From Phycisphaerales bacterium (GTDB taxonomy: Bacteria; Planctomycetota; Phycisphaerae; Sedimentisphaerales; Anaerobacaceae), in contig CP070782.1 of NCBI GenBank assembly GCA_020346325.1, positions 4,669,053-4,733,052 of the forward strand: a DNA stretch of 64,000 nt, given 5' to 3'. This document shows, in pieces, positions 1 to 64,000 of this stretch. How positions within the stretch are numbered: the first letter of the stretch is position 1; every line of letters begins with the position of its first letter. The notes beneath the pieces are model-generated. The model was not told where the DNA came from. It made no database searches and saw only the letters and a list, made by a program, of their open reading frames with translations. Both the position numbers and the translations under genes were made by a program.

Positions 1-72
1 TCGTGATAGACCGATACCGGAAGATGAAAGATAAGTGAGGAAAGAACCGAGGCGATAAGGAGCAAGCTGAGC

Positions 73-855
73 ATGGCAACGACGAGAAGGAGACTGATAG
101 CGTTATTGTCTGCGCTGCTGACGGTTGGCCTGTATGGCTGTCACGGCGGGGCGGCCAAGCCGCAGGAGCCCCACACACTGCGCGTGCTGACGTACAACAT
201 CCATCACGGCGAAGGGACGGACGAGCGGTTCGATTACAAACGGCTCGCCCGGGTTATCAACGATCTGTCTCCTGATATCGTCGCGCTGCAGGAGGTGGAC
301 CGGGGCACTGAGCGTGCCTCCGGCGTGGATCAGGCAGCCCTGTTGGGCAAACTGTGCAAGATGCATCATGCGTTCGGCCAGGCCATGCCGTACCAAGGGG
401 GCCGGTACGGCGAGGCGGTCCTCTCGCGTTTCCCGATCGAGAAAGTAAACGTTCATCCGCTGCCTTTCAACCTCGAGCGCGAGCCGCGCGCCGCGTTGGA
501 AGTGCGCGTCGAAATCAAGGGCATCGGGCCTCTCGTTTTCGTCGGGACGCACCTGTGCCACCAGGACGACGAACTCCGCACGCTCCAGACCCGGCGCATG
601 AGCCGACTGTTTGACAAAGAAGAGGGGCCGCCCATCATTCTGGCGGGCGATTTCAATGCCCGCCCGGGCAGCGATCCGATGAACGTGCTCTTACAGGACG
701 GCTGGACCGACGTCGTCGCGCCGCGCTCGCGGATCGATTACATCCTCGTCCGCGCGGCCGACCCGTGGCAAGTCAAGGAGCTCACCATCCTCGACGAACC
801 CGTCGCCTCCGACCACGACCCCGTCCTGGCCGTCCTCGAATGGCAAGGCGAGTGA
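73..855 (+). CDS. Lipoprotein of the endonuclease/exonuclease/phosphatase fold
   Basis: A 260-aa protein with a charged N-terminus, a hydrophobic stretch and a lipobox ending at Cys23 (LYGC), so probably a lipid-anchored envelope protein. The remainder matches the EEP superfamily: YNIHHGEGT near the start of the domain, the metal-binding LQEVD, GTHLCH, LAGDFNARPGS, and the terminal SDHDPVLA. These metal-dependent enzymes cleave phosphodiesters or phosphomonoesters of nucleic acids, sphingolipids or inositol phosphates; the substrate cannot be read from sequence. The start is supported by AAGGAG at 57-62, ten bases upstream. The fold is secure, the function open. Confidence 0.85.
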   Translation: MATTRRRLIALLSALLTVGLYGCHGGAAKPQEPHTLRVLTYNIHHGEGTDERFDYKRLARVINDLSPDIVALQEVDRGTERASGVDQAALLGKLCKMHHAFGQAMPYQGGRYGEAVLSRFPIEKVNVHPLPFNLEREPRAALEVRVEIKGIGPLVFVGTHLCHQDDELRTLQTRRMSRLFDKEEGPPIILAGDFNARPGSDPMNVLLQDGWTDVVAPRSRIDYILVRAADPWQVKELTILDEPVASDHDPVLAVLEWQGE

Positions 856-885
856 ACACGAGTCCAGACATTGGGAAGGGATGAA

Positions 886-1431
886 ATGATCGAGCCCTGG
901 TACATCGCCGTCGAGCCTTTCGACCCGAGTTTCGGGGACAACTGGGCCAACTACATGGCCGGGACGGAATTGCCTCAGCTGGAAGAGGTCGTGTCACTCG
1001 ATGCCAGCTTGTGTCCATCCGTTATCGGCGAGTTGGAGGGCGAAGACTGGGAGCACAATGTGCATGAAGATGGGCTGATCGACTTCTTCCGTGACCTTGA
1101 CCATTTGCTGGAGCGCGTACGAGACCTGTCGCCGGTCAACATACTGGCCGCTGTCCTCAGTCCAGCGCAGGAGTGCCGGGGACTTTTCGCCGACTCGCGC
1201 TTCGGATTCAAAGGGTACGATCTCATCGGGCTGGGCATGAGCGCGTTGACCAACTGCGGCGGTTTCCCCCTGGCATTTCAGAACGCGGAGCTATCTCGCG
1301 TGGGATTGATTTCCACCCTGAGTCGCGCTCAAGAGGTTGCCGGGTCCTTGCGCGAACATTATGCCAACGACAATCACGCCGATTGTGAAATCTTGGCGCT
1401 GTGGAAGATGGTTTCCGGTGCGAGAGCCTAA
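886..1431 (+). CDS. Hypothetical protein, 181 aa
   Basis: No family recognised. The product is an acidic soluble protein with no signal peptide or membrane segment, rich in Leu, Asp and Glu, with a middle section that looks alpha-helical (IDFFRDLDHLLERVRDL). I chose ATG 886 because GGAAGGG at 874-880 gives a proper ribosome-binding spacing; the frame is also open to a TTG at 871. It lies 30 bases after the EEP lipoprotein gene on the same strand, so cotranscription is possible but gives no functional hint. Confidence 0.65.
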   Translation: MIEPWYIAVEPFDPSFGDNWANYMAGTELPQLEEVVSLDASLCPSVIGELEGEDWEHNVHEDGLIDFFRDLDHLLERVRDLSPVNILAAVLSPAQECRGLFADSRFGFKGYDLIGLGMSALTNCGGFPLAFQNAELSRVGLISTLSRAQEVAGSLREHYANDNHADCEILALWKMVSGARA

Positions 1432-1463
1432 GTAGATACTGCCTGTGGCTGTAGGCAAGAGAG

Positions 1464-1985
1464 ATGGAAATACGCCGAGTACGGGCGAATGATGGGGTGT
1501 TGCTGCGGGGCGTGCATCTGCGCATGCTTGCCGATGCGCCCGATGCGTTCAGTGAGACGTTGGCCGAGGCGCAGGCGATGTCCGCAGCGCAGTGGGACGC
1601 CCGGGCCGAGCGGTTCGGCAGCGGCGCGAAGGCGGTGGCTTTTGTGGCGCTCGAAGCCGGAGAGGTGGTTGGCTTCGTCGCCGGTTTTGTGGGACGCTTT
1701 CGCGAGAAGGCCATGCAGTGGGACGTTAGCGATACCGTGACACTGGCGCGGGCGTGGGTGGCGACGGAAATGCGGCAGCAAGGCATCGGACGAGCGCTGG
1801 CGAAGTCGGTCGAGGCCTGGGCGGCCGAGAAAGGCGCCGCGGTGTTGGAGGCGCAGGTGACCGAGAACAATGAGGCGGCTATTCGTTTCTATGCCAAGCT
1901 GGGCTTTGCGGATAAGGGCCAACGCGAGCCTCTGCGCTCCAATCCTGCTCTGCAAATCCGCTTTCTTTCACAGAGGTTACGCTAG
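1464..1985 (+). CDS. GNAT family N-acetyltransferase
   Basis: A 173-aa acetyl-CoA-dependent acetyltransferase. The acetyl-CoA pyrophosphate loop is visible as RQQGIGRALAKSVEAW, preceded by the beta-strand WVATEM, and the C-terminal motif NNEAAIRFYAKLGF is typical of GNATs that act on amines of small molecules or protein N-termini. The N-terminus MEIRRVRANDGVLLRGVHL is the usual GNAT opening. A GAGAG stretch lies just before the start. The acceptor substrate is not predictable. Confidence 0.85.
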   Translation: MEIRRVRANDGVLLRGVHLRMLADAPDAFSETLAEAQAMSAAQWDARAERFGSGAKAVAFVALEAGEVVGFVAGFVGRFREKAMQWDVSDTVTLARAWVATEMRQQGIGRALAKSVEAWAAEKGAAVLEAQVTENNEAAIRFYAKLGFADKGQREPLRSNPALQIRFLSQRLR

Positions 1986-2138
1986 GAGCTATGGTGTTCT
2001 CGGATTTTGAGCATGGTATGCGAACGGCCGCGGTGACGGCTTGATCGTCGGACGGCCTTCTGTCACAATGTCGGCAAGTGATTCGAATGCGGCCGAGTAA
2101 TGATGATGAGCCGGAACTCAACGCAAGGGAGCATCGCC

Positions 2139-3365
2139 ATGGTGAGGCGGGTTGTTCAGTATGTTGGCTGTCTGCTGTTGCTTGCGAGCGCAGCGCAGGG
2201 CAAGGCGATGAAGTGGACGCACTTTACGATTGCCGATCCGTTGCCGGCTTCGAACTGGGGGACCGGCGGCAGTCCGCTGGCCGACTACGATGGCGACGGC
2301 GACCTTGACGTCGTCATCTCGCGGCGCGAAACGAAGACGGCCTACTGGTTCGAGCGCAAGGACGACGCCACCTGGGTCCGGCACGTCATGGGGCAGGCCG
2401 AGGGGCTTGCCAAGACGCTGGGGGCCGCGGCGCTGGACATCGACGATGATGGCCGGCTCGATGTCGTCCTGACGGGGGTCTGGTTCGAGAACCCCGGCGG
2501 CCTGGCTGAGAATCCCGACAAGCCCTGGCCCACCCACGATTTTGCCGGCGGCGCGCACGATATGGTCGCGGCCGACATCAACGGCGACGGCCGGCTCGAT
2601 ATCGTCACCTACCATGGGACCGTCGTCTCGTGGTTCGATCCGGCGCACGAGATGAAACAGACCGACGTGGGGCAGGGCGCGCAGAACCACGGCGGTATCG
2701 CGCCGAACGGCGTGGCCGATCTGGACGGGGACGGCGATCTCGACATCGTCATCCCCGCCTACTGGTTCGAGAATCCGGGCACCGGGATGGGCACGTGGCC
2801 GCGACACCAATGGCCGCACCAGGCCGTGCCCAAGGCGTCGTATGGGACCAGCATGCGGTCGTGGATCACCGATCTCAATGGCGATGGGCACACCGACATC
2901 ATCTACAGCGATTGCGATACGGGCTGGTCCCACGTCTACTGGGTCGAGAACCTGGGCGAAGGAATCGACTGGAAACGGTATCAACTGCCCGATCCGCCCA
3001 CGGCGCCGGGCGACGTGCCCGAGACCGGATCGTTCCATTCGCTGGGCCTGGCCGATTTCGACAGCGACGGCGACCTCGATATCTTCGCGGGCGAGCAGGA
3101 GGACCCCGATACGTACATGGAGTCGAGCGGCAAGCTGGCGATGAAGCCGAAGGGGCTCAAGGAGCGCGGCGTGATCTGGCTCAATTCGGGCGGATCGCAT
3201 CCGAATTTCACGCCGGTAGTCATCCACACGGACAATCCCGGCTGGCACGACGCGACACTGGGCGACGTCGACGGCGACGGTGACATTGATATCGTCACCA
3301 AAGTGTGGAACAAGGACGGAGCGGCCTACCACGCTGACTACTGGCGCAACGACACGCCGCGCTAG
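2139..3365 (+). CDS. Secreted FG-GAP/VCBS-repeat protein (seven repeats)
   Basis: A 408-aa protein with a Sec signal (VRRVVQYVGCLLLLASAAQG) followed by seven calcium-loop repeats: DYDGDGDLDVV, DIDDDGRLDVV, DINGDGRLDIV, DLDGDGDLDIV, DLNGDGHTDII, DFDSDGDLDIF and DVDGDGDIDIV. Seven such repeats spread over about 350 residues fit a closed seven-bladed, integrin-like beta-propeller that binds calcium. Such proteins act in the envelope or extracellular space, often for adhesion or carbohydrate binding. The frame opens at 2100, but AAGGGAG at 2125-2131 points to ATG 2139, which also puts the signal peptide at the N-terminus. Confidence 0.85.
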   Translation: MVRRVVQYVGCLLLLASAAQGKAMKWTHFTIADPLPASNWGTGGSPLADYDGDGDLDVVISRRETKTAYWFERKDDATWVRHVMGQAEGLAKTLGAAALDIDDDGRLDVVLTGVWFENPGGLAENPDKPWPTHDFAGGAHDMVAADINGDGRLDIVTYHGTVVSWFDPAHEMKQTDVGQGAQNHGGIAPNGVADLDGDGDLDIVIPAYWFENPGTGMGTWPRHQWPHQAVPKASYGTSMRSWITDLNGDGHTDIIYSDCDTGWSHVYWVENLGEGIDWKRYQLPDPPTAPGDVPETGSFHSLGLADFDSDGDLDIFAGEQEDPDTYMESSGKLAMKPKGLKERGVIWLNSGGSHPNFTPVVIHTDNPGWHDATLGDVDGDGDIDIVTKVWNKDGAAYHADYWRNDTPR

Positions 3366-3994
3366 TTCGTGCTCAAGCCCGCCTGAGCCTCGATTCGTTC
3401 GACGTCGAGATGGCGGACGTAGTCGATGAGGTTCTGCCAACCCTCATAGAAACCGAAGCCGCCCTGGGTCATCTCCGCGACGGCTTGGTCTTTCGTCCAG
3501 CCCTGGATGACGACGCGATAGATGGCGCACATGGTGCCGGTGCGATCGGCGCCGCGCTGGCAGTGCACGAAGACGGGGCCGCGACTCGGGTTCGTGACGA
3601 TCCGCAGGAAACGAACGACCTCCTCGTCCTCGGCCTCCCACGTCTTCATGGCGATGTGTTCGTAGTCCAGGGGCAAGGCGCCGATCTCGTCGCGGTCCGA
3701 GTGGAGCGAACGAAGGTTGACGATCGTCGTGATCCCGAGCCTGGGTAATTGCTCCATGCCCTCGGCCGTCGGCTGGGCGCCGCGAAAGAGCCCCGGTGAG
3801 ACGCGGTGCAGGTTGGGCACGCCCGGCAGTGTCAGGGGCTGGGCCCACGTCGAAGCGGCGGGGTGGTCTGCCGTGCGGGTATCGTTCATCCCGGCGGTCG
3901 GCCGCAGCAGGATTCCGGTCCGCCAGGCCGCGAGGAGAACGGCCAGACCGCCAAGTGACAGCGCGGCCAACAGAATGGGTCGACGATTCTTCAT
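3362..3994 (-). CDS. Membrane-anchored dual-specificity/tyrosine-type phosphatase
   Basis: A 210-aa protein with an N-terminal membrane anchor (residues about 6-30) and a cysteine-phosphatase domain. The P-loop HCQRGADRTG supplies nucleophile Cys145 and Arg151 in the CX5R arrangement, and ITTIVNLRS is the strand found in DSP/KAP-like phosphatases. It probably dephosphorylates phosphoprotein, phosphoinositide or another phosphoester on the outer face of the membrane. The start overlaps the stop of the upstream DUF362 gene by one base, so the two are translationally coupled. It is convergent with, and overlaps by four bases, the 3' end of the FG-GAP gene. Confidence 0.83.
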   Translation of the reverse strand: MKNRRPILLAALSLGGLAVLLAAWRTGILLRPTAGMNDTRTADHPAASTWAQPLTLPGVPNLHRVSPGLFRGAQPTAEGMEQLPRLGITTIVNLRSLHSDRDEIGALPLDYEHIAMKTWEAEDEEVVRFLRIVTNPSRGPVFVHCQRGADRTGTMCAIYRVVIQGWTKDQAVAEMTQGGFGFYEGWQNLIDYVRHLDVERIEAQAGLSTN

Positions 3995-4968
3995 CAGTAA
4001 TCGGCGGGCTGGGCCCGCTTGGCTTTCGCGCCTCGCGCCAGGAGCACGATCTGCTTGGCCACACTGCGGCAAATGTGTGCGAAGGAGAACTTGATCGGCG
4101 CCATGACCGGCATCTGGAAGTCCATACACGCCTGGCTCGGCAAACCGTCGCCGGCAATCTCGATCTGTTCCAGGTCGGCGCAGCCAAAGCCGATCTGGCG
4201 AGCCGTGCGGATGATGGGGATCTGTTCGGGCGCGACGTTGATGAGTTGGCAGCAGACGGTCTCGCAGGCGATCGGATCGGTGCCGGCGATCAGCCAGCCC
4301 AATGGCTTGTTCGGACCCCGCAGCGGCCCCTGGCCTTCCATCGCGACGATGCCGTCGATGATGGTCAGCGCCGGCCCGACGTGGCGAAAGATATCGATCA
4401 GCAGCGTGCAGAACGCCGTGACATCATCCCCTTTCTTGAAGTGCCACATGGCCTTGCGCTTCCCGCAGACCGTCCCGAAGAGATTCTTCACGGCAAAGGT
4501 CGTGACGAGTTGCTGGTGCGCCTTGAACTTCGGCAGGTTGATCACGACGTCGGCCTCGAGGGCCACCGCGCTGATCTTGACGCGGGGCTTGTCCGGTCCG
4601 AGGCGACAGATTCGCGGCTCGTCCAACTCGCGGACGGGAACGCCCAGTTTCGCCAGCGGTTCGGTCAGTTCGAGCGCGCGGGCGCAGGCGGCGGCATTGG
4701 CCCAGGCCGGTGAATCGGCGACGAACGGCCGGGCGCCGAAGTCCTTGACGAGCTGTGCCATGGCCAGAATGACCTGGGGATGCGTTTGAGTCGGTCCCTG
4801 ATGATGCGAGCGCGGCGCGATGAAATTCGGTTTGAGCAGGACGCGGTCGCCCGACTTGACGAAGCGGCCGAGACCGCCGAGCAGGTCGAACTGACGAGCG
4901 ATTGCCTCGGCCACCGCGCTGGGATCATAGTTGCGACATCGAGTCAATGCGACGGTTGCAGCAGCCAT
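3994..4968 (-). CDS. DUF362 domain protein
   Basis: A 324-aa protein that matches DUF362: VLLKPNFI near the N-terminus, VINLPKFKAHQQ in the middle, then KNLFGTVCGKRKAMWH, followed by TIIDGIVAMEGQGP and a GWLIAGTDPIACETV segment. The family is widespread in anaerobes and planctomycetes, often fused to ferredoxin domains, and its biochemical role is unknown. No ferredoxin (CxxCxxC) module is present here. It lies six bases after the lipoprotein gene and is coupled by a one-base overlap to the phosphatase gene, forming a three-gene operon. Confidence 0.85.
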   Translation of the reverse strand: MAAATVALTRCRNYDPSAVAEAIARQFDLLGGLGRFVKSGDRVLLKPNFIAPRSHHQGPTQTHPQVILAMAQLVKDFGARPFVADSPAWANAAACARALELTEPLAKLGVPVRELDEPRICRLGPDKPRVKISAVALEADVVINLPKFKAHQQLVTTFAVKNLFGTVCGKRKAMWHFKKGDDVTAFCTLLIDIFRHVGPALTIIDGIVAMEGQGPLRGPNKPLGWLIAGTDPIACETVCCQLINVAPEQIPIIRTARQIGFGCADLEQIEIAGDGLPSQACMDFQMPVMAPIKFSFAHICRSVAKQIVLLARGAKAKRAQPADY

Positions 4969-4974
4969 AGGCCC

Positions 4975-5829
4975 TCAATCAGTCATCCGCGTGCAAATCA
5001 GGACAAACAGACGTACGGTGGGCTTACGCTCGGGCGGCCGCCTCTGTTCGGGGTCCAGAAAAACGGTGCCCACCGGTTTGTTGAAGAACAGCCCGCCGAG
5101 TGAGCGGCATTCGCCCGTGTAGGTGTTGGGAGCCAGCATGAGAAAATCGCCCGGGCTCATCTGGGAGGCGAAGGCGGCCGCACCGAAATAGAACTCGCGC
5201 TGGCGGGCGGCGCTGTCCAGTTCGGGGATCGCCAGTGAGGAGGGCAGGGTGTGGACCGGATAGGCGATCATCTTGCGCACGCCGCGGGCGCCGGGGACCG
5301 GCTCGGCCCGCAAGCGCAACACGAGCACACCGGGGCCGACGTTGGCGATCTGGTGCGACAGGTCCGTGCCGACAAACGAAATCCGGAGACCCTGCGGCAC
5401 GTCCGCGATCGGCAAATCAGCCGGCATGTCCTCGCTGAGCGTCAGTGACGTCGTACCCGCGCCGCGTCCGCCCGCTTTGACCAGCATGGCCTCGACGTCC
5501 TTCCAGATCCGCAACCGGCCATAGCGGGCCCGGAATCCGTTCTCAGCAAACGCGGTGTAGCTGTTCGTGCGGATCGGCTTGGCTGAGAGACTGTGCCACA
5601 CGGCCCCGAGCTTGTCGAGGTTGTCGGCCGGCAGGTCGAAGGCGTAGACCTCGAAATAGACGGTGCCCAGCACCTTTGCCCGTCGGGAGGGATCGGGCGA
5701 TGGGGGGCCGAGCTGCCCAATCTTGACCTGTCCCCAAACCGGAGCCGCGCCGGCGTCCGGCGGCGTATCACAGCCGGCGGCGACGAGCAGCATTCCCGTC
5801 AGGATCGTGATGTAGCTTGGCCAACGCAC
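4975..5829 (-). CDS. Predicted lipoprotein of unknown function
   Basis: A 284-aa product with a lipoprotein signal ending at Cys20 (LLVAAGC). No domain was recognised; the mature part is a mixed alpha/beta-looking protein with an Asp/Glu-rich first half and a basic C-terminus (PEQRRPPERKP). It begins with GTG at 5829 and has no Shine-Dalgarno sequence; a good sigma-70-like promoter places transcription initiation at the start codon itself. It is the first gene of the operon with DUF362 and the phosphatase. Confidence 0.7.
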   Translation of the reverse strand: MRWPSYITILTGMLLVAAGCDTPPDAGAAPVWGQVKIGQLGPPSPDPSRRAKVLGTVYFEVYAFDLPADNLDKLGAVWHSLSAKPIRTNSYTAFAENGFRARYGRLRIWKDVEAMLVKAGGRGAGTTSLTLSEDMPADLPIADVPQGLRISFVGTDLSHQIANVGPGVLVLRLRAEPVPGARGVRKMIAYPVHTLPSSLAIPELDSAARQREFYFGAAAFASQMSPGDFLMLAPNTYTGECRSLGGLFFNKPVGTVFLDPEQRRPPERKPTVRLFVLICTRMTD

Positions 5830-5836
5830 AGGTCAC

Positions 5837-5865
5837 AAAGTACCGACGTTGGCTGAACTTGTCAA
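5837..5865 (-). promoter_or_regulatory. Sigma-70-like promoter for the lipoprotein/DUF362/phosphatase operon
   Basis: On the minus strand a TTGACA -35 box (5865-5860) and a TACTTT -10 box (5842-5837) are separated by 17 bases. The predicted transcription start, about seven bases further on, is at about 5830, directly at the GTG start (5829), implying a leaderless transcript. Confidence 0.5.
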
Positions 5866-6030
5866 TGCAGGCGAGGCAATCATGACGGCGTCCGATAAGT
5901 CAACGCGCAACCTTGCGTTGAACCGGGTAGATCAGCCCCGTGCCATACTCACGCCCCAGCGACAACTGGGATCACGGCCAAGGCGACAGCGCCCGCGCCG
6001 CGCCGAATCCGGTACCTGAAATCGGCCGCC

Positions 6031-6972
6031 CTAGGGCTGCTCGACGGGCAGGCACGGCTCGCTTTCGCAATGAATGACCTCAACGGTGACGTGGGCCAGG
6101 TTGGCCTGATCGGCAATGAGTTGCTTGTAGCGATCTGCGGACTGCGGGTAGTGGGTGACGATTGAGATCACGGCCGCGTAGTGGTCCGGACCGACTTTCC
6201 AGATGTGAATATCAGTGACGCGATTGTCCCGGTCCGCTTCTATGGTCTTGACGATCCTCTCCCGCGTCTGGCCTTCAATACTGCCGTCCAACAGGATCGA
6301 GCCGGTTTCCTTGACCAGCCCATGGGCCCATTTGGTGATGACGCCGGCGCCGACGAGGCCCATCACGGGATCGAGCCAATGCCAGCCGAAAACTTTGCCG
6401 GCCACCAGCGCCCCGATGGCCAGCACCGAGGTGAAGGCGTCGGCCAGTACGTGCAGATACGCGGCGCGGAGGTTGTGGTCATGGTGGTGCCCGTGCCCAT
6501 GTCCCTGTTCATGGCGGTGGTGCGACTGCAAGATCCAGGCGCTGAGGAGATTGACGGTCAAACCGAGCACCGCCACGCCAATGGCTTCGTTGAAGCGGAT
6601 CGTCTGCGGGGAGAACAGCCGGTGGATCGACTCGAGCGCCATCATGAACGCGACGACCACGAGGGCCACGGCACTGGCGAATCCTCCCAACACGCTGACC
6701 TTGCCGGTGCCGAAGCTGAAGCGCGCGCTGTCGGCGTGGCGCCTGGCGTAGCGATAGGCAAAAATGGTAATGCCGAAGGCCGCCACATGCGTGCCCATGT
6801 GCCAGCCGTCGGCCAGCAGGGCCATGGAGCCAAAGGTCAGTCCGGCCGTGATCTCCACGATCATCGTCACGGCCGTCAGCAAGAGGACCTGGATCGTGCG
6901 TCGTTCGCCGTGCTGCTGAATCACGGAGAAATTGTGATCGTGCCGCCATTGGTGCAAATGTCGAGTATGCAT
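6031..6972 (-). CDS. dmeF: Cation diffusion facilitator, DmeF-like metal exporter
   Basis: A 313-aa inner-membrane CDF antiporter that exports divalent metal (Co/Ni and others in characterised DmeF proteins) in exchange for protons. Diagnostic features are the N-terminal HTRHLHQWRHDHNF, a second membrane segment with ADGWHMGTH, the RFSFGTGKVSVLGGF loop, the histidine-rich loop HHRHEQGHGHGHHHDH between TM4 and TM5, and HVLADAFTS in TM5 supplying the paired metal ligands. The C-terminal cytoplasmic domain (VTDIHIWKVGPDHYAAVIS) is the ferredoxin-like CDF dimerisation module. The usual CzcD-type HxxxD in TM2 is replaced by the DmeF pattern. Confidence 0.85.
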   Translation of the reverse strand: MHTRHLHQWRHDHNFSVIQQHGERRTIQVLLLTAVTMIVEITAGLTFGSMALLADGWHMGTHVAAFGITIFAYRYARRHADSARFSFGTGKVSVLGGFASAVALVVVAFMMALESIHRLFSPQTIRFNEAIGVAVLGLTVNLLSAWILQSHHRHEQGHGHGHHHDHNLRAAYLHVLADAFTSVLAIGALVAGKVFGWHWLDPVMGLVGAGVITKWAHGLVKETGSILLDGSIEGQTRERIVKTIEADRDNRVTDIHIWKVGPDHYAAVISIVTHYPQSADRYKQLIADQANLAHVTVEVIHCESEPCLPVEQP

Positions 6973-7083
6973 TGCGCCTGTTCACGCATCGCCCGCCTGT
7001 TCTCAGGAGCGACCGTGTCTCCTTCATCGATTGGCAGCCGACCGGAGTATCGAGGCCGGCCCGAGTCGGGCTGCCATGCTATT

Positions 7084-7602
7084 TCATTCTATGATGCCCT
7101 GCCCGTCGGGGCCGGTCTGATTCTCCTGGTTTTCTTTCCGAGTCAGATCCTTGAGGAAGGCCACGACGTCGTCGTGGGCCTGCTGGACCTTGGCGATGTC
7201 CGCCTCGACGGTGGGTTTGACCTCCTGCCAGGCCTCGGCGCCGCTTTCTTTGGCCTTCTCCAAGGCCTGGCGTGCCTCCCGCAGGGCGCCGTGGAATTGC
7301 CGGCGCAGCGTCGTGAGCTTCTGGTTGAGTTCTTCGTCGTCAGAGCTAACTTCGCTGAGCCATTCGTTGACCTGTTGCTCCAGCTTGGCCAGTTGTTCCT
7401 GCGCGGCGGCGAGCAATTTGTCCTTCTGCTCGGCCAGGAGATCGCTCGCGCCCCGCAGCGCCTGTCCGGCCTTCTCCGAGAGCTGTTCGGCGGTGGTGTC
7501 GTTGGCGTCGGTCCGATCCCGCTTGCCGTTCCCGCAGCCCGCCGACAGCAGTGTCAGCAGCGCACCGAGCAGGACCATCCCTATCGGCCTGTTCATCGTC
7601 AT
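7084..7602 (-). CDS. Small coiled-coil lipoprotein
   Basis: A 172-aa predicted lipoprotein (lipobox LLSAGC, Cys23). The mature part is almost entirely charged amphipathic helix (for example EQKDKLLAAAQEQLAKLEQQ), suggesting an elongated coiled coil in the periplasm. ATG codons at 7602 and 7596 are both usable; AGGA lies just upstream. No enzymatic motif is seen. A hairpin in the 110-base gap before dmeF (7022-7075) may separate the two transcripts. Confidence 0.65.
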   Translation of the reverse strand: MTMNRPIGMVLLGALLTLLSAGCGNGKRDRTDANDTTAEQLSEKAGQALRGASDLLAEQKDKLLAAAQEQLAKLEQQVNEWLSEVSSDDEELNQKLTTLRRQFHGALREARQALEKAKESGAEAWQEVKPTVEADIAKVQQAHDDVVAFLKDLTRKENQENQTGPDGQGIIE

Positions 7603-7840
7603 TGTCCTGTTTCCCCTTTTGGCATCTCGATCGGTTCGTTCCGCCCCTTCCAACGACCTGCGACATTCTATACTACGGCCTGAGGCCGGGCAACGCCAGC
7701 CCCGCCTCGTCCGACGACAAAGTCCCACTCCGGCTCCTGCCGTTCCAGCGTACGGAACGGGCGTGGGTGCTGTTCAACGCACGGCCCCAGGCCGTCGGGC
7801 GGCCGTGTTCGGCCTTTGGCCCGGGTCATGGCGAATTCGC

Positions 7841-7868
7841 TTGACGCCAGCGCGGTTTTAACTTTAAT
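7841..7868 (+). promoter_or_regulatory. Promoter for the aminotransferase gene
   Basis: TTGACG (7841-7846) and TTTAAT (7863-7868) with a 16-base spacer lie about 50 bases upstream of the aminotransferase start. The rest of the 7603-7916 gap between the divergent lipoprotein and aminotransferase genes shows no gene. Confidence 0.45.
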
Positions 7869-7916
7869 AGGTCCCCGGTCACCGCATTGGGATTCTATCA
7901 GAAAGGTATGTGGCGC

Positions 7917-9107
7917 ATGAAAATCAGTCAAAGGGCACAAAGTGTTCCACCGTCGGCGACGATCGCCGTGACGGCCCGGGCCAAGGAGTTGAAGGCGCAG
8001 GGGGTCGACGTAGTCGGTTTTGGGGCGGGCGAGCCGGATTTCGATACGCCTGAGTACATCAAGGAAGCCGCGGTCAAATCGCTCCAGGCCGGGCAGACCA
8101 AGTATACCGCCGCGCCCGGCATTCCCGAGCTGCGCCAGGCCATCGCCGCGAAGCTCCAGAAGGAGAACGGCCTGGCCTATACGCCGGAGCAGGTGATCGT
8201 GAACCTCGGGGGCAAGCATTCGGTTTACGAGGCGATGCAGGCCGTGCTCGATCCGGGGGACGAGGTGATTCTGCCCCGGCCCTATTGGGTGACGTATCCC
8301 GAGACGATCAAGCTGGCCGGCGCCGTGGCCAAGGTCATCGAGACCGACAAGGCCAACAGCTACAAGCTCACGCCCGATCAGCTCCAGGCCGCTTTGACCG
8401 ACAAGACCGGTATGCTCGTGCTCAACTCGCCCAGCAATCCGGGTGGGTTCACTTATACGCCCGACGAGCTGGCGGCCCTGGCGAAGGTGCTCGAAGGGAC
8501 GAACGTGTACGTGATGTCCGACGAGATCTACGAGAAGCTGATCTATGGCGATACGAAGTTTATCAGCTTCGCGGCACTGAGCGACGATGCGTTCAGCCGG
8601 ACGCTGACCTTGAATGGCTTCAGCAAGGCCTTTTCCATGACGGGCTGGCGACTGGGCTTCACTGCCGGACCGCTGGACGCGATCAAGGCCATGGGACGGC
8701 TTCAGTCCCACATGACCTCGAACCCCGTGACGTTTGCCCAGTACGCAGCCCTGAGAGCGCTGGGGCCCGAGGCCAACGGGGCCATTGAGACCATGCGCGT
8801 CGAGTTCGAGAAGCGGGGTAAGGTTATGGCCGACCGGCTCAACGCGATACCGGGCATCGAGTGCGCTGAGCCGACCGGAGCGTTCTATTGCTTCCCGGAT
8901 GTCTCATCGCATTACGGCCGGACCATTGGCGGTGCCAAGGTGGCCGACAGCATGGATTTTGCCAAGGTGCTCCTCGAACAGGCCAAGGTTGCCGTCGTTC
9001 CCGGCGCTCCCTTCGGCTGCGCCGACAATGTGCGACTGAGCTTCGCCTGCTCGATGGAGCAAATCACCAAGGGCCTGGACCGGCTGGAAAAATGGCTGGC
9101 TGAATAG
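7917..9107 (+). CDS. Aspartate-family aminotransferase, PLP-dependent (class I)
   Basis: A 396-aa fold-type I aminotransferase of the AspB/Iγ group, normally interconverting aspartate and oxaloacetate with 2-oxoglutarate/glutamate. Visible motifs are GFGAGEPDFDTP at the N-terminus, YTAAPGIPELR, the aspartate/asparagine site NSPSNPGG, MSDEIYEKLIY, the PLP-binding NGFSKAFSMTGWRLG with Lys237, and the substrate-carboxylate Arg in NVRLSFACS. The start is set by GAAAGG at 7901-7906, ten bases upstream of ATG 7917. Length is normal for the family. Prephenate specificity cannot be excluded. Confidence 0.92.
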   Translation: MKISQRAQSVPPSATIAVTARAKELKAQGVDVVGFGAGEPDFDTPEYIKEAAVKSLQAGQTKYTAAPGIPELRQAIAAKLQKENGLAYTPEQVIVNLGGKHSVYEAMQAVLDPGDEVILPRPYWVTYPETIKLAGAVAKVIETDKANSYKLTPDQLQAALTDKTGMLVLNSPSNPGGFTYTPDELAALAKVLEGTNVYVMSDEIYEKLIYGDTKFISFAALSDDAFSRTLTLNGFSKAFSMTGWRLGFTAGPLDAIKAMGRLQSHMTSNPVTFAQYAALRALGPEANGAIETMRVEFEKRGKVMADRLNAIPGIECAEPTGAFYCFPDVSSHYGRTIGGAKVADSMDFAKVLLEQAKVAVVPGAPFGCADNVRLSFACSMEQITKGLDRLEKWLAE

Positions 9108-9243
9108 GGCCGGCAGATCAGGCGGCAGGGCAGGGCGCCGCCGGCGCGAGCTCGAAGGGTCGGCCACGCGGGGGGATCTGTCGGCTGGGCGGCCGACGGG
9201 CCGGCGAGGCGCTTGAATTCGCAGATTTCCGGCGTCAGGCGCC

Positions 9244-9270
9244 AACACTTTGCGCGAGCGGGGCGTCTAA
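9244..9270 (+). promoter_or_regulatory. Possible ECF-type promoter upstream of the sigma factor gene
   Basis: An AAC motif at 9244-9246 and CGTCTAA at 9264-9270 are 17 bases apart, the general arrangement recognised by many ECF sigma factors (AAC at -35, CGTC at -10). It lies about 60 bases upstream of the ECF gene, consistent with autoregulation. Confidence 0.35.
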
Positions 9271-9328
9271 AGTAGAAACGGGGGCCGGCAGGCCCCGGCG
9301 GCATCGGTTTCTGAGCGTGGAGGCGTGC

Positions 9329-9883
9329 GTGCGAGACAGAGCTGAGCGACAGATTCTCTCGGCCCTCCGTGAGGGTCGTCGCGAGGCGTACGAAGCAGTG
9401 GTCGACACGCACTACGGCTCGGTCTACCGGTTCCTGCTGTTTCTGACGCGCGAGGCGAGCCTGGCCGAGGATCTGACGCAGGAGGTCTTCGCGGCGGCAT
9501 GGGGGTCGCTCGATCGGTTCGAGGGCCGGGGCTCGATCAAGACGTGGCTGCACCGGATCGCCTACAACAGGTTTGTCGACGCGCAGCGTCAGCAGGGCCG
9601 TCATGCGGCGCGCGTCGAGAAGCTGGGCCAGCAACCTGCCGAGGCCGTCCGCGATCCGGTGTCTGAGTCGATGGCAACCGAAGATACCGCCCGGTTGCGA
9701 AAGGCTCTGGAAGAGCTGGCCGTGGAGGACCGCGCTCCGCTGGTTTTGCACTACATCGAAGGATTGAGCTACCGCGAAATGGCGGGCGTGCTCGATCAGC
9801 CCAGTGGGACGGTCAAGTGGCTGACACGGCGTGCCCTGACGCGGCTCCGGCACCAGTTGACTGAAAGGTCCAATCATGAATGA
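9329..9883 (+). CDS. ECF-subfamily RNA polymerase sigma factor
   Basis: A 184-aa sigma-70 family protein with region 2 (YRFLLFLTREASLAEDLTQE, then the DRFEGRGSIKTWLHRIAYN segment that recognises the -10) and region 4 (LVLHYIEGLSYREMAGVL with the helix-turn-helix continuing as QPSGTVKWLTRRALTRLR). Regions 1 and 3 are missing, as in ECF factors. The frame is open to GTG 9317, but GGAGG at 9319-9323 fits GTG 9329. Its last eight bases overlap the following small membrane-protein gene, the usual arrangement for a sigma/anti-sigma pair. Confidence 0.9.
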   Translation: MRDRAERQILSALREGRREAYEAVVDTHYGSVYRFLLFLTREASLAEDLTQEVFAAAWGSLDRFEGRGSIKTWLHRIAYNRFVDAQRQQGRHAARVEKLGQQPAEAVRDPVSESMATEDTARLRKALEELAVEDRAPLVLHYIEGLSYREMAGVLDQPSGTVKWLTRRALTRLRHQLTERSNHE

Positions 9884-10247
9884 CGGTCGACAAAAAGACA
9901 GCAGAGTGATGTCCAAGGCCCAGCTCAAGGCTCGACTCAGGGAGTTGAGGGGCATCGAGCCTCCCGGCCGGCTGAAGGGCACGTTGCTGGCTGCCGTTCC
10001 CGTCGCGGCTGCAGACCACTGCGGTTCGCGGGCCGTGCCCCCTCGGTTCAACGTCCTCCGCTACGTCGGCGTGGCAGCCGCTATCGTCATCGTGGCCTCG
10101 GTCGCTGTCCAGCGTCTCACTGCCTGGAACAGTGCGCCCCGGATCATCGCCGATATCAACGACCGCTCCGGCCCGTCCGCCCTGATCGATCACAACAATC
10201 CACTGCCCCGCGACATCAATGTTTGTGACAACAACGCCGTCCGCTGA
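9876..10247 (+). CDS. Small single-pass membrane protein, putative anti-sigma partner
   Basis: A 123-aa protein with a basic cytoplasmic N-terminal segment (residues 1-60), one membrane helix at about 62-79 (GVAAAIVIVASVAV) and a short exterior tail. Position and topology suggest an anti-sigma factor for the overlapping ECF gene. It lacks the HxxxCxxC zinc-binding motif of the common ZAS domain, so the regulatory role is inferred from context only. It could instead be an unrelated short envelope protein. Confidence 0.6.
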   Translation: MNDGRQKDSRVMSKAQLKARLRELRGIEPPGRLKGTLLAAVPVAAADHCGSRAVPPRFNVLRYVGVAAAIVIVASVAVQRLTAWNSAPRIIADINDRSGPSALIDHNNPLPRDINVCDNNAVR

Positions 10248-10403
10248 GCGAGAGTTCTCGGGCCCCAGTCGATATGTCCCTGGGCCGGCCCTCTTCCGCG
10301 AGGAGTTTTCGACAAAGGGCAACAGCCGGGGGGCGGTTCTTGACGATACAGACAAAAAGACGTACCTTTCTGCGATATTATAAGGCCAGAACTGTTGGAA
10401 AAT

Positions 10404-13136
10404 ATGCGAATGAAGGCAAGTCAAACCGATTCAGAAGGCACATTGCTGGAGACGGAGCCGCGCTCGGCGTTCTCCGGCTGGCCGATGATTATCGGCTGGT
10501 CTGCCATGTTGATCTTTTCTTTTCATGCTTGCACGCACATGGTCGCCGCCGGTGACACGTGGGTGGCGATGGCATGCGGTCGGCATTTTGTCCACCACGG
10601 CGTCGATACGGTCGAGCCGTTCAGTGCCAACAGTCACCACGCCGGCCCCACGGAAGCTGAGGTCCAGAAGTGGCCCGGGTGGGCCCGCTGGATCACCGAC
10701 ACGGTGGGCCTGGAGACCGTCAAGAAGTGGCACCCGACCGGCTGGATCAATCAGAACTGGCTAACCCATGTCATCTTCTATCGATTGGCCACGGGGTTTG
10801 GCTCCGACGATGATCCGGCCTTCAATGCCCTGGTGGTGTGGAAATTTGCGATCTACATCGTGGCGACGGTCTGCATCTACTACACGTCTCGGGTCCTGGG
10901 GGTCAATCCGGCCCTGGCGGTGATCTTCTCCTGTTTCGCGCTGTTCCTCGGCCGCTCGTTCATCGATGTCCGGCCGGCCGGCTTCTCCAACGTATTGGTT
11001 GCCTTGCTCTTGCTGATCCTGACCCTGACCAGCTATCGCAACGCCCTCTACATCTGGCTGATGGTCCCGGTGGTGGTATTCTGGGCCAACGTACACGGCG
11101 GTTATTTGTACGCGTTCATCGTCCTGGTGCCGTTCGTGGGTTGGCATCTGATCATGGGGCTGCCCAAGCGGTGGATGATCGCCGCCTATAGCATTCTCCT
11201 CTGGCTCGTGCTCTATGGCCTGGCCAACCGCTTCGGTCAGCACGAATACCTGACACCCGTGGAGGTCAAGGGCGACTGGATGGTTTACGTTCTGCTGCTG
11301 GCGATTGCCGGGAGTCTGGTCTTGGCCTGGGATCGCCGCGTCGGTAACGGCGCCGTAGTGGGCCTGCATGCCACGATTTCATGCGGGCTCTTCCTGTTGT
11401 TGCTCGTCCGGTTCTACCCGGAGTTGCCCGATGCGCTTAACCAGCGGGGGCAGGACCTTTTTGCCGAGTACGCGGCCAGTGGCCGTTCGGCGTACTTCGG
11501 CATCTTCTCTCTGGCAATGATCCTCGGCGCCGTGGTGGTCGCGGCGAAGGAGCGGGTCGTCCGTGTCGTGGATCGCAGGACACTGCTCCATGTCATCGGC
11601 GCCGGCGCCGTGGCGTTCGTGGCGATGGTTCTCTTCAATCCGTTCCATCTGACCAATCTGACACACACGTTCGTGATTTCGTTCAGCGAGCACGCCGAGC
11701 GCTGGCGCGATGTCCACGAGTGGCACCGGGCGTTCGACTGGAGCAACCCGGTGGGGACGGCCGTTCCGTTCCTGGTGCTGTACATTGTGGCGTGGCTGGG
11801 TCTGATCGGCTGGGCCGTGCTGCTGTTTCGGACGCGGAAGCTGGCCAATCTGCCGGCCAAGAAACAGGCGAAATCGGCGTCGCCGTTTGTCTGGCCCCAG
11901 ATCGATCTGGCGCTGCTGATCATCGCGGCGCTGACGGTCTATATGGCGATTCGCTCGCGGCGTTTCATCCCGATCGCGGGCTACGCGGCCTGTCCCATTC
12001 TGGCCCTGCTCGTCGACCATGTCATCCGCATTGGCGCAGCGCTTTACCAGCGGCGACGGACGAAGCGGCTCGAGGTCCCGGCGCTGCCGGCTGCCGTTGA
12101 GACGCGGCTCGTGCTGGCCGGGGCGGCCATCACACTGTGTTTTGGCATGCTGTGGGGCGCCAAGTTCAAGCGGGTCTATCTGGATTACTGGCCGGCCGAT
12201 CCGAAGCTGACCTCCATCTTCATGCGGATGACGGCTTCGGATGCCAAGCCCTTCTACGCCGGGGACTTCATACGCTACAATAACCTCAGCGGCAAGATGT
12301 TCAACTACTGGACCGAGGGCGGTTTCATCGCCTGGGGCCAGTGTCCCGATGCCGAGACGGGCAAGACGCCGCTACAGTTGTTTATGGATGGCCGAGCCCA
12401 GGCGGCCTACGATCGGCGCGTGTTCGACCTGTGGACGCAGATCATGGCCGGGGGGCGGGCGGCGCGGCGCGCGGCCATGGAACGGCGCCGACCCAACGCG
12501 CAGGACTACGCGGAGATCGGCAAGTGGGTGACCCAGCAGCTCGACAAGTACAATGTGTGGGTCGTGCTGATGCCCAACAACCAGTTCGACAAGGCCTTTG
12601 TCAATGGTCTGGTATACAGTCAGGATTGGCGTGTCGTCTTCATGAACAACAAGCAGAAGATGTTCGTCAATATCAACACCGAGCCCGGCAAGCAGCTCTT
12701 TGAGGGCATGTTCACCGGGGCCACGGAGTACCCGGATGAATTCTCGGCCCACCTTTCGATCGGTCACAATCTGTTGCTGTTTCGAGACGCCGAGAGCAAA
12801 GCAGAAGGGTTGCAGCGTGTGATGAAGGCCTTCGAGTTGGATCCGTCGCCGGCGCCGCTCCTCGTCCTGCTTCTGGTCGCCAGCCTATTCAAGGAGCTGC
12901 GCCCGCAGATCGATGAGTTCTGCGCCGGCTATGCTGCGGAGTTCGAGACGAACAAGGCCAAGTACGCCGGGCATCACGGCTATAACCTTCGCCTGGAGGC
13001 AGCGCGTCTGGCCCTGCTGCGGATGGAACAACTGGCGCGCATCAAGGGCAATAACGCAGCGGCTCAGACCTGCGTCGAACAGATGAACGAGTATATTGCC
13101 GAGAGGAACCGGATCTCGAATCGAAAGAGGTGGTGA
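10404..13136 (+). CDS. Large polytopic membrane protein, GT-C-like
   Basis: A roughly 910-aa integral membrane protein with about a dozen hydrophobic helices in the first two thirds and a soluble C-terminal region. The first exterior loop carries AAGDTWVAMACGRHF, then TVEPFS and GWINQNWLTHV, which resemble the DxW...G...D..S loop of GT-C glycosyltransferases that use polyprenyl-phosphate sugars. The C-terminal part (residues about 680-900) is helical and may carry TPR-like repeats. A GT2 enzyme of the polyprenyl-phosphate sugar synthase type follows three bases downstream, which fits a donor-synthesis/transfer pair. Starts at TTG 10395, ATG 10404 or ATG 10410 are all possible. No transfer activity is proven by sequence. 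Confidence 0.75.
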   Translation: MRMKASQTDSEGTLLETEPRSAFSGWPMIIGWSAMLIFSFHACTHMVAAGDTWVAMACGRHFVHHGVDTVEPFSANSHHAGPTEAEVQKWPGWARWITDTVGLETVKKWHPTGWINQNWLTHVIFYRLATGFGSDDDPAFNALVVWKFAIYIVATVCIYYTSRVLGVNPALAVIFSCFALFLGRSFIDVRPAGFSNVLVALLLLILTLTSYRNALYIWLMVPVVVFWANVHGGYLYAFIVLVPFVGWHLIMGLPKRWMIAAYSILLWLVLYGLANRFGQHEYLTPVEVKGDWMVYVLLLAIAGSLVLAWDRRVGNGAVVGLHATISCGLFLLLLVRFYPELPDALNQRGQDLFAEYAASGRSAYFGIFSLAMILGAVVVAAKERVVRVVDRRTLLHVIGAGAVAFVAMVLFNPFHLTNLTHTFVISFSEHAERWRDVHEWHRAFDWSNPVGTAVPFLVLYIVAWLGLIGWAVLLFRTRKLANLPAKKQAKSASPFVWPQIDLALLIIAALTVYMAIRSRRFIPIAGYAACPILALLVDHVIRIGAALYQRRRTKRLEVPALPAAVETRLVLAGAAITLCFGMLWGAKFKRVYLDYWPADPKLTSIFMRMTASDAKPFYAGDFIRYNNLSGKMFNYWTEGGFIAWGQCPDAETGKTPLQLFMDGRAQAAYDRRVFDLWTQIMAGGRAARRAAMERRRPNAQDYAEIGKWVTQQLDKYNVWVVLMPNNQFDKAFVNGLVYSQDWRVVFMNNKQKMFVNINTEPGKQLFEGMFTGATEYPDEFSAHLSIGHNLLLFRDAESKAEGLQRVMKAFELDPSPAPLLVLLLVASLFKELRPQIDEFCAGYAAEFETNKAKYAGHHGYNLRLEAARLALLRMEQLARIKGNNAAAQTCVEQMNEYIAERNRISNRKRW

Positions 13137-13139
13137 GCG

Positions 13140-13883
13140 ATGGCCGAGGCCGACCCCGCCTCGGATCGACGCGATGATCCGGGGGCTGGCGTTTCCATCA
13201 CAGTCTTTTTTCCCTGCCATAACGAGCAAGACAACGTTTCGCGGGTGACTCAGCAGGCGGTGACCACGCTGGAGACGTTGCAGGCGGACTACGAAGTGCT
13301 TATCGTCGACGATGGGAGCCGCGATGCGACGGGCCGGATCGCGGACGAAATCGCCGCCGGGAATCCGCGTGTCCGGGTGATTCACCATCGGCGCAATTTG
13401 GGCTACGGTGCCGCGTTACAGTCCGGCTTCCGGGCGGCCACCAGGGAACTGGTCTTCTATACCGACGGCGACGGCCAGTTCGATATCGGCGAAATGCCCG
13501 CCTTGCTGCCGCTCCTGGCCGACTACGACATCGTCAGTTGCTATCGGATGCAGCGCCAGGACAATCTCCTGCGGAAAATCAATGGCTGGCTCTGGACCCG
13601 GGTCATCCGCCTGGCGTTTTCGCTGAAGATTCGCGACGTCGATTGCGCCTTCAAGCTCTACCGGCGTGCGCTGTTCGACGATATCACGATGGAAAGTACC
13701 GGGGCTCTGATCGATACGGAGATTCTGGCCCGGGCGCAGCGGAAGGGGTATCGGATCACGCAGCGCGGTGTTCATCACTACCCGCGCACCGCCGGGCAGC
13801 AGACCGGCGCCAACCTGCGCGTCATTCTGCGGGCCTTGCGGGAACTGTGGCAGCTGCGCCGACGTATCCTCAGCGAGGCATGA
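13140..13883 (+). CDS. Family 2 glycosyltransferase (polyprenyl-phosphate sugar synthase type)
   Basis: A 247-aa GT-A-fold enzyme. VFFPCHNEQDNV opens the nucleotide-binding domain, VLIVDDGSRDATG gives the first acidic motif, and FYTDGDGQFDIGEM contains the metal-binding DxD. The protein resembles DPM1/GtrB-like synthases but has no C-terminal membrane helices; the IRDVDCAFKLYRR segment is typical of that group. It would load a sugar from a nucleotide donor onto a lipid carrier for the GT-C-like protein encoded three bases upstream. Its stop overlaps the start of the following fusion gene. Confidence 0.87.
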   Translation: MAEADPASDRRDDPGAGVSITVFFPCHNEQDNVSRVTQQAVTTLETLQADYEVLIVDDGSRDATGRIADEIAAGNPRVRVIHHRRNLGYGAALQSGFRAATRELVFYTDGDGQFDIGEMPALLPLLADYDIVSCYRMQRQDNLLRKINGWLWTRVIRLAFSLKIRDVDCAFKLYRRALFDDITMESTGALIDTEILARAQRKGYRITQRGVHHYPRTAGQQTGANLRVILRALRELWQLRRRILSEA

Positions 13884-15847
13884 GTTCAGATCATAGCGCG
13901 CGGGGCGCCAGGGCGATTATGCACAAGCGAAAAGTCAACCTCTTCATCTACGGCTCGCTGCGAGACAGTCGCATCTTCCAGTCCGTCAGTGGTCTGAGCT
14001 TCGCGCGACGGCCTTCGCGCCTGGATAAGAAAATTCTGTTTGCCGAACCGGCCTTTCTCCCGGGATATCGCAGGGTCAGTCCGGACAACGTCTATTTCTA
14101 TGCCGTCGAGGCGCCGACGGCACGCATCGAAGGGCTGTTGATCCATGACGTGCCGTTCTCGGCGATGGATGAGATCGACCGCTACGAAGGCAAACGCTAC
14201 CAGCGCGAGACCGTGCATGTCTCAGCCGCCCATGGCACGGTCGGGGCCCAGGCCTATCTCGTGACGACCGAGTCGATGCGCAGGCAATTCGGGGATCGGT
14301 TCCATGTGAACCTGATCCACGAACTGTGGCTGCGCAAACGCATCGACCGATTCCTCAAAAGACACACGCGTCCAGGGGAACGGACGGCCGATGCCGAGAT
14401 GGAACGCCTGGCCCAACGGGAACTGCTGGGCACGACCGAGCGCGATCTGGTGATGAGCCACTACCACAGTGACGCTGTGAGTGACTACTACCTCGAACGC
14501 GAACTGGATCGGCCTCGTCCGAGCATTCGGCACCTGGCGAGTGATCCGGAGGCCGAGCGGTTTCTGCGCAACTATCTGGCCCTCGTGCTGCGTCAGGTTG
14601 TGCTCAACGAGTTCGAGGAGCAGACGCGGAGCCGGTTCCGGTTCGAACTGGAACACATGCGGTCGTCGGAGCGCTACTTCGCCCGGTCGGTCAGTCTGCT
14701 GGTCGCCCTGCAGATGATCAACGCCAACAGCAGCATCGTGGACCTGCTCGTCGAGCGGAGTCTCAAGACCATGCCGGTCGGGGAGAACGACCTGATCGAC
14801 TACGTCAAATACGCGGTGCGCGCCTCGCGGAGCATGTTCGACTCGCGCGTGGCGGAGGCCCATCTGGCGCGCATCCGCTCGAACCTCCAGCCGGGACTGG
14901 TGCCGTTGGGGTTCGAGTTGGAGTTGAGCAATCTGGGGTTCGCGGCCGTCGAGCCGCAACGCAGCGCACGCCAGGCGTTCGATCCCGTCTACGATGGGTT
15001 CAAATACTTCTATGATTTCTGCCTCGATGTGCTCTGCTGGAAGATGGGTGGGTACATCGACGATCATACCGGCTCCGGGGTTCGACGGCGCAATTCGGGC
15101 TTCTTGGAATTGGCGCCGGGCCGGCTCAACATCGCGGGGGAACTGTCCCGGCCGGCCGCCTCGGATCCGTGGCTACTGAACCAGTTGATCCACGAGATGG
15201 TCAGTTTCTTTCCCGTCCAGCCGCACAGCCTGCATCTGACCTTTCAACTGCTTCGTCATCAGATCGGCAGGCATCGGACCCTCCCTTTGGGCTTCGTCAA
15301 GTGCCTGCTTGCCCTCGGCGGTGGCCTGGAGCGCAAGTCCGGAGGTCTGTGGATCTCACGCATGCATCAGGACGAGATTACCCAGCGCAACGTGGGCGAG
15401 GAGCTGGTGTTCGCTCGGTGCAGCCGGCGCAACTGGTATCTCGGAGGCGACGATATCGCCAACAAGGCGCCGGCCCAGGCCACCACCTACACCCAGCAGT
15501 ACAAGTTCATCCGGCTGGAGAAGCGGGCCAACTACGAGCCGCTGATTCTATGCCTCAAGGGCCTCCAAATTGCCTTCAACCCGGGCGACTATCTCAGCGC
15601 CGAACAGTTGCGGACCAGCGCGCATCTGCGCCGCCAGTATCAGGCGCTGAAAAGGTGGGCCAGCGAACCGACGCCGATCACGCCGCAGACGATAGGACGC
15701 TTCATGAACACCGTCCAGATGGGGCTGATGAACGAACGCCGCCGTCAGCCCGCCCACCAACTCCACTATATCGAATGGGCCCTGAGTGCCATTGCGGCCC
15801 AGTTTCAGATGTTCAATCAGCAGATCAAGAGGACCGCCGGCATTTGA
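13880..15847 (+). CDS. Fusion of a gamma-glutamylcyclotransferase (AIG2)-like domain and an amidoligase-like domain
   Basis: A 655-aa protein with two apparent enzymatic parts. Residues about 18-120 match the GGCT/AIG2 fold: LFIYGSLRDSRIF, then MDEIDRYEGKRYQRETV, where the Glu of DRYEG is the expected catalytic residue. A helical stretch (about 130-335) follows. The C-terminal third begins with LGFELELSN (GFELEL at 344-349) and includes NQLIHEMVSFF and SLHLTFQL near residue 452, resembling the GxExE opening strand and His strand of glutamine-synthetase-like amidoligases (COOH-NH2 ligases). Together these would make and cleave gamma-glutamyl or other isopeptide bonds. ATG 13880 overlaps the previous stop (ATGA); ATG 13919 with AGGG upstream is an alternative. 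The GGCT part is fairly sure; the amidoligase part is my inference. Confidence 0.7.
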   Translation: MSSDHSARGARAIMHKRKVNLFIYGSLRDSRIFQSVSGLSFARRPSRLDKKILFAEPAFLPGYRRVSPDNVYFYAVEAPTARIEGLLIHDVPFSAMDEIDRYEGKRYQRETVHVSAAHGTVGAQAYLVTTESMRRQFGDRFHVNLIHELWLRKRIDRFLKRHTRPGERTADAEMERLAQRELLGTTERDLVMSHYHSDAVSDYYLERELDRPRPSIRHLASDPEAERFLRNYLALVLRQVVLNEFEEQTRSRFRFELEHMRSSERYFARSVSLLVALQMINANSSIVDLLVERSLKTMPVGENDLIDYVKYAVRASRSMFDSRVAEAHLARIRSNLQPGLVPLGFELELSNLGFAAVEPQRSARQAFDPVYDGFKYFYDFCLDVLCWKMGGYIDDHTGSGVRRRNSGFLELAPGRLNIAGELSRPAASDPWLLNQLIHEMVSFFPVQPHSLHLTFQLLRHQIGRHRTLPLGFVKCLLALGGGLERKSGGLWISRMHQDEITQRNVGEELVFARCSRRNWYLGGDDIANKAPAQATTYTQQYKFIRLEKRANYEPLILCLKGLQIAFNPGDYLSAEQLRTSAHLRRQYQALKRWASEPTPITPQTIGRFMNTVQMGLMNERRRQPAHQLHYIEWALSAIAAQFQMFNQQIKRTAGI

Positions 15848-15957
15848 ATCGCCCGCGGCCGCAACGCCAGCCATTTCGTAATATAGGACGTTCCTGGTGG
15901 CGCACTCCGAGCATCCGGCGGCAGTGGGAGGACTCCGTAAGCCCGGCACTCTCTCAT

Positions 15958-16278
15958 TTAGCAGAGGACGGCCGGGGCCGGTTCCCGAGTGACGGCCAGG
16001 TGGTTGATGTTGCAGCACCACGTGTTGTGGCACGTATGGGGCACTCGCGACGGTAGTTCGTCATAGATCGCGTAGTGGAGATAGCGGTGTACGTTCAGGG
16101 TGTAAAGCGTACCGTTGTGTTCGAACGTGTATTCGGCGTAGCCTTCGCTATCATGGTCGCCCAGCCAGCGCCAGCAGAAGCGCGGCTCGCGTCGTTCGAT
16201 GAGGTGCCAGAGATCTTCGTGGAGTTGCTTGTGTTCCTGCCGAAAGAGGTGGTAGACATCGTTGCTGTCAAATCCCAT
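15958..16278 (-). CDS. Small HNH-type protein
   Basis: A 106-aa protein whose C-terminus reads VPHTCHNTWCCNINHLAVT, the HNH_3-like signature (HtCxnxxCvNpxHL) of homing-type and phage HNH endonucleases that cut DNA using one divalent metal. The first half is helical (YHLFRQEHKQLHEDLWHLIE), followed by the WRW...Y...LNVHRYLHYAIY region seen in these small nucleases. ATG 16278 has AAAGG seven bases upstream; the frame is open further but without support. The asparagine-position residue is Asn, so activity is plausible. No intron or intein is seen around it. Confidence 0.7.
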   Translation of the reverse strand: MGFDSNDVYHLFRQEHKQLHEDLWHLIERREPRFCWRWLGDHDSEGYAEYTFEHNGTLYTLNVHRYLHYAIYDELPSRVPHTCHNTWCCNINHLAVTREPAPAVLC

Positions 16279-16394
16279 GGTGCGCCTTTCATATTGCAAT
16301 CTCATGACACCCATATATCGGTCGGATACGGGGGGCACTTTGCCGGATTTGGCGCTTTCTCGGTGGATTGAGCGTCGGCGGGCAGCCGGTGGAC

Positions 16395-16874
16395 TCAGTG
16401 CCTCTCGGCGTCCCGGTAAGCGGCGCTGCGTTTGAGACGGGCGACGGCAACACGGATGACGGCGTCGTGGTCGAAGGCCAAGTTCTCCGGCAAGCGGTCG
16501 ATATCGAACCATCGGGCCTCCGCGGCATCGTCGCCGCCGCGGATCTCGGTTTGGCCGTCCGGGGCGATGCCCATGTAGACTACGGTGATCTGGCGACCGC
16601 GTGGGTCACGGCCCACGGTGCCGAAGGTGCGCATCTGCTCGAGGGCGACGTTCCTGAGGCCGGTTTCCTCTTCCAGCTCGCGGGCGACGGCATCCTCGAG
16701 CTCCTCGTCCATTTCGATGAAGCCGCCGGGGATCGCCCACTGGCCCTGATACGGCTCGTGCTTGCGGTTAATCAACAGGAGGTGGGCTTTGCCATCGATG
16801 AACGCAAAGACGGCTGCGTCCACCGTGACCATCGGTCGAGGCCATTCGTATACATACCTGCCTCTTTCTGCCAT
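16395..16874 (-). CDS. NUDIX hydrolase
   Basis: A 159-aa pyrophosphohydrolase with a complete NUDIX box: GGFIEMDEELEDAVARELEE followed by ETGL, giving GX5EX7REUXEEXGU. The N-terminal YEWPRPMVTVDAAVFAF and the motif QGQWAIPGG resemble the ADP-ribose/nucleotide-sugar subgroup. It probably hydrolyses a nucleoside diphosphate linked to another group in the cytoplasm. It is transcribed divergently from the GT9 gene. Confidence 0.9.
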   Translation of the reverse strand: MAERGRYVYEWPRPMVTVDAAVFAFIDGKAHLLLINRKHEPYQGQWAIPGGFIEMDEELEDAVARELEEETGLRNVALEQMRTFGTVGRDPRGRQITVVYMGIAPDGQTEIRGGDDAAEARWFDIDRLPENLAFDHDAVIRVAVARLKRSAAYRDAERH

Positions 16875-16974
16875 GCCCGGGAGTCCTAAGATGCTGCCGG
16901 CTGCGCGTGGGCGAAATCACGGTGCCATTCTAGTGGTCCGGCCGGACATTTCAACCATGATTTCGGATCACCCG

Positions 16975-17003
16975 TTGCCGGGCGGGCGGCTCTCGCGTAC
17001 AAT
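16975..17003 (+). promoter_or_regulatory. Promoter for the GT9 gene
   Basis: TTGCCG (16975-16980) and TACAAT (16998-17003) are separated by 17 bases. The expected transcription start is at about 17010, three bases before the ATG at 17013, and no Shine-Dalgarno sequence is present, so the mRNA looks leaderless. Confidence 0.5.
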
Positions 17004-17012
17004 CCGCAACCT

Positions 17013-18062
17013 ATGTCGGCCGCATGGACAAACATCTTGCTCATCAAACCCAGCTCTCTGGGTGACATCGTGATGGCGCTGCCTGCCCTGTCGGCGTTGC
17101 GTCGCAGTTTCCCCGGAGCGCGAATCAGTTGGCTGGTGCGGCCCGTGTTCGCGCCGCTGATCGAAGGGCACCCGCATCTCGATGAGCTCATCCTCTTTGA
17201 CCGTAAACGGCTGGGCCAGGCCTGGCGCCATCCGGGCGCGTTCGGCTCACTGGTTTCCCTGATCGGCGACCTGCGCCGCCGCCGTTTCGATGCGGTCGTG
17301 GATTTGCAGGGGCTCTTCCGTAGCGCGGCCCTGGCCTGGCTGTCGCGGTGCCCGCAGCGTTTCGGGCCCGTCTGGCGGCGCGAATTCGCGCACCATTTCT
17401 ATACGACCACAATCCCGGCCCGGCCCGAATGGGTCCACGTGATCGACTACTACATGAAGATCCTCGAAGCCATGGGCGCCGAAGATCGGCAGGTCGAATT
17501 CATCCTGCCCGAGAAGCCCGTGGCCCGCGACGCGGTCGAGAGGCTATGGTCCGAGCGCGATGTCGAGCGGCACGGCTACGCCGTCCTTATCCCGGGTTCG
17601 GCCCAGGTCAGCAAGTGCTGGCCCGCCGACCGCTTCGCGGCCCTGGCCGATAGACTGGCCTCCGATCATGGTCTTTCCGTCGTCGCTACAGGCAGCGGTG
17701 CCGAAAGCGCGGTGATCGAAGAGATCGCCGGTCGCGCGAACTGCCCGATTGCCAACCTGGCGGGGGCCACCTCGTTGCCGGAATTGGTCGAGGTCCTGCG
17801 CGGCGCGCGCCTCGTCATCAGCAACGACACGGGCCCGGGCCATATCGCCGCCGCCCTGGGTCGGCCCCTGGTGATGATGTTCAGTTGGTCGAATCCGCAG
17901 CGCGTCGGCCCATACCATCGCCCCGAATGCCTCGTAGGCCGCGACCTCGAGGAGCGCGGCCTGGCCATCAAGAGCAGCAACCCCGCCCACGCCATCGGCC
18001 GCATCAGCCTCGACGAAGTCTGCGCCCGAGCTGTCGAACAACTTGCAGGTTCCAGGCGGTAG
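17013..18062 (+). CDS. Family 9 glycosyltransferase (heptosyltransferase type)
   Basis: A 349-aa GT-B enzyme like WaaC/WaaF, which add heptose to lipopolysaccharide core or similar glycans at the inner membrane. Seen are ILLIKPSSLGDIVMALPALS at the N-terminus, the IPGSAQVSKCWPADRF donor-site segment, and the C-terminal SNDTGPGHIAAALGRPLVMMF signature. It suggests an outer-membrane glycolipid in this organism. Its TAG stop (18060-18062) lies inside the left repeat of the element downstream, so the native C-terminus (LAGSRR) may have been altered by that insertion. Confidence 0.9.
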   Translation: MSAAWTNILLIKPSSLGDIVMALPALSALRRSFPGARISWLVRPVFAPLIEGHPHLDELILFDRKRLGQAWRHPGAFGSLVSLIGDLRRRRFDAVVDLQGLFRSAALAWLSRCPQRFGPVWRREFAHHFYTTTIPARPEWVHVIDYYMKILEAMGAEDRQVEFILPEKPVARDAVERLWSERDVERHGYAVLIPGSAQVSKCWPADRFAALADRLASDHGLSVVATGSGAESAVIEEIAGRANCPIANLAGATSLPELVEVLRGARLVISNDTGPGHIAAALGRPLVMMFSWSNPQRVGPYHRPECLVGRDLEERGLAIKSSNPAHAIGRISLDEVCARAVEQLAGSRR

Positions 18063-18064
18063 AC

Positions 18065-18088
18065 TGTAGGCTGTAGGTACAGGGGAGG
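18065..18088 (+). repeat. Left terminal inverted repeat
   Basis: TGTAGGCTGTAGG followed by a purine-rich run. It pairs with the right arm at 18396-18420, with a few mismatches and one-base gaps. Confidence 0.5.
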
Positions 18089-18395
18089 TGAACGTTTGGG
18101 CTTGGAAGGCAATGGTGGCTTTGATACAGTTGTACCTAGTCGCAGAGGGGAAGTCCTCTTATCAGTTCAACGGGGATGTGGGGGCGGAGGAATTGAGGAT
18201 GCGAGACCACCTCATTCCGATGATGTCCGCTTTTTGGACATGGCCTACGGTTCTGCCCGAGAGGTTCAGTATCAGTTGTCCATTGCTTCTCGCCTGGGAT
18301 ACCTTCACGCGAAAGACTACGAATCCCTCCAAGGCGTGAGCACAGAGGTGTCCAAAGTGCTCAACGGCTTGCTTCGGGCCTTCCGCAAGAAGTAG
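18088..18395 (+). pseudogene. Degraded four-helix-bundle (23S rRNA IVS-type) protein gene
   Basis: Two reading frames are needed to recover the family. The beginning, VWAWKAMVALIQLY, resembles the N-terminal helix of four-helix-bundle proteins and is in one frame from 18088. The C-terminal half, FLDMAYGSAREVQYQLSIAS followed by RLGYL and ending FRKK, matches the family's third and fourth helices but lies in another frame, ending at 18395. The conserved middle (normally a SIPxNIAEG segment) is largely missing, with only a GCGGGG remnant. This indicates a frameshift plus a small internal deletion. Intact relatives occur in rRNA intervening sequences and as scattered single genes. Confidence 0.65.
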
Positions 18396-18420
18396 CCGTC
18401 CCTTCAGCCTACCGCCTACA
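18396..18420 (-). repeat. Right terminal inverted repeat
   Basis: The complement reads TGTAGGCGGTAGG followed by a purine-rich run, matching the left arm at 18065-18088. The related tract continues outwards to the ileS stop at 18430-18432. Confidence 0.5.
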
Positions 18421-18429
18421 GCCTCCGGC

Positions 18430-21291
18430 CTATGCGGAGCCGACCACGACGGCGCAGAGTTCGCAGAGGTCTGGGTGCTGGGCATTGGCACCAACCGTGG
18501 GCCAGTAGTTCCAGCAGCGTTGGCATTTCTCGTGCGTGCTCTTGGCGGCGGTGATGGCTGTGGACTCGGCGCCGGCTCCGAGCTTAACTTCGCTGACGAT
18601 GCACAGGGCGGCAAAGGCCTCGAGGCCGAAGGCGTTGATGGCGGCCGCATCGCCATCCGTGCAGTGCAGCGTCACGGCCGCTTCCTGATTGCTGGCGATG
18701 GCCTTGTCCTGGCGCAGCCCTTCGAGCGCGCGGAGGACTTCGTCGCGCAGAGCCATCAGCTTGTCCCATTTGGCTTGCCGGCCCGCGTAGTCGATGGATT
18801 CGTCGACCTTGGGCATGGTCGCCAGGTGGACCGTGTCGCAATCCTCCGTTTTGCCGGCCATCGCTTCCCAGGCCTCTTCGGCGGTGTGACACAGGATCGG
18901 CGCCAGCATGCGGAGCAGGGCGTCGAGGATGTGATGCATGACCGTCTGGCCGCTGCGGCGGGACACGCTGTCGGTCGCGTCGCAATACATCCGATCCTTC
19001 AACACGTCCATGTAGATACTGCTCATCTCGATGGTGCAGAAATTGTAGAGCAGCGAGAAAACGCGATGGAAGACGAAGTCTTCGTAGGCATCGGTGACAT
19101 CGGCGATGAGCTTCTGCAACTGGCACATGGCCCACTGGTCGATGCCCATCATCTGCTCATAAGAGACGGCATGTTGCGCCGGATCGAACCCGTTGAGATT
19201 GCCCAGCAGATAGCGCAGTGTGTTGCGGATCTTGCGGTAGGCGTCCTGCGTGCGGCCGATCAATTCGTCGTTGCAGCGGACGTCTTCCTGGTAGTTGACG
19301 CTGGCGACCCAGAGCCGGAGAATATCGGCGCCGTATTTGGCAATCTCGTCCTGGGCGTTGACGTAGTTGCCCAGGGACTTGGAATGCTTCATTCCTTTTT
19401 CGTCGACCGTGAAGCCGTGAGTCAGGACGTTCTGGAACGGCGCGCCGCCCGTGGCGCCGATGGCCGGCAGCAGCGAAAGCTGGAACCAGCCGCGATGCTG
19501 GTCGGACCCTTCCAGGTAGAGATCGACCGGGACGGGCCAGCCGGCCGCGTGCGCGACGCTGTACCAGCTACAGCCTGCCTCGAACCAGACGTCGAAGATG
19601 TTTTCCTCCTTCTGGAGTTGGTCGAGATCGAAGCCCTCGGGCAAGGCGAAATCCTCACCCAGAATCTCGCGGGGCGAATCGCTGAACCAGCTATCCGAAC
19701 CGCGTTGGCCGATGTGCCGTGAGACGGCGAGGACCGATTCTCTCGTCAGCAGGGGGCGGCCATCGGGCATGACGAACACCGGGATCGGCAGGCCCCAACT
19801 GCGTTGTCGGCTGATGCACCAGTCGGGCCGCGATTCGAGCATGCCGGCGATGCGTTTCTGGCCCCAGCCGGGGATCCAGCGAACGCGGTCGACGCATTCC
19901 AACGCCATCTCACGCAGATTCTTGCCCGTCTCGGGCAGTTCCTTGTCGACCCCGACGAACCACTGCTCGGTGGCCCGGAAGATCACGGGGCCCTTGCTCC
20001 GCCAGCAGTGGGGGTAGCTGTGCGTGATCTCGCGCTCGGCGAACAGCCAGCCGCTCTGGGCCAAATGCGCGTTGACCTCTTTGTCGACTGCCAGGACGTT
20101 CTTGCCCCGGAGCCAGTCGGGGACGGTCTCGTCGTAACAGCCATCGTCTTTGACGGGCGAATAGACGGCCAGATTGTGTTTCTGACCGGTCATGTAGTCT
20201 TCCTGGCCGTGGCCGGGGGCGGTGTGGACCAGGCCCGTGCCGTCCTCGGTAGTGACGTAGTCGGCCGTGACCACCATGTACGCGTCCTGGTCGGTCGGGT
20301 TGGTCTCGATGAACGGATGGGCGTAGCGCAAGCCTTCGAGTTCGCTGCCGCGGACTTTCTTCTCCGCGACGGTATATCGGCCTTGCTCCAGACCACCGGC
20401 CGAGACGACTGCTTCGATGCGGTCGGTCGAGATGACTGAGGCGTATTGGCGTCCGTTCTTCGCATAGCTGAGCGTTGTATACTCAAGGTGCGGATGGACC
20501 GCCACGGCCAGGTTGGCCGCCAGGGTCCAGGGTGTCGTCGTCCAGATCATCAGGCATACTGCCGTATCCTTGGCCTGTTCGCCCGTGACCAGACCCAACT
20601 CGATCAACCGCGTGATGGTCTCGTGGGCGGCCGGGAAATTGACGAAGATGCTGGGCGAGGAGATGTCTTTGTACTCCAGCTCCGCCTCGGCCAGGGCCGT
20701 CTCGCAGCCGAGGGACCAATGGATCGGCTTGAGCTGGCGATAGACCAGGCCCTTGCCCACTAGCTCGGCGAAGACCTCCAGGATGCCGGCCTCGTACTGG
20801 GGCTTGAACGTCAGGTAGGGGTTCTCGAAATCGCCGAACACACCCAACGCCTGGAACTGCTTGCTCTGGAGCTTGACGTACTTGCTGGCGTACTTCATGC
20901 AGTCCTTACGGATCTCGGGCTTGCTCATCTGCCGGCCCTTCTCGCCCAGATCGGTCACCACCTTGGCCTCGATGGGCAGCCCGTGGCAGTCCCAGCCCGG
21001 GACGTAAGGGGCGTCGAAGCCCGCCATCGTTTTGTACTTGACCACGAGATCCTTGAGAACCTTGTTGATCACGTGGCCCATGTGGATGTCGCCATTGGCG
21101 TAAGGGGGGCCGTCGTGCAGCGTGTAGAGCGGCGCGCCCTGCCGGGCGGCGCGAATCCTGCCGTAGATGTTCTCCTTGGCCCAGTGCTTGCGCATCTGGG
21201 GCTCGCGCCGGACCAGATTGGCCTTCATGGCGAAGCTGGTCTTGGGCAGGTTCAACGTGTCGCGGTAGTTCTTTTTCTTGTCATCCGACAT
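18430..21291 (-). CDS. ileS: Isoleucyl-tRNA synthetase
   Basis: A 953-aa class Ia aminoacyl-tRNA synthetase that charges tRNA-Ile in the cytoplasm. The HIGH motif appears as PYANGDIHMGH and the KMSKS loop as GMKHSKSLGNYV. The editing (CP1) domain is present (WTTTPWTLAANLAV), as are the anticodon-binding region and the C-terminal zinc ribbon (CQRCWNYW and LCELC). Full length for the bacterial type with the zinc finger. The frame extends to a TTG at 21306, but GAGG upstream fits ATG 21291. Its TAG stop lies in the right repeat of the neighbouring element. Confidence 0.97.
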   Translation of the reverse strand: MSDDKKKNYRDTLNLPKTSFAMKANLVRREPQMRKHWAKENIYGRIRAARQGAPLYTLHDGPPYANGDIHMGHVINKVLKDLVVKYKTMAGFDAPYVPGWDCHGLPIEAKVVTDLGEKGRQMSKPEIRKDCMKYASKYVKLQSKQFQALGVFGDFENPYLTFKPQYEAGILEVFAELVGKGLVYRQLKPIHWSLGCETALAEAELEYKDISSPSIFVNFPAAHETITRLIELGLVTGEQAKDTAVCLMIWTTTPWTLAANLAVAVHPHLEYTTLSYAKNGRQYASVISTDRIEAVVSAGGLEQGRYTVAEKKVRGSELEGLRYAHPFIETNPTDQDAYMVVTADYVTTEDGTGLVHTAPGHGQEDYMTGQKHNLAVYSPVKDDGCYDETVPDWLRGKNVLAVDKEVNAHLAQSGWLFAEREITHSYPHCWRSKGPVIFRATEQWFVGVDKELPETGKNLREMALECVDRVRWIPGWGQKRIAGMLESRPDWCISRQRSWGLPIPVFVMPDGRPLLTRESVLAVSRHIGQRGSDSWFSDSPREILGEDFALPEGFDLDQLQKEENIFDVWFEAGCSWYSVAHAAGWPVPVDLYLEGSDQHRGWFQLSLLPAIGATGGAPFQNVLTHGFTVDEKGMKHSKSLGNYVNAQDEIAKYGADILRLWVASVNYQEDVRCNDELIGRTQDAYRKIRNTLRYLLGNLNGFDPAQHAVSYEQMMGIDQWAMCQLQKLIADVTDAYEDFVFHRVFSLLYNFCTIEMSSIYMDVLKDRMYCDATDSVSRRSGQTVMHHILDALLRMLAPILCHTAEEAWEAMAGKTEDCDTVHLATMPKVDESIDYAGRQAKWDKLMALRDEVLRALEGLRQDKAIASNQEAAVTLHCTDGDAAAINAFGLEAFAALCIVSEVKLGAGAESTAITAAKSTHEKCQRCWNYWPTVGANAQHPDLCELCAVVVGSA

Positions 21292-21375
21292 GGCAGCGGT
21301 CCTCAAATGCTCCAGAAACGAATCGCGTATGATACGCCCGCAGCCCCGGCCTCGTCAAGGACGGACTCGGTCGGG

Positions 21376-22131
21376 CTATTTGCGGGCGACGACGACCAGT
21401 CGCTCAGCCTTGTCATCGTAGGGCGATCCGTCGAGACCTCCGTACACGCGGGTCTCGCGGAATCGACAGTCTTGCAGCAATCGGCACAACTCGGCGCCCG
21501 AATAGAGGCGATGCGAGAAGGTCCATTGATGTTGTCGGTCCTCTCGGATCAGGGTCCAGCAGTTCTCGATCCGGGTCCAGCCATCCACGATTTTGCGATC
21601 TTCCAGCATTATGCCTCCCTCGACAGGGCGCCAGTCACGGGCCCGGAAGACGCGGGCGATGATCTCCTTGCTCATGAGGTCGAGGACGAACCGGCCATCC
21701 TCCTTGAGGCAGCGGCGGGCGTTCTCAACGACCCGGCAGTCGTCACGCTGGGCGTCGAAGTAGCCGAACGAGGTGAACAGGTTCAGGACCACGTCGAACG
21801 ACTCCGGCTGGCAGAAATCCCGCATGTCGGCGTGGACGAATTGGATCTCCAGGCCTTCGGCTCTCGCGGCGTCCCTGGCCTGGTCCAGGTACTGCTCCGT
21901 GCGGTCCACGGCCGTGATGGCAAAGCCGCGGCGGGCCAGTTCCAGGCTGTGGCGCCCGACGCCGCAGCAGAGATCGCAGATGTACTGGCCGGGTGCCAGT
22001 CCCAGAAGTTCGATGAGACGGTCGATTTCTTCGGCCGCCAGGTCCCGCCGCTGCCGGTCGAAGATCACGGGGGCAAATGTATCCCAGAAGCCGTCCTGCT
22101 CGTGCCATGGTTGTCCTTTTTTTTCGGTCAT
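21376..22131 (-). CDS. Class I SAM-dependent methyltransferase
   Basis: A 251-aa Rossmann-fold methyltransferase. Motif I is YICDLCCGVGRHSLELA, the acidic end of strand 2 is AVDRTEQYLDQA, the adenine site is HADMRDF, and motif IV is FDVVLNLFTSFGYF, characteristic of the Methyltransf_25/11 type acting on small molecules. The C-terminal half (TRIENCWTLIRED...HRLYSGAELCRLL) resembles the usual lid/beta extension. Substrate unknown. Its start codon (GGGAG upstream) is preceded immediately by an intrinsic terminator, so expression may depend on antitermination or on a promoter in the leader. Confidence 0.85.
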   Translation of the reverse strand: MTEKKGQPWHEQDGFWDTFAPVIFDRQRRDLAAEEIDRLIELLGLAPGQYICDLCCGVGRHSLELARRGFAITAVDRTEQYLDQARDAARAEGLEIQFVHADMRDFCQPESFDVVLNLFTSFGYFDAQRDDCRVVENARRCLKEDGRFVLDLMSKEIIARVFRARDWRPVEGGIMLEDRKIVDGWTRIENCWTLIREDRQHQWTFSHRLYSGAELCRLLQDCRFRETRVYGGLDGSPYDDKAERLVVVARK

Positions 22132-22147
22132 TGCCTGTCTCCCAACG

Positions 22148-22183
22148 AAAAAAGCCCTCCAGAGCGTGCTGCCCTGGAAGGCT
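22148..22183 (-). terminator. Intrinsic terminator directly before the methyltransferase start
   Basis: On the minus strand a ten-base-pair stem (22183-22174 with 22162-22153, one G-U pair) with an 11-base loop is followed by six T residues (22153-22148). It lies only 17 bases before the methyltransferase ATG. It may end the glycogen phosphorylase transcript or act as an attenuator for the methyltransferase. Confidence 0.6.
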
Positions 22184-22575
22184 CCTGTGGATCCGGTCTT
22201 GAGCTCCGTCAGGGTAGCTTACGTCTCTCCCGGATGGTAATAATCATGCCGCCGGCCAGGCGCGCGTGTGAACACGGCACCGCCGTGGCAGCCAAAGCCC
22301 CCCTGAATTGTTGCTTTGTTCGTCCGTTCATTAGAAATACCACCAATCAGCTTCCGAGTCATCTCCTACCAGAATTTTCGGCCATTGTCAATGCTCTGCT
22401 TGAGAGTTTCTGGCATTTCCGGTGATCTTGCACCTCGCCAGCGGTATTCCTCCCGTCCCGTTCCCGTCTTTCCCCTGGGATTAAGGCCCGCTCAGAAGAG
22501 ACGGTCCGTATCGCGCTGGCGGAGTGCCCGTAAACTGGGCCTCCGGGTCAGGCCGGCGGCCAGGGAAACACCGCG
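22184..22575 (-). other. Gene-free leader between glgP and the methyltransferase gene
   Basis: About 390 bases with no supported gene. It contains an AT-richer stretch (22290-22420), and on the minus strand a TTGACA (22392-22387) that could be a -35 box, without a convincing -10. The part next to the terminator is GC-rich and can form stems, but no known riboswitch consensus was recognised. Confidence 0.4.
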
Positions 22576-25101
22576 TCAGTCCTTATTGCAGCAGGGCTCG
22601 ATGGCCTCCATGGCGACCTCGATGGGCTGGACGTTCCAGATCTGCTCGCAGTAGTCCCGAATGGAGCGGTCGGAGGAGAATTTGCCCATGCGGGCGACGT
22701 TGAGAATGCTGGCACGCCGCCAGGCGGGCTGGTTGCGCCAGAGATCGGCGACCTGCTCCTGACATTCGACATACGCCTGGTAGTCGGCCAGGACCAGGAA
22801 AGGATCGCTTAGCAGAAGATTGTCGATGAGAGGCTGGAACAACTCTCGGTCGCTGGCGGCGATGAAGTCGACAACCTCGCGCAGCCGTTCGTTCTGTTCA
22901 TAGACGTCGCGGGGACAGTAACCGCGTCGGAGGCGGTCACGGACCTGCTCGGCGGTGAGACCGAACAGGAAGAAATTCTCAGCGCCGACCTCTTCGCGAA
23001 TTTCCACGTTGGCGCCGTCGAGCGTGCCGATGGTCAGGGCCCCGTTGAGCGAAAATTTCATGTTGCCCGTGCCGGAGGCTTCCTTGCCGGCCAGGGAAAT
23101 CTGCTCGGACAGATCGGCGGCGGGATAGACGGGCTGGGCGTTCTTGACGTTGTAGTCGGGGAAGAAGACCACCTTGAGACGATCGGAGACGCAGCGGTCG
23201 TGGTTGACGAGGTCCGCCACGGCGTTGATCAGCTTGATGATCAGCTTGGCCATGTCGTAGCCCGGGGCGGCCTTGCCCCCGAAGATGAAGGTCCGCGGCG
23301 GGATGTCGGCCTGCGGGTCGCGCTTGAGTCGCAAATAGAGCGTCAGGATGTGCAGCACGTTGAGATGCTGGCGCTTGTATTCGTGGATGCGTTTGGCCTG
23401 GATGTCGAACAGCGACGTCGGATCGACGGCCACGCCCGTGCGCCGGGCGATCAGGTCCGTCAACTTGCGCTTGGCGGTCGACTTAACGTCGTGCCACTGC
23501 TGCTGGAACTGCTCATCATCGGCCAGCGCTTCCAGGGCGCGCAACTGGTCGAGGTTCTGCAGCCAGGCTCCGCCGATCCGGTCGGTGAGCAGCTGGGCCA
23601 GCGGGGGATTGCTCACGGCCACAAAGCGGCGCGGCGTCACCCCGTTGGTGACATTGCAGAATTTTTCCGGCCACATCTCGGCGAAGTCGTGCAACACGTA
23701 TTGCTTGAGCAGGTCCGAGTGCAGGGCGGCCACGCCATTGATATGATGGCTGCCGACCGTGGCCAGATTCGCCATGCGCACACTGCGCTGCCCGGTTTCG
23801 TCGATGATTGACATGCGACCCACGCGGGCCTCATCGTGGGGAAAACGGGCCCGCACGTTCTGGAGGAAGCGATGGTTGATGGCGTAGATCAGTTGCAGGT
23901 GGCGCGGTAGCAGGCGTCCGAACAGCTCGACGGGCCATGTCTCCAACGCTTCGGGCAGCAGCGTGTGATTGGTGTAGGCGCAGGTGCTGCGCGTCACCTC
24001 CCAGGCGGTGTCCCAGTCCAGCAGGTGTTTGTCGATCAGCAGACGCATCAGTTCGGCCACGGCCAGGGCCGGGTGCGTGTCGTTGAGCTGCACGGCCCAG
24101 TGCCTGTGGAATTGATCGAGGGGCCGGCCCAGTGCCTGGTGGACGCGGAGCATGTCCTGCAGTGAGCAGGTGACGAAGAAGAACTGCTGCTCGAGACGCA
24201 GCTCCTTGCCGGCGCCGTGCTCGTCATTTGGATAGAGAACCTTGGTGATGTTCTCGGAGAACATCTTGTCCTCGACGGCGCGGTAGTAGTCGCCGTGATT
24301 GAAGGCGTCGAAATCGAAGGACTCAACCGCCTCGGCCTTCCAGAGGCGTAGCCGATTGCAGGTGCCGACGCGGAAGCCCAGAATGGGCGTGTCGTAGGCG
24401 ACGCCTTTGACGACCGTCTCCGGGACCCAGCGAACGCGAAAGCGGCCCTGTGCATCGGTCCAGCTCTCGGTGCGACCGCCGAACGGCACGTCGAAGGCCA
24501 CTTCCGGCCGGGCGATCTCCCAGGGATTGCCGAAGCGGAGCCATTTGTCGGTGATCTCGACTTGCCAGCCGTCCTGAATGACCTGGTCGAAGATACCGAA
24601 CTCGTAGCGGATGCCATAGCCGATGGCGGGGATCTCGATGGAAGCGAGCGAGTCCAGATAACACGAGGCCAGACGGCCCAGGCCACCGTTGCCCAGGCCC
24701 GGCTCCTCCTCCTGTTCGAATAGTTCGTCGAGATCGATGCCCAACTCGGTCATGGCCTGACGTGTCTGATCCATGATGCCCAGGTTGAGCAGGTTGTTGG
24801 CCAGATGGGGCCCGGGCAGGAACTCCGCAGAGAGGTAGGCCACGACGCGGGCGTCCTGCTCGGTGTAGGCCTCCAGCGTTCGTACACCCTGCTTGAGCAC
24901 TCGGTCGCGCACGGTCAGCGCCAAGGCCGTATACAGATCGTTGCGCGTCGCAGCTCGGGGGACGCGGCCGATGCCGCAGAACAGGTTATCGAGGAACGAC
25001 CGTTTGATGTCGTCGACACGGGAGCCCGTGCGAATACCGGAGGCGGGCGCGCGTCTGCGCGAATCGTCGGCGGGGTCCTTCCTGTCTGACGCCACAGGCA
25101 T
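22576..25101 (-). CDS. glgP: Glycogen/starch alpha-glucan phosphorylase
   Basis: An 841-aa GT35 phosphorylase that releases glucose 1-phosphate from glycogen or maltodextrin using inorganic phosphate and PLP. The PLP lysine lies in EASGTGNMKFSLNGALTIGT; other signatures are LGNGGLGRLASCYLDSLA, YGIRYEFGIFDQ, NDTHPALAVAELMR and the NVTNGVTPRRF segment. Length matches the classic long bacterial/eukaryotic form. ATG 25101 has AAGGAAAGGA just upstream; a further 20 codons are open but unsupported. It indicates that the cell stores and uses glycogen. Confidence 0.96.
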   Translation of the reverse strand: MPVASDRKDPADDSRRRAPASGIRTGSRVDDIKRSFLDNLFCGIGRVPRAATRNDLYTALALTVRDRVLKQGVRTLEAYTEQDARVVAYLSAEFLPGPHLANNLLNLGIMDQTRQAMTELGIDLDELFEQEEEPGLGNGGLGRLASCYLDSLASIEIPAIGYGIRYEFGIFDQVIQDGWQVEITDKWLRFGNPWEIARPEVAFDVPFGGRTESWTDAQGRFRVRWVPETVVKGVAYDTPILGFRVGTCNRLRLWKAEAVESFDFDAFNHGDYYRAVEDKMFSENITKVLYPNDEHGAGKELRLEQQFFFVTCSLQDMLRVHQALGRPLDQFHRHWAVQLNDTHPALAVAELMRLLIDKHLLDWDTAWEVTRSTCAYTNHTLLPEALETWPVELFGRLLPRHLQLIYAINHRFLQNVRARFPHDEARVGRMSIIDETGQRSVRMANLATVGSHHINGVAALHSDLLKQYVLHDFAEMWPEKFCNVTNGVTPRRFVAVSNPPLAQLLTDRIGGAWLQNLDQLRALEALADDEQFQQQWHDVKSTAKRKLTDLIARRTGVAVDPTSLFDIQAKRIHEYKRQHLNVLHILTLYLRLKRDPQADIPPRTFIFGGKAAPGYDMAKLIIKLINAVADLVNHDRCVSDRLKVVFFPDYNVKNAQPVYPAADLSEQISLAGKEASGTGNMKFSLNGALTIGTLDGANVEIREEVGAENFFLFGLTAEQVRDRLRRGYCPRDVYEQNERLREVVDFIAASDRELFQPLIDNLLLSDPFLVLADYQAYVECQEQVADLWRNQPAWRRASILNVARMGKFSSDRSIRDYCEQIWNVQPIEVAMEAIEPCCNKD

Positions 25102-25312
25102 GTCCTTTCCTTGGATCGTTCGTTCTGGCCGTAGTCTAGCCCCCGACGGTGGCCGCGTCAATGGGATAAGGCCGCGAGGGGCCGATTACGGACGATCCGG
25201 CGAACATTCCTGGCTCGCGGCTGGTATTGTCGGCCCAGAGGTGTAGAATACCGCCTGCGTCGTTGCAGGCGGCGGCAGAACATCGACGGTGGCAGGCAGG
25301 GAGCCATGAGGC

Positions 25313-26239
25313 ATGAAGGTCGTTTCGATCGACAACGTGAGCAAGACATTCGGCAGCGTTCGGGCCGTGTGCGGCCTGACCTTCGCCGTCGAGGCGGGGA
25401 CATGCTTCGGCCTGCTCGGCCCCAACGGCGCCGGCAAGACGACCATGATGAAGATCATCTACGGCAAGGCCACGCGTGACGAGGCCGACGAGGGGACGAT
25501 CGACATCTTTGGCTACGACCCGGCTCGCGACGAACTGCCCATCAAGTATCTCTCCGGCGTGGTGCCCCAGGAGAACAACCTCGACGAGGAGCTCAACGTC
25601 GTCCAGAACCTGTTGATCTACGCGCGATTCTACGCCTTGCCGATGCGTACAGCCCGGCAGCGCATCGATTCCCTGCTGGACTTTCTGGAACTGGCCGAGA
25701 AGGCCAAAGCGAAGATTCGGGAATTGTCGGGCGGGATGAAGCGGCGGCTGGTCATCGCCCGCGCCCTGCTGAACGAGCCGAAACTGTTGATTCTGGACGA
25801 GCCGACGACGGGGCTGGACCCGCAGGTGCGCCATTTGATCTGGGAGAAGCTGCGTCAATTGCGCAACCAGGGCACGACGATCCTGCTGACCACGCACTAC
25901 ATGGAAGAGGCCTTCCAGCTCTGCGATACCGTCCTGATCATGGACAAAGGGCGCAAGGTGATGGAGGACCGCCCCGTGAGGTTGCTGGAGGAGAACATTG
26001 AGAAGTACGTTCTGGAGGTCGCCGAGGAGCAGGCGGAGGAGGCGGCGGGGCAGGAGCGCCTGGATCCCGCCGTCCGGCTCGACCGGTCGCAGGGGATGAG
26101 TCGCTTCTACAGCGACGACATCGAGCGCCTCAAAGCGGTGGCGGACCTGCTGAACGACCACCAGTATTACCTGCGCCAGGCCAACCTCGAGGATGTTTTC
26201 TTGAAGGCTACAGGGAGGGGGCTCAATGAAAAGCAGTAA
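25313..26239 (+). CDS. ABC transporter ATP-binding protein (NodI-like)
   Basis: A 308-aa ABC ATPase: Walker A GPNGAGKTTM, Q-loop VVPQENNLD, signature LSGGMKRRL, Walker B LLILDEPTTGLDP and the switch His in TTHYMEE. The C-terminal domain and the GMKRRL form are those of drug/lipo-oligosaccharide exporters such as NodI and DrrA. It energises the ABC-2 permease whose start overlaps its last 14 bases. The substrate is probably hydrophobic, a lipid or polysaccharide-linked compound, but this is inferred from family only. Confidence 0.92.
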   Translation: MKVVSIDNVSKTFGSVRAVCGLTFAVEAGTCFGLLGPNGAGKTTMMKIIYGKATRDEADEGTIDIFGYDPARDELPIKYLSGVVPQENNLDEELNVVQNLLIYARFYALPMRTARQRIDSLLDFLELAEKAKAKIRELSGGMKRRLVIARALLNEPKLLILDEPTTGLDPQVRHLIWEKLRQLRNQGTTILLTTHYMEEAFQLCDTVLIMDKGRKVMEDRPVRLLEENIEKYVLEVAEEQAEEAAGQERLDPAVRLDRSQGMSRFYSDDIERLKAVADLLNDHQYYLRQANLEDVFLKATGRGLNEKQ

Positions 26240-27017
26240 GACCATGACCTACCCGCCGCTGCCCCGGCGGCTCTACAGCGTCTGGTATCGACACATGCGC
26301 GTGTATACGAAAAACCTTCTGAGCAACGGGCTGCCGCCGTTCCTGGAGCCACTGTTGTTCCTGCTGGGCATCGGGCTGGGGCTGGGCACGTATATCACCG
26401 ATTCGATGGAAGGGATGGCGTACATTGAATTCCTGGGGACCGGCTTGCTGGTCACCACGGCGATGTTTACCGCGACCTTTGAGTGCACGTACGGGGCCTT
26501 TATCCGCCTGGAATTCGACAAGGTCTACGACGGGATGCTGGCGGCGCCGATCACGGTCAACAATCTGATCGTCGGAGAGATCATCTGGGCCGGCACGAAA
26601 GGCCTGTTCTTCTCGTTTGCCGTGCTGTGTATCCTGACCATCTTTCGCATCGTTCATCTGCCCCAGGCGCTGCTGGCCCCGTTGGTGGGCTTCCTGACGG
26701 GCGTGATGTTTGCCAGCATGGCGCTGCTGATTACGTCTTTCGTCAAGACGATCAACCACTTCAATTTCTACCTGACGGGGTTCATCTCACCGATGTTCTT
26801 CTTCTCGGGGGTTGTCTTTCCGGTGAGCAATTTGCCGCCGGCCGTGCGTTTTGTGGCGGAGGTCGTCCCCCTGACGCACGCGGTACGCCTCGTGCGGGCG
26901 GCCTGTACCAACCACTATCGCCTCAACCTGTTGGGCGATCTGGCCTACATGGCGTTCTTCATCGTCATTGTCGGCACGTTAGCGGTGCGACGGCTGCGTA
27001 CGAGACTGGTCAGCTAA
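26226..27017 (+). CDS. ABC-2 type permease (NodJ-like)
   Basis: A 263-aa integral membrane protein with six hydrophobic segments and the ABC-2 layout: an N-terminal amphipathic segment (RRLYSVWYRHMRVYTKNLLS), GLGLGTYI, then TAMFTATFECTYGAF, and GFISPMFFFSGVVFPVSNLP before the last two helices. It overlaps the ATPase gene and has a strong purine-rich ribosome site (AGGGAGGGGG). The two proteins form a complete exporter by homodimerisation of each subunit. Confidence 0.9.
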   Translation: MKSSKTMTYPPLPRRLYSVWYRHMRVYTKNLLSNGLPPFLEPLLFLLGIGLGLGTYITDSMEGMAYIEFLGTGLLVTTAMFTATFECTYGAFIRLEFDKVYDGMLAAPITVNNLIVGEIIWAGTKGLFFSFAVLCILTIFRIVHLPQALLAPLVGFLTGVMFASMALLITSFVKTINHFNFYLTGFISPMFFFSGVVFPVSNLPPAVRFVAEVVPLTHAVRLVRAACTNHYRLNLLGDLAYMAFFIVIVGTLAVRRLRTRLVS

Positions 27018-27040
27018 GTCCGTCCGCGAATTGACGCGGC

Positions 27041-27706
27041 CTAGAACCGGAAATACAGGTTGGCTGAGAACACGGGGTAGATCTTAAAGTCCTCCAGATG
27101 ATCCTCTAAGTCGGCCTCCTGGCGGGCCAGATCGGCGATGAACCCGGGATCCGAGGCTAAGGTGCCACTGGCCGAAAGGTCGACATTCGGCGAGCCGACG
27201 AAGGCGACGCCAAGGTCGGTGACGAAGCCCCAGCGACGGCTCTTACCGAAGGCGTTGCCCCATCCGATGCCGATATAGGGAGCCACGTTGTCGAATCCGA
27301 GACGGCCCGAGAGAACGCCGATTTCGGTCGGCGTGTAGATGTCATCGCCGATTTGGAGGGACTCGCCGGGCGTGCTGTCCAGAGTCGCGTCGCTGTCGTT
27401 GATGACCACGCCGGCACTGATGTGGAACTTCTCATCGAAGGGATACCAGTCCAGCGTCATCGGAAAGGTCAGCATGTCCAGTTCGAAATCATAGTCGATG
27501 TCCGAGTACTCCGCGTCGAAATCGAAACGGAAGGCTCCGACGCCGAGGCGGAGGTTCAGGTCTGTGAGCACGTTTACCATGACGTCGCCACCCAAGCCCA
27601 GCGTGCCGGCCCTTCCGGCAAGAGCGAGTCGGCCGGAATCCGCCCATGTAGCCTGTCCCATCAAGAATGCCAAGGTCAAGGCGAGCAGAACGAGACGTCG
27701 TTTCAT
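27041..27706 (-). CDS. Secreted outer-membrane beta-barrel-like protein
   Basis: A 221-aa protein with a Sec signal (KRRLVLLALTLAFLMGQATWA) and alternating aromatic/Gly-rich strands (LGVGAFRFDFDAEY, YIGIGWGNAFG), ending in YFRF. A terminal Phe with alternating hydrophobic residues is typical for BAM-inserted outer-membrane barrels of 8-10 strands. It probably sits in the outer membrane; function unknown. GGAG lies nine bases before ATG 27706. It is convergent with the ABC permease gene. Confidence 0.75.
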   Translation of the reverse strand: MKRRLVLLALTLAFLMGQATWADSGRLALAGRAGTLGLGGDVMVNVLTDLNLRLGVGAFRFDFDAEYSDIDYDFELDMLTFPMTLDWYPFDEKFHISAGVVINDSDATLDSTPGESLQIGDDIYTPTEIGVLSGRLGFDNVAPYIGIGWGNAFGKSRRWGFVTDLGVAFVGSPNVDLSASGTLASDPGFIADLARQEADLEDHLEDFKIYPVFSANLYFRF

Positions 27707-27923
27707 GATGGAGTCTCCTAAGTTCGTTCGATGTCCATGTCCGTCCAGGTGCTACCGGGACCCACGCTACGTCAGCCGGCATCGGCAGACACGCGGCCTA
27801 CCGCTTTTCTCGGCCCATTTGCGGCCGGGCTTCAGAGGAAATGGCCCAAAGGGGGGTGCTTCTGCCTTCATTTTCTGGCTCGGCTTGCTAAGATAGGTGT
27901 TGTAAGCTTGAGGATTTTCAGAA

Positions 27924-28400
27924 ATGGCGCAAATTGTACTCTCCGGCGATGAGCTTGTCGGCATTCTCCAGGCCAACGGGCTGATTCCCGATCAAGTGAC
28001 AGATATTGAAGTAGATGGCGAAGAGATCAAGCTGAAGGTCAAGACGCCTTGGCCGCTCCTGAAATCGCTCCGCGTGGGGGTACGATTCGAGGGATTTAAT
28101 GACGATCACGTCGCGCTACAATTGGTGACGAACCGTCTTATTGACACGTTCGACTGGCTGGTGGACAAAATGCTGGATTCGTTCCCCCTGGCCGACTACG
28201 GGGGGCGGTGGGAGTATCCGTGCCTCTATGTCGACGTCAACAAGCTCCTTCAGGAGCGGATTCGTGGCGTGAAGATCGACGACGTGGAGTTCTTCGACGG
28301 GCAGTTCCGTATTACCACGGTGCATCCGCCGATTGCCGAGTTCTCGGATGACGCCGAGGCCGATATCGGGGAAGACACCTCTTGCACACCGTCTTTGTAG
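27924..28400 (+). CDS. Hypothetical soluble protein, 158 aa
   Basis: No family recognised. It is an acidic cytoplasmic-looking protein without a signal peptide; a short helical N-terminus (SGDELVGILQANGL) is followed by alternating charged strands (IEVDGEEIKLKVKT) and ends in a disordered acidic tail. No Cys/His metal cluster is seen. The gene stands alone between divergent and convergent neighbours, and no Shine-Dalgarno sequence precedes ATG 27924. Confidence 0.65.
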   Translation: MAQIVLSGDELVGILQANGLIPDQVTDIEVDGEEIKLKVKTPWPLLKSLRVGVRFEGFNDDHVALQLVTNRLIDTFDWLVDKMLDSFPLADYGGRWEYPCLYVDVNKLLQERIRGVKIDDVEFFDGQFRITTVHPPIAEFSDDAEADIGEDTSCTPSL

Positions 28401-28405
28401 GTTGG

Positions 28406-28457
28406 CCTGCCCGACGTGGCGGGCAGGGGAGGCAGCGCGGACCGGCGCGGTCCGCGC
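28406..28457. other. Two adjacent perfect hairpins in a convergent gap
   Basis: CCTGCCCG (28406-28413) pairs with 28420-28427 across a six-base loop, and GCGCGGACC (28435-28443) pairs with 28449-28457 across a five-base loop. They lie between two convergent genes and have no T-run, so they could be Rho-assisted or tail-less terminators acting in both directions, or part of a dispersed repeat. Confidence 0.5.
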
Positions 28458-28564
28458 CTTGCGGTAAAAGCCCGATGGCACGGGGCATGCTGACCTCGTC
28501 AGGATCGGGCCGTCGCCCTGCAGAGACGTTGGCATAAGGTCTCTTACGTCGAGGCCGCAGATCG

Positions 28565-29014
28565 TCAGCGGGGCACCACGCGAATGGTCACAGTGGCCAC
28601 GTGGACGTCTCTGCTGCCTCCCGGCTGGCCGCCCAGCTTGGCGTCTTCGAGTTGGGCGCACACCGTGGCGATTCCCTCGGGAGGATCGATATCGGCCCCC
28701 TGCATTGAGCAGGAGTACTGGCCCTCGATGGCGTCTGTCGGAGTGATGCTGCAACTGAGGGTGAGCTTGAAGTTGCAGAGCACCTCCAGATCGAGACATC
28801 CCTCGTGGTCGTGAATGCTCACCTGCCGCAGTTTGATGACCTCATCCTGGTTGAGGACATGAACCCAGAAGCCCACATCCATCAGAACGGGGATGTCCAC
28901 GAGTTCGTGGGGAACGTAGCTGGAAGGCCAGTAGTCGCACCTTAGCTCTCCGGCCGGAGCGGCGCCGGCCAACAAGGCGGCCGCACAGACCACGATCAGG
29001 CGTAGTCGCAACAT
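28565..29014 (-). CDS. Small secreted protein of unknown function
   Basis: A 149-aa protein with a Sec signal (LRLRLIVVCAAALLAGAAPAG). The mature part contains five cysteines (RCDYW, GCLDL, LCNFK, SCSI, SCSMQ) plus VCAQ, enough for disulfide bonds in the periplasm, and is otherwise beta-rich. No domain was recognised. AAAGGAG lies six bases before ATG 29014; the longer open frame upstream is unsupported. Confidence 0.65.
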   Translation of the reverse strand: MLRLRLIVVCAAALLAGAAPAGELRCDYWPSSYVPHELVDIPVLMDVGFWVHVLNQDEVIKLRQVSIHDHEGCLDLEVLCNFKLTLSCSITPTDAIEGQYSCSMQGADIDPPEGIATVCAQLEDAKLGGQPGGSRDVHVATVTIRVVPR

Positions 29015-29819
29015 ATTCGACTCCTTTCGCTCTCCGACCTCCGCTCCGCAGAGGCGAGTTCTCAATCCCTCGAACAACCTATGCAATTGGCACCAGGGGA
29101 GTGGGGCCCCTGGTGCCAATTCCGCTGAGCCATTCAGCACTTCATCGCTGATCGACCCACGTCGACGCAAGCGTCACGAGACCAGAAAGGAAGAGATCGA
29201 CTACTGGGTGGGAACGAAAATCGCAGGTCGCAGTCGGGGCAGCGCCCTGGGTTAAAACGCTGCCGTTTCTTCGTCATCCGTCTCACTGGCACTTCACGAA
29301 GGTATCCTTTCTTGCGATGGTGACCGGTATCGCTATTTAGGCCGCTGGAGGGGACTTTGGGCTTGACGCGCCATGCATTCTCGCATGCCAAAGCGCCCCC
29401 CTTGGAAAATCGTTCGTTTTGTTCGTTGACTCCCAAGGCTGGAAGATTCCTGGACAGCGGCGCAAAACACGCCGGCGTCCTGGCCTTCGCCAGATTCAAA
29501 CCGGAATCACAGTGTCCCCCTGTAACGTGTGATCCCCCCTTGACCGCCAAAAACAGCACCATGCTCCTGCGAGCAGTTGCCGCCACTCGGCGCAATTTCC
29601 TACGTAGTCCCCGTAGAACCATTGCCCCACCTCCGTGTCACGACGCCGACGATGCCTGGCCGTCGCTGTCGGACGCGCCATCCGTACGCGCCCTCATCCG
29701 TGAAAAGACCACCATCCCTTTTGGTGGCTGTCGGCAGGCCCCTCCTCCACTGAGGGAATGCCATTGGGCGGTTGTATACCGCGCAGGTCTCCGCATGTCA
29801 AGCGCAAAATGGGAAAAAA
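29015..29819. other. 805-base region without a supported gene
   Basis: Only low-confidence reading frames with unusual composition cross this stretch on both strands (for example 29134-29622 minus and 29357-29857 plus). Neither has a ribosome site or family match; one contains a CxxC pair (GRCPDCD). The clearest structure is the perfect palindrome at 29085-29121. I see nothing else that can be named. Confidence 0.4.
29085..29121. repeat. Perfect 15-bp inverted repeat with seven-base centre
   Basis: AATTGGCACCAGGGG (29085-29099) is exactly complementary to 29107-29121. It lies about 70 bases upstream of the small secreted protein gene. It could be an operator for a dimeric regulator, a tail-less terminator, or a strong mRNA 5' hairpin. 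No run of T follows on either strand. Confidence 0.6.
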
Positions 29820-31238
29820 TCACCGCGGCGACATGCTGGACTGGAGAGGCTCTTTGACGTGCGCCACCACGGGAATCCGCAGATGGCGGTCGATTTGCCC
29901 GAACAATCCCATGGTGATACGCAGAATCTTGAATTCGACGGTGTCGGAGTCGCTGATCTTCTCCAGTTCACGAGCGAATTGCTCTTCGTCACGGACGGTT
30001 ACACCGTCGGCCTGCAAGAGCAGATCGCCACTGCGTATGCCGGCGCGACCGGCGGCGCCGTTGGGATCGATTGCCGTGACGATCAGAATCGGGTAGGCAC
30101 TTTCGAAGTCGAAGCGGCGGGCGACCGCCTCGGTGAGCGGGGAAACGTCCATCTGGAAGAGGCGGCGGGCCAGAACACGAGCGTCGGGCAGCGGCCTGGG
30201 CCGCAATGTCAGCTCGACCGTGCGGACCGTCGGGGTCCCACCATTCGGTCGGACATAGCGCAGGCGGATCGGTTCACCCACCTCTTTCGTCATCATCCGA
30301 ACATAGAAGTCAATGACACTGTTGAGCGGGTGGCCGTCCATCTCAATGATGAGATCGCCGGCCGCCAATCCTTTCTGTTGAGCGGGGCTGTCTCCGCTGA
30401 CGGTCTCCACGGCCAGGCCTCGGAACTGCAGGCTCGTTCTCATCCGTCCCATGGTCAGGCCCAGCCGCACACGCCGGAGCCTCTCGGGCATGAGCATGTG
30501 ACTGAGGTTTTCGACGAGCGTGTCGACGGGGATTGCGAAGCCGATGTTCTCGGCATCAGCGCGGATGGCGGTGTTGATGCCGATCACCTGCCCGTTGATG
30601 TTCAGCAGGGGGCCGCCGCTGTTGCCCGGATTGATCGAGGCGTCGGTCTGAATCAGTCCGCGCAGCCAGAGGCCCTCCATGACTTGCAGGTCTCGCCCGG
30701 TGGCGCTGATGACGCCGCTGGTGACGGTGTTGGCGTAACCGTAGGGGTTGCCGATGGCGATGACCGTCTCCCCGATCATCAGGTCACTGCTGCGCCCCAG
30801 ATCCACAAACGGGAGTGTGTCCTCTGTCTCGACAGCCAGGACGGCCAGGTCATTGCTCGCATCGGCGCTGACGACGCGGGCCCGATACTCGCGACCGTCA
30901 CTGAAGACCACTTTGATCCGTTCGACTCCCTCAACCACGTGGGCGTTGGTGACGATGAACCCGTCCCCATGCAGGACGAACCCGGAGCCCAGAACCGGGA
31001 CCTGCTGCTGAAATCGTGGCCCGCGCCGGTCGAACGTGCGCGGCCAGTCGAACTGCGGCCATCCCCGTCGGCTGACCGGGCGCTGCCCGGAAATGTTGAC
31101 CACGGCACCCTGGTTTCTTTCATAGACCGTCACGACGGGAGTCCGGCGATCGAAGCGACGTGTTGGCTCGCCTGCTTCGTTGACACCCGAGGCCATGAGG
31201 ACACCCCACGCGATGATGCACACGACCAACCTACCCAT
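29820..31238 (-). CDS. HtrA/DegP-type serine protease with two PDZ domains
   Basis: A 472-aa periplasmic S1C protease. After an N-terminal signal, the catalytic triad is His100 (VTNAHVVEG), Asp130 (ASNDLAVLAV) and Ser207 (NPGNSGGPLL). Two PDZ domains follow: one around GDSPAQQKGLAAGDLIIEMD and a second around AIDPNGAAGRAGIRSGD. It degrades or refolds misfolded envelope proteins and processes substrates presented through the PDZ domains. ATG 31238 is preceded by GGAGG ten bases upstream. It follows the HEAT-like gene on the same strand with a 229-base gap. Confidence 0.92.
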   Translation of the reverse strand: MGRLVVCIIAWGVLMASGVNEAGEPTRRFDRRTPVVTVYERNQGAVVNISGQRPVSRRGWPQFDWPRTFDRRGPRFQQQVPVLGSGFVLHGDGFIVTNAHVVEGVERIKVVFSDGREYRARVVSADASNDLAVLAVETEDTLPFVDLGRSSDLMIGETVIAIGNPYGYANTVTSGVISATGRDLQVMEGLWLRGLIQTDASINPGNSGGPLLNINGQVIGINTAIRADAENIGFAIPVDTLVENLSHMLMPERLRRVRLGLTMGRMRTSLQFRGLAVETVSGDSPAQQKGLAAGDLIIEMDGHPLNSVIDFYVRMMTKEVGEPIRLRYVRPNGGTPTVRTVELTLRPRPLPDARVLARRLFQMDVSPLTEAVARRFDFESAYPILIVTAIDPNGAAGRAGIRSGDLLLQADGVTVRDEEQFARELEKISDSDTVEFKILRITMGLFGQIDRHLRIPVVAHVKEPLQSSMSPR

Positions 31239-31467
31239 TTGAATCATTCCTCCCACGCCGAACTCCATGAACTGGCAAGGCGTAAAAACCCTCGGGCACC
31301 TGCCGGCGCGGACCTGCGCCGTGTTGGGGCCGATTCTATCCGGGATGATCCGTCGGGAGGAAGCGAAAACCGCCCACGTCGCCCAGCGCGCCTTGGATGC
31401 CCGAGATCGACTGCTGAAAGTGGATGCCTCTTGGTCGTTGAAGCGAGCCCGGAACACGGGTCGGGGC

Positions 31468-31959
31468 TCAACGCTTGCGCGACAGGGGATCGTTGGGCCT
31501 CTTGCCACGCTGAGCATGCTGTCGCGACGTTCCTCGGGTGGGTATCTCTCGTATCTCGAGTTTTGGCCCTCGGCCGCTCCGACGCTTGGCGCGCCGGGGC
31601 CACTTGCCGGTTCCCTTGCCGCGCTTGAGCACGATCAAGGCATTGCCGCAAATCTCGGCTGTCTTTCCGTCTGGATGCTTGAGACCCTCGATCAACACCT
31701 CTTCCGCCAGTTTGCGCATGCGCCCGCGCATCTTGCGGAGTCCATAGGCGGCCGCCCCTTTGGTGCGCCGCGGTGAGTCGCTGAACAGGGCCTCCCGCAG
31801 AATGTCGAGCCCGTCTTCCTGCATCCAGGACAGGTTGAACGCGCTCTGGCGAATCGTGGAGATGTTGGAAGAGTAGAGCTGTTCGCGTAGCTTCGCGAGG
31901 AACTTGACCGACGCCTCATCTTTCTCCCGCCCCGATGGTTTCCTTTTCTCCAGCCTCAT
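31468..31959 (-). CDS. HEAT-repeat-like basic protein
   Basis: A 163-aa protein. The middle holds two or three HEAT-type helical pairs (QSAFNLSWMQEDGLDILREA, then TKGAAAYGLRKMRG and LAEEVLIEGLKHPD), with an Arg/Lys-rich disordered tail that could bind nucleic acid or acidic proteins. AGGAGG lies eight bases before ATG 31959. Close relatives pair such short HEAT segments with scaffolding or lyase-like roles, but the function here is unknown. Confidence 0.7.
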   Translation of the reverse strand: MRLEKRKPSGREKDEASVKFLAKLREQLYSSNISTIRQSAFNLSWMQEDGLDILREALFSDSPRRTKGAAAYGLRKMRGRMRKLAEEVLIEGLKHPDGKTAEICGNALIVLKRGKGTGKWPRRAKRRSGRGPKLEIREIPTRGTSRQHAQRGKRPNDPLSRKR

Positions 31960-32714
31960 AAGGCCACCTCCTTGTTGATCTCGGCCCACGCGCCAGGATT
32001 GTAAAAGGTGGTTTGGCCCCCGGCTCCGGGAAGCGGGAAGACTCCCCCCCTGAGAGGTCGAGAAATCATGATCCAAAAGCCCATCCGACATTCCCCCCGG
32101 CGGTGCTGGGTATGTGGTCGGCCCCCACCCACTCCTTGCCTGGATATCAGCATCCTTGCTTGTCCTCCAGTAAGAAACCCGCGCTTGTACTAAGCTCATC
32201 CGTACCCGATCGGTTGCCTGTGGCGACGCTCCTCTCGTGGACAACCTCAACTCACTGCGTATAACACCTACGAATTATGGCAAGCTTGGCTGCCGATCAG
32301 GGTGCAGATCCATCAAGCGCGCCACCCGGCGTGCCCGACGAGTTCCTGGAGGAACCCGGCAAATACTATCGCTTTGATACTTGCATGAGCGTATTGTCAC
32401 ACCCGCATCAGGCACTGTCAAAACATTTTTTCGCTACGAAGGGTCCTGTTAGCCAGCGCGAGTGAGTCGGGGGCGGACGGATTTGGACGCAGAGGTGTCG
32501 GTCCGCCAAGCCGACGCGCGGGCGCCCGCCCGCGGTGCTAAAATTGCATTTTACTGTAACAAAGTGGCGTTTCCGGGCGTCTCACTATACTAGAGGGTCC
32601 GGGGGCATGGGTGGTTTACCCTGCCAGGGCCGAGGTGGAGGGCTCCTTGGTCCAGCGCAGCGGCCTTGAGGGATGCGGAATTACTTTTTTCCGGCCGACG
32701 TTTTAGCCCAGGGC
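31960..32714. other. 755-base intergenic region with candidate promoters and stems
   Basis: No gene is supported. On the minus strand TTGACA (32421-32416) and GACAAT (32398-32393), 17 bases apart, could drive the HEAT-like gene with a long leader. On the plus strand TATACT (32586-32591) could be a -10 box, and a nine-base-pair stem with two G-U pairs (32628-32654 area) lies in the resulting leader. A GGCGGAC/GTCCGCC inverted repeat occurs at 32473-32507. A 62-codon frame at 32277-32465 is unconvincing. Confidence 0.4.
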
Positions 32715-32743
32715 TTGACTTAAGTTATTGATTTGATTAGACT
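32715..32743 (+). promoter_or_regulatory. Promoter of the type II secretion-like operon
   Basis: TTGACT (32715-32720) and TAGACT (32738-32743) with a 17-base spacer lie just upstream of gspE. The start would be near 32750, giving a very short leader ahead of the GAGGAG ribosome site at 32751-32756. Confidence 0.5.
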
Positions 32744-32761
32744 TCCATATGAGGAGTCCTC

Positions 32762-34510
32762 TTGTGGTTAGGTTGTGAAATAGGGATGAATTCGCAGAGC
32801 GACAGCGTGGGTAAGAAGCGGTTGGGGGAACTGCTGTGTGAAAGGGCGTACCTGAACGAGGCGGATCTCGGGGTCGCTCTGGCCGAGCAGAAGGTGCGGC
32901 ACCGTCGCTTGGGGCAGATTCTCCTGGACCTGGGCTATGTCACCCCGGCGCAACTCAATGAGGCGCTGTCGGTGCAGGCAGGCATCGAGAAGATCGATCT
33001 GGCAACGGTGTCGGTTGCCGGGGAGGTCATCGGTCTGGTCTCGGCCGATTTGGTCAGCAAGTACAACATCTTGCCGCTTTGGCGCGAGAACGGGCGTTTG
33101 GCCGTGGCAATGACCGATCCGTTTCAGCCACAGGTGATGGATGATCTGCGGCTGGTGACCGGGTGTTTTATCCAGCGTTACTATGCGGAGCCGGCGCAGC
33201 TCGAACATGCGGTGTTGCGATTCTACGGGAGCAATGTGGCCCGTATGCTGGATGATCTCGCGCCCGTCGAGCAGCCCAGCGATGAGCAATTGGGCAACGG
33301 CGATTTCTCTCCCGCCAAGCTGCACGAGTTGGCGCGGGAGCCGTCTCTTGTGTATCTGGTGAACCTGATCATTCTCGAGGCCATCGAGGCGCGAGCCAGT
33401 GATATCCACATTGAGCCGTTCGAGCACGAGGTGAGGATCAAGTATCGCATCGATGGCATTCTGGTGGAGAAGACCCCTTCATCGAAGCGACTCCAGGCGG
33501 CGATTGTCTCCCGGATCAAGATCATGGCCGATATGAACATTGCCGAACGGTTCGTGCCCCAAGATGGTCACATCGAGTTCATGGGCAAGAATGGGAAGAT
33601 CGACATTCGTGTTTCGACCATTCCGACCGTGTTCGGGGAGGCCGCCGAGTTGCGTCTGCTCGATCGCACGGCGTCACTGATCAACCTCACGGATCTGGGC
33701 ATGAACCCTGAGACGCTCGATGGGTTTTCCAAGTGCCTGAACAAGACCCATGGCATTGTCCTGGTCACCGGCCCGACGGGATCGGGCAAGACGACCACCC
33801 TCTACGCGGCACTGAACAGCATCTATTCGCCGGGTGTCAAGATGATCACCATCGAGGATCCGGTCGAATACCAACTCGACGGGATCAACCAGATGCCGGT
33901 CAACGCCAAGCGCGGTCTGACCTTTTCAACAGGCTTGCGCCATATCCTCCGGCACGATCCGGATATCATCATGGTGGGCGAGATTCGCGATCGCGACACG
34001 GCCGACATCGCTATCCGCGCGGCACTGACGGGCCACTTGGTGTTCTCCACGCTGCACACGAACGATGCGGCCGGCGCGGTGACCCGCTTGATCGACATGG
34101 GTGTCGAGCCGTTCCTGTTGGCCAGTTCGCTCGAAGGCATCCTGGCTCAGCGTCTGGTACGCAAGATCTGTCCCAAGTGCAGGAGTTTTTATCAGCCCGA
34201 CGAACATATCCTCCAGAGTCTCAACGGGGCGGCGCGGTTCGACTCCGGCACGCAGTTCTACCACGGCACCGGCTGCGACGAATGTAACCAGACGGGGCTG
34301 ACGGGCCGCGTCGGTATTTTTGAGTTACTCCGTATCACGAGCAAGCTGCGTGAATTGATCGCCGCGCGACCGACTACGGAGCAGATCAGCAGGGAGGCTC
34401 CGGCCGACCACATCAGCATGGTCCACGATGGCATCGCGAAGGTGGCTCAGGGCATTACGACGCCCGAGGAGGTCTTCAGGGTGGCCAAGACCATTGATGA
34501 GGACGACTGA
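32762..34510 (+). CDS. gspE: GspE/PulE-type secretion ATPase
   Basis: A 582-aa cytoplasmic hexameric ATPase that drives pseudopilus assembly. An N-terminal MshEN/GspE-N domain (LGELLCERAYLNEADLGVAL) is followed by the catalytic domain: Walker A GPTGSGKTTTLYAAL, Asp box ITIEDPVEYQLDGINQ, Walker B DPDIIMVGEIRD, His box GHLVFSTLHTNDA, and a four-Cys zinc site (CPKC...CDECN). TTG 32762 has GAGGAG five bases upstream; ATG 32786 is the alternative and leaves the domain intact. First gene of the secretion operon. Confidence 0.95.
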   Translation: MWLGCEIGMNSQSDSVGKKRLGELLCERAYLNEADLGVALAEQKVRHRRLGQILLDLGYVTPAQLNEALSVQAGIEKIDLATVSVAGEVIGLVSADLVSKYNILPLWRENGRLAVAMTDPFQPQVMDDLRLVTGCFIQRYYAEPAQLEHAVLRFYGSNVARMLDDLAPVEQPSDEQLGNGDFSPAKLHELAREPSLVYLVNLIILEAIEARASDIHIEPFEHEVRIKYRIDGILVEKTPSSKRLQAAIVSRIKIMADMNIAERFVPQDGHIEFMGKNGKIDIRVSTIPTVFGEAAELRLLDRTASLINLTDLGMNPETLDGFSKCLNKTHGIVLVTGPTGSGKTTTLYAALNSIYSPGVKMITIEDPVEYQLDGINQMPVNAKRGLTFSTGLRHILRHDPDIIMVGEIRDRDTADIAIRAALTGHLVFSTLHTNDAAGAVTRLIDMGVEPFLLASSLEGILAQRLVRKICPKCRSFYQPDEHILQSLNGAARFDSGTQFYHGTGCDECNQTGLTGRVGIFELLRITSKLRELIAARPTTEQISREAPADHISMVHDGIAKVAQGITTPEEVFRVAKTIDEDD

Positions 34511-34582
34511 GGATTTTGGCAAATGCAGGGGGAGGGGAAGAACGACGGAACCGTCAACCTTGCGATTTCGGTGGAGTAGCGT

Positions 34583-35839
34583 GTGGGCCAGTTTTCCTAC
34601 AAAGGCGTGGATCGGGGCGGATCCCAGGTGGCCGGGACGGTGGAGGCAGCCGACCGCCGCAGCGCGGTCGCGATGCTCACCGACCGCGGTCACTTCGTCA
34701 CTGAGTTGGTCGAAGGGATTCAGCAGAGGGGCGGCGCCGAGCCGGGCTCGGCACTGGAATTGCCCAGCTTGCCGACCTTCGGAGGCCAGGGCGTTACCAG
34801 CAAAGATATCCTCGCCGTGACGACGCAGTTCAGCACGGCGGTCCGAGCGGGTTTGCCTCTGCTGAACTGTCTCGAACTGATTCGCAAGCAGCAGCGCAAG
34901 CCGGGTATGCGACGCATCTTCGATCATCTGGTCAAGTCCGTCAATTCCGGGCAATCCTTATCCGAAGCCCTGGCCGAGCATAAGGCCTTCAGTCCGCTCT
35001 ATCTCTCGATGATTCGCGTCGGCGAAACCGGCGGCATCCTCGAAGAGACCAGCGCGCAACTGGCGTCGATTCTCAGTCGCGAAGAGAAAGTCAAGACCGA
35101 TATCAAGAGCGCCTCGGCCTATCCGATCTTCGTCCTGTTCATGGGATTTCTCTCGGCGGCGGTGGTGCTCATCGGCATTCTGCCGCGCATTCTTTCGACG
35201 GTGGATCTGCCGGCGACCGCGATGCCGCTGCCGACGCGGATTCTCATGGATGTCAGCGGCTGGCTGCGGGGTCTGTTTCTGACTGTCCCCGGATGGATCG
35301 GCTTGATCGGACTCGGCGCGGCGCTCTACGCGTTGCGTCGCTGGGCCCGCGGGCCCGGTCGACTGGAATGGGACGGGTTCAAGCTCAAGATTCCGATTCT
35401 GGGGCCGGTCCTGCGCACGATCGCGGTGGGGCGTTTCGCCCGGACGCTTGGTGCCTTAACCTCCGGCGGCATCACGATCCTGGAAGCCTTGGGCGTGGTG
35501 CGGGATACGCTGGGCAACGAAGTGCTGGCCCGCGAGATCGACCACGTGGCCGAGCAGGTCAAGCGGGGCGAGTCCCTGGCGGATCCGCTGGAGGAATCGG
35601 GCTACTTCCCGCCGCTGCTGGTGCAGATCGTGGCGATCGGCGAGCAGACCGGCAAGCTGGATGAGCTGCTGCTCAACGCCGCCGAGACGTTCGATACCGA
35701 TGCCGACGCTGCCATCAAGCGGTTCATGGACATCTTCCCGGCGCTGTTGATTCTCATCCTGGCCTTGGTGATCGGCTTCATCATTGCCGCGGCGTTGTTG
35801 CCGATTGTCCAGATGTCGCTGAGCGCCGGCGCGATGTGA
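34583..35839 (+). CDS. gspF: GspF/PulF-type inner-membrane platform protein
   Basis: A 418-aa polytopic protein on which the pseudopilus is assembled. It has the two repeated cytoplasmic four-helix domains (TQFSTAVRAGLPLLNCLELI and GRFARTLGALTSGGITILEA), each followed by hydrophobic helices (about 182-205, 235-255 and 385-410). The N-terminal FSYKGVDRGGSQVAGTVEA is the usual GspF opening. GTG 34583 is preceded by GGAG with six-base spacing. Confidence 0.95.
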   Translation: MGQFSYKGVDRGGSQVAGTVEAADRRSAVAMLTDRGHFVTELVEGIQQRGGAEPGSALELPSLPTFGGQGVTSKDILAVTTQFSTAVRAGLPLLNCLELIRKQQRKPGMRRIFDHLVKSVNSGQSLSEALAEHKAFSPLYLSMIRVGETGGILEETSAQLASILSREEKVKTDIKSASAYPIFVLFMGFLSAAVVLIGILPRILSTVDLPATAMPLPTRILMDVSGWLRGLFLTVPGWIGLIGLGAALYALRRWARGPGRLEWDGFKLKIPILGPVLRTIAVGRFARTLGALTSGGITILEALGVVRDTLGNEVLAREIDHVAEQVKRGESLADPLEESGYFPPLLVQIVAIGEQTGKLDELLLNAAETFDTDADAAIKRFMDIFPALLILILALVIGFIIAAALLPIVQMSLSAGAM

Positions 35840-35922
35840 CCGACGCCTTCGATACGCGAATGCAAACGGAGAGCATACAGGAGAGTTATTAAGTGGACGG
35901 CAGTAGAAAAAGGGGTAAGCGG

Positions 35923-36354
35923 ATGAAGCGAAGGAAACGGGAACACGAGGGATTCACGCTCGTCGAGTTGCTGGTGGTGGTGCTCATCATCGGAATGCTG
36001 GCGACCGTTCTGGCCCCGCGGATGTTCAAGGGTCTGGGTGAGACCAAGGCCAAGATCGCGCGGGTCAAGATCGCCCGCATCGAGGACGCGCTGGCCCGCT
36101 TCCAATACGATTGCGGACGGCTGCCCGACGAATCGGAAGGTGGACTCGAGGCCCTGCTGGTGGCCCCGCCGGACCTGGAAGAGAAATGGAAGGGGGCCTA
36201 CCTCAAGCGCAGCGAACTGGAAGACCCCTGGGGCAATCTGATCGTCTACATCTCCGAAGGCGAATACAATCCGGGCAGCTTCGACCTGATCAGTTTCGGA
36301 GCCGATGGCCAGGAAGGCGGCGAGGGCGACAACGCCGATATTCTGAACGACTAG
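35923..36354 (+). CDS. gspG: Major pseudopilin GspG
   Basis: A 143-aa major pseudopilin that polymerises in the periplasm. The prepilin peptidase site EG|FTLVE is followed by the hydrophobic helix LLVVVLIIGMLATVLAP, and the C-terminal part has the GspG calcium-site features (DPWGNLIVY, FDLISFGADGQEGGEGDNAD). I prefer ATG 35923 (AGGGG seven bases upstream, ten-residue leader) over GTG 35893, which also has a ribosome site but a 20-residue leader. Confidence 0.95.
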   Translation: MKRRKREHEGFTLVELLVVVLIIGMLATVLAPRMFKGLGETKAKIARVKIARIEDALARFQYDCGRLPDESEGGLEALLVAPPDLEEKWKGAYLKRSELEDPWGNLIVYISEGEYNPGSFDLISFGADGQEGGEGDNADILND

Positions 36355-36367
36355 ACGGGGCAGCGTC

Positions 36368-36961
36368 ATGGCAACCGCTGGCGTGCAGACATTTCGTTCG
36401 AGAGCACACAGCGCCTGGGCGTTCACGCTGGTGGAGCTGTTGCTGATCGTGGCGATGGTGGCCCTCGTCGGGAGCGTGGGCGGCGGGATGTACATGGGCA
36501 GCTACGAGAAGGTCCTCGTCGAGAAAGCGGCGCGGCAGTGCTTCCTGACCGCCAAGTACGCTCGGATCATGGCGATCGAACGGGGCCGGCCCTACGAGTT
36601 GGTGCTGGATACCGAAGCCAAGGGATTTGCCGTGACGACGACCCAGTGGAACGCTGAGACGGCGACCGGGGAGACGGTGATCGTGAAGGATTACTACTGC
36701 AAGCCGGTCGAACTGGAAGGGGACGTGGAGTTTGAATCGGTGAAGATCGCCGCGGTGTCGGAGCCCTCGACTTCGGATGAGGCGGCGCAGCAGAAGATTG
36801 TTTTTCGACCGGACGGCTCGGCCGAATCGGCGCTGATCCAAGTGGGCGACGGCCAGACGCATTACACCGTGGCGGTCCTGGCTTCCACCGGGAGGGCCAG
36901 TCTGCATTTCGGCACGGCCGACGGAGTCAATATAGCGGTTGTCGATCTGGATCAAGAATGA
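36368..36961 (+). CDS. gspH: Minor pseudopilin GspH-like
   Basis: A 197-aa type IV pilin-like protein with cleavage region AWA|FTLVELLLIVAMVALVG, so Ala instead of Gly precedes the cleavage point. The globular part is beta-rich (PYELVLDTEAKGFAV, IVFRPDGSAESALI), as in GspH/FimT. It belongs in the tip or body of the pseudopilus. The gene lies 13 bases after gspG and overlaps the next gene by four bases. The Ala at -1 may slow or change processing. Confidence 0.82.
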   Translation: MATAGVQTFRSRAHSAWAFTLVELLLIVAMVALVGSVGGGMYMGSYEKVLVEKAARQCFLTAKYARIMAIERGRPYELVLDTEAKGFAVTTTQWNAETATGETVIVKDYYCKPVELEGDVEFESVKIAAVSEPSTSDEAAQQKIVFRPDGSAESALIQVGDGQTHYTVAVLASTGRASLHFGTADGVNIAVVDLDQE

Positions 36962-37377
36962 TGGCTGTGCAGCAGAGACGACAAGCTGGTTTCAATCTGA
37001 TCGAGACGGTTGTCGCGAGTATGATCCTCTCGGGCGCGGCGCTGGCGCTGAGCTCGATCAGCACCAACGCGGTAACGGGGACCCGACTGAACCAGCACTA
37101 CCAGATGGCCGCTTCGGTGATGGAAAACAAGCTGGCCCAGATTGACTTCATGGGGATCGACGAGTTCATCGAACTCGGGCAGACGGAGGGAGTGATTGAA
37201 GAACTGGAGCCCGGCTATCGATGGGAGGTCGTCACGGAATACGAAGGCACCGACAATCTGTACCTGGTATCGATCACTGTCAGTTGGCTGGAAGGCAAAC
37301 GGCCTTACCAGCTCACCGCGCAGACCATGCTCAACGGCGCCAGCCTGCTGATCCTGTCAGAAACGGGAGGGCCGTGA
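36958..37377 (+). CDS. gspI: Minor pseudopilin GspI-like
   Basis: A 139-aa protein with prepilin site RQAG|FNLIETVVASMILSG and a short globular domain (MENKLAQIDFMGIDEF, YLVSITVSWLEGKRPYQL). The VAxxILs helix and the size match GspI, the tip-complex subunit that binds GspJ and GspK. Starts at 36958 and 36961 are both possible within the overlapping ATGATG. It is coupled to gspH by overlap. Confidence 0.82.
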   Translation: MMAVQQRRQAGFNLIETVVASMILSGAALALSSISTNAVTGTRLNQHYQMAASVMENKLAQIDFMGIDEFIELGQTEGVIEELEPGYRWEVVTEYEGTDNLYLVSITVSWLEGKRPYQLTAQTMLNGASLLILSETGGP

Positions 37378-37379
37378 GG

Positions 37380-38153
37380 ATGGCACGAGATCCGTACAGA
37401 GGATTCACGTTGGCCGAGGTGCTGGTGGCTTCGACGATCAGTGCCTTTGTCGCGCTGGTCGCCGTGGGGGCGCTCAAGACGGTGACCGACGGCGCCCATC
37501 TGGTCAGGCAAGCCGGTGAAGCCAGCGCGGAAGTAGGTTTTGCGGCACGGCTGCTGGCCCGTGACCTGACCAATTTCTACCGCGATCCGGATCCGCGGAG
37601 CATGCAACTGGTGGGCGCCTCGCAAAGTTCCGGCGAGGCCCCGACCGCCTTTCTGCGCTTCTACACGGTTGGGCGCGCCCCGGCCCGTGGGGGTCAGCCG
37701 GAGGGCGATGTGTACGAGGTCGAGTATATTCTCAAGCAGACGGCGGACCTGGAAGGCAGCCCCGATGAGAACGCTCCGAGGTCGCTGCTGCTACGACGCC
37801 TGTGGCCCAATCCCGATCGGGATCGAGAGCCCGGGGGCATACTGGTGCCGGTTGCCCAGGACATTGATGTTTTCCAGATTCGCTTCTCCGATGGCCGGGA
37901 ATGGACCGATAGTTGGCCCGAGGAGACGCAGACGCTTCCTCGATTGATCGAGGTGACACTGGCGACCCTTCCCCGGGAGGGGCGCCCGGCGAGCATAGAA
38001 ACGTTTACAGTGAATTTCACGCGTTTGGCCACCACCCCACCGGACGGCCAGGTGGGGCCGAGTGCGCCGGACCAGCAGGGACAACAGGGCCAGGGGCCCA
38101 ACGGTTCCTCTCCAGCACCGCAGGGCGGTGGTGGACCCGGTGGGCCACGGTAA
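37380..38153 (+). CDS. gspJ: Minor pseudopilin GspJ-like
   Basis: A 257-aa pseudopilin: site YRG|FTLAEVLVAS followed by a helix (TISAFVALVAVGALKTV), then a long globular domain with LLARDLTNFYRDP and QIRFSDGREWTDSWP, as in GspJ. The C-terminus is a disordered Pro/Gln/Gly tail (residues about 220-257), unusual for the family. ATG 37380 has GGGAGG nine bases upstream. Confidence 0.85.
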   Translation: MARDPYRGFTLAEVLVASTISAFVALVAVGALKTVTDGAHLVRQAGEASAEVGFAARLLARDLTNFYRDPDPRSMQLVGASQSSGEAPTAFLRFYTVGRAPARGGQPEGDVYEVEYILKQTADLEGSPDENAPRSLLLRRLWPNPDRDREPGGILVPVAQDIDVFQIRFSDGREWTDSWPEETQTLPRLIEVTLATLPREGRPASIETFTVNFTRLATTPPDGQVGPSAPDQQGQQGQGPNGSSPAPQGGGGPGGPR

Positions 38154-38183
38154 GATTTCGCGAAGTAACGAGGTCAACAGTAA

Positions 38184-39479
38184 GTGCGCATGCGTGTTCG
38201 TACAGACAACAAGGGCTTGATTCTGGTGGCGGTGCTCTGGATCGTCGTGCTGATGACATCGATCGTCGCGATCGTGGGACAGACGAGCCGGTTGAACATG
38301 AAGATGTCCGCGGCGGCGCTCGATGAGACCCGCTGTCGATGGGCGTGTCGCGCCGGAACGGAGATGGCGATCGCACTGCTGAATGACGACTTGCGGGACA
38401 CCGACTGCCTGATGGACCTCTGGAGCGACAATGACGAGGATCTGAACGACGTGTCGTTGGAGCGCTGCCAGTACAGCGTGCGCGTGACCGACGAGGCGGG
38501 AAAACTCAATATCAACACGGCCACGAAACAACAGTTGATGGGATTGCCCTATATGGAATCTCACATCGCCGATGCGATTCTTGATTGGCGGGATGGCGAT
38601 GGGAACCCGCGTGCCGAAGGCGCGGAAGTCGGGTACTATGAAAATCTTCCCTTCCCCTATGCCATACGCAACGGCCCTTTGAAGACGATTCGTGAGCTGT
38701 TGCGGGTCAAGGGCATGACGAAGGATCGTCTCTACGGGGAAGATACCAACCTCAACGACCAACTCGATTACACCGAGATGGACGGCGAGGTCAGCCCTCC
38801 CATCGACAATGGCGACAGCTATCTGGACAAGGGTTGGATCGCCTACCTGAGCTGCTATTCTTACGAGAAGAATGTTGATGCTCAGGGGAATAGGCGCATC
38901 AACATCAGCGAGGCGGACGAACAGCAGTTGCAGAACGGCCTCGGATTGACCCGTGGACAGGCCCAGTGGATCGTCCAGAACCGTGGCGGCGGCTTCCAGA
39001 GCGTTGCCCACGTGCTCAACGATAACGCCGCCGAGAAGCCGCCGGAGAACTCCAGTAATTCCGATGCCCCACAGCCGATCGACCGGCAGACGTTCAGCCA
39101 GATCGTGGACCGGATCACGATCTCCGGGGAGGCGAAGATTCCCGGCAAGGTCAATATCAACACCGCCCCGAGGGAAGTTCTGGTGGCGTTGCTGGGGGGG
39201 ACCGAACAGGCCGACCAACTGGCGCAGAACATCATCGCGGAGCGATCCGGCCGGCTCTATGGCTTCACGACGATTGCCGCGCTGTTGAACCTGCCGTCGA
39301 TGACGGTGAGCAAGTTCAAGAGTATCGCGAATCAGATCATGGTGCGATCGGACGTGTTCACCATCCGGTGCTTCGCCACGGCCGACGTCAGCGGCGCGCG
39401 CCTGCAGACCGAGTGCGTGGTGGATCGCGGCGCCAGCCCGTGCACGATTCTCTACTGGTATCAGGGAGCCAACTATTGA
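38184..39479 (+). CDS. gspK: GspK-type minor pseudopilin / tip protein
   Basis: A 431-aa protein with an N-terminal signal-anchor (KGLILVAVLWIVVLMTSIVA) and no Glu at position +5, as in GspK. The globular part holds GspK features: YSVRVTDEAGKLNINTATKQ, two helix-hairpin-helix (SAM-like) modules (MGLPYMESHIADAILDWRDG and GKVNINTAPREVLVALL) and the calcium-rich central loop. GspK caps the pseudopilus. The next gene begins within its stop codon. Starts at GTG 38184 or ATG 38190. Confidence 0.87.
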   Translation: MRMRVRTDNKGLILVAVLWIVVLMTSIVAIVGQTSRLNMKMSAAALDETRCRWACRAGTEMAIALLNDDLRDTDCLMDLWSDNDEDLNDVSLERCQYSVRVTDEAGKLNINTATKQQLMGLPYMESHIADAILDWRDGDGNPRAEGAEVGYYENLPFPYAIRNGPLKTIRELLRVKGMTKDRLYGEDTNLNDQLDYTEMDGEVSPPIDNGDSYLDKGWIAYLSCYSYEKNVDAQGNRRINISEADEQQLQNGLGLTRGQAQWIVQNRGGGFQSVAHVLNDNAAEKPPENSSNSDAPQPIDRQTFSQIVDRITISGEAKIPGKVNINTAPREVLVALLGGTEQADQLAQNIIAERSGRLYGFTTIAALLNLPSMTVSKFKSIANQIMVRSDVFTIRCFATADVSGARLQTECVVDRGASPCTILYWYQGANY

Positions 39480-40936
39480 TGAGTAAGATCGCAAAGACAC
39501 CGGAGTCGGCGATTGCCGTCGTGCGCGACGAGACGGAATTCCGAGCGGTCGCGCTGCACCGGCAGCATGACGGCGTGGAGATCCGCTGGGCCAAGCGCAT
39601 GGCGGCCGAGACCGGGACCTGGGGCGCATTTGCCGCCGAGTGCGGTGTGGCCGATGTAAGCAGGGGGGCGGGCCCATCGCAGCCGGTGGTGGCCGTAGGG
39701 CTCGACGCGACCGCCGTGGCGTTCTACAAGATCAATGCCCCCAACGTGGGCCGGGAGGAGACGGACGCCATCGTCCGGATGCAGACCGAATCGCTGCTGC
39801 CGCTGCCGCCGGCGCAGATCGAGGTCGCCTGGCGCACGTTGCCGTCGACCAACGGCAACGTCGATGTCACCATCGCGGCGGCGCGCCGGGACTACCTGCG
39901 GCGTTTTGCCCAGGATGCCCGTCCCTTCCGACCGCAGAGACTCCTGCCGGCTTGCGAAGGCACGGCGCGAACCTGGCATGATCTCTTCTCCGAACGCGAG
40001 CGCCAGGCGCTGATCATCAGTATTGGATCTGCCAACACTCAAATCTGCGTGGTCCAGAACGGCTGTGTTGTCAATGCGGCGGTGCTCGACATCGGTATGA
40101 ACGACCTGGCAATCGTGGATGGAGACGCGGCCGGCTCGCCTCAGGCCGCCGAAATGATCGAACGTTTCGTCCAGGACATCCATTCGGTTCTCGAATCGTT
40201 TCACTGGTCGCCTTCGCTCACGTGGCCTATGCTCGTGCTCTCCGATGGGAGCGAGAGACTCACGCGCATCGTCGCGGCACTCAACCACGCTGGACTCGAC
40301 GTCAAAGCGAGCATCCCGAAGCCGCAGACGCTGGGGATGCCGGTGGGGCTGGATCGGAGCGATCTCTATGAGTATCGCGCCCCGGTCGGTCTGGCGCTCA
40401 TGCTGCTGGACGGGCCGATCGAAACGCTGGATCTGCTGGCGCGGATGAGCGAGGCTGAGCAGGACAAGAAAGCCAAATCGGCGTGGCACTCCGTCAGGCT
40501 GGCGGCGCTCGCGGCGGTCGTGATGCTGGCGGTGCTCATCGCCACGTGGTGTGCCGGTGACCTGCTCAGCGAGCGACGACTCAGTGCCCTGGTCGCGCAG
40601 CCTGAATTCGAACAGGCCCGCGAGCGCCAGACGCTATTGAAGACGGTGGCACGCCATCGACCGGATATGCTGGCCTTGCTCACCGAACTCAGTGCCGGTG
40701 AGAATGACGGCATCGTTCTCGATACGCTCCACTTCAAGAAGGGACAGGCCGTCACGATCATGGGGCGGGCCGACAACATGGAGAAGATGTGGAAGTATCA
40801 GGAGGACCTCTTGACGCGCAAGGGGATCAAGGACGTGGAGATCTCCAGCAACGCCCAGGACGCCAAGGCCAAGAAGATCAAATTCACCATGGTATTTCAC
40901 TACAGGGGTTTCACGAAGAAGGACGCCGTGCTTTAG
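39479..40936 (+). CDS. gspL: GspL/PilM-PilN-like assembly protein
   Basis: A 485-aa bitopic protein. The first 320 residues have the actin-like PilM/GspL fold (VAVGLDATAVAFYKI, ALIISIGSANTQICVV, AAVLDIGMNDLAIV); a membrane helix lies at about 341-361 (AALAAVVMLAVLIATW); the periplasmic part (IVLDTLHFKKGQAVTIMGRA) is the PilN/GspL ferredoxin-like domain. It links the cytoplasmic ATPase GspE to GspM and the periplasmic components. Its ATG overlaps the gspK stop by one base. Confidence 0.85.
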   Translation: MSKIAKTPESAIAVVRDETEFRAVALHRQHDGVEIRWAKRMAAETGTWGAFAAECGVADVSRGAGPSQPVVAVGLDATAVAFYKINAPNVGREETDAIVRMQTESLLPLPPAQIEVAWRTLPSTNGNVDVTIAAARRDYLRRFAQDARPFRPQRLLPACEGTARTWHDLFSERERQALIISIGSANTQICVVQNGCVVNAAVLDIGMNDLAIVDGDAAGSPQAAEMIERFVQDIHSVLESFHWSPSLTWPMLVLSDGSERLTRIVAALNHAGLDVKASIPKPQTLGMPVGLDRSDLYEYRAPVGLALMLLDGPIETLDLLARMSEAEQDKKAKSAWHSVRLAALAAVVMLAVLIATWCAGDLLSERRLSALVAQPEFEQARERQTLLKTVARHRPDMLALLTELSAGENDGIVLDTLHFKKGQAVTIMGRADNMEKMWKYQEDLLTRKGIKDVEISSNAQDAKAKKIKFTMVFHYRGFTKKDAVL

Positions 40937-40955
40937 AGATCGGTGCAGAGGGACT

Positions 40956-41510
40956 ATGGCAAGACAACTGACCGAACGAGAAAGACGCATGCTCATCATC
41001 GGCGCGCTATCAGCCGTGGCCATACTGGGCCTGAAGTTTGGCCTGGACGGCCTCGATCGCTGGCGGGCGGCGCGAACGTCCCTGCAGTCGGCGCGGGACA
41101 AGCTCGATGAGGTAGCGATCGACGAGACGAAGCAGGCGGGATTGCTGTCGATCGTGCCGGTGCTGGAGATGCCCCAACTTGAGGAGAAGCAGAAGTTCCT
41201 TTTTCGCGAACGGCTGCACGAGCAATTGAAGAAGGCAGGTATCAAGACCGAGCCGCTGACGATTCTCAGCAGCCGGAGGAAAGCGAATATCCCGTATAAG
41301 GTCATGCGGATCAAATGCACCGGAAAATGTAAGTTCGAACAATTGCTCGACTTTCTGGCAGCGCTGCCGGAAAACCCGTACCTGGTGGGTGTCGAAGAGC
41401 TACGCGTCGATTGCGATGCGACGAAGCCCGCGGACAAGCGGAAAGAGGTCGAGATTGATCTGACGGTTTCGACCTTTGTACGGCTGCCTAAAGCCCAGCG
41501 GGCGAACTAG
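40956..41510 (+). CDS. gspM: GspM/PilO-like inner-membrane protein
   Basis: A 184-aa single-pass protein: a cytoplasmic RQLTERERRMLIIGAL start (the family's ExR-M motif), a membrane helix at about 12-32, a coiled-coil stalk (LQSARDKLDEVAIDE) and a periplasmic ferredoxin-like domain (FEQLLDFLAALPENPYLVGV). It forms the L-M stalk of the inner-membrane platform. AGAGG precedes the ATG. Confidence 0.85.
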   Translation: MARQLTERERRMLIIGALSAVAILGLKFGLDGLDRWRAARTSLQSARDKLDEVAIDETKQAGLLSIVPVLEMPQLEEKQKFLFRERLHEQLKKAGIKTEPLTILSSRRKANIPYKVMRIKCTGKCKFEQLLDFLAALPENPYLVGVEELRVDCDATKPADKRKEVEIDLTVSTFVRLPKAQRAN

Positions 41511-41524
41511 GAAGGTATCAGGAC

Positions 41525-42253
41525 GTGATTGGCAAAGACAAACAGGCTTCCCTGCGATTGGGTCTGATCGCCGCGACGGTTCTGTTCGGGTCACTGGTGG
41601 GTGCGAAAGTGGCCCAGAGCGTGATCGAGCCCCGGCGGGTCGAACAGTTGGTGGCCGACGCGGCCGCGCGGAATGACGCCGACCCCAACGGCGCCGAGGC
41701 GTCGCTCGCCAGTGCCAGGCAGGTGGTCCAGACGTTGAGAGAGAAAAATCTCTTTGTTAAGGCTCCCCCGAAGCAGCATCCGGTCAAGCAGGTCGACGGG
41801 ATTCTGGGCCGCGAAGTCCTGGTGGGCAACAAGTGGTACGGGGCCGGGGACAAAATTGGCGACGCCAACGTGATCTCGGTGGGGTCCACGCACGCGATCA
41901 TTGAATGGGAGGGCCGGAAGAAGACATTTGCCCCGATCGCTGCCGCCGGCGCGTCGCCCGGAGAGAGCTCCCAGCGACCGGCGCCGAAGCGGAGAGAGGC
42001 CCGGATGGACTCGGCGGAGCCGGCGCCCAAGGCAGGAAGCGAAGCGGTAACTGTCACCACCATCGAATCGGTGGAAGAAGACCCGCTGGCGTGGCTGGGG
42101 ATCGATTTGCCCCCGCACGTCAAGGCGAAGCTCCTGGAAATGTGGAACAGCATGCCCCAAGAGCAGAAGGAGAGTGTCAAGGAGGAATGGAACAACATGT
42201 CCGACGCCCAGAGGCAGGAGGCGATACGAGAGTTTGAGGAGGAGAACATGTAG
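41525..42253 (+). CDS. GspC-like protein, copy 1
   Basis: A 242-aa bitopic protein with a short cytoplasmic tail, a membrane helix (about 13-35), an HR-domain-like segment (KNLFVKAPPKQHPVKQVDGI, then LVGNKWYGAGDKIGDA and VISVGSTHAIIEWEGRKKTF) and a charged helical tail (MWNSMPQEQKESVKEEW). The HR domain of GspC contacts the secretin N0 domain across the periplasm. No PDZ domain is present. GTG 41525 has GGAAGG nine bases upstream. It is paralogous to the next gene. Confidence 0.7.
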   Translation: MIGKDKQASLRLGLIAATVLFGSLVGAKVAQSVIEPRRVEQLVADAAARNDADPNGAEASLASARQVVQTLREKNLFVKAPPKQHPVKQVDGILGREVLVGNKWYGAGDKIGDANVISVGSTHAIIEWEGRKKTFAPIAAAGASPGESSQRPAPKRREARMDSAEPAPKAGSEAVTVTTIESVEEDPLAWLGIDLPPHVKAKLLEMWNSMPQEQKESVKEEWNNMSDAQRQEAIREFEEENM

Positions 42254-42299
42254 GCGATCTGCGCCTCTGCGGATGTTGGAACATGAGAATCAGCAAACG

Positions 42300-42983
42300 A
42301 TGATGACAGAATCGCACAAAGCAAGCCTGGGGCCGGCGAGCAAGATCTTGCTGGCCATCGCGGCACTGCTCGCGGCCCTCGTGCTGCACGAGGTCGCGGA
42401 GTTCGCCCTGGCCGTCGCCCGGGCGGAACTGGTGGTAGCGCGCGCCACGGACGCCACAGCGACAGGGTCGAACGACGCGGAGACTCATCTGGGCGAGGCC
42501 AAATCGGTGGCCGAGGCGCTGAAGAAGAAGAATCTCTTCGCTCCGCCTCCACCGAAGCAGAATCCCGTCCGGGAAGTCCTGGGGATTTTGGGCGACGAGG
42601 CGCTGATCAATGACAAATGGTACAAGGCCGGCGACAGCGTCGGGGACGCGAAGATTCTGGCGGTTGGGCCGACCAAGGTCCGGGTCTCGTGGAATGGCCA
42701 GGAGAAGGAATTTTCGCCCTTGAGCTCGGAAGGGGGCGGCCCCGGAGCACCTCCCGGCCGGACGGGCGGCCCTCCCGGAGCGCCTCCCGGCCGCGTGGGT
42801 GGTCCCCCCGGGCCACCTCAGAACGTCCAAGGGGGTCGCATGCGGGTGCGGTCATCAGGGCCACCCGGCATGACCCCCGAAGAACAGGCGGCCCTGCGCG
42901 AACGTTTTCGCAATGCGTCGCCGGAAGAACAGGCAAAGCTGCGAGAACAGATGCGGGAGCGCGTTGCACCTCCCGGACGTTAG
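42300..42983 (+). CDS. GspC-like protein, copy 2
   Basis: A 227-aa bitopic protein closely related to the previous one in its HR-like segment (KNLFAPPPPKQNPVREVLGI, then LINDKWYKAGDSVGDAKI and VRVSWNGQEKEF). It has its own membrane helix, a Pro/Gly-rich linker with repeated GGPPGAPPGR units, and a helical tail (MTPEEQAALRERFRNASPEE). Starts at 42273, 42300 and 42303 are possible, none with a clear ribosome site. Either a tandem duplication or a specialised heterodimer partner. Confidence 0.65.
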   Translation: MMTESHKASLGPASKILLAIAALLAALVLHEVAEFALAVARAELVVARATDATATGSNDAETHLGEAKSVAEALKKKNLFAPPPPKQNPVREVLGILGDEALINDKWYKAGDSVGDAKILAVGPTKVRVSWNGQEKEFSPLSSEGGGPGAPPGRTGGPPGAPPGRVGGPPGPPQNVQGGRMRVRSSGPPGMTPEEQAALRERFRNASPEEQAKLREQMRERVAPPGR

Positions 42984-43010
42984 GAACACATCAGAAGAAA
43001 GGTTACGCGG

Positions 43011-43592
43011 ATGAAACAGGCCAGTGTTGTTGCGACGGTCATTCTGGCGGTGGCGGTGCTTCTTGCCGCCTATGCAATCGGCCGGCTGATCAGGCAAGCG
43101 CGACTTGACGAGCCCCCGGCGCCGCCTCAACAGGTGGCAGAATCGAACGATGCCAACGAGGCAGAGGCGGTGATGATAATCCGGCTCGTCAACAGGACAC
43201 GGCAGGAACTGACTCCGGAAGAGAGGGCCCGGATCAAAGAGGAACGAGCCGAGAGGCTCGCCCAGACGAACAATCTGACGGACGAGGAGAAGCAGAAGCT
43301 TCGGGACGACATCCGTCAGAAGCTGCGGGCCCGAGGCGGCACAGCGGGTCAGATTCCTCAGTTGGCGCCGGAGGAATTGGAGGCGCTGGCGCGGCGGTGG
43401 CCGGAGATGTCGGAAGAAGAGAGGGAGCAGGCCAAGGCGGCCTTCCGAGCGCGCATGCAGGCCCAGCGCAGTGCCGGGCTGAGACAGCCTGCGACGATGC
43501 AGGGTGAACGGCCGCCCGCACCGAATGCGCCGGCCAAGGAAGCCGGTGCCGAGACGCCGACGGCGGAGCCGAACGCCGCCGGGCCAAACTAG
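43011..43592 (+). CDS. Membrane-anchored helical protein of the secretion operon
   Basis: A 193-aa protein with a membrane anchor (QASVVATVILAVAVLLAAYA) and a long charged helical region (LTPEERARIKEERAERLAQT, EEKQKLRDDIRQKLRARGG, PEMSEEEREQAKAAFRARMQ) resembling the tails of the two GspC-like neighbours, ending in a Pro/Ala-rich stretch. It probably belongs to the periplasmic part of the machine. AAAGG lies eight bases before the start. No family recognised. Confidence 0.65.
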   Translation: MKQASVVATVILAVAVLLAAYAIGRLIRQARLDEPPAPPQQVAESNDANEAEAVMIIRLVNRTRQELTPEERARIKEERAERLAQTNNLTDEEKQKLRDDIRQKLRARGGTAGQIPQLAPEELEALARRWPEMSEEEREQAKAAFRARMQAQRSAGLRQPATMQGERPPAPNAPAKEAGAETPTAEPNAAGPN

Positions 43593-43638
43593 AAACCGAC
43601 CGAGAAGGTACTCGATCATTGAGAAGAGGAGATTAAGC

Positions 43639-46600
43639 GTGGAACGGTCCAAAGTACTTTTGTGGGTCCTGGTTTTTGCCATGGGGGGCGTGATCATCTG
43701 GCGCGTCGGCTTCGGGGTCTCCGCCTCCGAGCGGTCAGGCCTTGAGCGCCGGGCCGGAGCGTCGCCTTCCAGCATGGCACCACCGGGGCCGAACGCGCCG
43801 ACGGACGAGTCGACGTCGGAAACCGAGCCGAACGATGCAGCCGACGCTGAGGCCAAACCCGCCGAACCGAACAAGCCGGCCCGGGCTGAAGCACCGGAAC
43901 GGCCGGCCCCTTCGCAAGCACGCCAGCGGAGGCCGGCCGAGGCCGACGCATCGTCGGACCCGAACGATCCCAACGAAGCGGGCGAGCCCATGGAGGCGGT
44001 GAATCTCAAAGACGTCGAGATGAAGAAGATCATCGACAAGATCGCCACCTGGACGGGCAAGACGGTCATCCCGCACGAAGAGGCGATGAAGCAGAAGATC
44101 ACCATCTATGCGCCGGAGAAGCTGCCGCGCGCCAAGGCGTTGGAGAAGATCTACAGCGCCCTGCGCATGAAGAACTTCGTGGCAGAGGAGGTCGATGACA
44201 CGATCTTCCTCAAGCCCATTGCCGACGCGAAGCTGGGCATGGTGCCTACGGTCAAGGCCGACGAGCCGCTGGCGGTATTCGAGAACAAAGACAAGATCGT
44301 GCGCAAGATCTTCCGGCTGGACAACTATCCACCGGGGCAGATGAGCGAGGTTGTCAAGCCCCTGGTTGGGGAGTACGGCTACGTTAGTGCCGACGAGACC
44401 ACCAGTACGCTGCTGGTCATCGACACCGTGGTGAACCTGATGTCGATCGAGCGCATTATCTCGCAGTTCGATATTTCGGGCGCCGGACAGACGGTGGAGG
44501 AGTTCTTCGAAATCAAATACGGCGACCCCTCCGAGATCGTGCAGTTGCTGCGCATGCTCATGGGTGAAGCGCCGATGCCCTATGCGCGTGGTCGCAGCAG
44601 CTCCAGTCGGCGGGTATCTTCGCGACCGAGTCCATCGCGCGGAGGCCAGTCGGGCCGGGGCGGGTCTCAGGGCAGCGCCACCTCGGTCATCGTCGGTTCG
44701 GGCGATATCCCCCTCGTGCTGATTCCTGTGCCCAAGGCTCGCTGGATCATCGCACGCGGTTCGCCCGACGATGTTAAACAGATCCATGAGTGGATCCAGA
44801 AGCTGGACCGCGAGGAACCGGTGGCGTCGGAGTACGAGACGATCTCCATTGCCTACGCCGATACGCGGGAGGTGGCCAGTCGGATTGAGGATGCCTTGCG
44901 GGATATGCCCGGGACGGAATTGACGCCCAGCATTCTCGTGCGGCCGCTGGAACAGTCGCGGCAGATCATGATCTTCGGTCGGCCCGATCTGCGCGATATG
45001 GTCAAGAAGCTCATCTTGGATATCGACGTCCCGACCGGCACCTTTGAAACGAAGGTCTTCGAGCTGGAGCACGCAGACCCCGAGCAGATCGCCGAGAACA
45101 TCGACAGCCTGTATGGCGAACAGGTGCCCCAATACGACAGCTACTATTACTATCGCTACGGACGCGGCAGTCGGGGGCCCGATTCGGATACGGTCAAGGT
45201 CATCCCGTTCCCGACGATGGGGCAGGTCACCGTGATTGCTTCGCCGGAGAACATGCGGAAGATCGAGGGCCAGATCAAGGAATGGGACGTGCCGCTGGAT
45301 GTCGATGCGGTCAAGCCGCGCATCATCGAGCTGCGGAACTCCGATCCGGTGCAGATGGCCGAGTTGCTGACCAAGCTCTTTAGCGAGGATCAGGACAGCA
45401 CATCGAACCTCATTCGCATGATTTTCGATGGGCGATCGGGTGACCAGCGGAAGAAGATCGTGGGGCCGCTGTACGGACAACTGACCTTCGAGGATGTCCC
45501 GGGGACCAAGAAGATCATCGTGATCAGCAAGATCCCCCAGGCCTACGATGTGGTCGAGCAGCTCATCTACGATCTGGATCGCCAGGAAATGGCGGAGATT
45601 CCCAATGTCGTCCCGCTGCAGTACGCCGATCCGGAAGACCTGGCCGAGCGTCTCAACGCCATGTTTAACGAACCCGGCACGACGGCTCGCATTCGTCGTC
45701 GGATCACGGGTCTGACGGAATACTCGATGGACGGCTCCGATGGCAGCAACCAGGGCGGCGGGCCGAGCAACACTAGCAACAATCAGGGCAGCGGCGGTAG
45801 CGGAAACGAGTACACACCCTGGTGGTCGGCCGGCGCACGACAGCGTACGGATGAGGAGCCAATCAGCAATGTGATCGGCAAAGTTCGTTTCATTCCCGAT
45901 CCACGCAGCAAGTCGATTCTGGTACTGGCGGCGCCGGAGTTTCAGGCGAGCCTCGAAGAGACGATCAAGAAATTGGACACACCGGGCAAGCAATTGCTGG
46001 TCAAAGCGATTGTGGTCGAGGTTGAGCACGGGAGTATGACGTCCTTGGGCGTTCAACTGGCCACGAATCCGGACGCGTTCAGCAGTCTGGGGGAAAACGC
46101 GGTGATCGCCCTGGGCCAGCTCACCAACCTGGCCACCCGCGGTTCGGCCGTGGCGAGCGATACGCCGCTGGGAGCCGAAGGAACCGGCACCATCGTCGGC
46201 GGTACCGGGGCGGTCTACGCATTGATCGATTTCCTCATCAAGACGACGCGCGCCAAGATCCTCAATCAGCAATCGCTGTGGACGGAAGACAACGAGGAAG
46301 CGATGTTCTTCAAGGGTCAGGAAGTGGCCTTCCTGGCGGGCTCGACGAGTTCGGCCAACGTGGGCGTGACGCAGGATGTGGAGTTCAAGAACGTCGGTAT
46401 GACGATGCAGGTGCGGCCGAGCATCACGCCGGAAAGGCGCGTGGACATGATGATACGCGTCGATCTGTCCCAGTTGACGACCGAGGTGATTAACAATCAG
46501 CCGGTCCGCAGCAAGGTGGAGACGGAAACCAACATGGTCGTCCAGGACGGTGAAACCATCATGCTGGGCGGCATGCTCTTCGAGAAGGATACCGCTGTCA

Positions 46601-46845
46601 AACGCAAGCTCCCGTTGCTGGGCGATCTGCCGGTTGTAGGCGGACTGTTCCAACACAACGACGTTGTCCAGTCCAACAGCGAACTGATCGTCTTCGTTAC
46701 ACCGTTTGTCATCGATGAGGCCGCCGATGAAATGTCGGAGATGGCTAGAAGCGAACTCGAAGCGAGCCGCCAACGTCTGGACGAGTTGACGAACCAGCTG
46801 AAGGAAACGCGGGAGGAACTGAAGGAGAAAACGGAGCAGAAATAG
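43639..46845 (+). CDS. gspD: GspD-type secretin with an expanded N-domain array
   Basis: A 1068-aa outer-membrane secretin. After a signal-anchor and a Pro/Glu-rich linker, an N0-like domain starts near residue 117 (AVNLKDVEMKKIIDKIATWT). Six KH-like secretin_N modules follow, beginning near residues 220, 287, 399, 469, 560 and 653, each opening with a strand and an AD/SDP...LL helix. The secretin core runs from about 784 (VKAIVVEVEHGS) to 1027 (FVTPFVID), with VQDGETIMLGGML and LPLLGDLPVVGGLFQ. A coiled-coil tail ends the protein. Usual GspD proteins are about 650-750 aa with three KH modules. GTG 43639 has GAGGAG seven bases upstream. Confidence 0.92.
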   Translation: MERSKVLLWVLVFAMGGVIIWRVGFGVSASERSGLERRAGASPSSMAPPGPNAPTDESTSETEPNDAADAEAKPAEPNKPARAEAPERPAPSQARQRRPAEADASSDPNDPNEAGEPMEAVNLKDVEMKKIIDKIATWTGKTVIPHEEAMKQKITIYAPEKLPRAKALEKIYSALRMKNFVAEEVDDTIFLKPIADAKLGMVPTVKADEPLAVFENKDKIVRKIFRLDNYPPGQMSEVVKPLVGEYGYVSADETTSTLLVIDTVVNLMSIERIISQFDISGAGQTVEEFFEIKYGDPSEIVQLLRMLMGEAPMPYARGRSSSSRRVSSRPSPSRGGQSGRGGSQGSATSVIVGSGDIPLVLIPVPKARWIIARGSPDDVKQIHEWIQKLDREEPVASEYETISIAYADTREVASRIEDALRDMPGTELTPSILVRPLEQSRQIMIFGRPDLRDMVKKLILDIDVPTGTFETKVFELEHADPEQIAENIDSLYGEQVPQYDSYYYYRYGRGSRGPDSDTVKVIPFPTMGQVTVIASPENMRKIEGQIKEWDVPLDVDAVKPRIIELRNSDPVQMAELLTKLFSEDQDSTSNLIRMIFDGRSGDQRKKIVGPLYGQLTFEDVPGTKKIIVISKIPQAYDVVEQLIYDLDRQEMAEIPNVVPLQYADPEDLAERLNAMFNEPGTTARIRRRITGLTEYSMDGSDGSNQGGGPSNTSNNQGSGGSGNEYTPWWSAGARQRTDEEPISNVIGKVRFIPDPRSKSILVLAAPEFQASLEETIKKLDTPGKQLLVKAIVVEVEHGSMTSLGVQLATNPDAFSSLGENAVIALGQLTNLATRGSAVASDTPLGAEGTGTIVGGTGAVYALIDFLIKTTRAKILNQQSLWTEDNEEAMFFKGQEVAFLAGSTSSANVGVTQDVEFKNVGMTMQVRPSITPERRVDMMIRVDLSQLTTEVINNQPVRSKVETETNMVVQDGETIMLGGMLFEKDTAVKRKLPLLGDLPVVGGLFQHNDVVQSNSELIVFVTPFVIDEAADEMSEMARSELEASRQRLDELTNQLKETREELKEKTEQK

Positions 46846-46865
46846 TCAGGGCATCCGGAACGATC

Positions 46866-46907
46866 GAGGCGGCACTCGGGCGAATCGACCTGGTTGCCGC
46901 CTCTTTT
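46866..46907 (+). terminator. Intrinsic terminator of the secretion operon
   Basis: GAGGCGGCA (46866-46874) pairs exactly with 46895-46903, with a 20-base loop, followed by TTTT. It lies 20 bases after the gspD stop and ends the operon. Confidence 0.75.
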
Positions 46908-46944
46908 CATTGGGCGCGACAGAGCGATTCTCGCTGCGAGGCGG

Positions 46945-48222
46945 TCAGGACCCGGCGACGATCTTCTCCTTGCCCCCCATGTAAGGGCGCAGCACCTCGG
47001 GGACGGTGATCGAACCGTCGGCGTTCTGATACAACTCCATCAGCGGAATCAACACGCGGGGGGACGCGATCACCGTGTTGTTGAGCGTGTGACAGAAGCG
47101 ATTCTTTTTCGTCTGGGTCTCTTTGTACCGCAGGTTCATGCGGCGGGCCTGGAAATCGTAGAACTTGCTGGCGCTGTGGGTCTCGCAGTAATTCTCGCGG
47201 GAGGGCATCCAGGCTTCGATGTCGTATTTCTTGGCCTGGCCGCGACCGAGGTCACCCGTGCAGACGGCCACGACACGGTAGGGCAGCCCCAGGGCCTGCA
47301 TCACGCCTTCGGAGTTGGCCTGAATCTCCTCGTGGAACGCAGCGCTTTCTTCGTCGCTGTTCTTGCACACAATGACCTGTTCGACCTTGTCGAACTGATG
47401 AATGCGGTAGAGTCCGTAGGTATCCTTGCCCGCGGCGCCGGCCTCGCGCCGGAAGCAACTCGACAGGGCCACGAACTTCAGAGGCAGCTCCTGTTCCTGG
47501 ACGATTTCGCCCATATGGTAAGCGGTCAGAGGAACTTCGGCCGTGCCCGCCAGGCTCAACTCGTCCTTCTCCACCCGATAGGTCTGCTCTTCGGAACCGG
47601 GGTAGTAGCCCGTCCCCTGCATGGCCTCGTCCCGCATCAGCAGCGGTACCGACATGGGCGTGTAGCCGCGCCCGACCATGAAGTCGACGGCGAAACGCAA
47701 GACCGCCCAGTGCAGTAGGGCCCCGTCCCCCTTGAGGAAGTAGTTTCGCGTGCCAGCCAGCTTCACGCCGCGCTCGATGTCGATAATGTCCAACGCCAGT
47801 CCTAACTGCACATGGTCTTTCGGCTCGAAATCGAACTGGCGGATCTCGCCTTCCTCGCGCAGCTCAACGTTCTCCGTATCATCCTTGCCGACAGGGACCT
47901 CGGGATCGGCCGGTTGGGGGACCTGGAGCATCAAGGCGTCGAACTCCGGCTGCAACTGCTTGACAGCCTCCTGAGAGGCTTCTTCGTCCCGCTTCATCCG
48001 CGACAGGCTTTCGAGGGCCGCATCCTTCTCGGCGCCGGCGAGCTTGGGAATGGACTTGCCGATCCGGTTTTTCTCGGTGGCAATCTCCTGGAGCTTGGCC
48101 TTGGCATCCTTCAACTGCCGATCGACTTCGAGCAGTCGGGGCACATCCGCGGCAATGCGCTTGTTCTGTGCGGCTTGGATATAGAGATCGGGATTGTCTC
48201 GCAGCGCTTTGATATCGATCAT
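46945..48222 (-). CDS. serS: Seryl-tRNA synthetase
   Basis: A 425-aa class II synthetase that charges tRNA-Ser. The N-terminal MIDIKALRDNPDLYIQAAQN and long coiled-coil arm (to about residue 100) bind the tRNA; motif 2 is FVALSSCFRREAGAAGKDT, the EVPLTAYH segment binds serine, and motif 3 lies in HTLNNTVIASPRVLIPLMEL. Normal length. GGGAGGAG precedes ATG 48222. Confidence 0.97.
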   Translation of the reverse strand: MIDIKALRDNPDLYIQAAQNKRIAADVPRLLEVDRQLKDAKAKLQEIATEKNRIGKSIPKLAGAEKDAALESLSRMKRDEEASQEAVKQLQPEFDALMLQVPQPADPEVPVGKDDTENVELREEGEIRQFDFEPKDHVQLGLALDIIDIERGVKLAGTRNYFLKGDGALLHWAVLRFAVDFMVGRGYTPMSVPLLMRDEAMQGTGYYPGSEEQTYRVEKDELSLAGTAEVPLTAYHMGEIVQEQELPLKFVALSSCFRREAGAAGKDTYGLYRIHQFDKVEQVIVCKNSDEESAAFHEEIQANSEGVMQALGLPYRVVAVCTGDLGRGQAKKYDIEAWMPSRENYCETHSASKFYDFQARRMNLRYKETQTKKNRFCHTLNNTVIASPRVLIPLMELYQNADGSITVPEVLRPYMGGKEKIVAGS

Positions 48223-48261
48223 AGTCTGTAGTCTCCTCCCCGAAGCTGCCGATTAAGTCGC

Positions 48262-49587
48262 CTAGGAATCGTCGTACCGCTTGAGGATGACGACATTGTT
48301 CTGGCCGCCGAAGCCGAAAGATTCATTCATCGCGATCTTGACCGGCATTTCACGCGGCGCGTTCGGGACGTAGTCCAAATCGAGCTGAGGATCGGGGTCG
48401 TTCAAGTTGGCCGTGGGGGGCACGATGCTGTCCCGGATGGCCAGGATGCACGTGATGAGCTCAGCGGCGCCGGCCGCCCCGATCAGGTGTCCGAGCATGC
48501 TCTTGACGCTGCTGGCAGGAACGTCCTGGGCCCGTTCCTGGAAAACGGTTTTGATCGCCAACGTCTCAATCGAATCGTTCTCGTGCGTGCTCGTGCCGTG
48601 GGTGCTGATGTAGTCGATGTCCTCGTAAGTCAGACCCGCATCGGCCAGGGCCGCTCGGATCGCCTGCACGGCGCCGCGTCCTTCGGCGTGCATGTCCGTG
48701 ACACGATAGGCGTCGGAACTGCTGCCGTAGCCAATCAGCTCGGCCAGGATCGTGGCGCCGCGCGCCTGGGCAGAGGCGAGGGATTCCAGAATCACGATCG
48801 CGGCGCCTTCGCCCAGCACGAAGCCGTCGCGGCTGGCAGAGAAAGGCCGGGAAGCGGTCTCGGGGCTGTCATTGCGCGTCGATAGCGCCGTGAGACGGTT
48901 GAACCCGGTCAAGCCGAGCGGGTGAATCATCGAATGCGCCCCGCCGGAAATCATCACGTCGGCCTCGCCTCGACGGATCAGCATCATGGCCTCGCCCACC
49001 GACTGTGTACTGGCGGCACAGGCGGTCAGGCAACTGCGCGCCGGGCCTCGGGCGCCGGTCAAGGTGGCGATGTGGGCCACCGCCATGTTCGGTTCCTGTT
49101 CCAATTCGCGGTGGCGCGTCATCTGCGTGTAGGATACGTGGTTGGCCTTGGCCCAGTTCATCTCCGCTTTCTCAGCGTCCCAACCACCGATGATCGAGGC
49201 GAGGAAGGTCTCGGTATCCAGCGAACCCTCCCCGGCGCCGAGGTAGATACCCATCCTGGTTCGGTCGATGCCGTCGCGAGGCTCGGTCCCCTCGATGTCG
49301 ATTCCCGCCTGGGCGCAGGCCTGGACGGCTGCCCCGATCGCAAAGCCCGAACCCCGGCTGCAATGCCTATGGAGATCGAGGTTCGGCACGCATTGACTCG
49401 GGTCGTAGCCCTTGACCTCCGCGTCGAACGTGGTGGGAAAGGCCGAGGCATCAAAGATGGTGGTCTTGGCCACGCCGCTGCGGCCCGCGAGAACCGCTTG
49501 CCACATCGTCTCGACATCGTTACCCAGCGGACAAACGATTCCCATTCCCGTGACGACCACGCGTTGTTGTGTTGGTGGAGTTCTCAT
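48262..49587 (-). CDS. fabF: Beta-ketoacyl-ACP synthase II (FabF-like), complete active site
   Basis: A 441-aa thiolase-fold condensing enzyme that extends acyl-ACP with malonyl-ACP. The triad is Cys190 (SCLTACAAST), His330 (ISTHGTSTHEND) and His367 (KSMLGHLIGAAG), with Lys362. It begins immediately after the stop of the upstream ketosynthase gene (no gap), so the two are co-translated and may act as a heterodimer. Together with the dehydratases and ACP it forms a fatty-acid or polyketide-like operon, probably separate from the housekeeping one. Confidence 0.9.
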   Translation of the reverse strand: MRTPPTQQRVVVTGMGIVCPLGNDVETMWQAVLAGRSGVAKTTIFDASAFPTTFDAEVKGYDPSQCVPNLDLHRHCSRGSGFAIGAAVQACAQAGIDIEGTEPRDGIDRTRMGIYLGAGEGSLDTETFLASIIGGWDAEKAEMNWAKANHVSYTQMTRHRELEQEPNMAVAHIATLTGARGPARSCLTACAASTQSVGEAMMLIRRGEADVMISGGAHSMIHPLGLTGFNRLTALSTRNDSPETASRPFSASRDGFVLGEGAAIVILESLASAQARGATILAELIGYGSSSDAYRVTDMHAEGRGAVQAIRAALADAGLTYEDIDYISTHGTSTHENDSIETLAIKTVFQERAQDVPASSVKSMLGHLIGAAGAAELITCILAIRDSIVPPTANLNDPDPQLDLDYVPNAPREMPVKIAMNESFGFGGQNNVVILKRYDDS

Positions 49588-50916
49588 TTACGCTGTCGTA
49601 CTTTCGTCATAACGCCTGATCACGACGGCGGCGGTCTGACCGCCATGTGTGTAGCTGCAAGACAGGGCGTATCGGATTTCTCGTTTCTCGTCTTGGACCG
49701 GGATGCGAAGATGACAGCCGTCCGGCGCTGCCTCGAAGTTTCTGGCGGCCGGGATCACGCCGGTCGACATCGCCTGGATAGCGGCGATGAGGTCCAGAGC
49801 CCCACTGGCGGCGCCGGTCGTGCTGAGCATACTCTTCGTCGGCCAGACAGTGACGTCCTCGACGGCTGAGCCGAGCGCCGCTTCGATGGCACGCGCCTCA
49901 GCCAGGTCATCGCCGGGCACGCCCGTGCCATGAGGAATGATCAGGTCGAGCTCGGCCGGCGAAATCTCAGCGTCGTCGAGCGCCTTCTCAATAGCGATCT
50001 GGAGCCCCTTGCCATCCGCTTCAAGCCGATCATAAACCGGGCTAAGATTCTGACTTTGCCCGATTCCAGCGACTTCGGCCGAAATGGTGGCGTTCCGTTG
50101 CTGGGCGTGTTCGAGATTCTCCAGCACCAACACGCCTGCGCCTTCACCGAAGACGGCCCCCGTCGCGCCGGCATCGAAGGGCCGGCACACCGTCTCAGGG
50201 GACTGCCCCGCGTCGTCGGCGATCCGCTTGAGCAGGCACTGGCGTACCATGATAAACGGATTGACCTTCGCCTCGGCCCCCCCGGCCAGGGCGACCTCGC
50301 TGTCGCCGCGTGCGATTACCTGGGCCGCTTCGCCGATGGCCAGGGGTCCCGAAGCCTCGGCACACGTGATCGAATTGCTGGGCCCGCGGATGTCATGAAT
50401 GATGCCGATATGGCACGCGAGCATGTTCGGCAGGTACTTCAAGAGCCAGACCGGGGTGACCTGCTCCAGGCCGAGGCGCCCCCACTTTTGGATATCGAAC
50501 TGGCCGTCGCTGACACTTGCCACCGTGGCCGGTGCCAGTTCAACCATGTCGGCACTGATCATTCCGGCGCCCAGCGTAATAGCCATGCGCGTCGGATCGA
50601 CATTGATCTTCTCGGGGTCGATGCCCTTGGTGATCAAGCCGCTGGCGGCGATGGCCTCCTGAGCCGCGACGACGGCCAACTCGATGTCGCGGCACATCAG
50701 CTTGACGGCTTTGCGATGCGAACGGGGCACGTAGTTCTGGATGCGATACTCGGGAACTTCCCCGGCGAACCGGCAGGGCAGTCCGGTGGGGTCAAACGCC
50801 TTGATGGGGCCGATGCCGCAGCGTCCGGCCCGCAAGCCGGCCCACATCTCCTCGACGTTGAGCCCCAGTGGGCTCACGGCGCCGAGCCCGGTCACGACGA
50901 CACGAACGGACTTCAT
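49588..50916 (-). CDS. Ketosynthase-like protein lacking the second active-site His
   Basis: A 442-aa FabF homologue. The nucleophile is retained as Cys185 (NSITCAEASG) and the first His as His329 (IIPHGTGVPGD), but the second His is replaced: KSMLSTTGAA puts Thr366 where KSMxGH is expected. The second His helps decarboxylate malonyl-ACP, so this subunit may not extend chains alone. The downstream intact FabF (no gap) suggests a KS/partner heterodimer. Classical chain-length factors lose the Cys instead, so this is not a textbook CLF. Confidence 0.88.
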   Translation of the reverse strand: MKSVRVVVTGLGAVSPLGLNVEEMWAGLRAGRCGIGPIKAFDPTGLPCRFAGEVPEYRIQNYVPRSHRKAVKLMCRDIELAVVAAQEAIAASGLITKGIDPEKINVDPTRMAITLGAGMISADMVELAPATVASVSDGQFDIQKWGRLGLEQVTPVWLLKYLPNMLACHIGIIHDIRGPSNSITCAEASGPLAIGEAAQVIARGDSEVALAGGAEAKVNPFIMVRQCLLKRIADDAGQSPETVCRPFDAGATGAVFGEGAGVLVLENLEHAQQRNATISAEVAGIGQSQNLSPVYDRLEADGKGLQIAIEKALDDAEISPAELDLIIPHGTGVPGDDLAEARAIEAALGSAVEDVTVWPTKSMLSTTGAASGALDLIAAIQAMSTGVIPAARNFEAAPDGCHLRIPVQDEKREIRYALSCSYTHGGQTAAVVIRRYDESTTA

Positions 50917-51419
50917 CGGCCTGACTCCGCCGCAGATTCTCCCGATTGGGCTGCCTCCAGAACAACGTCGCGCAGCAGCGAGGTGAAGGTCCCGGTGAAG
51001 ACGAAATTCTCTTCGGGGAACTTCTTGCCCGCCAGATTCTGATCGATGTGGCTGAACATGAGATCGACCTCGGCGATGAGTTCATCGTCACGGGTGATCC
51101 GCCCTTTGGTGCTCGCCGCCTCGTCGGCAATCATGTCCATCCGGGCTTCGAGACGCAGGCTGTCACCCGGCCGGACGAAGTCAAAGAAGACGGCCTTGCT
51201 GATCTTGGCCAGGACGACTTTCTCGGCGAAGTCACGAGCCTGGCCGACGAGGATGCCCGCCGTCTGGGCCATCGCCTCAATCATCAAGCACTCCGGCATG
51301 ATCGGAAAGCCGGGGAAGTGGTCGTGCAAATGTTCCTCGGCCAGACTCACGTTCTTGACCGCGACGGCGCGACGCCCGCTTTCGAATTCAACGAACTTAT
51401 CAATCCAGATCCAACGCAC
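50913..51419 (-). CDS. FabZ-like 3-hydroxyacyl-ACP dehydratase (hotdog), copy 1
   Basis: A 168-aa hotdog protein. LHDHFPGFPIMPECLMIEAM contains the FabZ-type active-site His and, one helix turn later, Glu (IEAMAQTAGIL), the pair that removes water from beta-hydroxyacyl-ACP. Glu replaces the usual Gly in the MPG segment. It overlaps the ketosynthase gene by four bases. The tail (residues 130-168) is longer than in housekeeping FabZ. Confidence 0.85.
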   Translation of the reverse strand: MRWIWIDKFVEFESGRRAVAVKNVSLAEEHLHDHFPGFPIMPECLMIEAMAQTAGILVGQARDFAEKVVLAKISKAVFFDFVRPGDSLRLEARMDMIADEAASTKGRITRDDELIAEVDLMFSHIDQNLAGKKFPEENFVFTGTFTSLLRDVVLEAAQSGESAAESGR

Positions 51420-51441
51420 GTGTGACCCACCGTAATAATGA

Positions 51442-51472
51442 ACGGCAGGTCGAGTGGTTCCCAGCCTGCCGT
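51442..51472 (-). other. Hairpin between the ACP and dehydratase genes
   Basis: ACGGCAGG (51442-51449) pairs exactly with 51465-51472, with a 15-base loop. It sits in the 84-base gap between the ACP and dehydratase genes and has no T-run; it may stabilise the ACP part of the transcript so that ACP is made in excess. Confidence 0.45.
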
Positions 51473-51503
51473 ACTGTTAAAGGTTTGCTCGCCGACCTAC
51501 TGG

Positions 51504-51899
51504 TCAGGCCGCATTGAGCTTGCCATCGACGTAGTTGACGATGGCGTTGACGGTGAAAAGGTCCGCCAGCTTGTTGATATCCGGGTCCTTCTCAAAATCG
51601 GTCAGATCGGTATGCGGGACGTTCTCACGCAGTTCCGTTAGCCCCTTCTCGGTCAGTTTCCCGTTGCTCACCAATTCGGGATTGTTCAGGAGCCCCTCGG
51701 CGGGGAAGAGTTCCTCGCGCGGCACCTTGATCCCGAACGCTTTCTCCAAACGAAAGACGATATCCAGGAAGTCAATGCTCTCCGCGCCCAGGTCCCCCAT
51801 GAGCGTGGCGTCCGCGGTCACTTCATCATCATCCGCTCCCAACGCATCAACCAACACCTCTTGGACCTTTTGAAAAATCTCATCGCGACTCATGGCCAT
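51504..51899 (-). CDS. Long acyl carrier protein
   Basis: A 131-aa ACP; the phosphopantetheine Ser is Ser41 in DLGAESIDFLDIVFRLE. Ordinary ACPs have about 80 residues; here an extra segment (about 58-115, PEELF-type helix followed by TEKGLTELRENVPHTDLTDF) is inserted before the last helix VNAIVNYVDGKL. It carries the growing chain for the neighbouring ketosynthases and dehydratases. GGAGGT lies upstream of ATG 51899; ATG 51893 is an alternative. Confidence 0.88.
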   Translation of the reverse strand: MAMSRDEIFQKVQEVLVDALGADDDEVTADATLMGDLGAESIDFLDIVFRLEKAFGIKVPREELFPAEGLLNNPELVSNGKLTEKGLTELRENVPHTDLTDFEKDPDINKLADLFTVNAIVNYVDGKLNAA

Positions 51900-51957
51900 G
51901 GTCTTTACTACCTCCGGTCACCGTAGTCCTGTGAAAATCCTTTTCCTAACACTGCAC

Positions 51958-52431
51958 TCAACTCTGCTGGCAAAGCAGTTTGTAGCGGTTCTTCATCGCG
52001 TCGATCACCTGGGCGTCGACGTCCGCCCAGGCGGGGTGGCGCTCGGCGAGGTTGAAGTGCCGCAGCCCAAACCGGGCCTCGACGATCCGCTGCCCGTCGA
52101 CGGTGCCGTAGCCGGAGAAACGACTGGTGCGTTCCTCGATGGCTTTGGCTTCGACGCAGTACTCCACCTGTGAGCCGGGGGCCAGAAAGCTCTTGTACTT
52201 GACGTTGCGCGCCTGCTCCAACAAGATCATGCTGTGGGCGAAGTCCTGCGTCGCGCGCACCAGCCAGCCGGCCGATTCGACCAACCCTTCCAGGAGCAAC
52301 ACACCGGGCAAGACCGGGAACGTGGGGAAATGGTCGGCCAGGTACTCCTCAGCCAGGGAGACGCTCTTGACGGCGCTAAGGCGCTCGCCGGCTTTCCACG
52401 AACTAATCTTGTCTATCAGTACGAATTTCAT
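51958..52431 (-). CDS. FabZ-like hotdog dehydratase, copy 2
   Basis: A 157-aa hotdog protein related to copy 1: KSVSLAEEYLADHFPTFPVL and LPGVLLLEGLVESAGW keep the His and Glu of the active site. It is the first gene of the minus-strand operon. The pair of dehydratases may act on different chain lengths or form a heterodimer. ATG 52431 has only a weak AGAG ribosome site; the frame is open further upstream without support. Confidence 0.82.
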   Translation of the reverse strand: MKFVLIDKISSWKAGERLSAVKSVSLAEEYLADHFPTFPVLPGVLLLEGLVESAGWLVRATQDFAHSMILLEQARNVKYKSFLAPGSQVEYCVEAKAIEERTSRFSGYGTVDGQRIVEARFGLRHFNLAERHPAWADVDAQVIDAMKNRYKLLCQQS

Positions 52432-52540
52432 TATTATTGCTCTGCCCCAACCCCAAAATTGCCATATTGTAGTAGCCGGGAACCGTTTTTCCAGTCCTTT
52501 TTTTGGCATTTTTACGGGCCGCATCGTGTCCCAATCGTGG

Positions 52541-52568
52541 TTGAAAACAGCGACACGAGCGTTATACT
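52541..52568 (+). promoter_or_regulatory. Promoter for the NAGS-type acetyltransferase
   Basis: TTGAAA (52541-52546) and TATACT (52563-52568) are 16 bases apart. The expected start of transcription is at about 52575, two bases before ATG 52577, and no Shine-Dalgarno sequence is present. Confidence 0.5.
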
Positions 52569-52576
52569 GCTGGCCT

Positions 52577-53041
52577 ATGAACGTCCGCTGTGCAAAAATC
52601 TCGGATGCCAAGTCCATCTCGGCGCTGATAAACTGTTATGCCGAGCACGACAAGATGCTCTTTCGGTCGCTGGCCGATATCTACGAGAAGCTGCAGATGT
52701 TCTTGGTCGCCGAGGACGACGGAGCGGTCGTCGGGTGCTGCACCCTGGAAATCATCTGGTCGGACCTGGCAGAACTCAAGTCGCTGGCCGTGGCGCCGGC
52801 CCACAAAGGCCAGGGGATCGGTCGGGCTTTGGTCGATGCGGCCGTACAGCAGGCGCGTCGGCTTGGTGTACCCCGTGTCTTCGCGCTGACCCTGGAACCG
52901 CAGTTCTTCGAGAAGATCGGGTTTGCCGTCCTGGGCAAAGATGATCTGCCCATGAAGGTCTGGAGCGACTGTGCCCGCTGTCCCAAGCAGCAGGACTGCG
53001 ATGAGGTCGCGGTGGCCCGGACCGTGACCGAGACGCCGTGA
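52577..53041 (+). CDS. GNAT acetyltransferase resembling short N-acetylglutamate synthases
   Basis: A 154-aa protein like the single-domain N-acetylglutamate synthases of anaerobes (first step of arginine synthesis). Seen are RCAKISDAKSISALINCYAE, RSLADIYEKLQMFLVAEDDG, CTLEIIWSDLAELKSLAVAP, the acetyl-CoA loop HKGQGIGRALVDAAV, and the C-terminal FFEKIGFAVL with a four-Cys cluster (CARCPKQQDC). No amino-acid kinase domain is attached. It looks leaderless. Activity on glutamate is inferred from family resemblance. Confidence 0.75.
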   Translation: MNVRCAKISDAKSISALINCYAEHDKMLFRSLADIYEKLQMFLVAEDDGAVVGCCTLEIIWSDLAELKSLAVAPAHKGQGIGRALVDAAVQQARRLGVPRVFALTLEPQFFEKIGFAVLGKDDLPMKVWSDCARCPKQQDCDEVAVARTVTETP

Positions 53042-53060
53042 GGTCGCGCCGCGACGAGCC

Positions 53061-54023
53061 TCAGCCGACCTGCCGCCTCTGGAACAGGGCCATCGCCAGG
53101 GCCAGGATCGCCACGGTATAACAGGCCGTGTACATGCCGCTGACGAGCATATACTTCAGAGGGACGGCGCTGCCTTCGTAGATCGCATCACTGATCCAGA
53201 ACACCTGCAGGTTGGGGACCAGCGACCGCCCGATGCGGGCCCAGAGGGCAGTGGCGGCGAAGCGTCCGAAGATATAGTCGCTGGTCAGCCCCAGCAGGAA
53301 CAGCCCGATGCAGGCCGAGAGAGTGACCACCATGTTGAACCGCGTGGAGATCGCCACGGCCAGGGCCGCGATGATGACGGCCGCCAGAAACAGCAGGATC
53401 GAGCCGTACACATCCAGGGCGTGGATTCCGTTCTCGGCCGGGTGAAACTTCCAGTGGGGATCGATGAAGACCAGGAAAACGAGGGCGAACGTGCCCAGGA
53501 TGGCGGCGACGATGACTGCCGTGGAGGAGAAGCGCCAGTCGTAGGTGTAATTGAAGAAGGCGCAGAGCAGCACTGTCAGACCGAGGACCGCCCCGGCCGA
53601 GCCGATGACCGTCCAGTCGCGTGCGTCCGAGGCCGTGCTGAGGACCCCGTGGCGGATGGCCATGAGCAGGGCAATCGTGCAGATATAGTGGGCGACCGCC
53701 ACCGCGCCGACCACACCGAGAAACTTGGCCAGGACGAATATGGGACGCTGCACCGGTTTGGCCAGCAGGGTCAGAATGGTTTTGTTCTCCAATTCCACGG
53801 CCACGGCGCCGGAGGCGGAGAAGATTGCTACGAACAAGCTGGTAAGGAAAAGCGTAGACAGCCCTATCTCACGGAGTAACTTGTTGTCGTCGTCCATGGT
53901 GTACATTGAGAGCGACGGGCTCAGCAAGAACAAGAGCAGTGCGGCCCCAATGATCACGGCATAAACGGGCTGTCGAAGGGTTTCAACGAACGTGTTTCTG
54001 GCAATCGTCAGTAGCTTCAGCAT
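53061..54023 (-). CDS. ABC-2 type transporter permease
   Basis: A 320-aa integral membrane protein with six or more helices and the ABC-2 pattern (LKLLTIARNTFVETLRQPVY at the N-terminus, ASGAVAVELENKTILTLLAKP in the coupling loop). It resembles the larger permease at 61900-63273 and may belong to the same export system, although it is divergently oriented. It has no ATPase gene directly beside it on its strand. Confidence 0.85.
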   Translation of the reverse strand: MLKLLTIARNTFVETLRQPVYAVIIGAALLLFLLSPSLSMYTMDDDNKLLREIGLSTLFLTSLFVAIFSASGAVAVELENKTILTLLAKPVQRPIFVLAKFLGVVGAVAVAHYICTIALLMAIRHGVLSTASDARDWTVIGSAGAVLGLTVLLCAFFNYTYDWRFSSTAVIVAAILGTFALVFLVFIDPHWKFHPAENGIHALDVYGSILLFLAAVIIAALAVAISTRFNMVVTLSACIGLFLLGLTSDYIFGRFAATALWARIGRSLVPNLQVFWISDAIYEGSAVPLKYMLVSGMYTACYTVAILALAMALFQRRQVG

Positions 54024-54125
54024 GGTTCACCGTGACGGTCGAGCCTTCGTGTGGACGGCTCATGAGGTAGGTAAATAGGATACATTTTTTCGTTATTGTC
54101 ACTACACGACACTGACTTTTGGTGT

Positions 54126-54131
54126 TATAGT
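54126..54131 (+). promoter_or_regulatory. Extended -10 promoter candidate for the SPFH cluster
   Basis: TATAGT preceded by TGT (extended -10) lies 95 bases before the first SPFH gene. No good -35 is seen at the right distance. The AT-richer gap 54024-54225 separates the divergent permease gene. Confidence 0.35.
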
Positions 54132-54225
54132 GCTGAACTTCCTGTTTGTAAAGGGCTCACGTCTCTGCTTAGTTAAGTTACTCGCAGAGACGACATTTGT
54201 TCATAGTCGGGAGTCGAAGTAAGAT

Positions 54226-56298
54226 ATGACAGCATCGTCGAAACGCCCCGAGCAGGTGGCCTGGGTCTCTCTGGTCCTGAGTTTGGTTTTTTTTGGTCTC
54301 ACCTTCTTTCTGGGTCGATGGAGCGGTTTTTTCGCGATCTCGGCCGTTGCCTGGCAGATCCTTGCCGCCACCCTCATCTGGCTGATCCTGGCCATCCAGT
54401 TCCACCAGCGCACCTTGGCGGAGCAGGAGAGGCTGGACATGACGCAGTTGGCCGAGGACAAGCAGGCCTCGGCGCTGTTCGAAGGCAAGGGCGAGCGGGC
54501 GACGCTGCTGGCGGCCGCCCAGCGTCGCCTGGATCTGCTGGAACGCTGGTTCGTTCCGATTTTCGGCGTGCTGATCGCGATCTATGAGATCGGCCTGGGC
54601 CTGCTGCTGCTCAAAGCCGTCGCTGGGCAGGCGACGGTCAGCACGCAGCAGCCGCTGGTGTGTGCCATCATCATGACGGCGGTGGCCTTTGTCAGTTTTC
54701 TGATGTCACGGTATGCCACCGGCATGTCGGTTGAGTCCCGCTGGAAACCGCTGCGCGCGGGCGGCAGCTACCTGCTGGGCGTCGCCCTGGTTTGCTTCGC
54801 CTTGGCGCTGAGTCTGGCCGGGGTGCATTTTCAGTTCGGTCTGGGCGTGCGCATCATCGCCTATGTCATCCCCATCCTCTTGATCGTCCTGGGCGCGGAG
54901 ACCGCTCTGAACACGGTGTTCGACATCTATCGGCCCCGTCTGAAAGATCAGTACAGCCGAGCCGGTTTCGACAGCCGACTGCTCGGTGTGATCAACGAGC
55001 CGGGCGGGGTTTTCCGCAGTGTCGCGGCCGCCATCGATTATCAGTTTGGGTTCAAGGTCTCGGAGACCTGGTTCTACCAGTTGCTCGAAAGGGCGATCGT
55101 TTCTCTTATCCTGTTCTCGGCCGGCACCCTCTATCTGGCCAGTTGCATCATTGTGGTCGAGCCCAACGAGGAAGCGATCGTCGAGCGTTTCGGCAACCCG
55201 CTGACGAACGATGGCCAGGTCCGCGATCTGCAACCCGGCCTGCACTTCAAGTTGCCCTGGCCGATCGACATCGCCCGCACGTACCCGACCAAGGAAGTGC
55301 TGGAACTCCACGTGGGGTATGTTCCCAAGAGGGACCCCAAGACCGGTCAGGTCATTCCGGAGCGCGCGTTGCTGTGGGGCGAGAGCCACTACGAAGAAGA
55401 ATACAGTCTCCTGGCAGCCAGCGAATACACGGGCGAGGAACTTACCGAAGGCGCCGTGCCCGTGAGCCTGATCAAAGCCAACATCCCGGTTCAGTATCGC
55501 ATCAGCGATCTGTTCAAGTATATCTATAACCACCGTGATCCCGGCAAGCTGCTGGAGGCTATCTGTTACGAGGAGTTGGCGCGGTTTGCCGCCAGTGCCC
55601 GCATCGAGGCCGATGCGGCTGCCTCGGGGCCCGCGTCGGCCGACAGCCTTTTCGGCGCCGGTCGTGTGAGAGCCCAGGAAGTTCTCATGCAACGGATCCA
55701 GGCGGCGGCCAGTGCCCAGGAGTTGGGCATCGAGCTGGTTTTCCTCGGCGTCCAGGGCATCCATCCCCCGCCCGAGGTGGCGCCCGACTATGAGGCGGTG
55801 ATCGGAGCCGTGCAGAAGAAGCAGGCGCTGGTCCTGCAGGCCGAAGCCGACCGGAACCGGACGCTCAGCACCCTCGTGGGGTCCGTCGGCAAGGCGTACG
55901 AACTGGCGGATCTGGCGGCGGCTTATCAGGAAGCCCAGGCCGAAGGACGCCGCGAAGACGTGCAGCGACTGAATGCGCAGGTCGATGCCGCCTTCGCCGA
56001 GGCGAAGGGGGACATCTTCAAGACACTGCGGAGTGCGCAGAGCTACGCCTTCGAGAAAGCCACGTTGGCCGAGGCGACGGGCCGCCGCTTTGCCGGACAG
56101 GTCAAAGCCTATCAGGCCGCACCGCGAATCTACGAGCAGGAGCAGCGGCTGGCGGTCTTTGAAGAGGCGATGCAGGGAATACGCAAATATATCGTGGCCA
56201 CCGAGCCGAACGACACGCAGGTGACCATTATCGACCTTCAACAGACACTGACGCCGGATTTGTTGGATATTGGCAGTTTACAGGAGAGCAGCCAGTAA
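54226..56298 (+). CDS. HflK-like SPFH protein with a polytopic N-terminal domain
   Basis: A 690-aa membrane protein. The first 320 residues hold about seven hydrophobic segments (such as LVLSLVFFGLTFFLG, LVCAIIMTAVAFVSFLMS, IIAYVIPILLIVLG), unlike HflK, which has one. The SPFH/band 7 domain follows (CIIVVEPNEEAIVERFGNPL, QPGLHFKLPWPIDIARTYP) with a helical tail (AAYQEAQAEGRREDVQRLNA). SPFH proteins build large membrane rings, and HflK/C regulate the FtsH protease. It overlaps the next gene by one base. Confidence 0.85.
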   Translation: MTASSKRPEQVAWVSLVLSLVFFGLTFFLGRWSGFFAISAVAWQILAATLIWLILAIQFHQRTLAEQERLDMTQLAEDKQASALFEGKGERATLLAAAQRRLDLLERWFVPIFGVLIAIYEIGLGLLLLKAVAGQATVSTQQPLVCAIIMTAVAFVSFLMSRYATGMSVESRWKPLRAGGSYLLGVALVCFALALSLAGVHFQFGLGVRIIAYVIPILLIVLGAETALNTVFDIYRPRLKDQYSRAGFDSRLLGVINEPGGVFRSVAAAIDYQFGFKVSETWFYQLLERAIVSLILFSAGTLYLASCIIVVEPNEEAIVERFGNPLTNDGQVRDLQPGLHFKLPWPIDIARTYPTKEVLELHVGYVPKRDPKTGQVIPERALLWGESHYEEEYSLLAASEYTGEELTEGAVPVSLIKANIPVQYRISDLFKYIYNHRDPGKLLEAICYEELARFAASARIEADAAASGPASADSLFGAGRVRAQEVLMQRIQAAASAQELGIELVFLGVQGIHPPPEVAPDYEAVIGAVQKKQALVLQAEADRNRTLSTLVGSVGKAYELADLAAAYQEAQAEGRREDVQRLNAQVDAAFAEAKGDIFKTLRSAQSYAFEKATLAEATGRRFAGQVKAYQAAPRIYEQEQRLAVFEEAMQGIRKYIVATEPNDTQVTIIDLQQTLTPDLLDIGSLQESSQ

Positions 56299-57191
56299 TG
56301 AAGAATGTAGCTATCCCTATTCTCGTCGCCGTCATCTTCATCATCATGGCCGTGTACCTCGTGACGTTTCAGGTCCGCGAGACCGAATCGGTCCTGGTGA
56401 CGCGCTTCGGCAAGCCGGTGCGTGAAAAGACCGAGCCCGGCCTGGGCTGGAAATGGCCCGCTCCGATCGAACGGATCCACCCCTTCGATTCGCGCCTGCG
56501 CGTGCTCGAAAGCGAACTGGTGGAGACCCCGACCCGCGGGGCGGTCCCGGTCATCGTCAAAAGCTACGTCGTCTGGCGGATTGCCGAACCGCTGAAGTTC
56601 CTCAATGCCGTCGAAACGGTCGCCGACGCGAACGACATGTTGCGCAGCCGCATCAACGACACGCAGAACCGAGTGATCGGCCAGCATACCTTCGGCGAAT
56701 TCGTCAACAGCGATCCGGACAAGATTCGGTTCGACCAGATTCAGGCGGAAATGCTCGCCGACGTACAGGGGCCGGTGCGTGATGACTATGGCATCGAGAT
56801 CAAGACGCTGGGCATCAAGCAGTTCAAGGTCAGCGAGGACGTGACCAAGGACGTCTTCGAGCGGATGAAGGCCGACCGTCAGCGCCGGACCGAGGCGACC
56901 ATCGCCCAGGGCAACGCCGAGGCCACGTCGATCCGCACGGACGCGGACGCCAAAAAGACGGCGCTGTTGGCCGCGGCCGAGGGACGGGCCAAGGCCATTC
57001 AAGGCCAGGGTGACGCGGAAGCCGCTCAGTACTATGAGATGTTGGAGGCGGCGCCCGAGTTGGCCATGTTCCTGCGCAATCTCGAATCACTGCTGGCCAC
57101 GCTCAAGGAGCGGGCCACCCTGGTTCTGTCGGCCGACGTGGAACCGTTCATCTATCTCAAGGAAATGCCGTCGTTGAAGGCGGAAGACTAG
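56298..57191 (+). CDS. hflC: HflC-type SPFH protein
   Basis: A 297-aa band 7 protein of HflC type: one N-terminal membrane helix, TESVLVTRFGKPVREKTEPG, then IERIHPFDSRLRVLESELVE, the RSRINDTQNRVIGQHTFGEF segment, and the helical EATIAQGNAEATSIRTDADA tail. With HflK it forms the cage around FtsH; no ftsH lies here. The start overlaps the previous stop (TAATG). Confidence 0.9.
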   Translation: MKNVAIPILVAVIFIIMAVYLVTFQVRETESVLVTRFGKPVREKTEPGLGWKWPAPIERIHPFDSRLRVLESELVETPTRGAVPVIVKSYVVWRIAEPLKFLNAVETVADANDMLRSRINDTQNRVIGQHTFGEFVNSDPDKIRFDQIQAEMLADVQGPVRDDYGIEIKTLGIKQFKVSEDVTKDVFERMKADRQRRTEATIAQGNAEATSIRTDADAKKTALLAAAEGRAKAIQGQGDAEAAQYYEMLEAAPELAMFLRNLESLLATLKERATLVLSADVEPFIYLKEMPSLKAED

Positions 57192-57241
57192 TCGTGAGCA
57201 GAAGCGTCACTTCCAGGCACTGAGTATGTGATTGAGAATCT

Positions 57242-58582
57242 ATGGCACATAAACACGGACACCATCACGGGCACCACCACCATCATGTGGGGCACACGGA
57301 GCACGAGGCTCCGGATCTGGAGCAACTGGGCACGGCTGAGAAATCGCTTTCCGAAGCGCTGCGTATCAGCTTTGCGATTCTGAAGGTCATTATGATCGTG
57401 CTGGTGGTGGCCTTCCTGGTCTCCGGCTTCAAGACCGTGGGATCGAACGAACAGGCCCTGCGCCTGCTGTTCGGCCGGATCCAGGGCGTCGGCGAGGAGC
57501 GCGTCCTCGATTCGGATTGGCACTGGGTCTTTCCTTATCCCCTCGGCGAGATCGTCAGGATCCCCGTCAAGAGGCAGATCAAGCTGCCGATCGACAGTTT
57601 CTGGTACTGGGAGGACCGCAACGACATCCTGGGCGAAGGCCCGAAGCCGCGACGCAGGGTGCCGGAAAAGCTGAACCCGTTACGCGAGGGATACTGTCTG
57701 ACGCGCAGCCAAATGCGACAGGCAGAGGACCTTGGCGCCGCGCCGGGGCTCACCGGGGGCAATCCGGACGGCAGTGACTATAACATTGTGCACTGTCGGT
57801 GGGAAATCAACTATCAGATCGACAACATCGAGCAATTCTTCTCGAATGTCCTGGTCAAGAACGCCCGGCCCGGACAGATCTATGAAGAGGTCATGATCGA
57901 GAGCATGACACCGCTGCTGCGCAGCATTGTAGAGAGCGCCGTGACCACAGCGATGGTTCAATACAGCATCGACGAGGCGTTGCAGAGCCGAGACCGAATC
58001 CCCCGTCACGTCCGGCGGTTGGCGCAACAGCAACTGGACGACATCGAGAGTGGTATCAAGGTCACGTCGGTGCAGTTGGTGAACGTCGAGTGGCCCAAGC
58101 AGGTGGACGAGGCCTTCAAGGAGTCCGTCGAGGCGAGTCAGCGCAGCCAGCAGATGACCAGTGTGGCCCGTACGTATGCCGAGCAGACGCTGGCCAGTGC
58201 GGGCGGGCAGGTCGCCGAGCCGCTGTATCAGGCCCTGATGGCGGAGGACCCGAACGAGGAAGAGCTGGAGGCACTGTGGTCACAGGTGGCCGGGCAGGCC
58301 CAGGACACTATCGCCCAGGCCAAGGCCTATCGCACCAAGGTCGTGGAAGCCGCCAAAGCCAATGCCACCTATTTGAACAGTATCCTGCCCGAATTTCGCA
58401 AACGGCCGGAACTGGTGACCCATCGGATCTACCTGGACGCGCTCGAACAGGTGTTGCAGAATGCCGAGGAAAAGTTCGTGGTGCAGCCGTCCAACGATTC
58501 GAAGGGCCAGGAGATTCGGGTCCTGGTCAACTCGGACCCGGAGATGCCCAAGCGGGGCCAGCAGACAAAGACGTCAAAGTAA
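57242..58582 (+). CDS. Third SPFH protein, with a histidine-rich N-terminus
   Basis: A 446-aa HflK-like protein. The N-terminus has 12 His in the first 21 residues (MAHKHGHHHGHHHHHVGH), then a membrane helix at about 45-65 (LKVIMIVLVVAFLVSGF) and an SPFH domain (VGSNEQALRLLFGRIQGVGE, YNIVHCRWEINYQIDNIEQF) with a long helical tail (AKAYRTKVVEAAKANATYLN). The His stretch should bind Zn, Ni, Co or Cu on the cytoplasmic side if the helix is oriented as in HflK. It precedes a metal ATPase gene by 54 bases. Confidence 0.85.
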   Translation: MAHKHGHHHGHHHHHVGHTEHEAPDLEQLGTAEKSLSEALRISFAILKVIMIVLVVAFLVSGFKTVGSNEQALRLLFGRIQGVGEERVLDSDWHWVFPYPLGEIVRIPVKRQIKLPIDSFWYWEDRNDILGEGPKPRRRVPEKLNPLREGYCLTRSQMRQAEDLGAAPGLTGGNPDGSDYNIVHCRWEINYQIDNIEQFFSNVLVKNARPGQIYEEVMIESMTPLLRSIVESAVTTAMVQYSIDEALQSRDRIPRHVRRLAQQQLDDIESGIKVTSVQLVNVEWPKQVDEAFKESVEASQRSQQMTSVARTYAEQTLASAGGQVAEPLYQALMAEDPNEEELEALWSQVAGQAQDTIAQAKAYRTKVVEAAKANATYLNSILPEFRKRPELVTHRIYLDALEQVLQNAEEKFVVQPSNDSKGQEIRVLVNSDPEMPKRGQQTKTSK

Positions 58583-58636
58583 GCCGTTGTCCCGACGATC
58601 GGGGCATTCGAAGAACTGGAGCACGAGAACAATACT

Positions 58637-60565
58637 ATGGCTCATCAGCACCTACATCTTCAAGACGACGTAGCCGCCGAAGAAACGCAGGGTAAGCAGT
58701 GGAAAGTCAGCGTGGCCTTGCTGGGCACCTTGCTGGGAGGTGTTCTCCTGATCAACGGCGTCGTCGGCCGACTCTTCTACCCGGCGGACAGTTTCAATCT
58801 TCAGATGTTCATGATGTTGGGTGCACTGCTGCTGGGCACGCCGATTGTCGTGCATGCGGTCGTCAGTCTGCTCCGGGGCGAATCGCACATGGACGAACTG
58901 GCCGCGCTGGGTATCGTCGCGGCTTTCGCCACTGGCGAGTATGTCGCGGCCGGCCTCATCGGCTTCTTCATGCTGCTCAGTGAACTCGTCGAGACGCGCA
59001 CCGCGCTGGGGGCACGGGCGTCGATCGAGTCGCTCATCAAGCTGACGCCGACCAGGGCCAATCTGGTAGCGGAGGATGGCACCGAGCGGGAGGTCAAGGT
59101 CAGTGCGCTCAAGGCCGGCGATCACATCCGCGTTCGTCCCGGCGACAACATCCCGGCCGATGGGGAAGTCGACAGCGGGCTCAGTTCCGTGAACGAAGCG
59201 ACCATCACGGGCGAATCGCTGCCGGTCGACAAGGTTCCGGGCATGCAGGTTTTCGCCGGTACGAACAACCTGACCGGCGTCCTGGATGTGCGCGTGACCA
59301 AGGCCGGGCGGGACACGACGCTGGGCAAGGTCCAGTCGCTGATCATGCAGGCCGAGCAGACGAAGATCCCCATCATGCGGATCATCGATCGTTACATCAT
59401 GTGGTATGTGCCGACCGTCCTGATGATCGCGGCCATCGTCCTGTTCTTCACGCGTGACATCGATCAGGCCATCACCATACTGGTGATTTCCTGCCCGTGT
59501 GCGATCATTCTGGCCACACCGACGGCTATGGTGGCCGCCATCTCGGCCGCCGCCCGGCTCGGTGTCCTGGTCAAGAACGTGGCCGATCTCGAGATCGCCG
59601 GCAAGATGACGTCCCTAGTCTTCGACAAGACCGGCACCGTCACTACTGGCCGCCTCTACGTGACGAAATTGACGCCGGCCGAAGGGGTCGAGCCGGCGGA
59701 ACTGCTGGCCGAGGCGGCGGCGGCCGAACAGATGAGCAAGCACCCCGCGGCTCGCGCCCTGCGTGAGGTGGCCAAGGAGGCGAACATCACGATGGCGACC
59801 GCCGAGGGATTCAAGGAAACGCCGGGCAAAGGCGTTACCGCGACCATCAACGGCGACGAGGTTCGCGTCGGCCGTGAGACGTTTTTGCAGGAAAACAACA
59901 TCGATCTCAGTGGCGTCTCCGATCCGGCGCTGCACGAGGAACAGGGCTTCAGCACGCTCTACGTGGCCAAAGGCACGCGCTGCATCGGCTGGATCGGTCT
60001 TCAGGACAAGACTCGGCCTGAGGCGCAGCGCGCGGTCAAGGAACTGGTCGATCTCGGCATCAAGCGCGTGACGATGCTCACCGGTGACCGCGATGAAGTG
60101 GCCAATCGCGTGGCGGCCGAACTGGGGTGTACTGATTTTCGCGCCCACTGTCTGCCCCAGGACAAGCTGGCCATCGTCGAGCAGATCAAGCGTGACGGGC
60201 ATACCGTGGTGGTCGTGGGCGATGGTATCAACGATGCGCCGGCCCTGGCCGCGGGCGATCTGGGCATTGCGATGGGGGCGGCCGGCAGTGACGTCGCCAT
60301 CAACTCGGCCTCGATTGCCCTGATGAGCGACGACCTGCGTCGGATTCCCTTCCTCGTGGAAGTCTCGCGCAAGACCCGGCGCGTCATCAATCAGAACCTC
60401 GGCTTCGGCATTGCCTTCATCGTGTTCGGCATCTCGCTGGCGCGGTTCATCCCGCCGGGCGTGGCGGCCTTCCTGCATTTCGCCAGTTCGCTGGTGGTCG
60501 TCTTCAACAGTGCCCGACTGGTCCGCCAGGGTGAGCATCTCGATCACGGACCGAACCCGGCGTGA
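58637..60565 (+). CDS. Heavy-metal P1B-type ATPase without N-terminal HMA domain
   Basis: A 642-aa P-type metal pump. ITGESLPVDKVPG (actuator TGES), ISCPCAIILATP (the metal-binding CPC of TM6), FDKTGTVTTG (phosphorylated Asp), SKHPAARAL (the nucleotide-binding HP motif) and GDGINDAPALAAGDLGIAMG are all present. No GMxCxxC HMA domain precedes the first helix; instead the start is MAHQHLHLQDD. TM7 (NQNLGFGIAFIVFG) and TM8 (HFASSLVVVFNSARL) do not clearly match Cu or Zn/Cd classes, so the metal is undecided. Confidence 0.92.
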   Translation: MAHQHLHLQDDVAAEETQGKQWKVSVALLGTLLGGVLLINGVVGRLFYPADSFNLQMFMMLGALLLGTPIVVHAVVSLLRGESHMDELAALGIVAAFATGEYVAAGLIGFFMLLSELVETRTALGARASIESLIKLTPTRANLVAEDGTEREVKVSALKAGDHIRVRPGDNIPADGEVDSGLSSVNEATITGESLPVDKVPGMQVFAGTNNLTGVLDVRVTKAGRDTTLGKVQSLIMQAEQTKIPIMRIIDRYIMWYVPTVLMIAAIVLFFTRDIDQAITILVISCPCAIILATPTAMVAAISAAARLGVLVKNVADLEIAGKMTSLVFDKTGTVTTGRLYVTKLTPAEGVEPAELLAEAAAAEQMSKHPAARALREVAKEANITMATAEGFKETPGKGVTATINGDEVRVGRETFLQENNIDLSGVSDPALHEEQGFSTLYVAKGTRCIGWIGLQDKTRPEAQRAVKELVDLGIKRVTMLTGDRDEVANRVAAELGCTDFRAHCLPQDKLAIVEQIKRDGHTVVVVGDGINDAPALAAGDLGIAMGAAGSDVAINSASIALMSDDLRRIPFLVEVSRKTRRVINQNLGFGIAFIVFGISLARFIPPGVAAFLHFASSLVVVFNSARLVRQGEHLDHGPNPA

Positions 60566-60644
60566 TGTCGGTGAGCAGAGGATGAGGAGGCCCGCGCAGG
60601 TGTCCCCGGCCGTTGATATTCATTTGAGTAGCGTGTAGCGAATT

Positions 60645-61907
60645 ATGGACTACGCCATTGAGACAATTTCACTGACGAAGATCTTCTCCGACTGGTGGGG
60701 ACGGGCCAAGGTCTATGCGGTCGACGACCTGAATCTCCAGATCAAGCAGAACGAGGTCTTCGGCCTCCTCGGCCCCAACGGTTCAGGCAAAACGACGACG
60801 ATCAAGATGCTGCTCGGTCTGCTGCATCCGACCAAGGGGCATGCTCTGCTGCTGGGAGGGCAGGGCAGCGATCCGAAGATCAACGCCCGGGTCGGTTTTC
60901 TGCCGGAGGAGTCGTACTTGTATCGCTTTCTCAACGCGCGGGAGACACTGGATTTCTACGGCCGGCTGTTCGGGCTGGCTCCCGACGTGCGGAGGATGCG
61001 CATCGAGGCCCTGCTGGAGATGGTGGGGCTCAAGGCGGTGGCGCGTCGGCCCGTGGGGACATACTCCAAGGGCATGGCCCGCCGCATCGGTCTGGCCCAG
61101 GCCCTGATCAACGACCCGGACCTGCTGATCCTCGACGAGCCGACCACCGGGCTCGACCCGATCGGCACGCGCCAGATCAAAGATCTGATTTTGAAGCTGG
61201 CCGAGCGCGGCAAGACCATCCTGCTCTGTAGCCACCTCCTCGCCGACGTCGAGGATGTCTGCGATCGCATCGCCATTCTCTACGGCGGCCGGGTCCAGGC
61301 GGAAGGACGTGTGGGCGACCTCCTTCGGGAGGCCGACAAGCGGCAGTTCGTCACCAGTGCCGTGAGTGACCAGGCCGTGGGCAAGATCAAGGAGATCCTC
61401 AGCGACGAGGGCGCTGAATGTGACGTCACCACCCCGATGGAAAGACTCGAAACCTTCTTCATCAACACGGTGGTCGAGGCGCGGCAGCAGGCCAGGCCCA
61501 CGAGCGGCGCCGTCAGTACCACGGATATCGGCGATTTCCTGACGGCCGAGAAGTCGCAGGCCGGCATCCTGGACAAATTGGTTTCCTCGTCGGAATCGAC
61601 GGAAGCGCCGGCGGCCGCGGCCCCGGAATTAAGCGAAGTGGCTCCGGTCGAGACCACGGCACCCCAGCCGGACAAGGATTTGCTGGGTGAGCTAACCAGG
61701 CCCGCCGCGACCTCGGAGACCGAGCAGGTCAGACGACCGGAGAAACCGGTGCCCGATCTGCCCCAGGCTCAGGTAGACGTGCCCGTCGAGGACGGTCGCG
61801 TGAAAAAGCGTGTGCTCGATGCCCTGACGGGGTCCAACCCGGAGCAACCGGATCAGCCGCCGGCGCAGGATGAACCCGAGCAAGACGGAGAGTCCAGCGA
61901 TGCGTAG
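60645..61907 (+). CDS. ABC transporter ATP-binding protein with a long C-terminal extension
   Basis: A 420-aa ABC ATPase: Walker A GPNGSGKTTT, signature YSKGMARRIG (SKGM instead of SGGM), Walker B LLILDEPTTGLDP, and switch His in LLCSHLLADVE. The conserved domain ends near residue 230; the next 190 residues are a helical part followed by an acidic Pro/Glu-rich low-complexity tail. It drives the permease whose start overlaps its end by eight bases. The tail may couple it to another envelope protein. Confidence 0.9.
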   Translation: MDYAIETISLTKIFSDWWGRAKVYAVDDLNLQIKQNEVFGLLGPNGSGKTTTIKMLLGLLHPTKGHALLLGGQGSDPKINARVGFLPEESYLYRFLNARETLDFYGRLFGLAPDVRRMRIEALLEMVGLKAVARRPVGTYSKGMARRIGLAQALINDPDLLILDEPTTGLDPIGTRQIKDLILKLAERGKTILLCSHLLADVEDVCDRIAILYGGRVQAEGRVGDLLREADKRQFVTSAVSDQAVGKIKEILSDEGAECDVTTPMERLETFFINTVVEARQQARPTSGAVSTTDIGDFLTAEKSQAGILDKLVSSSESTEAPAAAAPELSEVAPVETTAPQPDKDLLGELTRPAATSETEQVRRPEKPVPDLPQAQVDVPVEDGRVKKRVLDALTGSNPEQPDQPPAQDEPEQDGESSDA

Positions 61908-63273
61908 AGTCTGGGCCGTGGCGGTCAACACAGTTCGGCAAGCCTTGCGCATGAAGGTGGCGATCATCTTCATCGTCCTGTTGCTCGTGCTGCTGCCGGT
62001 GATGGGCCTGACCGCGACGGGGGACGGCACGCTCAAGGGTCGCCTCCAGACGTTTATCAGCTACGGACTGTCCCTGACGAGTCTCTTGCTCTGTCTGCTG
62101 ACCGTGATCGTCTCGACGCACGCGATTACGAGTGACATCGAGCAGCGGACGATCTACACCGTGGCTACCAAGCCGATCCGTCGCCATCAGCTCATCCTGG
62201 GCAAGTTGCTGGGAGTGATCGTCCTGGACGTGGGGCTCCTGGTCTTGTTCGGCGGCATCGTCTACGGCGTGACCGTGCTGCTGCCCGGCTTCCTCGACGT
62301 CTCGCCCGAAGAGCGGCAACAGATCGACTACGAGTTTTACACCGCGCGCGCCAGTCTGGTGCCGCCGGAAATCGACGTGCACGATGAAGTGATGGCACTC
62401 TACCAGCGACTGGTGGACAAGGATCAGTTGCGGCAGGTCTATCCGACGCTGCCCCAGTCGGAGATCATCAAAGAGCTGACGGCGCGCAAGCGCCTGGAGA
62501 AACGAGCGGCGGCCGTGGGCGACGCCCTGATGTGGGAGTTCCAGGGGGTCAAGCCACGCGGGAACGACGAGACCCTGTTCATCCGATTTAAGTACGACGT
62601 TGCCGAGAACCCGCCTGACGGGCAGGTCTACGGTCGCTGGCAGATTGGCGACTTGCGTCCGCTTCGTGACGGTACCGAGATGAAAACGCCGATCTGGCCG
62701 GAAGATCGCAAGGACCCCGTCCGCACGTTTCGGGAGATCAGAGTGCCGGCGGATGTCGTCGCCGAGGACGGCTACCTGTCGGTCGCGTTTCTTAATCCCG
62801 CCCTTAACCGAACCGTCGTTCTCTTTCCCGTTGAAGACGGCCTCGAAGTGCTTTACAAGGCCGACACGTTCACGGCCAATTTCATCCGAGCGGCGCTACT
62901 GATTCTCTGTCGGCTCGTGTTCCTGGCCGCGCTGGGCGTGTTGGCGGCGAGTTTCCTCTCGTTTCCGGTGGCGATTCTCTTTTGCCTGGTAATCTTCTTT
63001 ACCGGGACGGTCAGCGGCTTTATCCTGGAATCGTTCGACTATCTCGGCCAGGGGCTCGGCCTGTTTTATGCGTACACCGTCAAAGCCCTGGTCCAGTTGC
63101 TACCGCGTTTCGACAAGTACAATCCGACGACTTTCCTGGTGCCGGCCCGCCTGATGTCCTGGGCGTTTCTGGGGTGGGTGGTGTTGACGATGGTGTGCGT
63201 CAAGGCTTTTCTGCTGCTGGTCCTGGGTTTGATCATCTTCAGCTTCCGAGAGCTGGCCAAGGTCATCGTCTGA
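61900..63273 (+). CDS. ABC-2 family permease with large exterior domain
   Basis: A 457-aa membrane protein: an N-terminal cytoplasmic segment and helix, VIVSTHAITSDIEQRTIYTV with the coupling loop, a large extracytoplasmic domain (about 145-330), then four helices near the C-terminus (LFLAALGVLAASFLSFPV and onwards). The enlarged periplasmic region and the low-homology domain are like ABC-2/gldG-like or Wzm-like systems in planctomycetes. GGAG lies nine bases before ATG 61900; the open frame starts at 61870. Confidence 0.82.
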   Translation: MRRVWAVAVNTVRQALRMKVAIIFIVLLLVLLPVMGLTATGDGTLKGRLQTFISYGLSLTSLLLCLLTVIVSTHAITSDIEQRTIYTVATKPIRRHQLILGKLLGVIVLDVGLLVLFGGIVYGVTVLLPGFLDVSPEERQQIDYEFYTARASLVPPEIDVHDEVMALYQRLVDKDQLRQVYPTLPQSEIIKELTARKRLEKRAAAVGDALMWEFQGVKPRGNDETLFIRFKYDVAENPPDGQVYGRWQIGDLRPLRDGTEMKTPIWPEDRKDPVRTFREIRVPADVVAEDGYLSVAFLNPALNRTVVLFPVEDGLEVLYKADTFTANFIRAALLILCRLVFLAALGVLAASFLSFPVAILFCLVIFFTGTVSGFILESFDYLGQGLGLFYAYTVKALVQLLPRFDKYNPTTFLVPARLMSWAFLGWVVLTMVCVKAFLLLVLGLIIFSFRELAKVIV

Positions 63274-63355
63274 TGGCGGCCGAACATACGGAGTACATGA
63301 ACGAGTTTGAGATGCCTGTATCGTGGGGCGTCTTGCAGGGAACGCCAAACGAACA

Positions 63356-64000
63356 ATGCGTGGACGTGATACTATCATCATAGTGACTTGCCTGGCTCTG
63401 GCCGCCGGCTTGCTCTTCTGGGGCGGCGAACAGCTGGACTACATCAATGCGCAGCGTCAGGAAATGGACCTGGTCACCAACACGCCGCTGGAAAATGCCC
63501 CGCCGTCCCTGGCGTTTGCCACCGTTGCGATGGGGGCGTTTCGAGGGCTGGTGGTCGACATCCTGTGGATGCGGGCCGACACGCTCAAGGAAGAAGGGCA
63601 GTTCTTCGACGCGCGGCAGCTTGCCGAGTGGATCACCACCTTGCAGCCGCGCTTTGCCGCGGTGTGGGAGTTCCACGCCTGGAACATGGCATACAATATC
63701 TCGGTGGCTATTCCCGCCTCGCAGCCGGATCAGCGTTGGCGCTGGGTGCGCAACGGCTACCAGTTGCTCCGCGACAAAGGCATCCCGACCAACCCGAAAT
63801 CGATTCGTCTCTATCGAGAGCTGGCCCGCATCTTCCAGCACAAGCTGGGCGGCGTCTCCGACGATGCCCACAAGTACTACAAGCTGCGACTGGCCTCGGA
63901 GATCGGACCCTTGCTCTGGTCCGAAGACAACGGCCTCATGCCTGACGACAATGCGTTCTTCGAGGCGCTGATCGCCGCACCGCAGACGTGGGAAGAGGTC
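63356..64000 (+). CDS. Membrane-anchored protein, partial at the window end
   Basis: An open frame of 215 codons running off the end, from ATG 63356. A signal-anchor (TIIIVTCLALAAGLLFWGGE) is followed by a helical, tetratricopeptide-like region (ATVAMGAFRGLVVDILWMRA, TTLQPRFAAVWEFHAWNMAY). It is in the same direction as the ABC permease, 82 bases on, and so probably belongs to the same cluster. No catalytic motif in the visible part; the C-terminus is not in the window. Confidence 0.7.
   Translation, partial: MRGRDTIIIVTCLALAAGLLFWGGEQLDYINAQRQEMDLVTNTPLENAPPSLAFATVAMGAFRGLVVDILWMRADTLKEEGQFFDARQLAEWITTLQPRFAAVWEFHAWNMAYNISVAIPASQPDQRWRWVRNGYQLLRDKGIPTNPKSIRLYRELARIFQHKLGGVSDDAHKYYKLRLASEIGPLLWSEDNGLMPDDNAFFEALIAAPQTWEEV

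Follow-up and report, generated by a model that had tools for sequence, protein, structure and literature searches.

The pairing of a gamma-glutamyl cyclotransferase with a ligase of the glutamine synthetase (GS) fold has been described in Firmicutes, where the gene for an Aig2 cyclotransferase adjoins that for a GS-fold ligase (PMC2588565). Operons of this type had been mentioned in the first-pass annotation of the DNA studied here, and they are real. The Firmicutes partners are neighbouring genes, whereas the protein reported here holds the same pairing in one chain, with a helical middle of 190 residues; the likeness to that Aig2-associated ligase family lies in the pairing. Each half also has known counterparts. 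The AIG2-like/GGACT gamma-glutamylamine cyclotransferases (PF06094) share their fold, YGS loop and invariant Glu with the N-terminal domain; they are usually small, stand-alone proteins, but here the domain accounts for the first fifth of 642 residues. With PafA and Dop (PF03136, Pup ligase and depupylase), the C-terminal domain shares the GS fold, the GhExE strand and the strand order of its acids; with GCS1 (GshA) and GCS2 (YbdK and the N-terminal part of GshAB), it shares the GS fold and the ExE motif, at Z 12.4–14.4. It differs from PafA/Dop in that identity is 7–10%, the N-terminal half of the chain is different, and PF03136 is matched by none of the 45 family members in our diverse alignment; the genome of the window showed neither a PF03136 match nor a proteasome. 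From GCS1 and GCS2 it differs in that no profile match is obtained and the fusion adds the cyclotransferase and the helical middle.

The gene lies in a 64,000-nucleotide stretch of DNA from a Phycisphaerales bacterium, the whole of which we call the window, and its product keeps a GGCT/AIG2 domain and a GS-fold, ligase-like domain in a single chain. Judging from sequence comparisons and structural models, we propose with a probability of roughly 0.55 that it is a lineage-specific enzyme of Phycisphaerae with two domains and two working activities, the ligation and the cyclisation of gamma-glutamyl amides. Both domain types are known; the ligase-fold family and the single-chain combination are apparently undescribed, and no description of the fusion was found in the literature searched, a scope outside which the 2009 amidoligase survey fell.

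The fusion gene and its N-terminal half

The open reading frame runs uninterrupted from 13880 to 15847 on the forward strand of the window (655 codons) and contains all of the motifs that had been read from it, YGSLR, DRYEG, GFELEL and SLHLTFQL. The true start is probably at 13919, the second Met (Met14 of the 655-residue frame), because most relatives begin at the equivalent of this residue. The coding sequence would then span 13919..15847 (+) and encode 642 residues, and all residue numbers given here count from 13919. At the alternative start, 13880, the ATG overlaps the stop codon of the upstream glycosyltransferase gene as ATGA. The fusion gene is present as a single copy in its genome, and its nearest relatives are found in Sedimentisphaerales bins. 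Full-length relatives with 34–82% identity occur in many Phycisphaerae, and the gene is therefore not a chance reading frame.

The N-terminal domain (residues 5-118; 13931..14272, +) is a GGCT/AIG2-like gamma-glutamyl cyclotransferase domain by family match and by fold. It matches PF06094 (GGACT) with an E-value of 1.3e-11 and 45.5 bits against a curated cut-off of 22.8, and the same family is matched by 45 of the 45 members of the diverse alignment. The closest structures to the model are plant AIG2-like proteins (Z 13.3 for 2g0q, and 12.8), followed by human GGCT (Z 11.9) and human GGACT (Z 10.5). In the YGS loop (residues 11-13), Y11 and G12 are invariant in the 45-sequence alignment and residue 13 is always Ser or Thr. 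E90 (14186-14188, +) is likewise present in 45/45; it aligns with the Glu of the 'EG' motif of plant AIG2 proteins, and, given what is known of the family, we take this residue as the candidate catalytic Glu. The GGCT/AIG2 fold, which had been suggested from YGSLR and DRYEG, is thus backed by the family match, the modelled fold and the conserved residues together.

A linker, FGDRFHVNLIHE, follows at residues 119-135 (14273..14323, +). With 87% mean identity in the 63-row family alignment, it is the most conserved stretch of the chain, and it has the lowest confidence of the chain in the AlphaFold2 model. The next region, residues 136-325 (14324..14893, +), is modelled as entirely helical. A helical middle of 200 residues had been read from the sequence, and the model agrees, at about 190 residues. 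Residues 132-235 are barely covered by structural matches.

Fold and candidate active-site residues of the C-terminal domain

The remaining part of the chain, about 315 residues (326-640; 14894..15838, +), was modelled twice with AlphaFold2. The full-chain model was built from the 63-row family alignment (pLDDT 86, pTM 0.83). The domain was also modelled alone, since the GGCT domain dominated the Foldseek ranking of the full model and left the ligase fold low in it, and a more diverse alignment of 45 rows was used for this purpose (pLDDT 85, pTM 0.87). The best structural match of the domain-alone model is PafA (Z 15.0, rmsd 4.0 over 247), followed by GCS1 (14.4), Dop (14.1), GshAB (13.2) and YbdK (12.8). 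The GCS2 (YbdK) structures lie at Z 12–13, and the GS enzymes rank below them, at about 11. Foldseek E-values for the C-terminal domain model are modest (4.4e-4 for PafA). PafA is the top match with both models, tied with GCS1 at less than 1 Z apart, and with values this close the scores do not settle which ligase family is nearest.

The predicted core strands lie at residues 330-336, 379-381, 395-398, 435-443, 499-505 and 522-532, with helices at 417-430 and 540-553 after core strands 3 and 6, as the GS fold requires; two extra short strands (470-479) are placed between core strands 4 and 5. The domain therefore very probably adopts the GS fold of carboxylate-amine ligases in these models. 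A GS-like COOH-NH2 ligase domain had been suggested for the C-terminal third of the protein, and both AlphaFold2 models bear this out; the checks that were run for an unrelated fold and for poor conservation of the GFELE and SLHL residues turned up neither.

Iyer and colleagues list the conserved residues of the superfamily by core strand (PMC2588565), and we matched our motifs to this list by strand order along the chain rather than by superposed coordinates. Three of the five published carboxylate-amine ligase motifs are found and two are found in part. The Ex[EH] motif of core strand 1 is represented by E333 and E335 within the GhExE sequence G331-F-E333-L-E335 (14909..14923, +), and each Glu is kept in 44/45 sequences. 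The conserved acids of core strands 2 and 3 are D381 (15059..15061, +) and E397 (15107..15109, +), both in 43/45. An Arg on core strand 5 and another in the preceding loop are R504 (15428..15430, +) and R481 (15359..15361, +), and both are invariant (45/45). The two partial cases are found on strands 4 and 6. S437-L-H439 (15227..15235, +; S437 and H439 in 43/45 each) takes the place of [HDQ]x[NH] on core strand 4, where H439 fits the second position and the first is Ser, not His, Asp or Gln. On core strand 6, for which Ex[RK]x2D or [QH]x4D is published, Q527-Y-K529-F-I-R532 (15497..15514, +) fits as far as Q527-x-K/R529 (Q in 44/45, Lys or Arg in 45/45), and the final Asp is replaced by an invariant Arg, R532 (45/45). 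As judged from the models and the alignment, the domain holds most of the predicted metal- and ATP-site residues of carboxylate-amine ligases.

E333, E335, D381, E397 and H439 are each kept in at least 43 of the 45 sequences in this alignment, and every exception belongs to one family, f15, represented by two genomes (fusion proteins L154:7119-9140 and L155:3831-5810). Both f15 proteins have lost E397 and H439; D381 has given way to Glu in one protein and to Arg in its counterpart; E335 has become Asp in L154, and E333 has become Asp in L155. The cyclotransferase Glu, E90, and the YG of the loop are retained in both. The decay of the ligase residues indicates that a working ligase is not needed in f15 and, with E90 kept, that the two sites can evolve apart. 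In members of a further family, f16, the PGR that follows E397 in Sedimentisphaerales is replaced by LGN, LGS or similar. Of the two sites, that of the cyclotransferase thus varies less, and the changes in f15 and f16 weaken the case for ligation being required throughout.

These observations bear on the alternative that survives best, namely that the protein is a cyclotransferase only, in which the GS-fold domain would serve as a non-ligating binding or scaffold part and 5-oxoproline would be released from the bound gamma-glutamyl compound. The decayed site of f15, the loss of PGR in f16 and the Arg in place of the strand-6 Asp throughout the alignment are what such a protein might look like. 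However, the five metal-site residues are kept outside f15, and R481 and R504 have no exception at all. We consider this reading unlikely.

Ligase families and alternative readings

No family in Pfam, NCBIfam or PHROGs covers the C-terminal domain, and the profile comparisons gave no significant link between it and any ligase family. A search of PDB sequences with the family profile returned the AIG2 domain and no ligase match, searches of PHROGs and of plasmids gave no match to the ligase part, and no viral relative was found. What we describe is a ligase-like GS-fold branch outside these three collections that is tied to an enzyme type that undoes gamma-glutamyl bonds.

The rank of PafA raises the possibility of a PafA/Dop-like tagging system, in which the C-terminal domain would attach to lysines, or detach from them, a small protein or peptide whose last residue is Glu, and the cyclotransferase domain would act on the isopeptide or its remnants. 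In addition to the structural ranking, an hhalign comparison gave a weak, in-register match to PafA over the last helices (P 0.006), using a small PafA profile, some of which had been reconstructed from PDB alignments as printed. However, the structural lead over GCS1 amounts to a tie, PF03136 is found in one of 120 genomes of the class and is missing from the genome of the window, none of the proteasome families was found in the five genomes examined, and an unsystematic look at the genes adjoining the fusion gene recognised no Pup-like gene. We regard this reading as quite improbable.

A role in thiol metabolism would make the C-terminal domain a GCS-like ligase that forms gamma-glutamylcysteine or a relative and carries its own ChaC-like degrading domain. 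The GCS1 and GCS2 structures are close (Z 12–14.4), and PF04107 occurs in 9 of 61 genomes of the class and not in that of the window, a rarity that leaves room for a substitute. Against this, the GCS2 profile (PF04107) gave neither a Pfam match in the 45 members nor a link by hhalign, and PF02955 (GSH-S_ATP) turned up in a single genome of the five that were checked, which gives no clear sign of a glutathione pathway. This assignment also appears very unlikely. Membership in Amidoligase_2 (PF12224), to which the first-pass annotation had pointed, is highly improbable and contradicted at the sequence level: the general GS fold and the GhExE strand are shared, and among viral models the first and fourth ranks go, with weak scores (E 0.0035), to phage proteins named amidoligase, but none of the 45 members matches the Pfam family, a profile of 11 PF12224 proteins from the same class aligned by hhalign on unrelated registers at an E-value of about 0.6, a second profile comparison likewise gave no link, the solved structures closest in fold belong to PafA/Dop and GCS, and the label is left unsupported by this lack of Pfam cover and profile link.

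Proposed function, distribution and neighbourhood

In the two-activity enzyme that we favour, the C-terminal domain would activate a carboxylate by phosphorylation with ATP-Mg (the gamma-carboxylate of Glu is the likeliest) and join it to an amine, and the N-terminal domain would take gamma-glutamyl groups off amides as 5-oxoproline. Together, the domains could add and remove the gamma-glutamyl amide of some amine, or make it and turn it over; conceivably, the helical middle holds the sites in place relative to each other. In butirosin biosynthesis, a ligase adds and a cyclotransferase removes a gamma-glutamyl protecting group, and we offer this protect/deprotect cycle as an analogy for the fusion. 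That both activities form a coupled add-and-remove cycle on the same compound is a tentative suggestion. Similarly speculative is the picture of a writer and an eraser in one polypeptide, in which the GS-fold domain would add Glu or a Glu-ending tag, the helical middle would hand the substrate from one site to the other, and the cyclotransferase would remove the tag as 5-oxoproline. If true, the protein would represent a new family of carboxylate-amine ligases with a built-in reversal enzyme. If both sites work, the fusion would provide a handle on how bacteria use glutamate to protect or tag amines, in a class of planctomycetes that is large and mostly uncultured. The pair of f15 sequences, in which the ligase site has decayed, is a test case supplied by nature for which of the halves is important.

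The family profile matches 75 of 298 genomes of the class, and in three of these (G250, G157 and G271) the cyclotransferase part alone is matched. Full-length copies are spread over several families of Phycisphaerae; in some genomes, the end of a contig truncates the gene or its two parts lie on separate contigs. Sequences of one family group together in the gene tree, which fits vertical descent. In a sample of the phylum, 7 of 392 genomes match, all from the order to which the window belongs, with members of the class possibly among the remainder. The fusion had been called uncommon, which holds in that it was not found elsewhere in the phylum sample; within parts of this one class, it is common and full length.

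Upstream of the fusion gene in the window lie a GT2 glycosyltransferase (PF00535; 13140..13883, +) and a large, membrane-protein-like ORF of 913 residues with no Pfam match (10395..13136, +). A GT2 gene on the same strand precedes the fusion gene at 60 of the 61 Sedimentisphaerales loci whose upstream sequence was long enough to judge, the large membrane protein is upstream at 60 of the 61 loci judged in this order, and an alanine racemase gene (PF01168) is upstream on the same strand at 20 of 61. None of these three was found upstream at any of the 13 loci that belong to families f12, f15 and f16, and therefore they do not name the substrate of the family; outside Sedimentisphaerales, no conserved metabolic neighbour that could name one was seen. 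On the other side of the fusion gene, between it and a NUDIX gene, the ORF at 15958-16512 (-) has a weak match to HNH/His-Me endonucleases (PF05551, E 0.014; PF13392, E 0.021; both below the cut-off). At four loci (L158, L157, L086 and L096), the alanine racemase gene separates the GT2 gene from the fusion gene.
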